This document shows positions 1-44,882 of a stretch of 44,882 nt of DNA, piece by piece (position 1 is the first letter of the stretch; each line of letters begins with the position of its first letter). The stretch is from positions 1 through 44,882 of the forward strand of contig JAHJSN010000123.1 of NCBI GenBank assembly GCA_018830445.1, given 5' to 3'. The notes beneath the pieces are model-generated. The model saw nothing but the letters and a program-made list of their open reading frames with translations. It made no database searches and had not been told where the DNA came from. This DNA is from Alphaproteobacteria bacterium. Its GTDB lineage: Bacteria > Pseudomonadota > Alphaproteobacteria > Rhizobiales > Hyphomicrobiaceae. The translations under genes were made by a program, and so were the position numbers.

Positions 1-69
1 AGTTGGTGCGGCACGTTCCGTGTCAATTAAGGCGCGATAAACGCCCCACTAAACCATTGACTCTGCTAG
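1..69. repeat. Palindromic repeat B, partial, inverted relative to the right-hand copy
   Basis: This block is the reverse complement, with a few mismatches, of the block at 44655-44751. Shared landmarks are a segment around TCAATTAAGGCGCG and the tail CACTAAACCATTGA. It ends at CTAG (66-69), where repeat A begins. Its left end lies outside the window, so the full length cannot be seen. No transposase gene is nearby, so it would be a non-autonomous element. Confidence 0.75.
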
Positions 70-141
70 TGGCCTTTATGTCTCGCCTAAATCGTCAGGG
101 GTTGCGGCCAGTACAGCGATTTAGGCGAGACAGGCCACTAG
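66..141. repeat. Palindromic repeat A, 76 bp, CTAG-bounded
   Basis: The element starts and ends with CTAG and is a long inverted repeat. The arm at its right end (CTAGTGGCCTGTCTCGCC... on the minus strand) matches the left arm over 25 bp, apart from a 4-base TTAT insertion in the left arm. The reverse complement closely matches 44583-44658, which is also 76 bp. RNA from either strand would fold into a strong hairpin. CTAG junctions and arms starting TAGTG suggest insertion at TA within CTAG, as known for IS630/Tc1-mariner-type elements; that assignment is inference. Confidence 0.85.
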
Positions 142-320
142 ATGAACTGCTGAAATCCGTGGACAGGGCACGCGTCCAGCTGATCGACGTCGAAAACAGC
201 ACCGATGAAGTGTTCGACGGGATCGAGCACCAGTTCAAGGCGGTCAAGAAACGGCTCGACAAGCAGACCATCGAGAAGGCGGAGTGCACTGTCGTGACTG
301 CCGATGGCGAAGCTGCTTGA
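142..320 (+). pseudogene. C-terminal remnant of an unidentified gene cut by the repeat
   Basis: After the repeat ends at 141, an open frame of about 60 codons runs to a TGA at 318-320. It reads DELLKSVDRARVQLIDVENS and continues with a charged, helix-prone stretch (DGIEHQFKAVKKRLDKQ). The character is that of a real coding tail. The frame continues in phase leftward through repeats A and B to the window edge, so the repeat is either inserted in frame or has replaced the true N-terminus. The family is not recognised. The 296 bases that follow (321-616) hold no supported gene apart from the possible longer N-terminus of the next one. Confidence 0.45.
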
Positions 321-616
321 GGATCGCTGTTAGACGCGTGCGTTGGGGTGTGAGGTTTCTTGCCAACCGTTTCGTCGAACGCTCGGACATCGATGGCCGG
401 CGCGGCTAACGGTTTTCCTTGCAGGAGGGCGGTTTCCTGCATTTGCAGCAACCGCTCGCCGACGACGCAGCGCCGACTTTACATCCGAAATACGGCAAGC
501 CCGTATGCCGGGGCTAAACGACCAGGCTTGCTCGCCTTGCCGTCGCGATTGTGATATCGATCGACCGCAGTCAGGGTCGGTCCGGGCGTCGGGGATTTCA
601 AACGTTGCATTCGCTC

Positions 617-1564
617 ATGTGTTGGATCTCAATTCTTCCGCGTTCATTGCATGGCGGTTTCCGCCGGTCGGTGTTCACCGTCTTGCTCGTCGCTATCTCT
701 GTCGCCGCCTCGCCGGCCGGCGCGCAGAGCCTCCGATTCAACGAGCCGATCAAGTTGGGACTGATTGCTGCCGGCACGCTCGACACGCCGTTGGAGCAGG
801 CGAAGAAACCCGCTCTCAAACAGGCTCTGCAAGCCTACCGCGATCTCTTTTCTGGTGGCATGGCGGCTGCGAACGAACGGGCCGAAATCGAAGCGCTGCC
901 GGAAAAGCTCACCGAGGCGTTGGGGTTGAAAGCCATCCGCGACGGGCAGGGCCTCGAGGTGCTCCTGCCGACCAGGTTCATTTCCGAGGCGTGGGCTAAA
1001 TACGATGGACTCGAAACGCTGTGGCATTCGAGCGAGAAAGAGGAAGTCTGGTTCCTGACGTTCCGTCACGGGCTGACCAACAACCCGCCAAGCGAGCTTC
1101 TGCAGAACATTCTGGCGGCCTCGACCACGCCGAAGGACATCGAGCTGCAGCAGACCAATCTGCATTTCCTCATAAGCATGCGCGACTACGTGCCCGAAAC
1201 CGGGGTGCAAAGCCATCAGTTCAAACAGGCCTTCGCCGTGACCGACGGCCGGCTGGGGCTGTTCATCACCTTCAGGGACAACATTCCCGAGGGCTACCGT
1301 TTCCCCGTCCACCTCGCGCCCTGGACGGTTTACTGGTCGCCGAGCTCGCAAATCTATGATGCCAAAACACCCCAAGAGCGGTCGGCGGCATTGCAAGCCT
1401 GGGCGAGCAAGAAACACCTCAGCGCGCTACAGCGGGAGGAGATCGCAGCGCTCAACGATCACCCTGGCTCCATCTCTCCGGTCGCGGTGGCGAACATGAT
1501 CAGGCTGTGGGAGTGGCGGAAAACCATGCAAATCGCACGGCAATGGATTGCCGGTGCCTTGTAA
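617..1564 (+). CDS. Secreted protein of unknown function
   Basis: The frame is open from 551. The ATG at 617 is preferred because it puts a signal peptide near the N-terminus: basic residues (HGGFRRS), a hydrophobic core (VFTVLLVAISVAA) and an AxA-like cleavage site before QSLRF. The mature part is about 275 residues, with no cysteine-rich or membrane segments. It contains RFNEPIKLGLIAAGTLD near its start and a helical tail (IRLWEWRKTMQIARQW). No ribosome-binding site is convincing for any start. The 3' end overlaps the hydrolase gene by 58 bases, suggesting translational coupling and a joint function. I do not recognise the family. Confidence 0.7.
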   Translation: MCWISILPRSLHGGFRRSVFTVLLVAISVAASPAGAQSLRFNEPIKLGLIAAGTLDTPLEQAKKPALKQALQAYRDLFSGGMAAANERAEIEALPEKLTEALGLKAIRDGQGLEVLLPTRFISEAWAKYDGLETLWHSSEKEEVWFLTFRHGLTNNPPSELLQNILAASTTPKDIELQQTNLHFLISMRDYVPETGVQSHQFKQAFAVTDGRLGLFITFRDNIPEGYRFPVHLAPWTVYWSPSSQIYDAKTPQERSAALQAWASKKHLSALQREEIAALNDHPGSISPVAVANMIRLWEWRKTMQIARQWIAGAL

Positions 1565-2745
1565 AGGGCGTCAATTCCAACGTGCGCGTGTTGTTTGCAA
1601 CCAACCGTGCCGGGAATGCGCAGCCCGGCAGCGACAATCTCGATCCGGGGGCGTGGTATAAGAACGCTCCGGCCGACGACGGCAAGCAGACAATCGGTTG
1701 CGCTACGGTGTCGGTGCCGCGGCTGCCGGAAGCGACCGCGGCGCTCCAATCGGTCTACCGGGATACGTGGCTCGAAGGCCGCCAGCGCATCGCTGATGAT
1801 GACGGAAAGCTGTTCAGGGTCGCACGGGCAACGCGGCTTGGGGACTTCGACCCGGAATCGGGCGCCAACCATCTCAAGTTCACCGACACCGAGAACTGGC
1901 TATTCGACCGCGAAGACGTCGCGCTGGTCTTCATCCACGGCTACAATACGTCGTTCGAGAACGCACTTTTGAGGACAGCGCAGATCGCCGTCGCGGCCGA
2001 TTATCCTGGACGGGTCTATCTGTTCAGCTGGCCTTCGGCAGAGAGCACAATGGGCTACCTGTCGGACATGGACATGGCGGAACGATCGGAAGTCCATTTC
2101 TCAGAATTCATGCGAGCGATTTTCCGCGATCCGGAGATCCGTCAGGTGGACATCGTCGCCCATTCGATGGGCGCGCAACTGCTGACGCGCGCGCTTGCAG
2201 ACCTCAAGGACCTGTTCTACAGCCGCGCCGACGTGAAGATCCGACAAGTGATCCTGGCCGCCCCGGACGTAGCGGTCGAGGTGTTCGCCAACAAGATCCG
2301 CGAGATCAAGTCGCTGGTCGGCGGGGTCATCGTCTATGGGTCGCGCGAGGACGTGCCGTTGTGGTGGTCGCGGTGGCTGAGGAACGGGCCGACGCGGCTT
2401 GGCCGATACGTCCCGGGAATGCGCGGACCGGCGATGGTTCCCGTAGCAGACGGAGACAAACCGGCAGGCGCCGCGGTCGACTCGGGGGCAGCCATCGAAA
2501 GCGTTCTTTCGAAGGATATCGAAGTCGTCGACGCCACCCGGGGCGGTAACACCTGCAACTTCTGGGGCTACAGCCCGTTCGACATCTCCAACAGCCACAC
2601 CTATTTCACGCGCGAACCGGTCGCTTCGAACCTGCGGCGGGCGCTGTCGCGCGCGGTGCGCGGGAAGACTTCGGACCGCACCGAAGATGACGAAGTCATC
2701 CCAGTACGCGAACGGGAAGCCACCTGCTGGTGGAAGGTCTGGTAG
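1507..2745 (+). CDS. DUF900-type alpha/beta hydrolase
   Basis: This is an alpha/beta-hydrolase of the DUF900 esterase type. Visible landmarks are VRVLFATNR near the start, the oxyanion-region FIHGYNTSF, the nucleophile elbow AHSMGAQL with serine near residue 220, an aspartate in ILAAPDVAVEVF, and a late histidine in SNSHTYF. Together they make a full Ser-Asp-His set, so it should be active; the substrate is unknown. The start is uncertain: GTG 1507 gives the longest protein, while ATG 1543 gives 12 fewer residues and a smaller overlap with the upstream gene. No signal peptide is seen. The C-terminus is basic and ends in CWWKVW. Confidence 0.8.
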   Translation: MGVAENHANRTAMDCRCLVKGVNSNVRVLFATNRAGNAQPGSDNLDPGAWYKNAPADDGKQTIGCATVSVPRLPEATAALQSVYRDTWLEGRQRIADDDGKLFRVARATRLGDFDPESGANHLKFTDTENWLFDREDVALVFIHGYNTSFENALLRTAQIAVAADYPGRVYLFSWPSAESTMGYLSDMDMAERSEVHFSEFMRAIFRDPEIRQVDIVAHSMGAQLLTRALADLKDLFYSRADVKIRQVILAAPDVAVEVFANKIREIKSLVGGVIVYGSREDVPLWWSRWLRNGPTRLGRYVPGMRGPAMVPVADGDKPAGAAVDSGAAIESVLSKDIEVVDATRGGNTCNFWGYSPFDISNSHTYFTREPVASNLRRALSRAVRGKTSDRTEDDEVIPVREREATCWWKVW

Positions 2746-2812
2746 TGGCGGCCGACGAACGGCGGGGCTTCGGTCCGACGCCAGAACGCCGAAGCCACCG
2801 CCTTGTTCCAGC

Positions 2813-4345
2813 TTACCCGCGATCGAGGCCCTTGGCTTCGAGTTCGCCCAGGTATTTGGCCCAGAGCGCATCCTTTTCGGTGCCGAGTTTTTGCAGGTAT
2901 TCCCATGAAAAGAGACCGGTGCCGTGGCCGTCATCGAACTCGATCTTGACCGCGTAATTGCCGACGGGCTTCAGTTCCTTGATCTTGACGTTCTTCTTCT
3001 TGGCGACCGTCTGCCGCTCGGATGGCGAGTGGCCCTGCACTTCCGCCGAAGGGCTCATGACACGCAGCATCTCGGCGGAAAGCGAATGCTTCGCGCCATC
3101 GGCGAATTCGACTTCAAGCGTTGCGCCGTCTTCGGCCAGGGAAAGTTCGGGCGGCGCGACGGCGGTACCCTCGGCCTCCTTGACGCGCGCCCAGACCTTG
3201 GCTGCGATATCGCGGTAGATCTCGGCGTGGGTGCTGTCGGGCGCGGTGGCGGTGACCGGCTGGCCGGTGTCGGATGTCTCGCGGATGTGCATGTGCAGCG
3301 GCACGCCGCCAAGGAATGGTACGGAAAGTTTCTGAGCTTCGATGCGGGCGCCGCCATGGCCGAAGATGTGGCTTTCCTCGCCGCACTTGGGACAGACGAA
3401 CGTACTCATGTTCTCGACGATGCCAAGCACCGGAACGTTGACCTGCTGGAACATGGCGAGGCCCTTTCGCGCGTCGATCAGGGCGAGGTCCTGCGGGGTC
3501 GAGACGATGACGGCGCCGGACAGCGGAACCTGCTGGGCCATGGTCAGCTGGACGTCGCCGGTGCCGGGCGGCATGTCGATCAGGATGGCGTCGAGTTCGC
3601 CCCAGTTGACCTGGAACAGCATCTGGTGGAGCGCCTGCACGACCATCGGTCCGCGCCAGACGATCGGGGTTCCCTCGTCGACGAGGAAGCCCATCGACAT
3701 CACCTTGAGGCCGTAGCCCATCAGCGGTTCGACGATCTTGTTGTCAGGCGAGTTCGGGCGGCCGGTGATGCCGAGCAGGCGCGGCTGGGAGGGGCCGAAG
3801 ATGTCGGCGTCGAGGATGCCGACCTTGAGACCGAGAGCCTGCAAGCCGAGCGCGATGTTGACGGTCGTCGTCGACTTGCCGACGCCGCCCTTGCCGGATG
3901 CAACCGCGATGAGGTGCTTGACGCCCTCCACCGAGTCCTTCTTGGCGCCGCCCTTGGCGCCAAGGCTCGGTCCGCCCAGGGTAGGACCGCCGGGGGGAGG
4001 CCCGCCGGGCTGGCCACCCTTACGCTGGCGGGCTTCGGCAACGCGGGGGTGCTCGTGAACGTTGGCGCCCGTCGGCATCTGGCGGGCGGTTCCGGGAGCC
4101 GCCTCGGCGGTGAGCACGGCGGTGGCGCCGGCGACGCCTTCGATTTCCGCTACGACCTTCTCGGCGGCCTGGCGCAGCGGTTCCAATTCCTCGGCCTTCG
4201 ACGGCGGCACGGTGATGGAGAAATAGACCCGGCCGTCCTTTTGCAGGATTTCGGAAACCAGGCCGAGTTCGACGATATTGCCTTCGAGATCGGGGCCCTT
4301 GACGCGGCGCAGGGCGGACAGGATCTGGTCCTTCGAAACGGACAT
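2813..4345 (-). CDS. apbC: Mrp/ApbC-type Fe-S carrier P-loop ATPase with C-terminal DUF971
   Basis: This is an Fe-S cluster carrier of the Mrp/NBP35 family. The order is a DUF59/MIP18-like domain (about 1-85), a Gly/Pro-rich linker (105-135), the P-loop domain with deviant Walker A GKGGVGKST at 151-159, the cluster-bridging pair CPKC (C318, C321), and a DUF971-like domain (about 400-497). DUF59-P-loop-DUF971 is the layout known from plant HCF101. The start at 4345 (MSVSKDQ) was chosen over an in-frame upstream codon because an AGGAG-type site lies just before it. It is divergent from fdhD, and a role in supplying clusters to the formate dehydrogenase proteins is possible but unproven. Confidence 0.93.
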   Translation of the reverse strand: MSVSKDQILSALRRVKGPDLEGNIVELGLVSEILQKDGRVYFSITVPPSKAEELEPLRQAAEKVVAEIEGVAGATAVLTAEAAPGTARQMPTGANVHEHPRVAEARQRKGGQPGGPPPGGPTLGGPSLGAKGGAKKDSVEGVKHLIAVASGKGGVGKSTTTVNIALGLQALGLKVGILDADIFGPSQPRLLGITGRPNSPDNKIVEPLMGYGLKVMSMGFLVDEGTPIVWRGPMVVQALHQMLFQVNWGELDAILIDMPPGTGDVQLTMAQQVPLSGAVIVSTPQDLALIDARKGLAMFQQVNVPVLGIVENMSTFVCPKCGEESHIFGHGGARIEAQKLSVPFLGGVPLHMHIRETSDTGQPVTATAPDSTHAEIYRDIAAKVWARVKEAEGTAVAPPELSLAEDGATLEVEFADGAKHSLSAEMLRVMSPSAEVQGHSPSERQTVAKKKNVKIKELKPVGNYAVKIEFDDGHGTGLFSWEYLQKLGTEKDALWAKYLGELEAKGLDRG

Positions 4346-4605
4346 GTCTTCTCTTCTCCTCAGGGGGCGTTCAATCGCATAGAGTTGCAGCGGCAGGCTA
4401 AAGGCCACCTTCAGCCTGCTCGTTCGATGAAGCGGGATTTCGTCTGTTCATTATTCCGGCCGCGGCGCGCGGGCAAGCCGTGCGCGGCCGGACGTTATTC
4501 CTGACCCTTGTGATAGGGTATTCCCTGCCCGATGCCAAGGGGTGTCGAATGCGGGCGAGGAGCGTGATATGCACGCACTCCTGATTGCTGCCCAGCGAGG
4601 CGAAA

Positions 4606-5496
4606 ATGACGAACCAGCTCAACGAATTCCAGGTCAGACCGACGCCAGACGACCCGAAGCTGTCGCGGACGGTCAGCGGCATCGATCACGAGGGCCGCGA
4701 GGTCGATACCGAGGTCGTCACCGAGCAGGCGCTGACGTTGTTCCTCAACGGGCGCGAGATCGTCACGATGATGACGATCGGCGACCACCCGGACCTGCTG
4801 GCGGTGGGGTTCCTGTTGAACCAGGGTATGCTGAAAGCCGACGACGAGATCACCAAAATCGATTACGCGGAGGACATCGCGACCATCGTGGTGCGGACGG
4901 CGCGCGAGACGAACTACGAAGAAAAGCTCAAAAAGAAGGTGCAGACGTCGGGGTGTGCGCAGGGCACGGTGTTCGGCGACCTGATCGAGGAACTCGAAGG
5001 GATCAAGCTCAGCACAGAGGCGCGGCTGAAGACGTCGTGGCTCTATCAGCTGACGAAGAAGATCAACACGGAGCCGAGCCTCTATCTCAAGGCCGGTGCG
5101 ATCCACGGCTGCGTGTTGTGCCAGGAGGACCGGCCGCTCATTTACATGGAGGATGTCGGGCGGCACAACGCCATCGACAAGATCGCCGGCTACATGTTCA
5201 TGAACGGCATCGCGCCCGACGACAAGATCTTCTACACGACCGGGCGGCTCACTTCGGAAATGGTGATCAAGTGCGTGAAGATGCGCATCCCGATCCTCGT
5301 CTCACGCTCGGGCTTCACGGCGTGGGGCGTCGACCTGGCGCGGCAGGCCGGGCTGACGCTGATCGGCCGGGCGCGCGGCAAGCGGTTCGTGTGCCTGTCG
5401 GGCGTGGAGCGCGTCGAGTTCGACGCGGACATGAACGAACACGAGGACGAAGACCGCAAGCACGGCCGGAAGGGCAGTGCGGGCGATGGAGATTGA
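4606..5496 (+). CDS. fdhD: FdhD, formate dehydrogenase accessory sulfurtransferase
   Basis: FdhD moves sulfur from a cysteine desulfurase to the molybdenum cofactor, which formate dehydrogenase needs for activity. Visible family motifs are TSGC (C117), the catalytic loop with C169 and C172 (GAIHGCVLCQ), the cofactor-binding EDVGRHNAIDK, and YTTGRLTSEM. The length of 296 residues is normal. ATG 4606 is chosen because a GCGAGG site lies 5 bases upstream; a TTG at 4585 is in frame but less likely. The C-terminus has a short acidic-basic tail (NEHEDEDRKHGRK). The gene is separated from the fdh structural genes by about 10 kb but serves the same enzyme. Confidence 0.95.
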   Translation: MTNQLNEFQVRPTPDDPKLSRTVSGIDHEGREVDTEVVTEQALTLFLNGREIVTMMTIGDHPDLLAVGFLLNQGMLKADDEITKIDYAEDIATIVVRTARETNYEEKLKKKVQTSGCAQGTVFGDLIEELEGIKLSTEARLKTSWLYQLTKKINTEPSLYLKAGAIHGCVLCQEDRPLIYMEDVGRHNAIDKIAGYMFMNGIAPDDKIFYTTGRLTSEMVIKCVKMRIPILVSRSGFTAWGVDLARQAGLTLIGRARGKRFVCLSGVERVEFDADMNEHEDEDRKHGRKGSAGDGD

Positions 5497-5786
5497 GGGG
5501 GAGGCGGCGCGCGTTGACTGTCGGTCCGCAGTGGGCTGGCAGGCGACGAGCGGACGGGAATGTGGGCGAGCCTGGGCGGAAGAAATGCCGGTGCAGCATT
5601 GGTCGTCGACCGTCGAGTGCCCTCCGGATGGAGTCGACATCACTGGACCGTCGTCATCCGGGTTGGGCTTATCGCATCCGGACGGCAGCTTAACATTCAG
5701 CTGCGGAAACCAAGCGGAACCGCAAGTCCTTGATCCCGGAGCTGAGGCGGCGTAGGCTGAGATTCACAATTCGAATCGGGTTCAAA

Positions 5787-6239
5787 ATGATCAGCCTAAG
5801 GACGCATCAGGGCAGGTTGAGTGCTTCAAGCCGGGCGCTCAATATTCTTGTGTGTGCTGTCCTTTTCACTGCCGGGCTGCTCGATTTGCAATGTCATACG
5901 CTGCACGCCGCTCAAGAACACGAATTGCACAACCCAACGGCAGCGGCACTTGTCATGGAAACTTCCGGCACCACAGGCGATTCAGGTGCCGCAACCTATG
6001 TTCAACAAGCATCGGAAATCAAAGGCAACTTGCAAGCCGATGGCCACGGTGGCCCCGATCCAATCGATGGGAACGGTCAGGACAGCTGCGGCGCGCATCT
6101 TTGCCTCACGGCCATCGTGATTGGAGCGGCGAATTTGGCGGCGTTCCCGCGACACATGCCGTGCGGGCCGGCGCACGATGCAATTAAAACGTCGCGTGAC
6201 AACAACGGTCTCTACAGGCCACCCATAATCCTCCTCTGA
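5787..6239 (+). CDS. Small secreted or membrane-anchored protein at head of metal-efflux operon
   Basis: The product has 150 residues with one hydrophobic segment (LNILVCAVLFTAGLLDL, about 18-34) that could be a signal peptide or anchor. A stretch rich in His, Gln and Glu follows (HAAQEHELHN), then cysteines in CGAHLCLTA and MPCGPAH, and a C-terminal RPP motif. Small proteins of this look often precede RND metal pumps; some carry DUF2946, but I cannot confirm that here. It starts 59 bases before the adaptor gene and is probably co-transcribed. The ribosome-binding site is weak. The 290-base gap upstream (5497-5786) holds no gene; TTGATC (5730) and TAGGCT (5753), 17 bases apart, are a possible promoter. 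Confidence 0.6.
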   Translation: MISLRTHQGRLSASSRALNILVCAVLFTAGLLDLQCHTLHAAQEHELHNPTAAALVMETSGTTGDSGAATYVQQASEIKGNLQADGHGGPDPIDGNGQDSCGAHLCLTAIVIGAANLAAFPRHMPCGPAHDAIKTSRDNNGLYRPPIILL

Positions 6240-6298
6240 AAACCCTTCGCCGGAAGCAAAACTCCGGCACATGCCGTTTCTGAAAGAGGACTCTCTCA

Positions 6299-8053
6299 AT
6301 GTTGAATTTGCCGCGCGCTCCTTACAGGAGCGTCGCCATCGTCGCTGCGGCGGTGCTGGCCATAATTGCCGTCACGCGCCAGTCAATTGCCGGACCTGGT
6401 CACGACCACGGCCAAAGCAGTCCAGTGGTTGCCGGGCCGGCGAGCCCGCGTCTCATTGCTATTTCGGAAACCTATGAACTGGTCGGCATCCTGCAGAACG
6501 GCAAGCTTGTCATATACCTCGATCGCATGGCGGACACTTCGCCGGTAAAGCACGCAAGAATCGAACTTGTGATCGGGGGCCAAACGCTGTTCCCGGAAGT
6601 CCGGCCCGAAGGAACGTTTGAACTGTCATCGCCATTCTTCGAGCAGGAAGGTATTCACGAGATCATCATTACGATTGCGGAGGGAAGCAACAGCGATCTT
6701 CTCATCGGCAAGCTCGACATCCCCAAGGACGATCACGACCACTTCGACCACGACCATGCCGACCACCACCCGGAAATGGGCGGCGAAATCGGATCGCGAG
6801 TGCCGAGTCCGATCGCCAAAGGATTCGAGCTGATCGGCGTTTCGAATTCAGCGATCGAGCGCAAACTGCAAAACGCGCCGCTGGTTGCCGGGTTCGCGCT
6901 GGCCTTCGGTGTGCTCGCAGGGGCGCTTGTGCGCGGCCGCGCCGGTCTCACGATCGGCCTCATCGGGCTCGTCGCGATGCTTGGAGCGGGCGCGGCCTGG
7001 GCCGGACCGGGCCACGATCACGGCGAGGGCGGGAATACCGCATCGAATGGAGAGTCACCCAGACGGCTTCCCGACGGTGAACTTTTCCTGCCGAAGTCCA
7101 CGCAACGGCTTCTTGCCATCCGCACGCGGGTGCTTCGACCCGAAACCGCACGCAGCGCCGATCGGCTGATCGGCCGGGTCATCGCGGATCCCAACCGCTC
7201 CGGCCTTGTTCAGAGCACGATAGGCGGCCGCGTCAGACCCGGTGAAACCGGTTTGCCGGTGCTGGGCCGGGCCGTGCAGGCCGGTGAGATCCTGGCCTAT
7301 GTCGAGCCTGCCTTTTCACCCATCGATGCCAGCGATGTGCGCCAGACCGCCGGTGATCTTGAACAGCGCATCGCAGTGCTCGACGCACGTATCGCCAGGC
7401 AGCGCCAGCTCGTCGCCAAACAGATCGCGAGCCGCGCCAACCTCCAGGATCTGGAGATCGAACGGGAAGGACTCGTCGCGCGCCGCGAGCAGCTCAAAAA
7501 ATCCCGCATCGAACCCGAAATACTCCTCGCTCCCGTCGACGGTGTCATCGCTTCGGTCAGTATCGCTGCCGGCCAGGTGGTCAGCGCCGGCGAGACGTTG
7601 ATCAATATCGTCGATCCGCAGAGCCTGTGGGTGGAGGCGATCTCGTTTGATCCTCGTGTCGACCCATCGGCAAGCGAAGCCAGAGCACGCACGTCGGAGG
7701 GGGAGTTTTTCGACCTGACCTTCGTCGGCCGCAGCCGGACGCTACAGCAGCAGGCAAGCGTCCTGCAGTTCAAGGTCGATCAGCCGGCAGAAGCTCTGAA
7801 CATTGGCAGCCCGGTCAAGGTCCTGATCGAGAAGGGCGACGCGATCACAGGACTTGTCGTACCCAAAAGCGCCATCGCGCAGGCTCCCAACGGCCAGATG
7901 GTCGCCTTCAAACGCCTTGAACCCGAGCGTTACCTGCCTGCGGCTGTTCGCGTTCACGATCTCGACGGAGAGCGGGTGCATATCACGTCGGGCCTCAAGG
8001 CCGGCGACCAGATCATTATCGAGGGCGCGCCCCTCGTGAACCAGATCCGCTGA
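6299..8053 (+). CDS. RND heavy-metal efflux periplasmic adaptor, His-rich, with internal membrane segment
   Basis: The last 350 residues form a CzcB/CusB-type membrane-fusion protein: barrel-sandwich halves around 300-345 and 405-440 (APVDGVIASVSIAAGQVV), a helical hairpin between them (LEQRIAVLDARIARQRQ), then beta-barrel domains. The N-terminal 235 residues are unusual. They comprise a signal-like hydrophobic stretch (11-31), GPGHDHG at 32-38, a beta-rich region, a His/Asp cluster (HDHFDHDHADHH, about 146-157), a pair of hydrophobic segments (193-233), and a second GPGHDHG at 236-242. The length of 584 residues is far above the usual 350-420. It is followed 12 bases later by the pump gene. 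Metal export is well supported; the metal itself is not. Confidence 0.9.
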   Translation: MLNLPRAPYRSVAIVAAAVLAIIAVTRQSIAGPGHDHGQSSPVVAGPASPRLIAISETYELVGILQNGKLVIYLDRMADTSPVKHARIELVIGGQTLFPEVRPEGTFELSSPFFEQEGIHEIIITIAEGSNSDLLIGKLDIPKDDHDHFDHDHADHHPEMGGEIGSRVPSPIAKGFELIGVSNSAIERKLQNAPLVAGFALAFGVLAGALVRGRAGLTIGLIGLVAMLGAGAAWAGPGHDHGEGGNTASNGESPRRLPDGELFLPKSTQRLLAIRTRVLRPETARSADRLIGRVIADPNRSGLVQSTIGGRVRPGETGLPVLGRAVQAGEILAYVEPAFSPIDASDVRQTAGDLEQRIAVLDARIARQRQLVAKQIASRANLQDLEIEREGLVARREQLKKSRIEPEILLAPVDGVIASVSIAAGQVVSAGETLINIVDPQSLWVEAISFDPRVDPSASEARARTSEGEFFDLTFVGRSRTLQQQASVLQFKVDQPAEALNIGSPVKVLIEKGDAITGLVVPKSAIAQAPNGQMVAFKRLEPERYLPAAVRVHDLDGERVHITSGLKAGDQIIIEGAPLVNQIR

Positions 8054-8065
8054 AGGAGGCGCGCC

Positions 8066-11000
8066 ATGTTCAAGGCACTGGTCGCGCTGAGCCTCAATCA
8101 GCGCATGTTCGTCATCGTTGCATCGCTCCTCGTTGCAGCCTATGGCGGTTACGTCTTGCCGCGGCTCCCAGTCGACGTCTTTCCCGATCTCAATCGGCCG
8201 ATCGTCACGCTCTTGACTGAAGCGGAGGGTTACGCGCCGCAGGAAGTCGAGCAACTCGTCACCTATCCGCTCGAGACCGCCCTTAATGGGATGCCGGGCG
8301 TAATCCGGTTGCGTTCGGTATCGAGTGTCGGCCTCTCGATCGTCTACATCGAGTTCGATTGGGGGACCGACATTTACCGTAATCGGCAACTCGTTGCCGA
8401 GCGACTGGCAACGGTGCTGGCACAACTGCCTCAGGGCGTTCAACCGCAAATGGGCCCGATTTCCTCGATCATGGGGGAAATTATGCTCGTCGCGATCACC
8501 GGCAATTCCGTTTCGGCCATGCAGCTGCGAGAACTCGCCGACTTCGTCATTCGCCCGCAACTCCTGACCGTTCAAGGCGTCGCCCAGGTCATTCCCATCG
8601 GCGGCGAGGTTCGCCAGTACCGCATCAGCCCCGATCTGATAGCCATGCAGCGTCTCGAAATAACGCCAAAGATGATCGAGGACGCGTTGGCGCAATTCGG
8701 CACCAACGCCGGAGGCGGCTTCATCGACCAGCACGCTCGGGAATACCTGATCCGCAACATTGGACGAACAACGCGCCTTGATGATCTGCGCAACCTCGTT
8801 GTTGTCATGCGTGGCAAACTGCCGGTTCTGTTGAGGCAGGTGGCAACTGTCGAGTTTGCCGCTCGCGTAAAGCGTGGGGACGCCGGTTATATGGGCGAGG
8901 AGGCCGTCATTATCGGTGTGCAAAAGCAACCGCAGGCCGACACTGTCTCAGTCACCCGCAAGATCGAATCCGAACTCGATAAACTCCAGAAGTCGATGCC
9001 CGAGGGTGTCGCGGCAAACCGTGTTCAATTCCGCCAGGCAACGTTCATCGAGACCTCGATCGCCAACGTCAAGCAAGTACTGATCGAGGCTGCGGTCGTG
9101 GTCGCCCTGATCCTCATTCTGTTTTTGATGAATTGGCGTGCCACAGCGATTTCGCTCACCGCCATCCCGATGTCGATCTTCATCACAGTACTGGTGTTTC
9201 AAGGGTTTGGCCTGTCGATAAACACCATGACGCTCGGCGGCATTGCGATCGCGATTGGCGAACTCGTCGACGACGCCGTCGTCGGAGTGGAGAACGTGCT
9301 GCGCAGGTTGCGGCTCAACGCCAGATCGGATCATCCGCTGCCGAAGCTTGCCGTCGTCCTCAACGCCAGTCACGAAGTGCGCTCCAGTATCGTCTATGCA
9401 ACGGCGATCGTCGTCCTCGTCTTTGTACCTCTGTTCGCCATGACGGGACTCGAAGGCCAACTCTTCAGGCCGCTTGGGCTCGCCTACATCGTCTCCATCC
9501 TGGCGAGCCTGGTGACGTCCGTCACATTGACGCCGGTGATGTGCTACTACTTGCTTCGCGTGCCAGGCCACGACGAACGCGATACCGCGCTCGTGCGAGC
9601 CTTGAAGTCAGGCAACAAGGCATTGCTCGGCTGGTCTCTTGGCCGCCCGCAAACTGTCGTCACAACAGTCGTGATAGGCGTGATTGCCGCCGGAATCCTG
9701 GCGACGCAGTTGCCGCGTTCCTTCCTGCCCCCCTTCAACGAGGGCACGATTCTTGTGTCGGTGGTTTACAATCCCGGCATCTCGCTTGCCGAGGCGGACC
9801 GGCTGGGATCGATCACCGAACGCCTTGTTCTGCAAGTTCCCGAGGTGAAAACCGTTGGCCGAAGAACGGGCCGAGCAGAACTCGACGAGCATGCCGAAGG
9901 TGTCCATGTCACCGAGGTCGACATCGATCTTGACAAATCCGGCCGCCGACGCGAGGAGATCTATGCCGACATTCGCTCTGCTTTGTCCGTTCTGCCCGCC
10001 GCGATCGGTATAGGCCAGCCCATCAGCCACCGGCTCGACCATATGTTGTCCGGCGTTCGGGCGCAGATCGCCCTCAAGGTCTTCGGCGAGGACCTCGACA
10101 AACTGAGAACGCTGGCCGGCGAGATGCAGTCGCGCCTTTCTAGCGTGCCAGGTCTCGTCGACCTACAAACGGAAAAGCAGGTGCTGATCCCGCAGCTTCA
10201 GGTGGTCCCCGATTATGAGCGTTCGGCTCTTTATGGCGTGAAGCCGCCAGAACTGACCGCCACGCTTGCCGATCTCACCAACGGGCGTACCGTTTCGCAG
10301 ATCGTCGAGGGCAATCGCCGCTACGATGTCGTGATCCGGCTTGCCGATGAAGATCGCTCGACCACGGGCCTTGGTGAAGCGCTTGTCTCAACGCCGCTGG
10401 GCTACGTCCCCTTGAAACGGCTTGCGACCGTCACCGAAGCCGAGGGCCCCAACCAGATCCTGCGCGAAAACCAGCAGCGCCGCATTGTGGTCTCCGCGAA
10501 CGGTGACGGACAGCGCGACATGGCCGCCATCGTTTCCGATATCCGCAGGATCATCGGAGAGTCCGACTTGCCGGCGGGTTACTCCGTTCGCCTTGAGGGT
10601 CAATTTCAGGCTCAGGAAGAGGCGACCCGCACGATTGGACTGCTTTCGGTAATCTCGCTGACTTTGATCTTCCTGGTTCTTTACAGCCGCTACCAGTCGG
10701 CGGTGCTCGCTGGCATCGTGCTGACCGCGATCCCGCTCGGGCTGATCGGCAGCGTGGCGGCATTGTGGATCGCGGGTCTACCGTTCTCGGTCGCAAGCCT
10801 GATTGGCTTCATAACGCTGGCCGGCATCTCGGCAAGGAACGGCATCCTCAAGATCAGTCACTACATCAACCTCGTACTCTACGAGGGAGAAACGTTCGGA
10901 CGCGCACTCATCATACGAGGTTCTCTCGAGCGGCTCACCCCGGTTTTGATGACCGCTCTATCGGCCGGCCTTGCGCTCGTACCGCTGATGATCGCGGCCG

Positions 11001-11191
11001 ACGAACCGGGTCGCGAAATCCTGCACCCGCTCGCAGTCACGATTTTCGGCGGACTCGTCTCCGCAACACTGATCGATGCGGTGCTAACCCCAATTCTCTT
11101 TCTGGCCTTCGGGCGACGGCCGCTGGAACGCCTTATCACCGTTCGCGATGCCGCACCGGCGTCAGCCTCGGCCCAGATCGAAGCCTTTTGA
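8066..11191 (+). CDS. Heavy-metal efflux RND pump (CzcA/CusA family)
   Basis: This is a 1041-residue inner-membrane proton/metal antiporter. It has the two-fold RND layout: a helix at the N-terminus (MFVIVASLLVAAYGGYVLP), periplasmic domains, a six-helix bundle (about 335-540), a second periplasmic domain, and a second bundle (about 850-1020). The fourth helix carries the proton-relay motif AIGELVDDAVVGVEN, with D402 and D403. The AIG...DD pattern differs from the CzcA-type DFG...DG motif and from the usual CusA motif, so the metal should not be assumed. AAGGAGG lies 4 bases before the ATG. The operon order is adaptor, pump, His-rich protein; no outer-membrane factor is encoded here. Confidence 0.95.
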   Translation: MFKALVALSLNQRMFVIVASLLVAAYGGYVLPRLPVDVFPDLNRPIVTLLTEAEGYAPQEVEQLVTYPLETALNGMPGVIRLRSVSSVGLSIVYIEFDWGTDIYRNRQLVAERLATVLAQLPQGVQPQMGPISSIMGEIMLVAITGNSVSAMQLRELADFVIRPQLLTVQGVAQVIPIGGEVRQYRISPDLIAMQRLEITPKMIEDALAQFGTNAGGGFIDQHAREYLIRNIGRTTRLDDLRNLVVVMRGKLPVLLRQVATVEFAARVKRGDAGYMGEEAVIIGVQKQPQADTVSVTRKIESELDKLQKSMPEGVAANRVQFRQATFIETSIANVKQVLIEAAVVVALILILFLMNWRATAISLTAIPMSIFITVLVFQGFGLSINTMTLGGIAIAIGELVDDAVVGVENVLRRLRLNARSDHPLPKLAVVLNASHEVRSSIVYATAIVVLVFVPLFAMTGLEGQLFRPLGLAYIVSILASLVTSVTLTPVMCYYLLRVPGHDERDTALVRALKSGNKALLGWSLGRPQTVVTTVVIGVIAAGILATQLPRSFLPPFNEGTILVSVVYNPGISLAEADRLGSITERLVLQVPEVKTVGRRTGRAELDEHAEGVHVTEVDIDLDKSGRRREEIYADIRSALSVLPAAIGIGQPISHRLDHMLSGVRAQIALKVFGEDLDKLRTLAGEMQSRLSSVPGLVDLQTEKQVLIPQLQVVPDYERSALYGVKPPELTATLADLTNGRTVSQIVEGNRRYDVVIRLADEDRSTTGLGEALVSTPLGYVPLKRLATVTEAEGPNQILRENQQRRIVVSANGDGQRDMAAIVSDIRRIIGESDLPAGYSVRLEGQFQAQEEATRTIGLLSVISLTLIFLVLYSRYQSAVLAGIVLTAIPLGLIGSVAALWIAGLPFSVASLIGFITLAGISARNGILKISHYINLVLYEGETFGRALIIRGSLERLTPVLMTALSAGLALVPLMIAADEPGREILHPLAVTIFGGLVSATLIDAVLTPILFLAFGRRPLERLITVRDAAPASASAQIEAF

Positions 11192-11220
11192 AACACCAAC
11201 AAACCCAAGGAGCCAATCTC

Positions 11221-11664
11221 ATGAAGACCATGCATCTCGTCGCAGTCCTCGCAGCCAGTACGTTCGGGCTGTCGGCCCCGCTCGTCTTCGCTGGCGATCG
11301 CCACGAACACGGCCACGAAAAACACGAGGGTCACGACCGCGGCAAAGAAGAGACTGCCAATCACGGTGCGCTGCATGGCGGCCAGTATTTCGAGGACGAC
11401 CAACATCACGGCGTCGAGATGGTGGTGACTGGGAATGCCATCGTCTTTCATGTCACGGAACACCACGATCCGCTCGATCTTACGGGTTCGAACTTCACGG
11501 CCGTCCTTCAAACGGAGGCAGGGACGACAATGCTTCCGCTTTCGATCGAACGCAGCACGATCAAGGCCGATCTCGGCTCGCCTCTGCCCAAAGGCGCCAG
11601 GATAGTGCTGACTGGAAAAGACGGCAACGGCGACACGATCCAGGCGCGTTTCGTTAAACAGTGA
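11221..11664 (+). CDS. Small secreted His-rich protein, likely periplasmic metal binder
   Basis: The product has 147 residues with a clear signal peptide (MKTMHLVAVLAASTFGLS, cleavage near VFAGD). A His/Glu-rich stretch follows immediately (HEHGHEKHEGHDRGK), then more histidines (HGALHGG, DDQHHGVEM, TEHHDPLDL), and a beta-rich C-terminal half that ends in IQARFVKQ. AAGGAG precedes the ATG, which lies 29 bases after the pump stop codon, so it is the last gene of the operon. Metal binding or delivery in the periplasm is inferred from composition and position. No named family is recognised. Confidence 0.85.
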   Translation: MKTMHLVAVLAASTFGLSAPLVFAGDRHEHGHEKHEGHDRGKEETANHGALHGGQYFEDDQHHGVEMVVTGNAIVFHVTEHHDPLDLTGSNFTAVLQTEAGTTMLPLSIERSTIKADLGSPLPKGARIVLTGKDGNGDTIQARFVKQ

Positions 11665-12082
11665 CCAACCCGCAGCCAACCGGCTCGCATTGGTCGGCTC
11701 TTTCAGGGTGGAGCGGCTCGGAAATTCGTTCCGGAACGGTTAACGCGATGCCCCAATCAGCGGACAGGATCGGCAGCGCACATTGCTTCGCCGATCGGCA
11801 GACGCTCGATGGCAGATTGGGGCTGTCGCAGGTTTTGCGGTGCACCGGCGGATCGGATGCGTTTGGCCGCTGTTGGCCCAACGCTACAAGCTGTTCTCGA
11901 ATCATGGCGCCGTTGCTCGAAAAGCCGACGGTTTTGGCGCGTTCGATCAAGGCTGCCGGTGCAAGCTGCGGGTTCTACTTGGTTGCGGCGTCAGGAGAGA
12001 TGGCGCCTGAAACCCAACCGTCCTCTTCCCGCCCCGACTTTTACGCCTTGCGGCCCCTCGAAACCCTACTAGATTGCCGGGC
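11665..12082. other. 418-base stretch without a supported gene
   Basis: Open frames exist on both strands, but none has a credible ribosome-binding site, signal peptide or family motif, and their translations look like noncoding composition. No strong terminator hairpin was found after the His-rich gene. The stretch may contain the mobA promoter. It could also be a decayed gene, but nothing identifies one. Confidence 0.5.
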
Positions 12083-12721
12083 ATGGAAATCGAGAAAAAC
12101 GACATAACCGGCGTGCTCTTGGCGGGTGGGCAGTCGCGGCGGATGGGCGGGGGCGACAAGGGGCTTCTCACGATCGCCGGGAAACCCATGCTGGCGCACG
12201 TGCTCGACAGGTTCGGTCCGCAGGCCGGCCGCGTCATCCTCAACGCCAACGGCGACCCGGCGCGATTCGCGGCGTTCGGGCTGCCGGTCGTCGCCGACTC
12301 GATCGAAGGCAACGCCGGGCCGCTTGCCGGGGTGCTGGCGGGCTTGCGCTGGTCGGCCGAGAACGTGCCGGAAGCCACCCACATCGCCACCGCCTCGACC
12401 GATGCGCCGCTGATCCCCGCCGGCCTCGTGGAACGGCTTGCCGCGGCGCTTGAAGGGCGGCAGGAAAGGATTGCGCTGGCAAAGTCCGGCGGGTTCATGC
12501 ACCCGGTGATCGGGCTGTGGCCGGTGGCGCTTGCCGACGATCTCGAAGCGGCGCTAAAGGATGGCGTGCGCAAGGTGCTGCACTGGACCGACCGGCATGG
12601 TACGATTGGCGTCGAATTCCCGTTCGTTGCGGCGGGGGGCAAGGACATCGACCCCTTCTTCAACGCCAACACGCCGGAAGAGTTCGACGAGGTGGCGGCG
12701 CTGATCGCCAAAAGCGGTTAA
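12083..12721 (+). CDS. mobA: MobA, molybdenum cofactor guanylyltransferase
   Basis: MobA joins GMP to Mo-molybdopterin to make the guanine dinucleotide cofactor used by DMSO-reductase-family enzymes such as the formate dehydrogenase encoded downstream. The N-terminal nucleotide-binding loop is clear (LLAGGQSRRMGGGDKGL), followed by the GNAGPLAGV segment, STDAPL and a FFNANTPEE motif near the C-terminus. The length of 212 residues is typical. ATG 12083 is preferred; an in-frame TTG lies 9 bases upstream. No strong ribosome-binding site is visible. mobB follows after 30 bases. Confidence 0.95.
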   Translation: MEIEKNDITGVLLAGGQSRRMGGGDKGLLTIAGKPMLAHVLDRFGPQAGRVILNANGDPARFAAFGLPVVADSIEGNAGPLAGVLAGLRWSAENVPEATHIATASTDAPLIPAGLVERLAAALEGRQERIALAKSGGFMHPVIGLWPVALADDLEAALKDGVRKVLHWTDRHGTIGVEFPFVAAGGKDIDPFFNANTPEEFDEVAALIAKSG

Positions 12722-12751
12722 GCATTCCGGCTTCTGGAGCCCAAACGAGGC

Positions 12752-13354
12752 ATGACGACAAAGACACCTTACGGGGCTCCGATCATCGGCATCGCGGGCT
12801 GGAAAAAATCCGGCAAGACGACGCTTTCGGTGCGGCTCATAGAAACGTTCGCGGCGCGGGGGCTGAAGGTCGCCTCCCTCAAGCACGCGCACCATGCGTT
12901 CCAGATCGACGACAAGGAAACCGACTCGGCGCGGCACCGGCAGGCCGGGGCAGCGCAGGTCGCCGTGGTGTCGGCGGCGCGGTGGGCGATGATCACCGAA
13001 CTCAACGGCGCGCCGGAGCCCAACTTCGAAGAAGTCATCGCGGCGCTGGAGCCGTGCGATATCGTCGTCGTCGAGGGCTACAAATCGGCGGCCATCCCGA
13101 AGATCGAAGCGCGCCGGACGGCCTCCTTCACGCGGAAGCCGCTGTGCGACGACGATCCCATGATTATCGCCATTGCCGCGGACCACGAAGTCGATGGCGG
13201 GCAACTGCCGGTGTTCTCGCTCAGCGATGTCGAGGCTATCGCGGATTTCATCGATCACAAGCTTGGGCCGCTCAAAGCCGTTTGCGGTGAAGCGGGCGCG
13301 GGAAAGTCGGTCACACGGCAACAGGCCGCAGGGGCGAACGGGGAAAAAGCGTGA
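12752..13354 (+). CDS. mobB: MobB, molybdopterin-guanine dinucleotide biosynthesis adaptor
   Basis: This is a GTP-binding P-loop protein that assists MobA. The Walker A motif GWKKSGKTT lies at about 16-24. Family landmarks follow: SLKHAHHAFQID, the DSARHRQAGA segment, and VVVEGYKS. The length is 200 residues. The C-terminal 30 residues are a divergent Ala/Gly-rich tail. The stop codon overlaps the GTG start of the next gene (GTGA), so the two are translationally coupled. Confidence 0.95.
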   Translation: MTTKTPYGAPIIGIAGWKKSGKTTLSVRLIETFAARGLKVASLKHAHHAFQIDDKETDSARHRQAGAAQVAVVSAARWAMITELNGAPEPNFEEVIAALEPCDIVVVEGYKSAAIPKIEARRTASFTRKPLCDDDPMIIAIAADHEVDGGQLPVFSLSDVEAIADFIDHKLGPLKAVCGEAGAGKSVTRQQAAGANGEKA

Positions 13355-14259
13355 ATAGCCGCGCGGCAAGGTTTCGGGCGCTCGTTATCGCTGCCGGGCT
13401 GGCGTTCGCCGCCTCGGCAAGCCTACCAGCAATCGCCGCTCAGGACCCAAAAGTTCCGCACGGGCTCGATCCCGGCGGGCTGGCCATCGCGCTGATTGGC
13501 GATGGCGTTGACTATACCGATCCGGAAATCGCCGCACGGCTTGCCCGCGACGGAGAAGGCGAGCCGATCGCACTCGACCTCGTGGACGGCGACGTGCGGC
13601 CCTATGCGCCCTCGAACACCGGACGCGGAACGCAACTGGCCAAGCTGTTGCTGTCCACCTACAACAACAGCCGCCTTGTCGTCGTGCGCGCCGATCCGAA
13701 CGATCCGGCGTCGCTGGCACGCGCGGCGGTGTTCGTTTCGCGGACGCCATCGCGGATAGCGGCTGTTGTGCACTGGGGCCAGCAGGAAGACGTCTGGCTG
13801 CCGTTTTCTCAGGCCGCGGGGCAAAGCGGTCACGTGTTATTCGTGGTGCCCGGCGGAGACGAGGGCGCGCGCAGCACGGCCAGGAATTTCCCCGCACAAT
13901 TGCGGATCGCGAACGCCATCTCGGCAGCTCCCTTCGATCCTCCAGACGACCAGTATGCGCCGCCGGAATGGAAGGACGAAGTCGATGCGTGGGTCGTTGG
14001 AGCGGGAGCGACGATGTTCGGCATAGGTCATGCGAAGGGCCCGCGCGACAGCGTCGAGGCGGCCATGCTCGTCGCCGGGCAGGCGGCCTGCGCGCTGCAC
14101 GGTGCCGCCGCCGGCGAGCCGCCAACTGCGGCAAGCTTGAAGGAGACGGTTCTCAAGCAGGCGCGGACCATCAATACGAACGGCAAAAGCGTCAGGGTTC
14201 ACGATCCCATGTGCCTTTATGGCGGCGTCCTTTTCGGCGGACAGGGCGCCCGCAATTAA
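13351..14259 (+). CDS. Secreted subtilase-like protein lacking the catalytic triad
   Basis: The product has 302 residues with an N-terminal signal peptide (ALVIAAGLAFAASASLP, cleavage near AIAAQ). ALIGDGVDYTDPEI resembles the Asp-region of subtilisin-type (S8) peptidases. NTGRGTQLAKLL sits where the GHGTHVAG histidine motif would be, but it has Arg and Gln in place of the histidines. No GTSMAAP serine motif is found. It is therefore probably a pseudo-peptidase with a subtilase fold; the family call is from memory. The GTG start overlaps the mobB stop by 4 bases, so it is in the mobAB operon. A role in molybdoenzyme maturation is only suggested by position. Confidence 0.7.
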   Translation: MNSRAARFRALVIAAGLAFAASASLPAIAAQDPKVPHGLDPGGLAIALIGDGVDYTDPEIAARLARDGEGEPIALDLVDGDVRPYAPSNTGRGTQLAKLLLSTYNNSRLVVVRADPNDPASLARAAVFVSRTPSRIAAVVHWGQQEDVWLPFSQAAGQSGHVLFVVPGGDEGARSTARNFPAQLRIANAISAAPFDPPDDQYAPPEWKDEVDAWVVGAGATMFGIGHAKGPRDSVEAAMLVAGQAACALHGAAAGEPPTAASLKETVLKQARTINTNGKSVRVHDPMCLYGGVLFGGQGARN

Positions 14260-14309
14260 TCTGCAACGTGCTACAGTGACGGCACCGATCGCGTTGCCAA
14301 GGAGATCAA

Positions 14310-14669
14310 ATGTCTGAAGACATCGACAAGTTGAACCGCAAGGCGCGGCGCGCGGCGGCCAAGACAGAGGGCGCCGTCGATACGACGACCTTCCTGAAGA
14401 TTGCCGACAAGTTCATCGACGTGGCGAACAAGGAAAACAAGCAGTTCAAAGCGAGCGAGGTGCATATGGCGTTCCTGTATGCCGCCGCACGCTACAACGC
14501 GCATGTCGCCAAGAACGTGTATGACGTCGACAACCACGAAGAGTTCGTCAAGGAGATGGCCGGCCAGTACAAGGAAATGCTGCGCCAGCACCTTGCCGAC
14601 GACAGCCTCGAGCACAAGAAAGCGACACCGGAAGACTTCATTTCCGGCAGCGGCGGCGACGAGAATTAA
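14310..14669 (+). CDS. Small cytosolic protein, DUF3144-like
   Basis: The product is a 119-residue, highly charged and helical protein with no signal peptide. The central motif FLYAAARYNAHVAKNV and the preceding FLKIADKFIDVANKENK recall DUF3144, a family of unknown function common in Proteobacteria; that match is from memory. AAGGAG lies 6 bases before the ATG, a good site. It lies 50 bases after the subtilase-like gene and converges with the DUF3306 gene, with only 2 bases between the stop codons. Confidence 0.75.
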   Translation: MSEDIDKLNRKARRAAAKTEGAVDTTTFLKIADKFIDVANKENKQFKASEVHMAFLYAAARYNAHVAKNVYDVDNHEEFVKEMAGQYKEMLRQHLADDSLEHKKATPEDFISGSGGDEN

Positions 14670-14671
14670 AT

Positions 14672-15364
14672 TCAGGCCTTAGACGGGCTCGGCGGATCGG
14701 CTTCGGAGCCTGTCGCGTCTGCCTCGTATTCGGCAAGCATCTCGGCTTCGTCCTGCTTCACGGCAGCCGCACAGCCGGCACCAGGGCCGGTGTCTGCTTC
14801 GGGAAGCTCCGACGAACCCACCTCAGCAGCATCGTCGAGTTGCGCAGTCTCGACGGTTTCGGCGTCTCCTGCATCGGCGATTACCGCGTCTTCCTTCGGC
14901 TCGTGACCGAGGGCTTCCCAGGCGGCGACTTCGTCATCGTCGAGGAAACCGCGGCCGAATTGGTAGAGCGTTTTCATGGTGCCTTTGGGCATGCAGACGG
15001 CGGCGTCGGTGTAGTCCTCGCAATAGTCGTCGAGGCCGTCCATGTTCGCCAGGACCGGATTGGATACCCAAAGCTTTCTCAGCGCCTTGTTGCGGGCCTC
15101 GTGGGAGACGTTCTTGTCCATGAACTGCTCGTAGTCGGAATCGAAATCGAGCTTGTCGAAATCGAAGTCCGAGAAGTCCTTTTCGACAACCGGCTCGCTG
15201 CCGTCGCTTCCGTCTGCCACGGCTTGCCCGTTAGCGGCGGCCTCAAAGTCCTCATCGGACCCGGCGGCTTCCGGGTCAGTAGCGACCGCTTCGTCTTCGA
15301 GCCCGCGTTTGCGGCGCGACCAGCGTTCCAGGAACGAACCGGGCTCGTTGTTATCCTGTTTCAT
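14672..15364 (-). CDS. DUF3306 protein, formate dehydrogenase-associated
   Basis: The product has 230 residues and is strongly acidic. It starts with FLERWSRRKRG, and the core LRKLWVSNPVLANMDGLDDY plus EDYTDAA are the hallmark of DUF3306. The flanks are low-complexity Asp/Glu/Ala, including a poor-complexity stretch DFSDFDFDKLDFDSDYEQF and a C-terminal acidic tail. No signal peptide or membrane segment is seen. DUF3306 and DUF3305 genes are commonly found together beside formate dehydrogenase and ferredoxin genes; the function is unknown. Its ATG abuts the stop of the DUF3305 gene (TGAATG), indicating coupled translation. Confidence 0.88.
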   Translation of the reverse strand: MKQDNNEPGSFLERWSRRKRGLEDEAVATDPEAAGSDEDFEAAANGQAVADGSDGSEPVVEKDFSDFDFDKLDFDSDYEQFMDKNVSHEARNKALRKLWVSNPVLANMDGLDDYCEDYTDAAVCMPKGTMKTLYQFGRGFLDDDEVAAWEALGHEPKEDAVIADAGDAETVETAQLDDAAEVGSSELPEADTGPGAGCAAAVKQDEAEMLAEYEADATGSEADPPSPSKA

Positions 15365-15970
15365 TCACTTTTCCCCGCCGCCAGTCTCGATTCCGCGCGT
15401 CGCGTCCGGCTTGGCCACGGATGGGGCGCCGTCGATCGTGTCGCTCATGCGTTCGCGCAAGGCAACGACGGGTTCCTGACCGAACTTGTGTTCCTCGGCG
15501 CGCAGATGCGGCTGACGCTTGCGCTTGAAGAACGGTTCCTCGTGGTGATGCTCATCGATGAAGGCCTGCACGACCTCGACGAGTTGTGCAGGCATCGGGA
15601 CGCCTTCGACGTTGTCGAGGCCGACATCGCCGTGGGACTGGGCCTCGAAAGGCGAAGCGGTGACCAGATGCACATCGACCGGCCATTCATTGTCGGAGTC
15701 GGGGTCTTCGCGCAGGACCACATAGACGGTCGGCTCGCCGTTGGCGAGATTCACACGATAAGCCGTCGTTTCCTTGCGAAAGAGTTCGAGATTGAGCGTT
15801 GCAGCGTGATAAAGAACAGACCGGTCATCGCGCCGGAGTTCGCGCCATTGGCCGGTCCTGGGAGCATCGAGGAAGATACTCACCGGCCGCCAGCGGTGGG
15901 ACTGCCAAGGGTGGGCAATCATTTCGCGAGCGACGACGACGCCGACCGGGATGGAGAGGACCGATGACAT
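15365..15970 (-). CDS. DUF3305 protein, formate dehydrogenase-associated
   Basis: The product has 201 residues from the ATG at 15970. This start is supported by AGGAG about 11 bases upstream and by the family-like opening (SIPVGVVVAREMIAHPWQSHRW). The central part (ATLNLELFRKETTAYRVNL, then PTVYVVLREDP) fits DUF3305. The C-terminal part is charged and linker-like (EEPFFKRKRQPHLRAEEHK). It is cytosolic by prediction. It is divergent from the multi-cluster ferredoxin gene and coupled to DUF3306. An accessory role in formate dehydrogenase maturation or electron transfer is inferred from this conserved neighbourhood. Confidence 0.88.
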   Translation of the reverse strand: MSSVLSIPVGVVVAREMIAHPWQSHRWRPVSIFLDAPRTGQWRELRRDDRSVLYHAATLNLELFRKETTAYRVNLANGEPTVYVVLREDPDSDNEWPVDVHLVTASPFEAQSHGDVGLDNVEGVPMPAQLVEVVQAFIDEHHHEEPFFKRKRQPHLRAEEHKFGQEPVVALRERMSDTIDGAPSVAKPDATRGIETGGGEK

Positions 15971-15995
15971 GGAGAGGTTCACTCCTGCTACCAAA

Positions 15996-16014
15996 TATCG
16001 TAGACGATAGTCTA
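15996..16014. promoter_or_regulatory. Overlapping inverted repeats in divergent promoter region
   Basis: Two perfect inverted repeats overlap: TATCGTAGACGATA (15996-16009) and TAGACGATAGTCTA (16001-16014). They lie between the start of the DUF3305 gene (15970) and the start of the ferredoxin gene (16141), where a shared regulator would bind. The arrangement looks like an operator. It does not match an FNR or ModE box as I remember them, and the regulator is unknown. Confidence 0.45.
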
Positions 16015-16140
16015 ACTCATGCGGTGACCCTACGGGAATTCTGCCTGCCTTAAAAGGACTTCCTTGCACCGCCGTCACAATCTGCACACGCCGGTTCAGA
16101 CTGGAAATGCGCCTGCCCGAATACTCAGGAGACTGACGCC

Positions 16141-18204
16141 TTGGTGAAAAACAATCCGGCCATGCCCCGGTTAATGGTGTGCAACTGCCAGAAATCGATG
16201 GAGATCGACGGCAAGAAGCTCGGATCGGCGCTCGGCCTGGAAGCCCCGCTGGCCGTGCATACCGAGCTGTGCCGCGGCGGGATCGACGCGTTCAAACAGG
16301 CGGTAGCCGCCGGCCATCCGGTGAACGTGGCGTGCACGCAGGAAACCGCCTTGTTCCTGGAGGTCGCCGAGGGCCTGGAGGCCAGCGGGGCGTTCGATTT
16401 TACCAATATCCGTGAAAATGCAGGGTGGTCCGAAGACGGCGGCAAGGCATTGCCGAAAATGGCGGCGTTGATCGCGGAAGCCTCGCATCATCCCCAGATG
16501 GCGCCCTCGCTCAGCCTCGTTTCAAACGGTGTGTGTGTCGTCATCGGCGCCGGGCAGCAGGCTCTTGAAGCAGCCCAACAACTTGCCGGGCGGCTGTCGC
16601 CCATCGCAGTGCTCTCAAGCCCCGCAGATGCCATTCCGCCGCGCCAAGCCTCGTTCCCGGTTTTCAAGGGCAAGGTGAGCAAGGCAAGCGGGGTGCTTGG
16701 CCGCTTCGTAGTGGTCGTCGACGGTTATGCGCCAGCCAGGCCGAGTTCGCGCTCGGAGTTCGCTTTCGACGAGAGTGGCACAACAAAGGAACTCTCGTGC
16801 GACCTGATCCTCGATCTTTCCGGCGGCAACGCGCTGTTCGCGGGTCACGGACGGCGCGATGGCTATTACAAGGTCGATGCCGGGGATCCTGCGGCGGTGG
16901 CGCGGGCGCTGTTCGAACTTTCCGACATGGTCGGCGAGTATGAGAAGCCGCGCTATATCTCTTTTGACGCGGCAATCTGCGCGCATGCGAGGTCCGGCAA
17001 GGTCGGCTGCACCAACTGCCTCGACGTGTGCCCGCTCGGCGCGATCCAGCCGGCCGGCGACAAGGTTGCGATCGATCCGGCTATCTGCGGAGGCTGCGGC
17101 AACTGCGCGTCGGTTTGTCCGACGGGGGCGGCAAGCTACGTGCTGCCCTATCGCGGCGACCTCGTCGAGCGGCTTTCGGTACTGCTCAGGGCGTACGAGA
17201 AGGCGGGCGGCAAGCGGCCGGTCATCCTGGCGCACGACGAAAAGCACGGCGCGGATATGATCTCGGCGATGGCGCGGTTCGGGCGCGGCCTGCCGGCAAA
17301 CGTTATTCCCGTGTCGCTCAACTCGGTTCTTATGCTGGGCCACGATGCGATGGCGGCCGGTCTGGCGCTAGGGGCGGAGCGCGTCGTCGTGTTGGCACCG
17401 CCGCAGCATCCCGAAGAGCTTGCCTCGCTCGAAGGGCAGGCCGGACTTGCCAATTCGATCCTTGCAGCGCTCGGTCATGGCGATGGACGGGTGCAGATCA
17501 TCGTCGAGCACGACCCCGATGCGGTGGAAAGCGCGCTCCACCAGGTCGAAGCGCTGCCAGCGATGGCTGCCCACGGTCTCCTCGCGGCCGGATCCAAGCG
17601 GGAAGTGGCCCGCTCGGTGTTCGCGCTATTGCACGAAGACGCTCCGCAAAAATCCGATACGATCAAGCTGCCGGCGGGGGCTCCTTATGGGCGCATCAAC
17701 GTCAAGGTCGAGGGCTGCACGCTCTGCCTGGCATGCGTCGGCGCCTGCCCGGCAAACGCTCTGCGTGACAATCCCGACAAGCCGCAGCTGTCTTTCGTCG
17801 AGGCAGCCTGCGTGCAGTGCGGAGTTTGCGTTGCGACCTGTCCTGAGCAAGTCATCAGCCTGGAGCCGCGCTATAACTTCAAGTCGGAAGCCCTGGCGCC
17901 GGTGAACATCAAGACGGAAGAGCCGTTCCACTGTGTCAGCTGCAACAAGGCGTTCGGCGCGAAGTCATCGATCGAGCGCATTGTCGAAAAGCTGCGCGGT
18001 CATTCGATGTTCCAGAACGAAGAGCAGTTGAGGTTGATCCAGATGTGCGACAACTGCCGCGTGGTGGCGCTGGCGAATTCCAAGAACGATCCGTTCGCGA
18101 TGGGCGGCGGGCAGCCGCGCGTGCGCACGACGGACGACTATCTGGCCGAAAGAAAAGCTGCTGACGTTAAATCAACCAAGAAGCCGGACGATTTCCTCGG
18201 CTGA
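16141..18204 (+). CDS. Multi-cluster 4Fe-4S protein, formate dehydrogenase-associated
   Basis: The product has 687 residues with four ferredoxin-type cysteine sets: C290/293/297, C316/319/322/326, C526/529/532/536 and C557/560/563/567. Paired as two 2[4Fe-4S] modules, they fit four clusters. The N-terminal region has further cysteines (VCNCQKS, TELCRGG, VACTQE), and the C-terminus has two CxxC pairs (CVSC, CDNC) that could hold zinc or another metal. No signal peptide is seen, so it is cytosolic. The start is TTG 16141 or GTG 16144, both well placed after AGGAG at 16127-16131. Genes like this sit beside DUF3305/3306 and fdh in many Alphaproteobacteria; electron transfer is inferred. Confidence 0.88.
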   Translation: MVKNNPAMPRLMVCNCQKSMEIDGKKLGSALGLEAPLAVHTELCRGGIDAFKQAVAAGHPVNVACTQETALFLEVAEGLEASGAFDFTNIRENAGWSEDGGKALPKMAALIAEASHHPQMAPSLSLVSNGVCVVIGAGQQALEAAQQLAGRLSPIAVLSSPADAIPPRQASFPVFKGKVSKASGVLGRFVVVVDGYAPARPSSRSEFAFDESGTTKELSCDLILDLSGGNALFAGHGRRDGYYKVDAGDPAAVARALFELSDMVGEYEKPRYISFDAAICAHARSGKVGCTNCLDVCPLGAIQPAGDKVAIDPAICGGCGNCASVCPTGAASYVLPYRGDLVERLSVLLRAYEKAGGKRPVILAHDEKHGADMISAMARFGRGLPANVIPVSLNSVLMLGHDAMAAGLALGAERVVVLAPPQHPEELASLEGQAGLANSILAALGHGDGRVQIIVEHDPDAVESALHQVEALPAMAAHGLLAAGSKREVARSVFALLHEDAPQKSDTIKLPAGAPYGRINVKVEGCTLCLACVGACPANALRDNPDKPQLSFVEAACVQCGVCVATCPEQVISLEPRYNFKSEALAPVNIKTEEPFHCVSCNKAFGAKSSIERIVEKLRGHSMFQNEEQLRLIQMCDNCRVVALANSKNDPFAMGGGQPRVRTTDDYLAERKAADVKSTKKPDDFLG

Positions 18205-18226
18205 CCGGCTTGCCTGCGGACGGGCT

Positions 18227-18355
18227 CTAATTGCGGACGTTGGTGTTGACTGTGTAGGCGTCATGCGAGGACTGGGCGAACATGGCATCAACGCCGATTG
18301 CGGCGGCGGCGGTGATGATCACGAGTGCCACGATGCTGGTCATGAATGCTTTCAT
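18227..18355 (-). CDS. 42-residue single-span membrane peptide coupled to WD40-cytochrome gene
   Basis: The ATG (18353-18355) overlaps the TGA of the WD40-cytochrome c gene as ATGA, and AAGGAAAG lies 6 bases upstream. The product has a hydrophobic stretch (TSIVALVIITAAAAIGVDA), then a short polar tail ending in NTNVRN. It is either an inner-membrane peptide with a periplasmic tail or a signal peptide with a very short mature part. The perfect stop-start overlap and good site make it a likely real gene, the last of the fdh operon. The function is unknown; a small structural subunit of the formate dehydrogenase or cytochrome complex is possible. Confidence 0.75.
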   Translation of the reverse strand: MKAFMTSIVALVIITAAAAIGVDAMFAQSSHDAYTVNTNVRN

Positions 18356-19911
18356 GGTTTCTTTCCTTGGTTGTCATCCGTTGCTGGAGACGTATCGGGT
18401 TGTTCTGCGGCGGGCGTCGTCTTGAGGTAGGCGATTAGCGCGTCGCGCTGGGATTTGTCGGTCATCTTTTGCAGCGGCATCTTGGAGCCGGGCGTGAAGT
18501 TCTCGGGGCCGAGTTCGAACAGCTTTGCAACCGTGTCCTCGTTCCACACGATATCAAGTTTTTTCAAGGATTCCGAATAAGGGTAACCGGGCAGGGTTGC
18601 AATGCGCCGGCCAAAAAGCCCGTAGAGCGCCGGGCCTGCTCGATTCCTGCCGTCGGGCTTCAAGGTGTGGCAGACGCTGCACTTGCGCGCGAAGTGCGCG
18701 CGCCCCTTTTCGACCGGATCGTCACTATCGGCGGTGACTTGGAACCGGCGGGGGAAGGGACTGTCGATCGGGTCGAACGGTTCACGCGGGGTGACGACCC
18801 AGCGGGTCGCGAAATCGTCGAGGCCGGCTAGATAGAGGGAAGCACCGCCTGGGGCGAAGGCGAGTGCCCATGCCGGGCCGTAGGGGTTCTGATATTCCTC
18901 GATCGGCTGAAAGTCGCCGAGGCGGAACACCTTTACGACGCCGTCGCCGCTGCCGAGTGCGACAAGCCCGGGCTGGCGGGTAATGGCAAGGGCAAGGACC
19001 GGGCGCTCGGATGAACCCAGTTCGACGACCTTTTCGCCACGGGCAGCGTCGACGACAGCGGCCGTACCGTTGAGAGCGCCGAATATGAGCTGTTCGGATT
19101 CGGGTACGCGCTGAAGAACGTTGATACCCCAGCCGTGCTTATAGACCGGGCGGATGAACTCGCCGGTCGCGGTTCGATACATGCCGATCGTGCCGTCGTA
19201 GCTGGCGGTAAACACGTGAGCGCCATCGGATGAAAACGCGACAGCGTTGACAGGCCCCTTGTGACCGGCAAGTACGGGGCCGGGTTTGTGCTGACTGAGG
19301 TTCCACAGGCGCGCGGTGCGGTCCCAGCTGGCGGTCGCCGCCCAGACGCCATCGTCGCTGACCGCGATGCCCACGACCTTTGCGGTATGGCCCTCGAAGC
19401 GGTGTTCGCGACGGCCGCTTGCCAGGTTCCACAGGCTCAATGCGCCGTCGTCCCCGGCCGATAGAACAAGCGATGATCCAGGCACAAACGCCGCGGCGTT
19501 GACCGCGCCGTCGTGGTCGTCGAAGCGATGGACCAGTTTGGGATTGTCGATGTCGGAGACGTCCCAGACCATCATGGCGTAATCGAAGCTTCCGGATAGA
19601 ACCATCTGGCGTGCATGGTCCGTCGCCAGGGCCTTGACCGGACCGCCGTGACCGACAAGGTTGCCTCGCCGTTGGGACTTTTCGGATTCTGAAGAACCGG
19701 TTGCGCCAGCGGGAGCGTTTTCGGACGCCCCCTCCGGAGGATCAGCGGCAGGGGCTTGAGCGCCGGCGGCAGGGGTTTGAGCGCCGCCTGCCAGAGCCTC
19801 GGTTGAGACCAGAAGCTCACTTGAGAACAGCGAAGCGGCGGCGAGTGCCGCGACAAAGGGTGCCCGCCACACGCCCAATGCCGAGCGTCTTGCTGTCGTT
19901 GGCCAACTCAT
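18352..19911 (-). CDS. Secreted WD40-repeat protein fused to a c-type cytochrome
   Basis: The product has 519 residues. A signal peptide (about 1-41, ending near TEALAGG) is followed by an Ala/Pro/Glu-rich linker to about 80. WD40 repeats then run from about 85 to 385, with clear GH...W-type units such as LVGHGGPVKALA, FEGHTAKVVGIAV and LAGHKGPVNAVAF. The C-terminal class I cytochrome c domain has CSVCH (C411, C414, H415), with M478 as the likely axial ligand in GSKMPLQ. The protein should be periplasmic with one haem. It lies 16 bases downstream of the cytochrome b gene. Passing electrons from the formate dehydrogenase, or anchoring it, is inferred from position. Confidence 0.92.
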   Translation of the reverse strand: MSWPTTARRSALGVWRAPFVAALAAASLFSSELLVSTEALAGGAQTPAAGAQAPAADPPEGASENAPAGATGSSESEKSQRRGNLVGHGGPVKALATDHARQMVLSGSFDYAMMVWDVSDIDNPKLVHRFDDHDGAVNAAAFVPGSSLVLSAGDDGALSLWNLASGRREHRFEGHTAKVVGIAVSDDGVWAATASWDRTARLWNLSQHKPGPVLAGHKGPVNAVAFSSDGAHVFTASYDGTIGMYRTATGEFIRPVYKHGWGINVLQRVPESEQLIFGALNGTAAVVDAARGEKVVELGSSERPVLALAITRQPGLVALGSGDGVVKVFRLGDFQPIEEYQNPYGPAWALAFAPGGASLYLAGLDDFATRWVVTPREPFDPIDSPFPRRFQVTADSDDPVEKGRAHFARKCSVCHTLKPDGRNRAGPALYGLFGRRIATLPGYPYSESLKKLDIVWNEDTVAKLFELGPENFTPGSKMPLQKMTDKSQRDALIAYLKTTPAAEQPDTSPATDDNQGKKP

Positions 19912-19927
19912 GCCGGCCGCACCGTTG

Positions 19928-21073
19928 CTATTCTGCCGGAGCTGGCCGGGAGGAAGCGCCGTCCCCGGAAGCTTCCTTGGCCAGTTCCTCTTCGACCCAG
20001 AGGTTGTGGTGTTCCTTCGCCCAGTTCAGATCAACCTCGCCCGAGCCCATCGCGTCGAAGGCGCCTTCCATGCCGATCGAGCCGATGTAGATGTGGGCGA
20101 TGATGACGACGACAAGGCCCAGTGCAACGATGCCGTGCCACGTGGTGGCGAGTTGCTGCTCCTCGTTGGCGGTCAATTGCGTCGGCAGATCGAGCCCGAA
20201 TGTATTGAGTATCGAGAACGTCTTCGCGAACAGCGGCAGATCGTATGGCAACAGAAGCTGCAGTCCTGACAGACTCAACGAAAATCCACCGATCATGACC
20301 AGCCAGAACAGGATCTTCTGGCCGCCGTTGAACTTCTTTGCGTCAGGATGCCCGCCGCCAAACAGACCACCGCCCTTCAGCAGCCACACGAGATCGCGCG
20401 GATGCGGGAAGTTGTGCGACACCCAGGTCAGGAAGGTCATCAGGAGACCGGCCATGAAGGCGAAAGCGACGTAGTTGTGCAGCCACTTGCCGGTCAATGC
20501 TATTGACGCGAACGCTTCCTTGCCGATCACCGGCAGCAGCACGTAGCGGCCATAAAGTACGTTGAGGCCGGTCAGCGCCAGGATGATGAATGACGTCGCC
20601 AGCAACCAGTGACCGGTGCGCTCGAAATCGGAGAACCGCTCGATCGTGCGGCCGGCAAAACCGTGCTCGACACGAATCCGGCCGCGCAGCAGGAAGAACA
20701 AGGCCAAGAGGCCGATCATCCCTGCCATCGCGTACGCGCCATACACGGGCAGCGGACCGTTGCGCAACGCGCGCCAGTTTTCGCCGGAAGAGTCGACGAG
20801 GATGCCTGCTTTCTTATCGGGTATGGAGACGGTGCCGTTGACGCCGCGGCGGAGCTGGCTCCACATCTCGATGTTGTAGTTGCCCTGCTCTTCGGGAACA
20901 ATCTGCGGCGGTCCGCCGGAGGTAACGGCGTTATCAGGGGGACGGACATTCTGCGCATCGGCGGTGCCGGTCATTCCGGCAAGCGTTACGAAGGCAGTCA
21001 GCACTGCGAAGAGAACACGTGCAAGCACCGTCGGAGTTTTCATCTTGACCTGAGACTTCTCAATCCCGTGCAT
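19928..21073 (-). CDS. fdoI: Formate dehydrogenase gamma subunit (cytochrome b)
   Basis: This is a membrane dihaem cytochrome b that takes electrons from the beta subunit to quinone. An N-terminal signal segment (TVLARVLFAVLTAFVTLAG) precedes about 90 periplasmic residues not found in short FdnI-type proteins. Four or so membrane helices follow: YGAYAMAGMIGLLALFF, LLATSFIILALTGLNVLY, NYVAFAFMAGLLMTFL and ATTWHGIVALGLVVVIIAH. Haem-ligand candidates are H in RTGHWLLA, GKWLHNY and TTWHGI. The length is 381 residues. AGGAG lies 6 bases before ATG 21073. The gene symbol is by analogy with the E. coli FDH-O subunit. Confidence 0.92.
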   Translation of the reverse strand: MHGIEKSQVKMKTPTVLARVLFAVLTAFVTLAGMTGTADAQNVRPPDNAVTSGGPPQIVPEEQGNYNIEMWSQLRRGVNGTVSIPDKKAGILVDSSGENWRALRNGPLPVYGAYAMAGMIGLLALFFLLRGRIRVEHGFAGRTIERFSDFERTGHWLLATSFIILALTGLNVLYGRYVLLPVIGKEAFASIALTGKWLHNYVAFAFMAGLLMTFLTWVSHNFPHPRDLVWLLKGGGLFGGGHPDAKKFNGGQKILFWLVMIGGFSLSLSGLQLLLPYDLPLFAKTFSILNTFGLDLPTQLTANEEQQLATTWHGIVALGLVVVIIAHIYIGSIGMEGAFDAMGSGEVDLNWAKEHHNLWVEEELAKEASGDGASSRPAPAE

Positions 21074-21169
21074 CTCGCTCTCCTGTGTCCGCCCGTGGCG
21101 GTCATTCCAATTCTCGTAATCCGGCTCGTTCCGAGGTGACGCTCACAAAGGGCGTCGCGCTGCGGTCGG

Positions 21170-21367
21170 CTACTGCTTCGAATTCTGCAACCGCGAACGC
21201 TCGCGCAAGGCCTCGACCTGGGCCGCGTCCAGTTTTTCATCTTTCTTGCCGGTGTAAACCCCAGGCTGGTGCGACAGAGGACGCCCCTGCTCTTCCTCGC
21301 GGCATCCAGCCAGCCCGGCAGCCAAGGCGAGGATCAGGCCCACCTTCAATGCAGTTGCCTTGTTCAT
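21170..21367 (-). CDS. Small lipoprotein within the formate dehydrogenase operon
   Basis: The product has 65 residues with a clear lipobox (LAAGLAGC, lipidated Cys22) after a basic and hydrophobic start (MNKATALKVGLILAL). The mature part is about 43 residues, charged and helical (DAAQVEALRERSRLQ). It sits between the beta and gamma subunit genes, with GGAG about 10 bases before the ATG. The function is unknown. Its position suggests an accessory attached to the membrane near the enzyme complex. Confidence 0.85.
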   Translation of the reverse strand: MNKATALKVGLILALAAGLAGCREEEQGRPLSHQPGVYTGKKDEKLDAAQVEALRERSRLQNSKQ

Positions 21368-21456
21368 GCGAATTCGGTCTCCAATCCCTCGAACGTAAGT
21401 CTCGGCCTGTCATGCCATTGCCGGCCACAGGTTACTTCCATCCCCGCACAAAACAA

Positions 21457-21478
21457 CAGGGCGGCGCTAGCCGCCCTG
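21457..21478 (-). terminator. Stem-loop after fdh beta gene: attenuator or processing site
   Basis: A perfect 9-bp stem (CAGGGCGGC paired with GCCGCCCTG) closes a 4-base loop. Read on the minus strand, it is followed by a T-rich run (TTGTTTTG). It lies 39 bases after the beta subunit stop and before the lipoprotein gene. The shape fits a partial rho-independent terminator or a 3' RNA-protecting hairpin, which would make more alpha/beta than gamma/WD40 transcript. Confidence 0.6.
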
Positions 21479-21517
21479 CCGAATATCGTCAAGCATCACC
21501 TCGGCAGCCCAACGTGA

Positions 21518-22111
21518 CTAGCCGGCCTGGCCGGGATAGGCCTTACCCCATCCCCAGGCGCCGCTGCCAAAGCCACGTGCCACCACGCGCTCGCGGTAAA
21601 TGTCGGAGACCATGTCGCCGTCACCGGCGAGCAGGGCCTTGGTCGAGCACATTTCCGCGCACAGCGGCAGCTTGCCTTCAGCAAGACGGTTGCGACCGTA
21701 CTTGGAATGCTCGGCATCCGAGTTGGCTTCTTCCGGTCCACCTGAGCAGAAGGTGCACTTGTCCATCTTGCCACGCGAACCGAAGTTGGAGGCCTGCGGG
21801 TACTGCGGAGCGCCGAACGGACATGCATAGAAGCAGTAGCCGCAACCGATGCAGAGGTCCTTGTTGTGCAGAACCACGCCTTGCTCGGTCTGGTAGAAGC
21901 AGTCGACCGGGCAGACCGCCATGCACGGCGCATCCGAACAATGCATGCAGGCTACCGAGATCGAACGCTCGCCGGGCGAACCGTCGTTGATGGTTACGAC
22001 GCGACGGCGGTTCACACCCCACGGCACCTCGTTCTCGTTTTTACATGCGGTTACGCAGGCATTGCATTCGATGCAGCGCTCGGCGTCACAGAGAAACTTC
22101 ATACGTGCCAT
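21518..22111 (-). CDS. fdoH: Formate dehydrogenase beta subunit (4Fe-4S ferredoxin type)
   Basis: This is the electron-transfer subunit, with four cysteine sets for four [4Fe-4S] clusters: CIECNACVTAC, CMHCSDAPCMAVC, CIGCGYCFYAC, and a final set CTFC...CAEMC. The length is 197 residues. It lacks the C-terminal membrane helix of the E. coli FdnH/FdoH type, so it must be held by the alpha and gamma subunits. The ATG is 3 bases after the alpha stop codon, with GGAGG inside the end of the alpha gene, so the two are tightly coupled. It has no signal of its own and should be exported with the alpha subunit. Confidence 0.93.
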   Translation of the reverse strand: MARMKFLCDAERCIECNACVTACKNENEVPWGVNRRRVVTINDGSPGERSISVACMHCSDAPCMAVCPVDCFYQTEQGVVLHNKDLCIGCGYCFYACPFGAPQYPQASNFGSRGKMDKCTFCSGGPEEANSDAEHSKYGRNRLAEGKLPLCAEMCSTKALLAGDGDMVSDIYRERVVARGFGSGAWGWGKAYPGQAG

Positions 22112-22114
22112 GGA

Positions 22115-25081
22115 TCAGGCCCTCCAGATCTTGCAGAGCGTTGTTTTCGATTCCTGCATCTGCGTAACGGAATCGTAGCCGTAGGTTTGAGCGGTGTTGG
22201 TAGCTTCACCCAACACGTAAGGATCGGACCCTTCGGGATACTTGCTCCTGAGGTCCTTGCCCTGGAACATGCCGCCGAAGTGGAACGGCATGAACGCCAC
22301 GCCGTTGCCGACGCGCTCGGTCAGCATGGCCATAACCTTGACCTTGCCTTTTTCGGGCCCTTCGACCCAGACCATCTCGCCATCCTTGATGCCGAGATTG
22401 TTGGCGTCGCGCGGGTTGATCTCCACGAACATGTTCTGCTGGAGTTCGGCAAGCCAGGGGTTGGAGCGGGTCTCATCACCGCCGCCCTCGTACTCGACCA
22501 AGCGGCCGGAGGTGAGGATGATCGGATACTGCTCGTAGATCTTTTCCTCGATCGCCTTCTTCTGGATCGTTTCAAAGAGCACCGGAACGCGGTGCAGCTT
22601 GCGGTCGGTGAAGGTCGGGTACTTGCCGGCCAGTTCAGGATCTGGCGTGTAGAGCGGCTCGCGATGCAGCGGAACCGGATCGGGGAACGTCCACACGACG
22701 GCGCGGGCCTTGGCGTTGCCGAAGGGTGCCAGACCATGCTTGATGGCGACGCGCTGGAGACCGCCGGAGAGGTCGACCTTCCAGTTCACCTTGCCCATCT
22801 TTTCGGGATCGTTTCCGCCTGCGACTTTCTCGATGGCGGCTTTTTCGTCGGCCGTCAGATCACCAGCCCAGCCAAGCTTATCGAGCATGGCGTAGGTGAT
22901 TTCCGGGTAGCCGTCCTTGATCTCCGAGCCGGCGGGATAGGATTCCACGGCGAGGAGATTGTCCTGGTCGGCGTTGCCGGTGGCGTACTTCTCGGGAGCC
23001 GTGACGCCGAAACGCGCACGGAAACAGAGACCGCCTTCGGCGACCGGAATGGACGTGTCGTAAAGGTTCGGCGTGCCGGGGTGCTTCATTTCGGCAGTAC
23101 CCCACGACGGCCACGGCAGACCGTAGAAATCGCCGTCGCATGGGCCGCCGTTGGCCTTCAGCGTCACTTTGTCGAAGGTGGCCTGGTTGGCCATGTGAAG
23201 CTTCAGACGCTCTGGCGACTGGCCGGTGTAGCCGATCGTCCACATGCCGCGGTTGAATTCCCGCGTAATGTCCTCGACAACCGGTTCGGTGCCCTTGATC
23301 TCGATGTTCTTGAACATCTCCTTGTCGAAGCCGAACTTCTTAGCGAAGAGATACATGATCTCGTGGTCGACCTTCGATTCGAACAGCGGTTCGAAAACCT
23401 TCTCGCGCCACTGCAGCGAACGGTTCGAAGCAGTCACGGAACCCACCGTCTCGAACTGCGTTGTGGCCGGAAGCAGGTAGACCCCATCGGTGCGGTCGTG
23501 CATGACGGCCGAAACCGTCGGGAACGGATCGATGATGACGAGGAGGTCGAGTTTTTCCATCGCCTTCTTCATATCCGGTCCGCGGGTCTGCGAGTTGGGT
23601 GCGTGACCCCAGAACACCATGGCGCGGGTGTTGTCAGGCTGACCGAGGTTTTCCTTGGCTTCCAGAACACCGTCGAACCAGCGCGAGACGGGGATACCTT
23701 TCTCTTCCATCATGGACAGGTCGGCGCCGTCCTTGCCCTTGCCCTTCCAAACCGCAAAGCGACCTTTCAGGTAATCGTAATCAACGTCCCAAACGCGCGC
23801 CCAGTGTTTCCACGCTCCGGTCGCCAAGCCGTAGTAGCCCGGCAGGCTATCCATCAGCACGCCGAAGTCGGTGGCGCCCTGGACGTTGTCGTGGCCGCGG
23901 AAGATGTTGGTGCCGCCGCCGGCGACGCCCATGTTGCCCAGCGCCAGCTGCAGGATGCAGTAGGAGCGGGTGTTGTCGTTGCCGTTGGTGTGCTGGGTGC
24001 CGCCCATGCACCAGATGACGGTGCCGGGCTTGTTGGTGGCCAGCGTGTAGGCGACCCGCTTCATCTGAGTGCCGGGTACGCCGGTGACGCGCTCGACTTC
24101 TTCAGGCGTCCACTTCTTGACCTCTTCCTTGATCAGGTCCATGCCCCAAACACGCTTGCGGATGAACTCCTTGTCTTCCCAGCCATTTTCGAAGATGTGG
24201 TAGAGAATGCCCCAGATCAGGGCGACGTCGGTGCCGGGACGGAAGCGGACGTACTCGGTCGCCTTGGATGCGGTGCGCGTGAAGCGCGGGTCGCAGACGA
24301 TCAACGGAGCGTTGTTCTGCTCCTTGGCCTTCAGGATATGCTGAAGCGAAACCGGATGCGCCTCGGCGGGGTTGCCGCCGATGAGGAAGATCGCCTTCGA
24401 TTTCAGGATGTCGTTATACGAGTTGGTCATGGCGCCGTAGCCCCAGGTGTTGGCAACACCTGCGACCGTGGTCGAGTGACAGATACGCGCCTGGTGGTCG
24501 ATGTTGTTCGAACCCCAGAAGGCCGCGAACTTACGAATCAGGTAGGATTGCTCGTTATTGTGTTTGGCTGAGCCGAGCCAGTAGACCGAATCGGGACCCG
24601 ACTCTTCGCGGATCTTCAGCATCTGGTCGCCAATTTCGTTGACGGCTTCGTCCCACGAAATTTTCTTCCACTTGCCGCCGACGAGTTTCATCGGATGCTT
24701 CAGGCGGCGGGCGCCGTGGGCGTGTTCGCGAACCGCCGCACCCTTGGCACAGTGGGCGCCGAGGTTGAATGGGCTGTCCCAGCCGGGTTCCTGGCCGACC
24801 CAGACGCCGTTGGAGACTTCCGCCATGACGGTACAGCCGACCGAACAGTGCGTGCAGACCGACTTCTTGAGTTCGACGCTGCCTGCTGCCTTGCCGGCTG
24901 CCGCCTGGGCCTTCTGAATGCGGCCGGGCGCGAGAGCCGTCGCGGCGGCGATGCCGCCGGCGGCCAAGCCCGAATTGCGCAGAAATGCGCGGCGATCAAC
25001 GACGCCGGCTGACGCCGGTCCAGCAAGTGACGCGGCCAGATGACCGAGCTGGGCGCTACCTTTTGATTTCTTCTTGAGCAT
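22115..25081 (-). CDS. fdoG: Formate dehydrogenase alpha subunit, Mo/W-bisMGD, cysteine-type, Tat-exported
   Basis: This is the catalytic subunit, oxidising formate to CO2. The Tat motif DRRAFLRNSG (about 29-38) marks export to the periplasm. The N-terminal [4Fe-4S] site is C76, C79, C83 and C111. The active-site loop ARICHSTTVAG has C201 where some relatives carry selenocysteine; the histidine after it is present. Molybdopterin-domain landmarks follow (YGAMTNSYNDI, IGGNPAEAHPV, MGGTQHTNGNDN). The length of 988 residues is normal. GGAGG lies 6 bases before ATG 25081. A small Tat protein and a TorD-like chaperone precede it. No UGA codon interrupts the frame. Confidence 0.96.
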   Translation of the reverse strand: MLKKKSKGSAQLGHLAASLAGPASAGVVDRRAFLRNSGLAAGGIAAATALAPGRIQKAQAAAGKAAGSVELKKSVCTHCSVGCTVMAEVSNGVWVGQEPGWDSPFNLGAHCAKGAAVREHAHGARRLKHPMKLVGGKWKKISWDEAVNEIGDQMLKIREESGPDSVYWLGSAKHNNEQSYLIRKFAAFWGSNNIDHQARICHSTTVAGVANTWGYGAMTNSYNDILKSKAIFLIGGNPAEAHPVSLQHILKAKEQNNAPLIVCDPRFTRTASKATEYVRFRPGTDVALIWGILYHIFENGWEDKEFIRKRVWGMDLIKEEVKKWTPEEVERVTGVPGTQMKRVAYTLATNKPGTVIWCMGGTQHTNGNDNTRSYCILQLALGNMGVAGGGTNIFRGHDNVQGATDFGVLMDSLPGYYGLATGAWKHWARVWDVDYDYLKGRFAVWKGKGKDGADLSMMEEKGIPVSRWFDGVLEAKENLGQPDNTRAMVFWGHAPNSQTRGPDMKKAMEKLDLLVIIDPFPTVSAVMHDRTDGVYLLPATTQFETVGSVTASNRSLQWREKVFEPLFESKVDHEIMYLFAKKFGFDKEMFKNIEIKGTEPVVEDITREFNRGMWTIGYTGQSPERLKLHMANQATFDKVTLKANGGPCDGDFYGLPWPSWGTAEMKHPGTPNLYDTSIPVAEGGLCFRARFGVTAPEKYATGNADQDNLLAVESYPAGSEIKDGYPEITYAMLDKLGWAGDLTADEKAAIEKVAGGNDPEKMGKVNWKVDLSGGLQRVAIKHGLAPFGNAKARAVVWTFPDPVPLHREPLYTPDPELAGKYPTFTDRKLHRVPVLFETIQKKAIEEKIYEQYPIILTSGRLVEYEGGGDETRSNPWLAELQQNMFVEINPRDANNLGIKDGEMVWVEGPEKGKVKVMAMLTERVGNGVAFMPFHFGGMFQGKDLRSKYPEGSDPYVLGEATNTAQTYGYDSVTQMQESKTTLCKIWRA

Positions 25082-25154
25082 AGAATTCCTCCTCAGCGCT
25101 GGTCCGGAGCCGACCTCATCGTGTGGTCACGGTCCGTCTGGAGCGCTTTCGCGA

Positions 25155-25355
25155 TTACATGAATTTTGCCAGCTCGTAGTAGCGGCGCACATGCTCGGTT
25201 TCACGATAGCCCTGGCTTTGCGCCGGCTCTGCCGCTTCAGCTTCCGTGACAATCACGGTTGATGCGGCGACCGCCCCGGTACCCACAACGCCTGCTCCGG
25301 CGAGCTTCAGAAAACCGCGCCTGTCGGTTTCAGCTGTTGTCTTGTCCTTCTTCAT
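25155..25355 (-). CDS. Small twin-arginine protein of formate dehydrogenase loci
   Basis: The product has 66 residues, and almost all of it is a Tat signal: TDRRGFLKLAG, then a hydrophobic stretch (VVGTGAVAASTVIV) and an Ala/Glu-rich end. Only about 25 residues would remain (SQGYRETEHVRRYYELAKFM). It matches, from memory, the small 'formate dehydrogenase region Tat target' family that sits just before the alpha gene. GAGGAGG precedes the ATG. It may be a small subunit, or help Tat-dependent assembly. Confidence 0.85.
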   Translation of the reverse strand: MKKDKTTAETDRRGFLKLAGAGVVGTGAVAASTVIVTEAEAAEPAQSQGYRETEHVRRYYELAKFM

Positions 25356-25427
25356 TCGCTTTTCCTCCTCGTTCTGGTCACCGGGGCCGGTTCAAGGCCG
25401 GACCGAAAACCGAATGTCTCATCAGGG

Positions 25428-26054
25428 TTAATCGTATTCGAAAGCTTTCGCTTCGATCTCCATGAAAATCGACCCGAGAACGCCGACCGCGGCATAGAAA
25501 GCCGACTGCTTGGTCTCGGACAGATCCTTGAAAAAATGTGGTGCCCAGACGCCCACGTGGGCGTCGAAGAACTTCTTTTGTTCGGACAGCGAGGCAGGAG
25601 CCCCGAAGCGGCCCTCGATCAAGCCGGCCATCATTTCAAGAACCGACGAAATGTGGTCCTCGGGCTCCTTGATATCCGGATTATGCTCGACACCGATGGC
25701 CGCCATGTCCCGGCGCAACCGTGCCAACGGCTTTTCGTGCAGAAAGCCCGTCAGATAGTACGAACCGAAGGGCACGAGAACGCCGCTGCCGATTCCTACG
25801 AAGAGTTCATGGTAGGCATCGTCTTCGGCTTCAGGAGATGCGTTCGCGGCAGCCTCCGCGCACGCCTTCAGAGCTTGCCCGAGTCGGCTTGAATCACCGC
25901 CGATCGCGGCAAACGCGTCGAGAAGTTCAGGGCCGGCAGGGGCAGAAAACGGGCCCGCGATCAACTGATAGATCTGCGCCCGAAGAAACTCTTCCGGTGC
26001 AAGCCCGTTCGCGGGGTCGGCTTCAAGGGTGGCGTGCGTGGAATTGTTACGCAC
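25428..26054 (-). CDS. TorD-family chaperone for formate dehydrogenase
   Basis: This is a helical cytosolic chaperone of the TorD/DmsD family that holds molybdoenzymes before Tat export. It has the family-like DAYHELFVGIGSGVLVPFGSYYLTGF and HISSVLEMMAGLIEG segments. The start is taken as GTG 26054 because GGAGAGGAG lies 6 bases upstream; the frame could extend to TTG 26072, but that would place the site inside the gene. The length is 208 residues. It is the first gene of the fdh operon, 72 bases before the small Tat protein. Confidence 0.88.
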   Translation of the reverse strand: MRNNSTHATLEADPANGLAPEEFLRAQIYQLIAGPFSAPAGPELLDAFAAIGGDSSRLGQALKACAEAAANASPEAEDDAYHELFVGIGSGVLVPFGSYYLTGFLHEKPLARLRRDMAAIGVEHNPDIKEPEDHISSVLEMMAGLIEGRFGAPASLSEQKKFFDAHVGVWAPHFFKDLSETKQSAFYAAVGVLGSIFMEIEAKAFEYD

Positions 26055-26479
26055 TTGTTGCTCCTCTCCCAACCGAGCGTCTCACGAGCGATCCGCAAGA
26101 CGTGGCTATTTTTTTTGGTTGGCCGGAGGTTGCCGAATAAAATGTCGCAGCACAAGAGTTGAAACGTCGTTCACGATCACAATTGTATGCATCAAATTTT
26201 CTTATCTCGCGATGCGGAATGCGCGGATCTACCACTGAATGTTTTTTGTTTTATGTTTTAACGTTTTTCGTAATTTCTGCGTTTTTATGCACTGTATTCG
26301 ACTGTCGCGATGTTGCGGCACACAAGACGCATTCCTTGTCTTGCACCGCCAGGACGGTGTCTATGTAGCTGGTGAATTCGAGCCGTTGCGTTGCGGCCCG
26401 GGTGCCTTATGTTCGAGTTTCAAACCCACGCATTCATCAATGCTGCCCAAACGGGCGATGCGACGTGCCAGGGACCAGC
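26055..26479. promoter_or_regulatory. AT-rich divergent promoter region between fdh operon and moaA
   Basis: This 425-base stretch separates the TorD-like gene (minus) from moaA (plus). Bases 26100-26330 are far richer in A and T than the rest of the window, with T-runs at 26109-26116 and around 26240-26290. It contains the palindromes ACAATTGT (26179-26186) and ATGCAT (26187-26192). No gene is supported: short frames here lack sites and family motifs. It most likely holds the fdh promoter, and perhaps a binding site for a nucleoid protein or regulator. Confidence 0.5.
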
Positions 26480-27505
26480 ATGACCACACTTTCGACGACC
26501 CGCCAGAACGCCTCGATGATCGATCCGTTCGGACGCAATGTCTCCTACCTCAGGGTTTCGGTGACGGACCGGTGCGATTTCCGCTGCGTCTACTGCATGT
26601 CGGAGCACATGACGTTTCTACCCAAAAAAGACCTGCTGACGCTGGAGGAACTCGATCGGGTCTGTTCGGCATTCGTCAGAAAGGGCGTGCGGAAGCTGCG
26701 CATCACGGGAGGGGAGCCGCTGGTGCGCAAGAACGTGCTGTGGCTGTTCAAGCAACTGGGGCGGCATCTTGAAGACGGTTCGCTCGACGAGCTGACGCTG
26801 ACCACCAACGGCAGCCTGCTGCACCGGATGTCGGGGGATCTTTATGCCTGCGGCGTGCGCCGCATAAACGTTTCGATCGACACGCTCGATTCTGCGAAAT
26901 TCAAGGCGATCACTCGCTGGGGTGACCTTGAAACCGTGCTCAATGGGCTCGCGGCCGCCGAGCGGGCGGGACTGAAAATCAAGATCAACGCCGTCGCGCT
27001 GAAAGGCGTCAACGATACCGAAATCGACGAACTCATCCGCTTCGCGCACGGCCGTGGCGCCGACCTGACGTTGATCGAGACGATGCCGATGGGCGACATC
27101 GAAGGCGACCGGACCGACCAATATTTGCCACTCAGCCAGGTGCGCGCCGACCTGATGGAACGCTGGACGCTAAGCGATATTCCATACAATTCCGGCGGGC
27201 CTGCGCGTTACTTCGAGATCAAGGAGACGGGCGGGCGGCTCGGATTCATCACGCCGCTGACCCACAACTTCTGCGAAAGCTGCAACCGCGTGCGGCTGAC
27301 GTGCACCGGCACGCTCTACATGTGCCTCGGGCAGGATGATGCCGCTGACTTGCGTTCCGCGCTTCGAGCCTCCGACGGCGACGTGGCCCTTGAAGCGGCG
27401 ATCGACGAAGCGATCGGACGCAAGCCGAAGGGCCACGACTTCGTCATTGACCGGCGCAATCAGGCCCCCGCCGTCGCACGCCACATGAGCGTGACAGGCG
27501 GTTAG
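26480..27505 (+). CDS. moaA: MoaA, GTP 3',8-cyclase
   Basis: This radical SAM enzyme makes the first step of molybdopterin synthesis. The N-terminal cluster is CDFRCVYC (C32, C36, C39), followed by [10 protein letters not shown]. The C-terminal cluster is in [12 protein letters not shown] and a later cysteine. The protein ends in GG, as the family requires. ATG 26480 starts the usual 341-residue protein; the frame is open 108 bases further upstream, but without family similarity. It is divergent from the fdh operon and would supply its cofactor. Confidence 0.95.
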
Positions 27506-27635
27506 GGAAGCGATGAATTAAGTACCGAAAGCGTTTCGGCGCAGTTGTCGCGCCTACATTGACTGGTAACGCCGAGTGTATTCGGTCATGGTTCGTGCTT
27601 CAGTCCAATCCGTTCAATTCCGTGGGAGTGTCAGG

Positions 27636-27839
27636 ATGAATATCGATCGGTTCGTAATGGCATTTGCCGGCGCGATGATTGTTGCCGGCGTGTTGCTGAC
27701 CTGGTTCGTGCACATCTACTGGTTGGCGCTGCCGACGTTCGTCGGGCTCAACCTGTTGCAGGCGGCGTTCACCGGGTTCTGCCCGCTGGCCAAGATACTC
27801 AAGGCCGCCGGCATGACGCCGGGCACGGCGTTTCAATGA
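27636..27839 (+). CDS. Small DUF2892-type inner-membrane protein
   Basis: The product has 67 residues with two membrane spans ([19 protein letters not shown] and [16 protein letters not shown]), ending in [14 protein letters not shown]. This fits the DUF2892/YgaP membrane-tail family, whose cysteine in FCP is conserved. ATG 27636 is chosen because the frame's upstream part ([11 protein letters not shown]) looks noncoding and a GGGAG site is nearby. Relatives are often fused to or next to rhodanese domains; none is seen here. It is convergent with hom. Confidence 0.8.
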
Positions 27840-27919
27840 TTCTGGTTCGGTAAGCAGCAAGGTGGACTAAACGAGTTCGCCTTGAGACGTGTCCTGGATT
27901 TCCGCGCGACAAGGCTTCC

Positions 27920-29245
27920 TCAAAGTTTCTCGATGCGAATGACCTGCGGGCGGGCGGCAACCTTGTCGTTGGCTTCGATGCTCGCCACGGCGCGGCGGAT
28001 GGCGTCCTCGGTCGTCTCGTGGGTGATCATGATGACGGTTGCCGGGCCGCCGGTCAAAGTCGGCTTGCCACTGCCGGGCAATCCCTTCATCTCGCGGCGC
28101 TGCACGACGCTTTCCAGCGAGACGCCTTCATCGCCCATGCACTTGGCGATCGAAGCCATGGCGCCGGGCTCATCGCGCACCGACATGCGCATGTAATATG
28201 CACCGCAATGCTCGTCGATCCTGGCGCGGCGATGCGGGCTGAGACGGTCGCTCGGCGTGATGAACGGCGGCAATACGATACCGCGGGCGACATCGACGAT
28301 ATCGCTGGCGACGGCGGCCGCGGTCGGCCTGCCGCCGGCGCCGGCCCCCACGAGGAGCAGCGGGCCGGTGAAGTCACCTTCGAGGGCGACGCAGTTGGTG
28401 ACGCCGGAGACTTCGGCGATCGCCGAATGCATCGGCACCATCGCCGGATGAACCCTGGCCTCGATGCCGCTCGGGGTTTCGATGGCGACGCCGAGGAGTT
28501 TGATGCGGTAACCCAGATCGCGTGCCGCCTCGATGTCGGCCTCGGTGATCGTGTCGATGCCTTCGACGTGGATCTGGTCGGCGGCCACCTCGGTGCCGAA
28601 AGCAAGGCTGGTCATCAATGCGAGCTTGTGGCCGGCATCGAAGCCGCCGACGTCGAAGGTCGGATCGGCCTCGGCGTAGCCCATGTCCTGGGCCTCCTTC
28701 AGCACATCGGCAAATGAGCGGCCGTCCTCCTCCATGACGGTGAGGATATAGTTGCAGGTGCCGTTCAGTATCCCGTAAACGCGGGACACTTTGTTGGGAA
28801 TGAACGCTTCGCGCATCGTCTTGATGACCGGGATGCCGCCTGCGACTGCGGCTTCGAAATTGAGCGCAACGGCGTTTTCCTCCGCCAGCCTTGCCAGCGC
28901 AACGCCATGCTTGGCGAGCAGCGCCTTATTGGCGGTGACGACGTGCTTGCCGGCAGCAAGGGCCGCCTCGATCGCGGCTTTCGCCGGGCCGTTTTCTCCG
29001 CCGATGAGTTCGACGAATACGTCGATGCCCGGATCGGCGGCAAGCGCCACGGGGTCGTCAAACCAGCGAACGCCTGCAAGGCTGACGCCACGGTCCTTAG
29101 TCCGGGAACGGGCGGAAACGGCGGCCACCTGCAACGGCCGCGGCAGGATCGCCGAAAGGCGGTCGCGGTGGGTTTCGATGAGCTGTAGCAGGCCGGCACC
29201 GACCGTGCCGAGCCCGGCAACGCCGAGTTTGAGTGGTTCGCTCAT
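27920..29245 (-). CDS. hom: Homoserine dehydrogenase
   Basis: This enzyme reduces aspartate semialdehyde to homoserine for threonine and methionine synthesis. The N-terminal NAD(P) loop is GVAGLGTVGAG. The catalytic domain has the NGTCNYIL and YAEADPTFDVGGFDAGHKL motifs. The C-terminal ACT domain (about 350-430, YYMRMSVRDEPGAMASIAK) would bind a feedback inhibitor, as is known for the family. The length is 441 residues. It is on the same strand as the aminotransferase, 130 bases downstream. Confidence 0.96.
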   Translation of the reverse strand: MSEPLKLGVAGLGTVGAGLLQLIETHRDRLSAILPRPLQVAAVSARSRTKDRGVSLAGVRWFDDPVALAADPGIDVFVELIGGENGPAKAAIEAALAAGKHVVTANKALLAKHGVALARLAEENAVALNFEAAVAGGIPVIKTMREAFIPNKVSRVYGILNGTCNYILTVMEEDGRSFADVLKEAQDMGYAEADPTFDVGGFDAGHKLALMTSLAFGTEVAADQIHVEGIDTITEADIEAARDLGYRIKLLGVAIETPSGIEARVHPAMVPMHSAIAEVSGVTNCVALEGDFTGPLLLVGAGAGGRPTAAAVASDIVDVARGIVLPPFITPSDRLSPHRRARIDEHCGAYYMRMSVRDEPGAMASIAKCMGDEGVSLESVVQRREMKGLPGSGKPTLTGGPATVIMITHETTEDAIRRAVASIEANDKVAARPQVIRIEKL

Positions 29246-29375
29246 TTGAGGGGGCCGTCGTCCTCGTCAGGGGTTGGCGTTCAAAGTGCAATAGGCCGCG
29301 CCACCGCCCAATTTGCAAGCCCCGGCGCAGTGAAGTGCGCGGCGCCGGTCAATCGGAATGTCTGGCGGGCTGGTT

Positions 29376-30602
29376 TTAGCGGCTGGCCTTTTGGCTCAGC
29401 GGAATGACGTTGTCGTTCGACTTGGGTTGCTCGGCAAAAAACTTTTTGAGGTTACGGCCGGCCTGACGGATGCGCTGCTCGTTCTCAACAAGCGCGATGC
29501 GGACGTAACCCTCGCCATATTCGCCGAAACCGAGCCCGGGGGAGACCGCAACATCGGCCTTTTCGATGAGCAGCTTGGAAAACTCGACCGACCCCAAATG
29601 CTGGAAGCGCTCCGGGATCGGCGCCCAGCAGAACATGGTGGCCGGCGGTGGCGGTACGTCCCAGCCGGCGCGGGCAAAGCTCTCGACGAGGCAGTCGCGG
29701 CGGGCCTTGTAAACGCCGCGGATTTCGTCGATGCAATCCTGCGGGCCGTTCAAGGCAGCGCTGGCGGCGACCTGGATCGGCGTGAACGCGCCATAGTCGA
29801 GGTAGGACTTGACGCGTGCAAGTGCGCCAATCAGCCGTTCATTGCCGACCGCGAAGCCCATGCGCCAGCCCGGCATGTTGTAGGTCTTCGACAGTGAGGT
29901 GAACTCGACGGCGACATCCTTGGCGCCAGGAACTTCGAGAATCGATGGCGGCGGATTGTTCTCGAAATAGATCTCCGCGTAGGCGATGTCGGAGAGAATT
30001 ATCAGATCAAGCTTCTTGGCGAGGGCGACGGCCTCCTTGTAGAAATCCAGACTCGCAACCATCGAAGTCGGGTTCGACGGAAAATTGAGAACGACGGCAA
30101 TCGGCTTGGGGACCGAGTGGCTCCAGGAGCGCTCGAGTGCGCGCAGGAAGTCCTCGCCGTTGCCAGCCGGAATGTGGCGTATCGCGCCGCCGGAGATAAT
30201 GAAACCGAACTCGTGGATCGGATAGGTCGGGTTGGGGACAAGGATCACGTCGCCCGGGGCGGTGATCGCCTGGGCCATGTTGGCGAAGCCTTCCTTCGAG
30301 CCGAGCGTGGCGATCACTTCGGTTTCGGGGTTCAACTTCACACCGAAGCGGCGCTCATAGTAGGCCGCCTGGGCGCGGCGCAGACCGGGGATGCCCTTGG
30401 AGGCCGAATAGCGGTGGGTGCGCGGCTTGGCGACCGTTTCGACGAGCTTGTCGACGATGTGCTGGGGGGTCGGCAAGTCCGGATTGCCCATGCCGAGATC
30501 GATGATGTCAGCCCCGCCCGCCCGCGCGGCCGCCTTCAGCCGGTTCACTTCAGCGAAAACGTAAGGCGGCAGGCGTTTGATGGAGTGAAATTCCTCGATC
30601 AC
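29376..30602 (-). CDS. PLP aminotransferase, AlaC/DapL-like
   Basis: This is a class I aminotransferase of 408 residues. Visible PLP-site residues are N177 (NFPSNPTS), D205 (LSDIAYAE) and K239 in SLSKTYNMPGWR. Proteins like this, next to hom, are often labelled LL-diaminopimelate aminotransferase or alanine transaminase. Because dapD (succinylase route) is present in this window, the DapL reaction is not needed for lysine, so an AlaC-like glutamate-pyruvate role is more likely. The first codon is GTG with a weak ribosome-binding site. Confidence 0.85.
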   Translation of the reverse strand: MIEEFHSIKRLPPYVFAEVNRLKAAARAGGADIIDLGMGNPDLPTPQHIVDKLVETVAKPRTHRYSASKGIPGLRRAQAAYYERRFGVKLNPETEVIATLGSKEGFANMAQAITAPGDVILVPNPTYPIHEFGFIISGGAIRHIPAGNGEDFLRALERSWSHSVPKPIAVVLNFPSNPTSMVASLDFYKEAVALAKKLDLIILSDIAYAEIYFENNPPPSILEVPGAKDVAVEFTSLSKTYNMPGWRMGFAVGNERLIGALARVKSYLDYGAFTPIQVAASAALNGPQDCIDEIRGVYKARRDCLVESFARAGWDVPPPPATMFCWAPIPERFQHLGSVEFSKLLIEKADVAVSPGLGFGEYGEGYVRIALVENEQRIRQAGRNLKKFFAEQPKSNDNVIPLSQKASR

Positions 30603-30807
30603 GGGGCTTATCTTTCGTTACGGTACGGGGTTTTTCCGCAGACCTTGATGGCAGCGCCACTTAAGTTCCATGGTCCGGCGGGTCGATCCGCGTAGTTTTG
30701 GCTGACAAGGTGTTCGTGCACCGCGGCCGGTGCCGTCGCTAGATAAATACGCCTTTCGCCGGGGCCGCGTCCAGCGCCGTGGCATCAATAGCTGCGAACG
30801 GTCGGTT

Positions 30808-31071
30808 TCAGTTCGTCGTTTCCGGGATCTTGTAGGTTATCGGCGTGATTTTCGCGGCCCGCTGGTTCTGCTTTTCGGCGATCTCATTCATGGCCGCAAG
30901 CGCCTTGGACTTCTGCTTGGCGTTCAGCATCGTCGCCGGGCGGGTATGGTCGATGGCCGGAAGGCTGGTCCCAGGGCTCGATAAGCCGCAGCCAGCCAGG
31001 CTCAGGCAGGCCGCGACACCGGCAAATAAAGCTGCACAAAAGCGCAAAGATCTTCCAACGCAGTTCCGCAT
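30808..31071 (-). CDS. Small lipoprotein of unknown function
   Basis: The product has 87 residues from ATG 31071 with a signal and lipobox (VAACLSLAGC, lipidated Cys28), then a polar, Lys-rich segment (LNAKQKSKALAAMNEIAEKQ) and KITPITYKIPETTN at the end. GGGGAG lies about 12 bases upstream. The frame continues 117 bases further up, but that part has no homology signs. The family is not recognised. It is divergent from phaC. Confidence 0.75.
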   Translation of the reverse strand: MRNCVGRSLRFCAALFAGVAACLSLAGCGLSSPGTSLPAIDHTRPATMLNAKQKSKALAAMNEIAEKQNQRAAKITPITYKIPETTN

Positions 31072-31320
31072 TTGCGATTGTTGCTCCCCGGAGGCCCCGT
31101 GAGTCAGGCCGACCGCCCCAATTCCCGACACTCTAACCCGTCGCCTTGCCGGCAGTCCATGCGCCACGACGCGCCGGGCGCTTTGCATGCGCGCAACTAA
31201 TGTTGCCTTGCTGCAAGGGCTGTCAAAGAACTAGATTATTCGCTAATCCACCGCAAGATGCATCAATGCTTCAGGGCCGTCGCAGGCGGGCCGCTGCATG
31301 AACCAAGGCGAATCTTACCT

Positions 31321-33138
31321 ATGAACGACGAAACGGACCGCAACACCGTGGATCTGGCCAACTACCAAATCAAGAATCCTGATCAGTTTGCCCAGAACAT
31401 GCTGCAGTTTCTTGAAGGTGCCAGCAAGGTCATGGCCGACTTCATGGAACGGGCCGACAACAAGCAAACTCCGTTTTCTACCGCCAGCGAAATCCAGGAC
31501 GCCTCCAAGACCTTGAGCGAACTGGTCACCTACTGGATGATGAACGATCCAGGCAAACTCGCCGAGTCGCAAGCGCAGCTGATGCGCTCCTATGCCGAGA
31601 TCTGGAACAACTCGCTGATGAAAATGATGGGTGAACAGCGGCAGCCCGTCATCGAGCCGGAACCCGGTGACAACAGGTTCAAGGATCCCGACTGGACGAC
31701 CAATCCCTATTTCGATTTCTGGAAGCAGGCCTATCTGGCCACCAGCCGCTGGGCAGAAGACATGGTGCAGTCCACCGAGGGTCTCTCGGAACGCGAGAGG
31801 CAACGCATCGAGTATCATTTCCGCCAGCTTTCAAGCGCGCTGTCGCCGTCGAATTTTCCGATGACCAATCCCGAAGTCGTGCGCGAGACGTTCAAGACGA
31901 ATGCCGAAAACCTCGTCAACGGCATCGGCAATCTGTCGGAGGACATGAAGAAGTCCGGCGACCTCTTGAAGATCAGGCAGACCGACATCGATGCCTTCGA
32001 AGTCGGCCGCAACCTTGCCACGACACCGGGCAAGGTGGTGTTCCAGAACGAAATCTTCCAGCTCATACAGTACGCCCCGACGACGGAGACCGTCCACAAG
32101 ACGCCGCTTCTCATCGTTCCGCCGTGGATCAACAAATTCTACATTCTCGATCTGACACCGGCCAAGAGCTTCATCAAATACGTCGTCGACCAGGGCTTCT
32201 CGGTTTTCGTCATCTCCTGGGTCAACCCGGACGAATCGCTTGCCGACGTCAATTTCGACGACTACATGACGCGCGGGGTGCTTGCTGCCGCGGCAGCCGT
32301 CCAAAAGGAAACGGGCGAAAAGAAGATCAACGGGCTTGGCTATTGCGTCGGGGGGACGCTGCTGGCCACGACGCTCGCCTACCTGTCGAAACGGCGCGAG
32401 AACATGTTCTCCTCGGTGACCTTCCTGACGACGCAGGTGGACTTCACCAAGGCCGGCGACCTGTTGCTGTTCATCGACGACAACCAGCTTGCCAGCCTGG
32501 ACGAGATGATGGCGGAACGCGGCTATCTCGACGGATCGCGCATGGCCAACGTCTTCAACATGATGCGCCCGAAGGATCTGGTCTGGCCCTACATCGTCAA
32601 CAACTACATGCTCGGCAAGAAGCCGTTCCCGTTCGACCTGCTCTACTGGAACCAGGATTCGACGCGGATGCCGGCGGCCAACCACCACTATTACCTGCGC
32701 GAGTTCTACCACGAGAACAAACTGGCCAAGGGTGAGCTTGAAATCGCCGGGGAGACCGTGTGCCTCAGCGATATCAAGATTCCGATTTTCGACCTGGCCA
32801 CCAAGGAAGACCACATCGCACCGGCGCAGTCGGTGTTCATAGGCGCACAATTGTTCGGCGGACCGGTCGAACTGGTTGTCGCGGGATCAGGTCATATCGC
32901 AGGCGTCGTCAATCCACCCGAGAAGGTCAAATACCAGTACTGGACGGCTTCCAAGGCGGCAGCCGAGTCGCTACCCGACTGGATGGAGATGGCGCGCGAA
33001 ACGCCGGGTTCCTGGTGGCCATACTGGATCGAATGGCTTTCGAAGCAGTCGGGAAAAAGCATTCCGCCGCGCGAACCGGGAAAAGTGCTCGGCGCGATCG
33101 AGGATGCTCCGGGTTCCTATGTGCGGGTGAGTTCGTAA
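31321..33138 (+). CDS. phaC: Class I poly(3-hydroxyalkanoate) synthase
   Basis: PhaC polymerises hydroxyacyl-CoA into storage polyester on the granule surface. The lipase-like box GYCVGG has C342 as nucleophile; D497 (TKEDHIAP) and H525 (GSGHIAGV) complete the triad. The N-terminal region includes DPDWTTNPYFDFWKQAY, typical of class I. The length is 605 residues. ATG 31321 is preferred; an in-frame ATG at 31258 would add 21 residues of noncoding character. No phaA, phaB or phasin gene is adjacent. Confidence 0.96.
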   Translation: MNDETDRNTVDLANYQIKNPDQFAQNMLQFLEGASKVMADFMERADNKQTPFSTASEIQDASKTLSELVTYWMMNDPGKLAESQAQLMRSYAEIWNNSLMKMMGEQRQPVIEPEPGDNRFKDPDWTTNPYFDFWKQAYLATSRWAEDMVQSTEGLSERERQRIEYHFRQLSSALSPSNFPMTNPEVVRETFKTNAENLVNGIGNLSEDMKKSGDLLKIRQTDIDAFEVGRNLATTPGKVVFQNEIFQLIQYAPTTETVHKTPLLIVPPWINKFYILDLTPAKSFIKYVVDQGFSVFVISWVNPDESLADVNFDDYMTRGVLAAAAAVQKETGEKKINGLGYCVGGTLLATTLAYLSKRRENMFSSVTFLTTQVDFTKAGDLLLFIDDNQLASLDEMMAERGYLDGSRMANVFNMMRPKDLVWPYIVNNYMLGKKPFPFDLLYWNQDSTRMPAANHHYYLREFYHENKLAKGELEIAGETVCLSDIKIPIFDLATKEDHIAPAQSVFIGAQLFGGPVELVVAGSGHIAGVVNPPEKVKYQYWTASKAAAESLPDWMEMARETPGSWWPYWIEWLSKQSGKSIPPREPGKVLGAIEDAPGSYVRVSS

Positions 33139-33200
33139 GCCTCGTCGCGAAGTGGCTGGCCATCGAAGGACGGCGGCTCCTGCCGGATTGGGTTGTGCCG

Positions 33201-33230
33201 CTTGGGTTGCTCCTGCTTGGGTTGCTCCTG
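33201..33230. repeat. Perfect 15-base tandem duplication after phaC
   Basis: CTTGGGTTGCTCCTG occurs twice in direct succession, 63 bases after the phaC stop codon. On the minus strand it would read as Lys-Gln-Glu-Gln-Pro repeated. A short T-rich stretch follows (TTTTTTCAACAGTTTTTCAAC, 33249 onward), without a clear hairpin. No gene is supported between 33139 and 33409. Confidence 0.8.
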
Positions 33231-33409
33231 CCATCTCCGGATCGATGACTGTTTTTTCAACAGTTTTTCAACAGGTGATGCGGCACCGGAGGCGAATCTG
33301 CCACAGCAGCCAGGCATTCATTCGAATTTGGGGCTCCAGGCGGCAATCCGTTAACCCAACGCGAACGTTGACTGGTATTAACTTCGCCTGAAAAGCTTTG
33401 AGAGGTCCC

Positions 33410-34249
33410 ATGTCCCGATCGCGTTTACCGTCCTTCGGCACAGTTGCCATTGCCGTCCTGACTTTGGGGTCAGCAGCCGGTGCCGCTTCGGCACAGGAGG
33501 GGGCGCACGGCTATGGAGCTGCTCAAAGCGGCGGCTTCAGCCTCGGTGTCGGCGGAGTGGTCGGTGTGAAGCCGAAGTACGAAGGTTCCGACGAATACGA
33601 AGCGTTCGGCTTCCCGATCGTGTTCCCCAAATTCGGCGGCAACGACCTTGAAGGCCGCGTCAAGGTGCGTGGCGCCGACGACGTCCGATTCAAGCTGTTC
33701 GAGGCGGGCGGGTTCGAAGTCGGCCCACTGGCCGGCTATGCGTTCGGCCGCGACGAAGACGACGGCGACCTTTTACGCGGCCTCGGCGACGTCGACGACG
33801 GCTTCGTCGTTGGCGCCTATGCCGGGTATCATCTGGGTCCGGTGCTGTTCGACGTGTCCTACCATCAAATCGTCTCGGGCAACGACGATGGCTACCAGAT
33901 CCGGTTCGGCGCGGAAGTCGAGCGGTATTTCTCGCCAAGCCTGAGGGGCGTGGCGCGGGTCGGCACGACTTTCGCCGACGACAACTATACGGATTCTTAT
34001 TTCGGAATCACGCGTGCCCAGTCGCTGCGCTCGGCGGCGAACCTGTCGGCTTACGAGGCCGATTCCGGCATCAAGGACGTGCACGTTGAGCTCGGACTGA
34101 CCTGGGACGTAACGGAGCGCTGGCAACTCAAGGGCAGCGCACGGTACGGCAGGCTGGTCGGGGATGCCGCCGACAGCCCGATCGTCGAAAGCGAAGACCA
34201 GTTCTCGGCGCTGATCGGCGCATCCTACAGGTTCGATTTCCAGCGGTAG
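33410..34249 (+). CDS. MipA/OmpV-family outer-membrane protein
   Basis: The product has 279 residues with a signal peptide (TVAIAVLTLGSAAGAASA, cleavage before QEGAH). Alternating beta strands typical of a small outer-membrane barrel follow: GFSLGVGGVVGVKPKYEGSD, GFPIVFPKF, and a last strand LIGASYRFDFQR ending in aromatic-x-Arg. The pattern fits MipA/OmpV scaffolding or porin-like proteins. ATG 33410 is used, with GAGAGG just upstream; a TTG at 33398 is in frame. It has its own promoter region after phaC. Confidence 0.85.
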   Translation: MSRSRLPSFGTVAIAVLTLGSAAGAASAQEGAHGYGAAQSGGFSLGVGGVVGVKPKYEGSDEYEAFGFPIVFPKFGGNDLEGRVKVRGADDVRFKLFEAGGFEVGPLAGYAFGRDEDDGDLLRGLGDVDDGFVVGAYAGYHLGPVLFDVSYHQIVSGNDDGYQIRFGAEVERYFSPSLRGVARVGTTFADDNYTDSYFGITRAQSLRSAANLSAYEADSGIKDVHVELGLTWDVTERWQLKGSARYGRLVGDAADSPIVESEDQFSALIGASYRFDFQR

Positions 34250-34313
34250 TCTTATTGGAGGCTGACAGCAGCCAGGCAGGCGCGGGCCTGCAATCGCCAA
34301 CTGCTGCTCGATT

Positions 34314-34353
34314 CCTTTTCGCAACTCAGCATACCTTTTCGACACTCAGCGGC
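34314..34353. repeat. Imperfect 20-base tandem repeat
   Basis: Two copies of about 20 bases sharing CCTTTTCG and ACTCAGC follow each other in the gap between the MipA/OmpV gene and the convergent LysR gene. They may be the remains of a slippage event. No strong terminator hairpin is visible here. Confidence 0.5.
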
Positions 34354-34378
34354 TCAATCGAAACGCCCAAGCGACGTT

Positions 34379-35449
34379 TCACGCGCTTGCACCGGGGCGC
34401 GAGCGGCCACGGCGCGGCTGGTGCGATATCTTCGCCCGGCGCCCGGCAGCGGCACCCTTGCCATTGCTCTCGTTCGCAGGCTTGCCGTTCGACGCCGCAC
34501 ACGGCGCCGTCAGTTGCCCGGCAGCGGAGCGGCGAGAAAGGTCAAACAGTGGCGCCTCATCCCTCGCCAGTGCCGGCTGCTTCAGCCAGTCGGCCAGGAA
34601 ATCCAGGAAGACCCGCATGCGCGGCAGCATGTTCTTCGACTTGGGGAAAATCGCCCAAACCGCACTGTCGCCGGAGGTGTCATGGTTGGTCAGCACGGGC
34701 ACCAGCCGGCCGGCCTGAATGTCTTCGGCCACGTAGGCTTCCGATACGCGGATAAGACCTATTCCTTCGCAGGCAGCCTTGCGAAGCAACTCGACGTCGT
34801 TGGAACGCATGCGCCCGGCAACCCGGACGGAACGCTCGGAGGACTTGCGCCAGAATGGCCAGTGGCAAAGGTCACCATGAACGAGACAAGAATGGCTCTC
34901 CAGGTCCTGCGGGGTGGCTGGCGTGCCCGCACGGTCGAGATAACAAGGGGCCGCGACGATCACCATCGGATCGTCGGCCAAACGCTTGGCGATGAGCGAA
35001 CTGTCCGGCAGAGCGCCGGCCTTGATGGTAATGTCGGAGCCCTCATCAGACACCGACCCGCCCCGATCGGAAATGTCGGCCTGGACGTCTATTTCCGGAT
35101 AGGCGGCCATGAAGGTGCACAACCCCGCAGCAAGTTCCTGGTTGCGCAGCCGGGCAGGCGAATGCAACCTGATCAAGCCGCGCGGATTACCGCGATTGCT
35201 GTCGACGCTGGCCTTGGCGGCCTCGAACTCGGACAACATCCGCTGCGCGTGTTCAAGAAAAATCCGGCCTTCCTCGGTGATGCGGATGGAGCGCGTGGAG
35301 CGGGCGAAGAGCCTGACGCCCAATTCATCCTCAAGCGACTGCAGCCGCTTTGAGATCGTTCCTGGTGTCAGCGAGAACTCGTTGCCGACCGCCGACAGGT
35401 TTTGCAGAGCCGCCACGCGCTCGAAGATGCGTAGATCCTGAATGTCCAT
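34379..35449 (-). CDS. LysR-family transcriptional regulator with C-terminal extension
   Basis: An N-terminal winged helix-turn-helix (DIQDLRIFERVAALQNLSAV, then LTPGTISKRLQSLEDELGVR) is followed by a substrate-binding domain with LVHGDLCHWPFW and NDVELLRKAACEGIGLI. The start is ATG 35449, where LysR homology begins; the open frame reaches 101 codons further upstream without matching anything. The length is 356 residues, about 50 more than usual, owing to a basic Ala/Gly/Arg-rich tail (about 305-356). The target is unknown; the nearest possible targets are the MipA/OmpV gene or a gene outside the obvious operons. Confidence 0.9.
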   Translation of the reverse strand: MDIQDLRIFERVAALQNLSAVGNEFSLTPGTISKRLQSLEDELGVRLFARSTRSIRITEEGRIFLEHAQRMLSEFEAAKASVDSNRGNPRGLIRLHSPARLRNQELAAGLCTFMAAYPEIDVQADISDRGGSVSDEGSDITIKAGALPDSSLIAKRLADDPMVIVAAPCYLDRAGTPATPQDLESHSCLVHGDLCHWPFWRKSSERSVRVAGRMRSNDVELLRKAACEGIGLIRVSEAYVAEDIQAGRLVPVLTNHDTSGDSAVWAIFPKSKNMLPRMRVFLDFLADWLKQPALARDEAPLFDLSRRSAAGQLTAPCAASNGKPANESNGKGAAAGRRAKISHQPRRGRSRPGASA

Positions 35450-35959
35450 ATACCAAACCCAAACGCCTTCCACAGACGCGCCAGATATCGGCCCGACCGT
35501 CCAGGCCGGCCATCCACCCGCGTTTGATGGAAGCTCCTCCCCCAAGGCCAACAGCAGATTTTCCGCCGCCAATGTTTGGCGGTCGTTGCTGGTACTGACG
35601 GGCCTTACACCAGACCCCGATTGCCTACGGCTGATTTCGTTGTTGGCTCTTGCAGCTTCGGCTCGGGTTTTCGAATTGCCGTCCCCCGACGGCCTGATGA
35701 ACTTAGTCGTACACCTGAGAAGGTCAATTCGCGCGGGGCGGGCAGGTTTCAATTCGCGAGGTGCTGTGGCCGAAAAATCGATAGGACCCGTTGTCGGAAT
35801 AGAATGGCGGTGCGTTTGAGTGAGAGGGGACTTTTTATTCGCGGCTTCAGTTGCGCAGTGCCAAGCGGGCCTTAACGTTGCCCCTCAGCGGTTGGCGAAG
35901 CACGAATGCATCGCGACCCGGCGCGAGTGCCGCCGGTTGCACACGCCGATAAGCTTGCC
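35450..35959. other. 510-base stretch without a supported gene
   Basis: The gap lies between the LysR start and the end of the DUF4175 gene. Short frames exist on both strands, but they lack ribosome-binding sites and family motifs. It must contain the LysR promoter. A short direct repeat, CAATTCGCG, occurs at about 35733 and 35751. Nothing else is recognised. Confidence 0.45.
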
Positions 35960-38617
35960 TCAATAGAAGCGCAGCAGGCGCTCGATGTAGTCGAGTTCCT
36001 CGGCCGGGCGCTGGGCCTCGCCGAGACGTCGGCGCAGTTCGTTCAGAAGTTCGCGGGCGCGCTGGGTGTCGATTTCATCGGGCACCTTCACGGAACTGCC
36101 CTGATCGGGCCCGGTTGAGCGCTGCGGGCGGCCGAGCGGATCGCGCGGGGTATCGCCGTTCTGGCCAAAGCGCTGGGGCATGTTCTTCATCATTTCCTGC
36201 GCCATTTCCTGGGCGCCCTTGCGCAGCTTGTCGAGCGCGCGCGACTGTTCCTGCATCGCTCCTTCAAGGTTGCCTTCCTTCAACGCCTGTTCGGCATTGC
36301 GCATGGCCTCCTGGGCTTCAGCGATCTCCTTGGAACTCCCCATGCCGGCGCCGCGCATGTCGCGCTGCAACTCGCCCAGGCGGTTGCGCAGGCTTTGCTG
36401 GCGTTCGCCGAGTTGGCCGGAACCGGGTGGTCCCTTCTGACCTTGACCTTGTTGCTGGCCCTGCTGGCCTTGTTGGCCCTGGCCTTGCGGACCACGGCGC
36501 TGTTGGCCCTGCTGCTGACCCTGCTGACCCTGCTGCTCGCCCTGCTGGCCTTCCTTGCGCTGTTCGGAGAAAGTATCGTCCATGAGACGCTGCTGCTTGC
36601 CGACCACGTCGCCAAGCTCCTTCATCATTTCCATCTGCTGCACGTTGAGCTCGCCCTGGCCGGCTTGCTGTTCGGCCGACTGAAGACGGTCGAGCATGTC
36701 GCGCAACTCGCTCAGCATCTGTTGAGCTGCTTCGCGGGCGCCCGACTTGGCCATCTCCTCGATCTCTTTCATCATGCGCTCAATGTCGTCCTGACTGAGC
36801 TGCTGCTGATCGCTGTCCTGGCCATCGGGCATTGCCGGATTGTTCTTGGCTTCCTGCGCCAACTTCTGAAGGTATTCGTTGAGGGCGGTGCGTAGTTCGT
36901 CCATCGCCTCCTTGAGTTCAGCGTCCTCGGCTCCTTCCTGGAGCATTTTGGACAGCTTGTCCTGGGCTTCGCGCAGGCGGCGTTCGGCGTCGCTGAGATC
37001 GCCGTCCTCGATCCTGATGGCGACGTTCCATAGCTGCTCGATGACGCTGTCGAGGCCCGGGCGCGTATTGTCGCGCTGCAGGCGATAGCTGGCGGTGCGC
37101 AAGCCGAGATAGACCTGGACGTCGTCGATGAAACCATCAGGTTCCATGGTCAGCGCATCAAGCGCGCGCACCACGCGGCTGGAATTGCGCGAATCCTCAA
37201 CAAGCTTGCGGCGTTGTTCGATGATGGCGCGGGCAAACGGCTTCTTGAAGATCCGCTGCGGCAAGTCCATCTCGATGGATTTCGAACTGCCGGTCTGTCC
37301 GGCGGCATCGGTGGCTTCGAGTGTCATCACCACCTTGAGGCCGGCCCAGGGGTGGGAACCCAGTTCCAGGTGCGTCACGCCCTCGCCTTCGCGGGCATTC
37401 GCCTTGGGCAGAAGCAGCGAGAACTCCGGCGGTCGCGAAAGTGGCAGGCGCGGCCCCTGAAGAGTTTCCTTGCGCGCCCATGCGGTGGCGGGGTTTTCTC
37501 TATCAGCTTCCGCCTTGACGATTTTCAACCGTGCCGCAGCGACGCCGTAGTCGTCGGCAACCTTGTAATCGAGCTTCATCGAGCCGCGGCTGGTCGGCTT
37601 CGGCGTCTCGGTCAACTCGATCGTCGGCGGATTGTCGGAAATTACCGAAAACGTCCAGGCGGCGACCTCGCGCTCGGCATACATCAAGCGTACCCGCGCG
37701 GATGTCTTGAGCGTCCCGCGCAGTTCGGCAACGTCCTTGACGACACCACCGACAGTTTTGGCGGCATCCGCGGCAACCGTTGCAGTGTCTTCGCCGGCGC
37801 CGGAGATTTCGAGCCGCACCTGACTGGCGCCTTCGCCGCTGGTGCGCACAATGAGTTCACTTCCTTGCGGGACTTCCACCAAGCCCAGCGCCGCGATGTC
37901 GGCGGCGTTCGCCTTGGCGCTCTTGCCGCCGTCGGCAAGCATCACCGGCGGCTTCGTCGTGTAGCCCGGCGGCGTTATCCACGCGTCGATGCGCAGGCGC
38001 GAAGCGATCGTCTCAGGTTCTTCGAACCGGAACGCAGCGGTCAGTCGGTCGCTCCATTGTTCGCCGGAAAGTCCGATCAGCGCGACAACTCCGACGAGCA
38101 ACGCCGCGCGAAGCGCCCAAGGATCGTGACGCGGCGTATCGGGGTGCGGGGCGGCGACGCGAAGCTTTCCAAGAAGTTCGGAAAGACGCTGGCGGTGGGC
38201 CTGCCAGACGGCGCGCGTGGCCGGATCGGAATCGCCGGCCGAGAGCGTGTCGTCATATGAGGAGGCCGGACGGTGGGGCACGCCCGAGAGCTTTTCGAGC
38301 CGGCGCAAGCCTTCGTCGCGTGACGGCCATGGCGTACGGATCGCAACGACGGCTGCGGCGAGCATCGCTACCGCGAACAATGCAAGGAGCCCCTTGTGGA
38401 CCAGCGGGCCGAACATCGCCCAGACACCCAGCATCGACATGCCGACAAAGGCTATGACGACGGCCAGCAGCAGCCAGACCCGCGGCCACATCCGCTCGAG
38501 GAACAGCATCCAACGGCTGCGCTCGACCTTGCGTTCGAGGGCCTGATCTGCGTGGGCACGCGCAGAACCAGCGGCGCGGGCGCTTTCGGGAGTAGGGGCG
38601 TTTTTCATGGCCGTCAC
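35960..38617 (-). CDS. DUF4175 (alphaproteobacterial low-complexity) membrane protein
   Basis: The product has 885 residues. Two membrane spans lie near the N-terminus (RVWLLLAVVIAFVGMSMLG and LLALFAVAMLAAAVVAI), and a third hydrophobic segment (ALLVGVVALIGL) follows. A large extracytoplasmic domain follows, then a helical region rich in Gln, Glu and Met, with a low-complexity run of Gln and Gly around 685-745 (QQGQQQGQQRRGPQGQGQQG). This is the TIGR02302/DUF4175 type, function unknown. The first codon is GTG 38617; ATG 38608 (MKNAPTP) is an alternative, and neither has a clear ribosome-binding site. It follows lysA on the same strand. Confidence 0.9.
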   Translation of the reverse strand: MTAMKNAPTPESARAAGSARAHADQALERKVERSRWMLFLERMWPRVWLLLAVVIAFVGMSMLGVWAMFGPLVHKGLLALFAVAMLAAAVVAIRTPWPSRDEGLRRLEKLSGVPHRPASSYDDTLSAGDSDPATRAVWQAHRQRLSELLGKLRVAAPHPDTPRHDPWALRAALLVGVVALIGLSGEQWSDRLTAAFRFEEPETIASRLRIDAWITPPGYTTKPPVMLADGGKSAKANAADIAALGLVEVPQGSELIVRTSGEGASQVRLEISGAGEDTATVAADAAKTVGGVVKDVAELRGTLKTSARVRLMYAEREVAAWTFSVISDNPPTIELTETPKPTSRGSMKLDYKVADDYGVAAARLKIVKAEADRENPATAWARKETLQGPRLPLSRPPEFSLLLPKANAREGEGVTHLELGSHPWAGLKVVMTLEATDAAGQTGSSKSIEMDLPQRIFKKPFARAIIEQRRKLVEDSRNSSRVVRALDALTMEPDGFIDDVQVYLGLRTASYRLQRDNTRPGLDSVIEQLWNVAIRIEDGDLSDAERRLREAQDKLSKMLQEGAEDAELKEAMDELRTALNEYLQKLAQEAKNNPAMPDGQDSDQQQLSQDDIERMMKEIEEMAKSGAREAAQQMLSELRDMLDRLQSAEQQAGQGELNVQQMEMMKELGDVVGKQQRLMDDTFSEQRKEGQQGEQQGQQGQQQGQQRRGPQGQGQQGQQGQQQGQGQKGPPGSGQLGERQQSLRNRLGELQRDMRGAGMGSSKEIAEAQEAMRNAEQALKEGNLEGAMQEQSRALDKLRKGAQEMAQEMMKNMPQRFGQNGDTPRDPLGRPQRSTGPDQGSSVKVPDEIDTQRARELLNELRRRLGEAQRPAEELDYIERLLRFY

Positions 38618-38715
38618 ACTAGCATGGAAGGGCCCCGGCGATCCTCAAATTTCCGAAGGCTTTTGTTCTTTATTTGTTTTCCAGTCCGGCTGCGCGAGGC
38701 GTCCAGGAAATTCCG

Positions 38716-39981
38716 CTATAGCCAACCGGGAAGTTTGTCCTGGCCGATCAGTTCGTCGTAACCGGGGCGGGGGCGGACGACGGCGACTTCCTCGCCGCGG
38801 ACCATGACCTCCGGGATGAGCGGGCGGGTGTTGTAGGTCGAGGACATCACGGCGCCGTAGGCTCCTGCCGACATGACGGCAATGAGATCGCCCTCCTTGA
38901 ACGGCGGCAGCGAGCGGTCGAGGGCGAGATAATCGCCGGTTTCGCAGACCGGGCCGACGACGTCCTGGATGACCGGCGGCATCGATTTCAATTCCTCCGA
39001 AACCGGCCAGATGTCGTGATGGGCTTCGTAAAGCGTCGGGCGAATAAGGTCGTTCATGGCCGCATCGACGATGAGGAAGGTCCGGTCGGCACCCTCCTTG
39101 ACGTGAATGACGCGCGAAACGAGTACACCGGCGTTGCCGGAAATCATGCGGCCGGGTTCGAGAACGATCTTGAGACCGAGGCGGCCGAGGCATTCCTTGA
39201 CGACGGCGGCGTACTGAGCCGGCGAGGGAGGTATGGGGGCTCCGGCTTCATAGGGGATGCCGAGGCCGCCGCCGAGATCGAGGTGGCGAAGCGGGATACC
39301 TCCGGAAATCAGGTCGCGGGCCAGCTCCGCCATCAAGGTGAAGGCATCGCGCATGGGAGCAAGATCGGTGATCTGGCTGCCGATGTGCATGTGGATTCCG
39401 GCGATATCGATGCCCGGGAGACTGGCCGCGGCGGCGTACAGTTCGCGCGCGTCGGCAAACGGTACGCCGAACTTGTTCTCGGACTTCCCCGTCGAGATCT
39501 TCCTGTGCGTCTTGGCATCGACGTCGGGATTGACGCGGATCGCTATCGGAGCTTCGCGGCCCAGTTCGGTTGCGACATCATTCAAAGCGTGCAGTTCGGG
39601 CTCGCTTTCGACGTTGAAGCCGAGAATGCCTTCGCTCAAGGCGAATGCCATTTCGCTGCGGGTCTTGCCGACTCCGGCAAAGATGATCTTGTTTGCTGGC
39701 ACACCGGCGGCGCGGGCCCGGCGGAGTTCGCCTTCGGAGACGACGTCCATGCCGGCGCCGTGCTGGGCAAGCGTCGCCAAAACCGCCTGATTGGAATTTG
39801 CCTTCACCGCAAAGCATATGAGTGCGTTGTGATCTGCGAACGCCTCGGCAAGTACGCGATAGTGGCGCTCAAGGGTCGCGGTCGAGTAGCAGTAGAACGG
39901 CGTACCAACGACCGCAGCAACGCTTGCGAGATCGGCATCCTCGGCATGTAGCACGCCGGCCTTATAGGTGAAGTGGTGCAT
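38716..39981 (-). CDS. lysA: Diaminopimelate decarboxylase
   Basis: LysA converts meso-diaminopimelate to lysine with PLP. The PLP lysine is K60 in CFAVKANSN; other landmarks are the histidine in IHMHIGSQI, LDLGGGLGIPY, EPGRMISGNAG and the CETGDYLA cysteine. The length is 421 residues from ATG 39981 (MHHFTYKAG). The frame extends to a TTG at 40011, but homology starts at MHHF. A hairpin with a T-run sits 20 bases before the start codon, and a palindromic repeat lies between it and lptM. Confidence 0.96.
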   Translation of the reverse strand: MHHFTYKAGVLHAEDADLASVAAVVGTPFYCYSTATLERHYRVLAEAFADHNALICFAVKANSNQAVLATLAQHGAGMDVVSEGELRRARAAGVPANKIIFAGVGKTRSEMAFALSEGILGFNVESEPELHALNDVATELGREAPIAIRVNPDVDAKTHRKISTGKSENKFGVPFADARELYAAAASLPGIDIAGIHMHIGSQITDLAPMRDAFTLMAELARDLISGGIPLRHLDLGGGLGIPYEAGAPIPPSPAQYAAVVKECLGRLGLKIVLEPGRMISGNAGVLVSRVIHVKEGADRTFLIVDAAMNDLIRPTLYEAHHDIWPVSEELKSMPPVIQDVVGPVCETGDYLALDRSLPPFKEGDLIAVMSAGAYGAVMSSTYNTRPLIPEVMVRGEEVAVVRPRPGYDELIGQDKLPGWL

Positions 39982-40000
39982 GGAGATCCGTAACACGGCC

Positions 40001-40038
40001 AAAAAAGACAACGGGGACGACGGCTTGACCGCGTCCCC
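40001..40038 (-). terminator. Hairpin plus T-run directly upstream of lysA
   Basis: On the minus strand a 7-bp GC-rich stem (GGGGACG with CGTCCCC, 40013-40038) with extra pairing inside is followed by GTTGTCTTTTTT ending at 40001. The lysA start codon is only 20 bases further on. The shape is that of a rho-independent terminator, but its place just before lysA suggests an attenuator. The 6-base gap between stem and T-run makes it imperfect. Confidence 0.5.
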
Positions 40039-40066
40039 ATAGCAGATCCACCAATACGATTAAATC

Positions 40067-40212
40067 CTAGTGCTCCGACTCTGACATATGGTTCCCTGCC
40101 GGGAACCTGAATGTCAGCCCGGAACATTAGGCAACCTTTTGATTGTGTTCTGGATTCACAAACATCTGACGACATTCCACCCGGGAATCAAATGTTTGAT
40201 CCAGAACACTAG
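40067..40212. repeat. Palindromic repeat C (two hairpins) between lysA and lptM
   Basis: The element runs from CTAG (40067-40070) to CTAG (40209-40212). The first hairpin has the stem CTGACAT...ATGTCAG with an inner GGTTCCC/GGGAACC. The second pairs GTGTTCTGGAT near 40145 with ATCCAGAACAC at the right end. The same element recurs at 44748-44882, where the window cuts it. The right-hand CTAG supplies the TAG stop codon of lptM (minus strand). Mobility is inferred; no transposase is encoded. Confidence 0.85.
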
Positions 40213-40421
40213 CGCAGCATGCCGTCGAGAATGAACGGGCGATGCTCCTTCTTTTTCTGTGTACCGGCGGAACCCTCGGCGGTTCCGCTGGCGTCGGGCG
40301 AAACGGCAGTTCCGGCAGCCTTGGCTTCCGGTGGGGCATCAAGCGAGCCGCGCACCCCGCAGCCGGCAAGCGGCAGGGCGATGGCGAATGCCACGATAAC
40401 AATCGTTCTTACGCTCGACAT
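40209..40421 (-). CDS. lptM: LptM-like lipoprotein
   Basis: The product has 70 residues with a signal and lipobox (IALPLAGC) followed by GVRGSLDAPPE, which matches LptM/YifL, a small lipoprotein that assists assembly of the LPS translocon. The position between argH and lysA is the usual one. The C-terminal half is Ala/Lys-rich (GTQKKKEHRPFILDGMLR). The stop codon TAG lies inside the CTAG edge of the palindromic repeat, so the last residues may have been altered by the insertion. Confidence 0.85.
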   Translation of the reverse strand: MSSVRTIVIVAFAIALPLAGCGVRGSLDAPPEAKAAGTAVSPDASGTAEGSAGTQKKKEHRPFILDGMLR

Positions 40422-40566
40422 GCGTTTAGCGCCTAACCTTTGAACCGGCTCACGTCCGTGACGAAATCGTCAGGAACGTCCTGTCGCCCGCGAACCTGCT
40501 GCCGTTCAGCGTGAGCATACTGCATACGCGCGATCCGGCCCGGTTCCCAGGAACCTAACTTGAGAC

Positions 40567-41976
40567 TTAGCCCGTCTGTCGTTGCTTTTCCAACTGCGCG
40601 AGCCAAATTCCAGCGCTTTTTTCAACGTTGTGTGGCGCTGTTCCCGCATAACTCGTCCGGCTGGCGACCGAATTCTCAACGCTCAGCACAGAGAAGACTG
40701 CATCGGTGATCCGAGGTTCCACAGAACGCATATCGGATATAGAAAGCGCTTCTAGATCAACGCCTTGCTTCTCTGCGAGCGCGACAATCGAGCCGGTGAC
40801 GTGGTGCGCCTGACGAAACGGCATCTTCAGTTCGCGGACAAGCCAGTCGGCCAGATCGGTGGCGGTCGAGTAGCCGTATCCAGCGGCCTTGCGCATGGCG
40901 TCCGGCTGGGGTTGCATATCCTCCACCATGCCGGTCATCGCGGCCACGGCGACCGTCAGGCTGTCGAAGGCGTCGAAGGCGACCTCCTTGTCCTCCTGCA
41001 TGTCCTTCGAATAGGCGAGCGGCAGCCCCTTCATGACGATTACGAGGCTGTTAAGGGCGCCAGCAATGCGGCCGACCTTGGCGCGGCACAGTTCTGCGGC
41101 GTCCGGATTGCGCTTTTGAGGCATGATAGAAGAGCCCGTGGTGAAGCGGTCGGAGAGTTTGAGGAAGCCAAACTGCGGCGTCGTCCAGAGAACGATCTCC
41201 TCGGACATGCGCGAGAGATGCACCGCGCAGATGGTTGCGGCGGCCAACGTTTCGAGGACGAAATCGCGGTCGGATACGGAATCCAGCGAATTTGCGGTCG
41301 GCCGGTCGAAGCCCAGCGCAGCGGCCGTCTGCGCACGGTCGATCGGGAACGAGGTGCCGGCCAGCGCCGCGGCGCCGAGCGGGCACTCGTTGAGGCGTTT
41401 CCTGGCGTCCTGAAACCGGCCGCGGTCGCGCGCGAACATCTCGACGTAGGCCAACAAATGGTGGCCGAAGGTTACCGGCTGGGCAGGCTGCAAATGCGTG
41501 AACCCGGGCATGACGGTAGCGGCATTGGCCTTGGCCTTGACGGCGAGCGCCATTTGCAGGGCTGTCAGGCCCGCATCAAATGCGTCGAGCTGACCGCGGA
41601 CATAAAGGCGGAAGTCAGTGGCCACCTGATCATTGCGCGAGCGGGCAGTATGCAGGCGGCCCGCCGGTTCCCCGATCAGCTCCTTCAAACGCGATTCGAT
41701 GTTCATATGGACGTCTTCCAACGCCCTGGAATACTGGAATTTCCCGCTTTCGATTTCCTCGCCAATCTGCTTCAGGCCCTTGTGGATGGCGGATTTATCC
41801 TCATTTGTGATGATGCCGACGGCGGCAAGCATCTCTGCGTGGGCCGTGGAGCCGGCCAGATCGTCACGAGCCAAACGTTTGTCGAAGTCGATGGAGGCAT
41901 TGATTTGCTCCATGATTTCGGCGGGTGACATTTGGAAACGGCCGCCCCACATCTTATTTGCGTCACTGTCGGTCAC
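40567..41976 (-). CDS. argH: Argininosuccinate lyase
   Basis: ArgH splits argininosuccinate into arginine and fumarate. The N-terminal [10 protein letters not shown] and HMNIESRL, and the family signature [12 protein letters not shown], are clear. The length is 469 residues from GTG 41976, which is preceded by GGAGC about 9 bases away; the frame continues 145 codons upstream without homology. It is divergent from the thioredoxin-like gene, with 100 bases between the starts. Confidence 0.96.
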
Positions 41977-42076
41977 GGCATCGTGCTCCGTTTTGGGTGG
42001 CCTACCGGCCGCCGAAGTCGTATTTCGACGGCCAAGACGTAGCGGTTTGAAGAAACAACTCGGAATCGACGAAGCG

Positions 42077-42733
42077 ATGGAACGAAGCCCGAACGACCCC
42101 TCACCACGCGCTACCCGGACGTTTTCGCCCTCAGCGATTTCGTGGCTCGCTTCGACGCTCGCCCTGATCGGTCTGGCGGCGGTATACTTTACTGCTACAC
42201 CTCCTGACAACGCCGTGACGCGAATTGGCGCAGAAACCGCCGACGCGGCAGTGGCTCCGGCCGCCGAAGCGGCGCGAACCGGACTGACGGCATTCGTGAA
42301 GAAAGCGGCGCCCGCGGAATTGCCCGCCGTCACTTTCACTGACGGGGAAGGCGGCGCCAAGAGTCTTGCCGACTTCAAGGGCAAGACGGTTCTATTGAAT
42401 GTCTGGGCCACGTGGTGTGCTCCCTGCCGGGAAGAGATGCCGGGCCTCGACCGGCTTCAGTCCGAACTCGGCAGCGATAAATTCGAGGTCGTAGCGCTCA
42501 GCGTCGACCGCGGCGGCGTCAAAGCCTCGAAGAAGTTCCTCGATCAAATCAATGTCAAATCGCTCGGCACCTATGTCGACGCATCGGGAAAATCGACCAA
42601 GGCGCTGAAGATCATCGGCATGCCAACGACACTGCTGCTCGACGATCAAGGCCGCGAAGTCGGGCGCCTCGTGGGACCTGCCCACTGGGACAGCGATGAA
42701 GCCAAGAAGCTCATCGAAGCGCACCTTCGGTAG
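42077..42733 (+). CDS. tlpA: TlpA-family thioredoxin-like protein
   Basis: The product has 218 residues with an N-terminal membrane anchor ([16 protein letters not shown], about 23-38) and an Ala-rich linker. The periplasmic thioredoxin fold has the active site WCAPC (C114, C117) and the cis-proline motif GMPTTLLL. TlpA-type proteins keep haem-attachment cysteines or copper-site cysteines reduced. ATG 42077 is chosen by the start of family likeness; a TTG at 42047 is in frame. The tlpA/argH divergent pair is common in Hyphomicrobiales. Confidence 0.92.
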
Positions 42734-42770
42734 GATGCTGGCCTGGATGGATCGCAGTCGCCGATGCGGC

Positions 42771-43130
42771 TCAGGCTCCAGCCAATCGCTGGGCAAGCCA
42801 TAAAACCAGCCGAATGGCCGCACCGACAACGAGACCGATCAACAATAGCAGCATCGATTTGGGTGCCAATTCTCCGATCAGCGTGGCGTTGGCAGCATTG
42901 GTGAAGGTTGGGAACCAGTGCTCGATCTGGCCGATGCAGAAATTCAAGACTTCGCGGGAATGGCCGATGAGCCAGCCGAACCAATCGCGCTCGTAGATCG
43001 CCAGATAGAAGTAGGTGAGGAGCGCCGCGATCAGCTCGATGACGAGCATGGCGACGGAGCCGGCCAGCGCCAATACGAGCGCCAATGGTCCAGCACCGAT
43101 GGAACCCGATAGCGAATTCTGCTGCGCCAC
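42771..43130 (-). CDS. Small membrane protein of unknown function
   Basis: The product has 119 residues with two or three hydrophobic spans: PLALVLALAGSVAMLVIELI, followed by LLTYFYLAIY, and MLLLLIGLVVGAAIRLVLW near the C-terminus. The middle part holds LNFCIGQIEHWFP. The first codon is GTG, with GGAGG 5 bases before it, a strong site. It is convergent with tlpA. The family is not recognised. Confidence 0.75.
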   Translation of the reverse strand: MAQQNSLSGSIGAGPLALVLALAGSVAMLVIELIAALLTYFYLAIYERDWFGWLIGHSREVLNFCIGQIEHWFPTFTNAANATLIGELAPKSMLLLLIGLVVGAAIRLVLWLAQRLAGA

Positions 43131-43216
43131 ATCAACCTCCTGGAGCTAAGTTCGTCACGGTTAGCAGCGCAAGTTGGCAGAAATACCGCTCCGGGCCGCA
43201 GGCCACACTTCGCGGT

Positions 43217-43507
43217 TCAGCCACCGCCCATGCGCAACTTGTCCTGGTCCCATTGCTCCATGAACATTCGCGCCTCGACATCGGTCATGTTCTGGAAAAC
43301 GAAATGGACTTGTTGCATAGGCAGTTCCATAGGGCCGACGCTCTCGTCGCCCTGAGAAACAAGCTTGAGATCGATGCGCCTGTCACCGTCGCGCAGAACG
43401 ATATCCTCTCCGTCAACAGAGCAGGAAAAATCCCCGATGGCATCGGGAAGCTGACGAATGAATTCATCGCGGCTGATCTGGACCTCGCGGATCAAGACTC
43501 CTGACAT
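43217..43507 (-). CDS. Small acidic cytosolic protein of unknown function
   Basis: The product has 96 residues with no signal or membrane segment. It has alternating strand-like stretches ([30 protein letters not shown]) and ends in an acidic helix ([16 protein letters not shown]). GGAGGACAAC precedes the ATG, a strong ribosome-binding site. It lies 86 bases upstream of the small membrane protein gene on the same strand, so the two may form an operon. The family is not recognised. Confidence 0.75.
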
Positions 43508-43708
43508 GTTGTCCTCCTTCGGGCGTTATTGCACTCAAGGATTGCTAACCGGCGGGATCGCTCAATCGTTCCAAGACCTGCTCTGCGATTGACTTCGCCG
43601 GCCGCAGGGGCGAAAAGCGCGCGTAACCCTCCAGCCGGGCGGCAACGTGCCGAACTCCGTATCGCCGCGCACCACCCAAACGCCCCATCAATGAATGGAA
43701 TGCCGCGA

Positions 43709-44569
43709 ATGAGCCACGCCGATCTCATCAAGACAATCGAGGATGCCTTCGAAGCGCGAGACAGCGTCACGACCTCAACCAAAGGTCCGGTTCGCGATGC
43801 GGTCGAGAACGCACTCAACCTGATGGACGGCGGGCAGATCCGTGTCGCGGAAAAGGGCGCCGACGGCAATTGGGTCGTCAACCAGTGGGCGAAAAAGGCC
43901 GTGCTTCTGTCGTTCCGGCTGAACGACAACGAAGTCATCCCGTTTCAGAAGAGCGGCACGTTCGCCAGCCGCGTGCACGGCTGGGATAAGGTTCCCCTGA
44001 AGTACGGCGACTGGCTCGCGGATCAATTCAAGGAAGCCGGTTTTCGCGCGGTGCCCGGGGCCATCGTCCGCCACTCCGCCTATATCGCGCCGGGCGTCGT
44101 GCTGATGCCGTCGTTCGTCAACCTCGGGGCCTATGTCGGCAGCGGAACCATGGTCGATACATGGGCAACGGTCGGATCGTGCGCACAGATCGGCAAAAAC
44201 TGCCATATCTCCGGTGGCGCCGGCATCGGCGGCGTGCTTGAGCCGCTGCAGGCCGGTCCGGTCATCATCGAGGACAACTGCTTCATCGGCGCGCGCGCGG
44301 AAGTCGCCGAGGGCGTCGTGGTCGGTGAAGGATCGGTGCTGTCGATGGGCGTGTACCTTGGTGCATCGACGAAGATCATCGACCGTGCGACCGGCGAAGT
44401 GCACATGGGGCGCGTGCCGCCGTTTTCGGTCGTCGTTTCAGGAACGATGCCGGGCAAGCCGCTGCCGGACGGAACGCCAGGGCCTGGACTTTATTGCGCC
44501 GTGATCGTGAAGACCGTCGACGCGAAAACGCGCTCGAAAACCGGCATCAACGAGTTGCTTCGCGACTAG
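43709..44569 (+). CDS. dapD: DapD, tetrahydrodipicolinate N-succinyltransferase
   Basis: DapD adds succinyl-CoA to tetrahydrodipicolinate in the succinylase branch of lysine and diaminopimelate synthesis. A helical N-terminal domain ([16 protein letters not shown]) is followed by left-handed beta-helix hexapeptide repeats ([20 protein letters not shown], then [18 protein letters not shown]) and the family [12 protein letters not shown]. The length is 286 residues from ATG 43709; an ATG at 43691 is in frame, and neither has a strong ribosome-binding site. The stop codon TAG forms part of the CTAG where the repeat block begins. Confidence 0.96.
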
Positions 44570-44582
44570 TGGCCTGTCTCGC
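44566..44582. repeat. 17-base direct duplication at the edge of repeat A
   Basis: CTAGTGGCCTGTCTCGC occurs at 44566-44582 and again at 44583-44599, where the full repeat A begins. The first copy is a fragment, starting at the CTAG that contains the dapD stop codon. It could be the scar of an earlier insertion or a slippage duplication. Confidence 0.85.
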
Positions 44583-44658
44583 CTAGTGGCCTGTCTCGCC
44601 TAAATCGTTGTGCTGGCCGCAATCGCTGACGATTTAGGCGAGACATAAAGGCCACTAG
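44583..44658. repeat. Palindromic repeat A, 76 bp, second copy
   Basis: CTAG-bounded inverted repeat, close to the reverse complement of 66-141 and of the same length. The 4-base insertion (ATAA) is here in the right arm, as expected for an inverted copy. The few differences are in the loop (CTGGCCGCAATCGCTG region). Confidence 0.88.
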
Positions 44659-44751
44659 GTAAATCAATGGTTTAGTGTGGCGTTCAGCGCGCCTCAATTG
44701 ACAAATCCTGTGCGGCACCAACAGGTCAATTAAGGCGCGGGGCCACACTAG
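44655..44751. repeat. Palindromic repeat B, complete copy
   Basis: The block runs from the CTAG shared with repeat A to the CTAG shared with repeat C. It has inner inverted arms (TAGTGTGGC...CGCGCCTCAATTGAC against GTCAATTAAGGCGCG...GCCACACTA). The first 18 bases, up to the TA at 44673, are a spacer that is also present in the left-end copy, so A, spacer and B were copied together. Confidence 0.82.
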
Positions 44752-44882
44752 TGTTCCGACTCTGACATATGGTTCCCTGCCGGGAACCTGAATGTCAGCC
44801 CGGAACACTCAGCCCAGAAGACTAGGCAACCTTTTGATTGTGTTCTGGATTCACAAACATTTGACGACCTCCACCCGGGAAT
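44748..44882. repeat. Palindromic repeat C, second copy, cut by window end
   Basis: It matches 40067-40212 in the same orientation: the GGTTCCC/GGGAACC hairpin is identical, and GGCAACCTTTTGATT and the second hairpin's left arm follow. It has about 14 extra bases (CTCAGCCCAGAAGA) between the hairpins. The right end lies outside the window. Confidence 0.85.

Follow-up and report, generated by a model that had tools for sequence, protein, structure and literature searches.

A chain of short CTAG-associated elements at a contig end of a Hyphomicrobiaceae draft genome, one of the families with IS630-like ends

We analyzed a stretch of 44,882 nucleotides (referred to as the window; contig JAHJSN010000123.1 of assembly GCA_018830445.1, positions 1 to 44,882 of the forward strand), which is contig 101 of a draft genome of 213 contigs (4.15 Mb, 97.5% complete) from a member of the Hyphomicrobiaceae. 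The last 317 bases of the window follow a dapD-like gene and consist of a 17-base scrap of the end of a hairpin designated A, a complete element designated AB, and the first 131 bases of a second element designated CD (Table 1). Near this end, CTAG starts at positions 44566, 44583, 44655, 44748, and 44822; the TAG stop codon of the dapD-like gene falls within the first of these, and the 17-base fragment (44566-44582) adjoins hairpin A directly on its 5' side. Contigs of the draft often stop inside or just past an AB or CD element (25 of 60 rows were so flagged), and the window has one such element at each end. The two families probably explain the fragmentation of the draft assembly, and with so many contig ends at these elements, their copies are probably undercounted.

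Table 1. Features of the window that bear on the element chain
Feature	Position	Strand	Basis
dapD-like gene (tetrahydrodipicolinate N-succinyltransferase; start codon not settled)	43529..44569	+	ORF; PF14805 and hexapeptide repeats
CTAG at the end of the dapD-like gene, presumed original target	44566..44569	.	Sequence; role presumed
A left-end fragment, 13 bases (17 with its CTAG)	44570..44582	+	Repeat families D1 and D2
CTAG common to the A fragment and AB	44583..44586	.	Sequence
AB element (161 bp, TG...CA), made up of hairpin A ending at 44654, CTAG, linker, and hairpin B starting at 44676	44587..44747	+	Equal 161-bp unit in other copies; fold
Between hairpins A and B: internal CTAG closing hairpin A (44655-44658), 13-base linker GTAAATCAATGGT, and TTAG opening hairpin B (44672-44675)	44655..44675	.	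Sequence, other copies
CTAG common to AB and CD (chain junction)	44748..44751	.	Sequence
Hairpin C of CD; left end IS630-like, closest to the IS right end	44752..44807	+	Copy comparison, end matrices
Variant C/D linker with internal CTAG (44822-44825)	44808..44840	+	Sequence, copy comparison
Start of hairpin D; the remaining ~20 bases of D and a CTAG would fall past the contig end	44841..44882	+	Comparison with 151-bp CD copies
Second AB copy, truncated by the other contig end; its A hairpin ends at the CTAG at 138-141	1..141	-	Sequence, A-end matches

The original prediction, made from the sequence of the window, described four palindromic units in which each junction was one CTAG. Such junctions were found between the fragment and A and between B and C, but not between A and B, which are separated by CTAG, the linker, and TTAG. 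Hairpins A and B and their 13-base linker are one element of 161 bp rather than two chained units: among 54 distinct A-left ends in the genome, 28 had a readable B end, and the length was 161 bp in 26 of these 28 copies. The 26 A-left ends with no readable B end comprised contig ends, variants, and lone A hairpins (e.g., locus L239). The ends of AB-type elements read TGGCCTGTCTCGCC... and TGTGGCGTCGCGCC.... Likewise, C had been taken as a complete unit ending at 44825; in most other copies, it does not stop there, and the linker leads on to hairpin D, the fourth. CD is thus a second two-hairpin element, 137 or 151 bp long in 51 of 66 copies, and lone C hairpins were few (L099 and L137). The borders of both elements, whose variation from copy to copy would have spoken against the prediction, are largely constant. 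At three loci (L090, L097, and L132), short repeats around GTCAGCCCGGAA lengthen the C/D linker, and the elements reach 169 to 215 bp.

The strong palindromes predicted for the window end were confirmed by folding as single-stranded DNA, in which AB had a z score of -9.9 and an intact CD elsewhere in the genome (L103) a z score of -9.3, with 0 of 200 shuffles folding equally well in each case. An Rfam scan gave three matches, all far below the gathering scores, and no known RNA family. AB and CD are mini-transposons (MITEs): they are mostly 137 to 161 bp long, contain no transposase gene, have inverted ends, and occur in many copies. Besides, target-site duplication and empty sites were found, the duplication being seen for CD at several loci and for AB in one unusual copy and the nested locus L114. 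A third CTAG-associated family, F, sampled in 1.47 Mb (e.g., L109), was 71 bp long in 18 of 20 copies and had the ends TGTAGCTTTT and TGGTGCGCAC. Its flanks were more varied, with CTAG on both sides in 6 of 20 copies, and it is perhaps older than the other families.

Searching the whole genome for the units, as had been proposed, we found 267 C-type ends (20-base C end, up to 3 mismatches, a count that takes in related ends such as TGTTCCGGCTCCGACA) and 76 A-type ends (up to 1 mismatch), and the reversed-pattern controls gave 0 for both. Pairing of ends in 28 contigs (1,465,815 bases) yielded 42 CD, 26 AB, and 20 F elements, a few of the AB pairs being off in length and possibly mispaired. CTAG itself is rare in this sample (712 occurrences in 1.47 Mb, 61% GC); roughly one-third of the 709 sites analyzed touch an element. 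Beyond this genome, which is one of the 7 of 99 genomes with CD-like matches, CD was found in members of the genus (G003, G004, and G008) and of the family (G024, G025, and G043); the same search of 99 genomes gave no CD-like match in G001 or G007. An exact-pattern search of viral contigs detected no AB or CD ends, and blastn of the 317-base chain against plasmids and phages detected no match. In a Rhodobacteraceae metagenome-assembled genome, an exact 20-base C end lies beside a reading frame that, by eye, resembles the C terminus of an IS630 transposase.

AB and CD have spread by insertion into CTAG, which is left at both ends. This follows from empty orthologous sites and from an AB element nested in a CD element. 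The joined flanks of 16 CD sites were searched in 8 other genomes of the genus, of which G007 gave no match. Junction-crossing alignments identified empty sites for L106 in G003, G004, G005, G006, and G008, for L134 in G003, for L124 in G003 and G002, and for L164 in G004. In every empty site read, the element was absent, the flanks were colinear, and at most one tetramer's length was present; several further matches end at or near the junction and are uninformative. At L114, AB sits inside the internal CTAG of a CD element with CD halves on both sides, and the common CD represents the empty form of this site. At L253, AB adjoins a linker-D half, and the C half was not seen there. The proposal of repeated insertion into CTAG, with a CTAG at either end of each inserted element, is supported by both the related genomes and the nested copy.

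The predicted duplication was that of TA, with flanks lacking a TA or CTAG duplication named as evidence to the contrary. The flanks do carry a CTAG duplication. Since copies flanked by CTAG on both sides cannot separate a TA duplication from a CTAG duplication, we examined those with unusual tetramers. Using exact C ends, we collected 17 CD copies whose left tetramer either began with a base other than C (11 matches) or began with C and ended with a base other than G (6 matches), a set that leaves aside tetramers of the form CNNG (e.g., CTCG and CGAG). The right end was readable in 11 and unreadable in 6. Eight of the 11 readable copies, at 7 loci, had the identical tetramer on the right (TTAG twice, ATAG once, CTAC twice, and CTAA three times, including a tandem pair of copies with one CTAA in common), and the other 3 were unequal (GTAG/CTAG twice and TAGC/CTAG). 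Starting from the right, 7 ends had CTA followed by A, C, or T; of the 6 readable copies, 4 were identical on both sides and already in the left-side set, and 2 were unequal (CTAG/CTAC and CTAC/CTAT).

A wider tally of 66 CD copies, enriched in unusual ones by design, contained 48 CTAG/CTAG, 6 identical non-CTAG (two of these six being the tandem pair), and 12 unequal pairs; L151, L153, and L164, which belong to the unusual-left set, were excluded from it by a filter. When the right tetramers were permuted, 0.30 identical non-CTAG pairs were expected, compared with the 6 observed, and 6 was reached in 0 of 20,000 permutations. Of the 42 CD copies in the unselected 1.47 Mb, 28 were CTAG/CTAG, 2 were identical non-CTAG, and 12 were other; the corresponding numbers for 26 AB copies were 17, 1, and 8. 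The identical unusual AB pair was a single copy (CGAG/CGAG), and an unequal AB pair, TTAG/CTAG, was also present. Further unequal CD pairs included CTAT/CTAG, CTAG/ATAG, and a number that differ in the inner TA, and relatives supplied a CTAG/CTAA copy (L064) and a GTAG/CTAG copy (L072).

These data bear on the view that the elements are ordinary IS630 MITEs, which would duplicate TA only and carry the flanking C and G as part of their ends. TA duplication is textbook behavior for this family and is given for IS630 and ISY100 in PMC2170065. The CTAG/CTAG majority fits both models, and the GTAG/CTAG, CTAG/CTAC, TTAG/CTAG, and CTAG/CTAA copies fit TA duplication, but CTAA and CTAC on the left are disallowed by that model, and neither the 8 identical pairs among 11 nor the permutation result agrees with it. 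We consider it unlikely that TA-only duplication accounts for the elements. As to the unequal pairs, some have the form expected of TA duplication, and point mutation may explain them too. In our reading, CD makes a 4-bp duplication (NTAN, mostly CTAG) that is later altered by point mutations, and a minority of true TA events is possible. We infer from the single CGAG copy that the same 4-bp rule extends to AB.

IS630 itself prefers CTAG. The prediction had suggested that the units are nonautonomous relatives of this family and that a transposase with matching ends should be sought. A single DDE_3 match was present in the genome, an intact IS630-family transposase of 370 amino acids (PF13358; NF033545, 275 bits), encoded by an element of 1174 bp with CTAG at both ends (L061). 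Over the 30 bases with which C begins, counting its CTAG, 24 positions match the right end of this IS630. For a broader comparison, we built end matrices from L061 and 12 relatives (13 full-length elements in all, hand-picked from those with both ends read) and from 18 elements (five added; L180, a duplicate of L179, and a second L171 copy were excluded). The left end of C scored 30.8 against the right-end (R) and 25.7 against the left-end (L) matrix with 13 elements and 30.1 and 24.0 with 18, and the right end of D scored 25.2 (L) and 22.1 (R) with 13 elements and 23.2 (L) and 21.3 (R) with 18; each was reached by 0 of 2000 shuffles. Scores were far lower at the inner CD ends, which 70 and 243 of 2000 shuffles reached with 13 elements and 120 and 349 with 18. 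The four AB ends scored as shuffled sequences do (reached by 277 to 1759 of 2000 with 13 elements and by 170 to 1615 of 2000 with 18). Hence, the outer ends of CD, but not the ends of AB, show homology to the ends of this IS630 subgroup, and the predicted relationship is supported for CD and not for A and B. The assignment of C to the IS right end and of D to the IS left end would be a modest preference only.

On these sequence comparisons, CD probably arose by deletion from an IS630 subgroup that targets CTAG. Because the search gave a single IS630 copy and C matches its right end at 24 of 30 positions, the actual mobilizer of CD may be a lost relative. Facing pairs of AB-type ends were also sought in the 1.47 Mb, and among the few pairs listed, none had the look of a clear IS. 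All 18 full-length IS630 elements with both ends read are flanked by CTAG/CTAG, which fits a TA as well as a CTAG duplication; an IS630 copy at L173 has CTAC on its left, and no right end was found for it. ISRj1-type copies (~40% identity) in a Bradyrhizobium plasmid had no such ends. In the L061 IS630, at positions 2080-2097 of that locus, and in several relatives, the transposase frame stops at the TAG within the CTAG of the right end, much as dapD does in the window, and IS630 relatives with a stop codon in the flanking tetramer are among L176-L180 and L183-L185, which are on viral contigs.

A 4-nucleotide duplication of CTAG or YTAA is also known for IS5-group elements, and CD shows a duplication of this kind (for AB, a single copy has CGAG on both sides), where the 2-bp TA duplication anticipated for an IS630-derived element is replaced by a 4-bp one at 7 loci with some unequal exceptions. 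According to PMC3189936, CTAG or YTAA is the site that MITEPsy1 of Pseudomonas syringae inserts after and duplicates, and its authors derive this MITE from ISPsy2. Such an origin is possible for AB. However, the outer ends of CD match those of the IS630 subgroup, and the MITEPsy1 ends (GGAAGGTCTG...) are unlike TGTTCCGACTC, as judged by eye only. We see a slim chance that the elements are IS5-type MITEs. High-copy palindromes beside a fixed tetranucleotide, with paired hairpins, further recall the GTAG-tagged REPs described in PMC3733652, and REP or BIME palindromes are moved by RAYT, a tyrosine transposase. In the draft (97.5% complete), there was no RAYT gene above the model cutoff, the sole Y1 transposase match, which lies at a contig end, being an IS200-type fragment that scored 42 bits with the RAYT model, whose cutoff is 80, and AB and CD have tetramer duplications and symmetric ends; we give the REP explanation hardly any credence.

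Our preferred reading, which we regard as likely, is that the window ends in a chain of nonautonomous elements, AB and CD after an A-end scrap, inserted into CTAG with a 4-base duplication, CD being derived from IS630. AB and CD, each running TG...CA, would insert into CTAG and rarely into another site, mostly NTAN. The four target bases would be duplicated, CTAG would again stand at both ends, and the next element could land there. A transposase of the IS630 subgroup acting in trans, presumably by cut and paste, would be the likely mobilizer of CD, and AB, which uses a like target with unrelated ends, may be moved by another enzyme. An order of insertions in the window is likewise presumed.

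How often elements adjoin was assessed at the 709 CTAG sites of the sample, where an element's outer end was found on one side at 141, on both sides at 18, and on neither at 477, and 73 sites involved internal ends. A crude simulation with random CTAG sites predicted 11.5 (standard deviation, 3.0) two-sided sites, compared with the 18 seen (P = 0.025). CTAG targeting alone thus predicts the greater part of the chaining, though slightly less than the whole. Since lost insertions in genes would presumably raise the expected number of chains, we do not claim a special mutual attraction of the elements from this crude model. Any preference for stop codons would be weak (34 of 141 element flanks, compared with 157 of 954 background sides). 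In genome G010, two full IS630 copies have one CTAG in common.

The chain could instead have arisen by tandem duplication or by recombination between repeats. Arrays of this sort exist, since locus L082 of G003 (G003:C97) holds head-to-tail CD units with a period of 130 joined at CGGT, which represent tandem duplication and not CTAG insertion; another may be the pair sharing CTAA at L160, and the 17-base A fragment could be a recombination scar. On the other hand, different elements, AB and CD, are joined at one CTAG, the 18 two-sided sites comprise mixed junctions of 13 kinds, and L114 is a nested insertion. Duplication or recombination in place of successive insertions is therefore an improbable source of the chain.

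Gene-less elements of the MITE kind are already known; what is unusual here is a 4-bp duplication together with IS630-type ends, for which one precedent was found. ISHsp2 of Halomonas sp. ZM3 is an IS630-family element with a 4-bp TTAA duplication, which its authors contrast with TA-duplicating relatives (PMC3606827); it resembles CD in these respects, whereas it is a complete IS whose transposase is encoded by two ORFs and whose target is TTAA. RUP of Streptococcus pneumoniae, associated with IS630-Spn1, is, like CD, short, high-copy, and gene-less, with IS630-like ends and no transposase of its own, but it is a single 107-bp unit at TA-containing sites, and CD has two hairpins, the target CTAG, a 4-bp duplication, and chaining with an unrelated element (PMC2229807 and PMC3049150). 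ISAzs31 of Azospirillum and other IS630 elements on Roseovarius, Sulfitobacter, and Microvirga plasmids are full-length and have CTAG on both sides, and the right end of ISAzs31, CTAGTGTTCCGACTCTAACGTTTG, closely resembles that of C; unlike CD, they are autonomous (1.14 to 1.18 kb), and those read all lie in CTAG, which fits either duplication length. MITEPsy1 shares the 4-nucleotide CTAG/YTAA duplication and differs by its IS5-type ends, GTAG-tagged REPs and REPINs are likewise abundant palindromes tied to a tetranucleotide and differ in being RAYT associated, and MITEPye1 is an IS1182-type MITE (PMC3189936, PMC3733652, and PMC11578231, respectively). By title or abstract start, our literature searches of open-licence PMC papers found no paper describing AB or CD, and the available parts of PMC6956133 and PMC8024623 contain nothing relevant to these elements.

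It is possible, and we put it forward tentatively, that a widespread alphaproteobacterial IS630 subgroup makes 4-bp staggered insertions at CTAG in place of 2-bp ones at TA and that two unrelated MITE families of a single genome, sharing this tetramer, form mutually chained mosaics as each insertion provides a new target. If the 4-bp duplication is true of the transposase itself, this would be a further bacterial exception to the 2-bp TA stagger of the IS630/Tc1-mariner group. AB and CD furthermore illustrate how mobile DNA can restore the target it uses, and they are able to sit on a stop codon, as at dapD.
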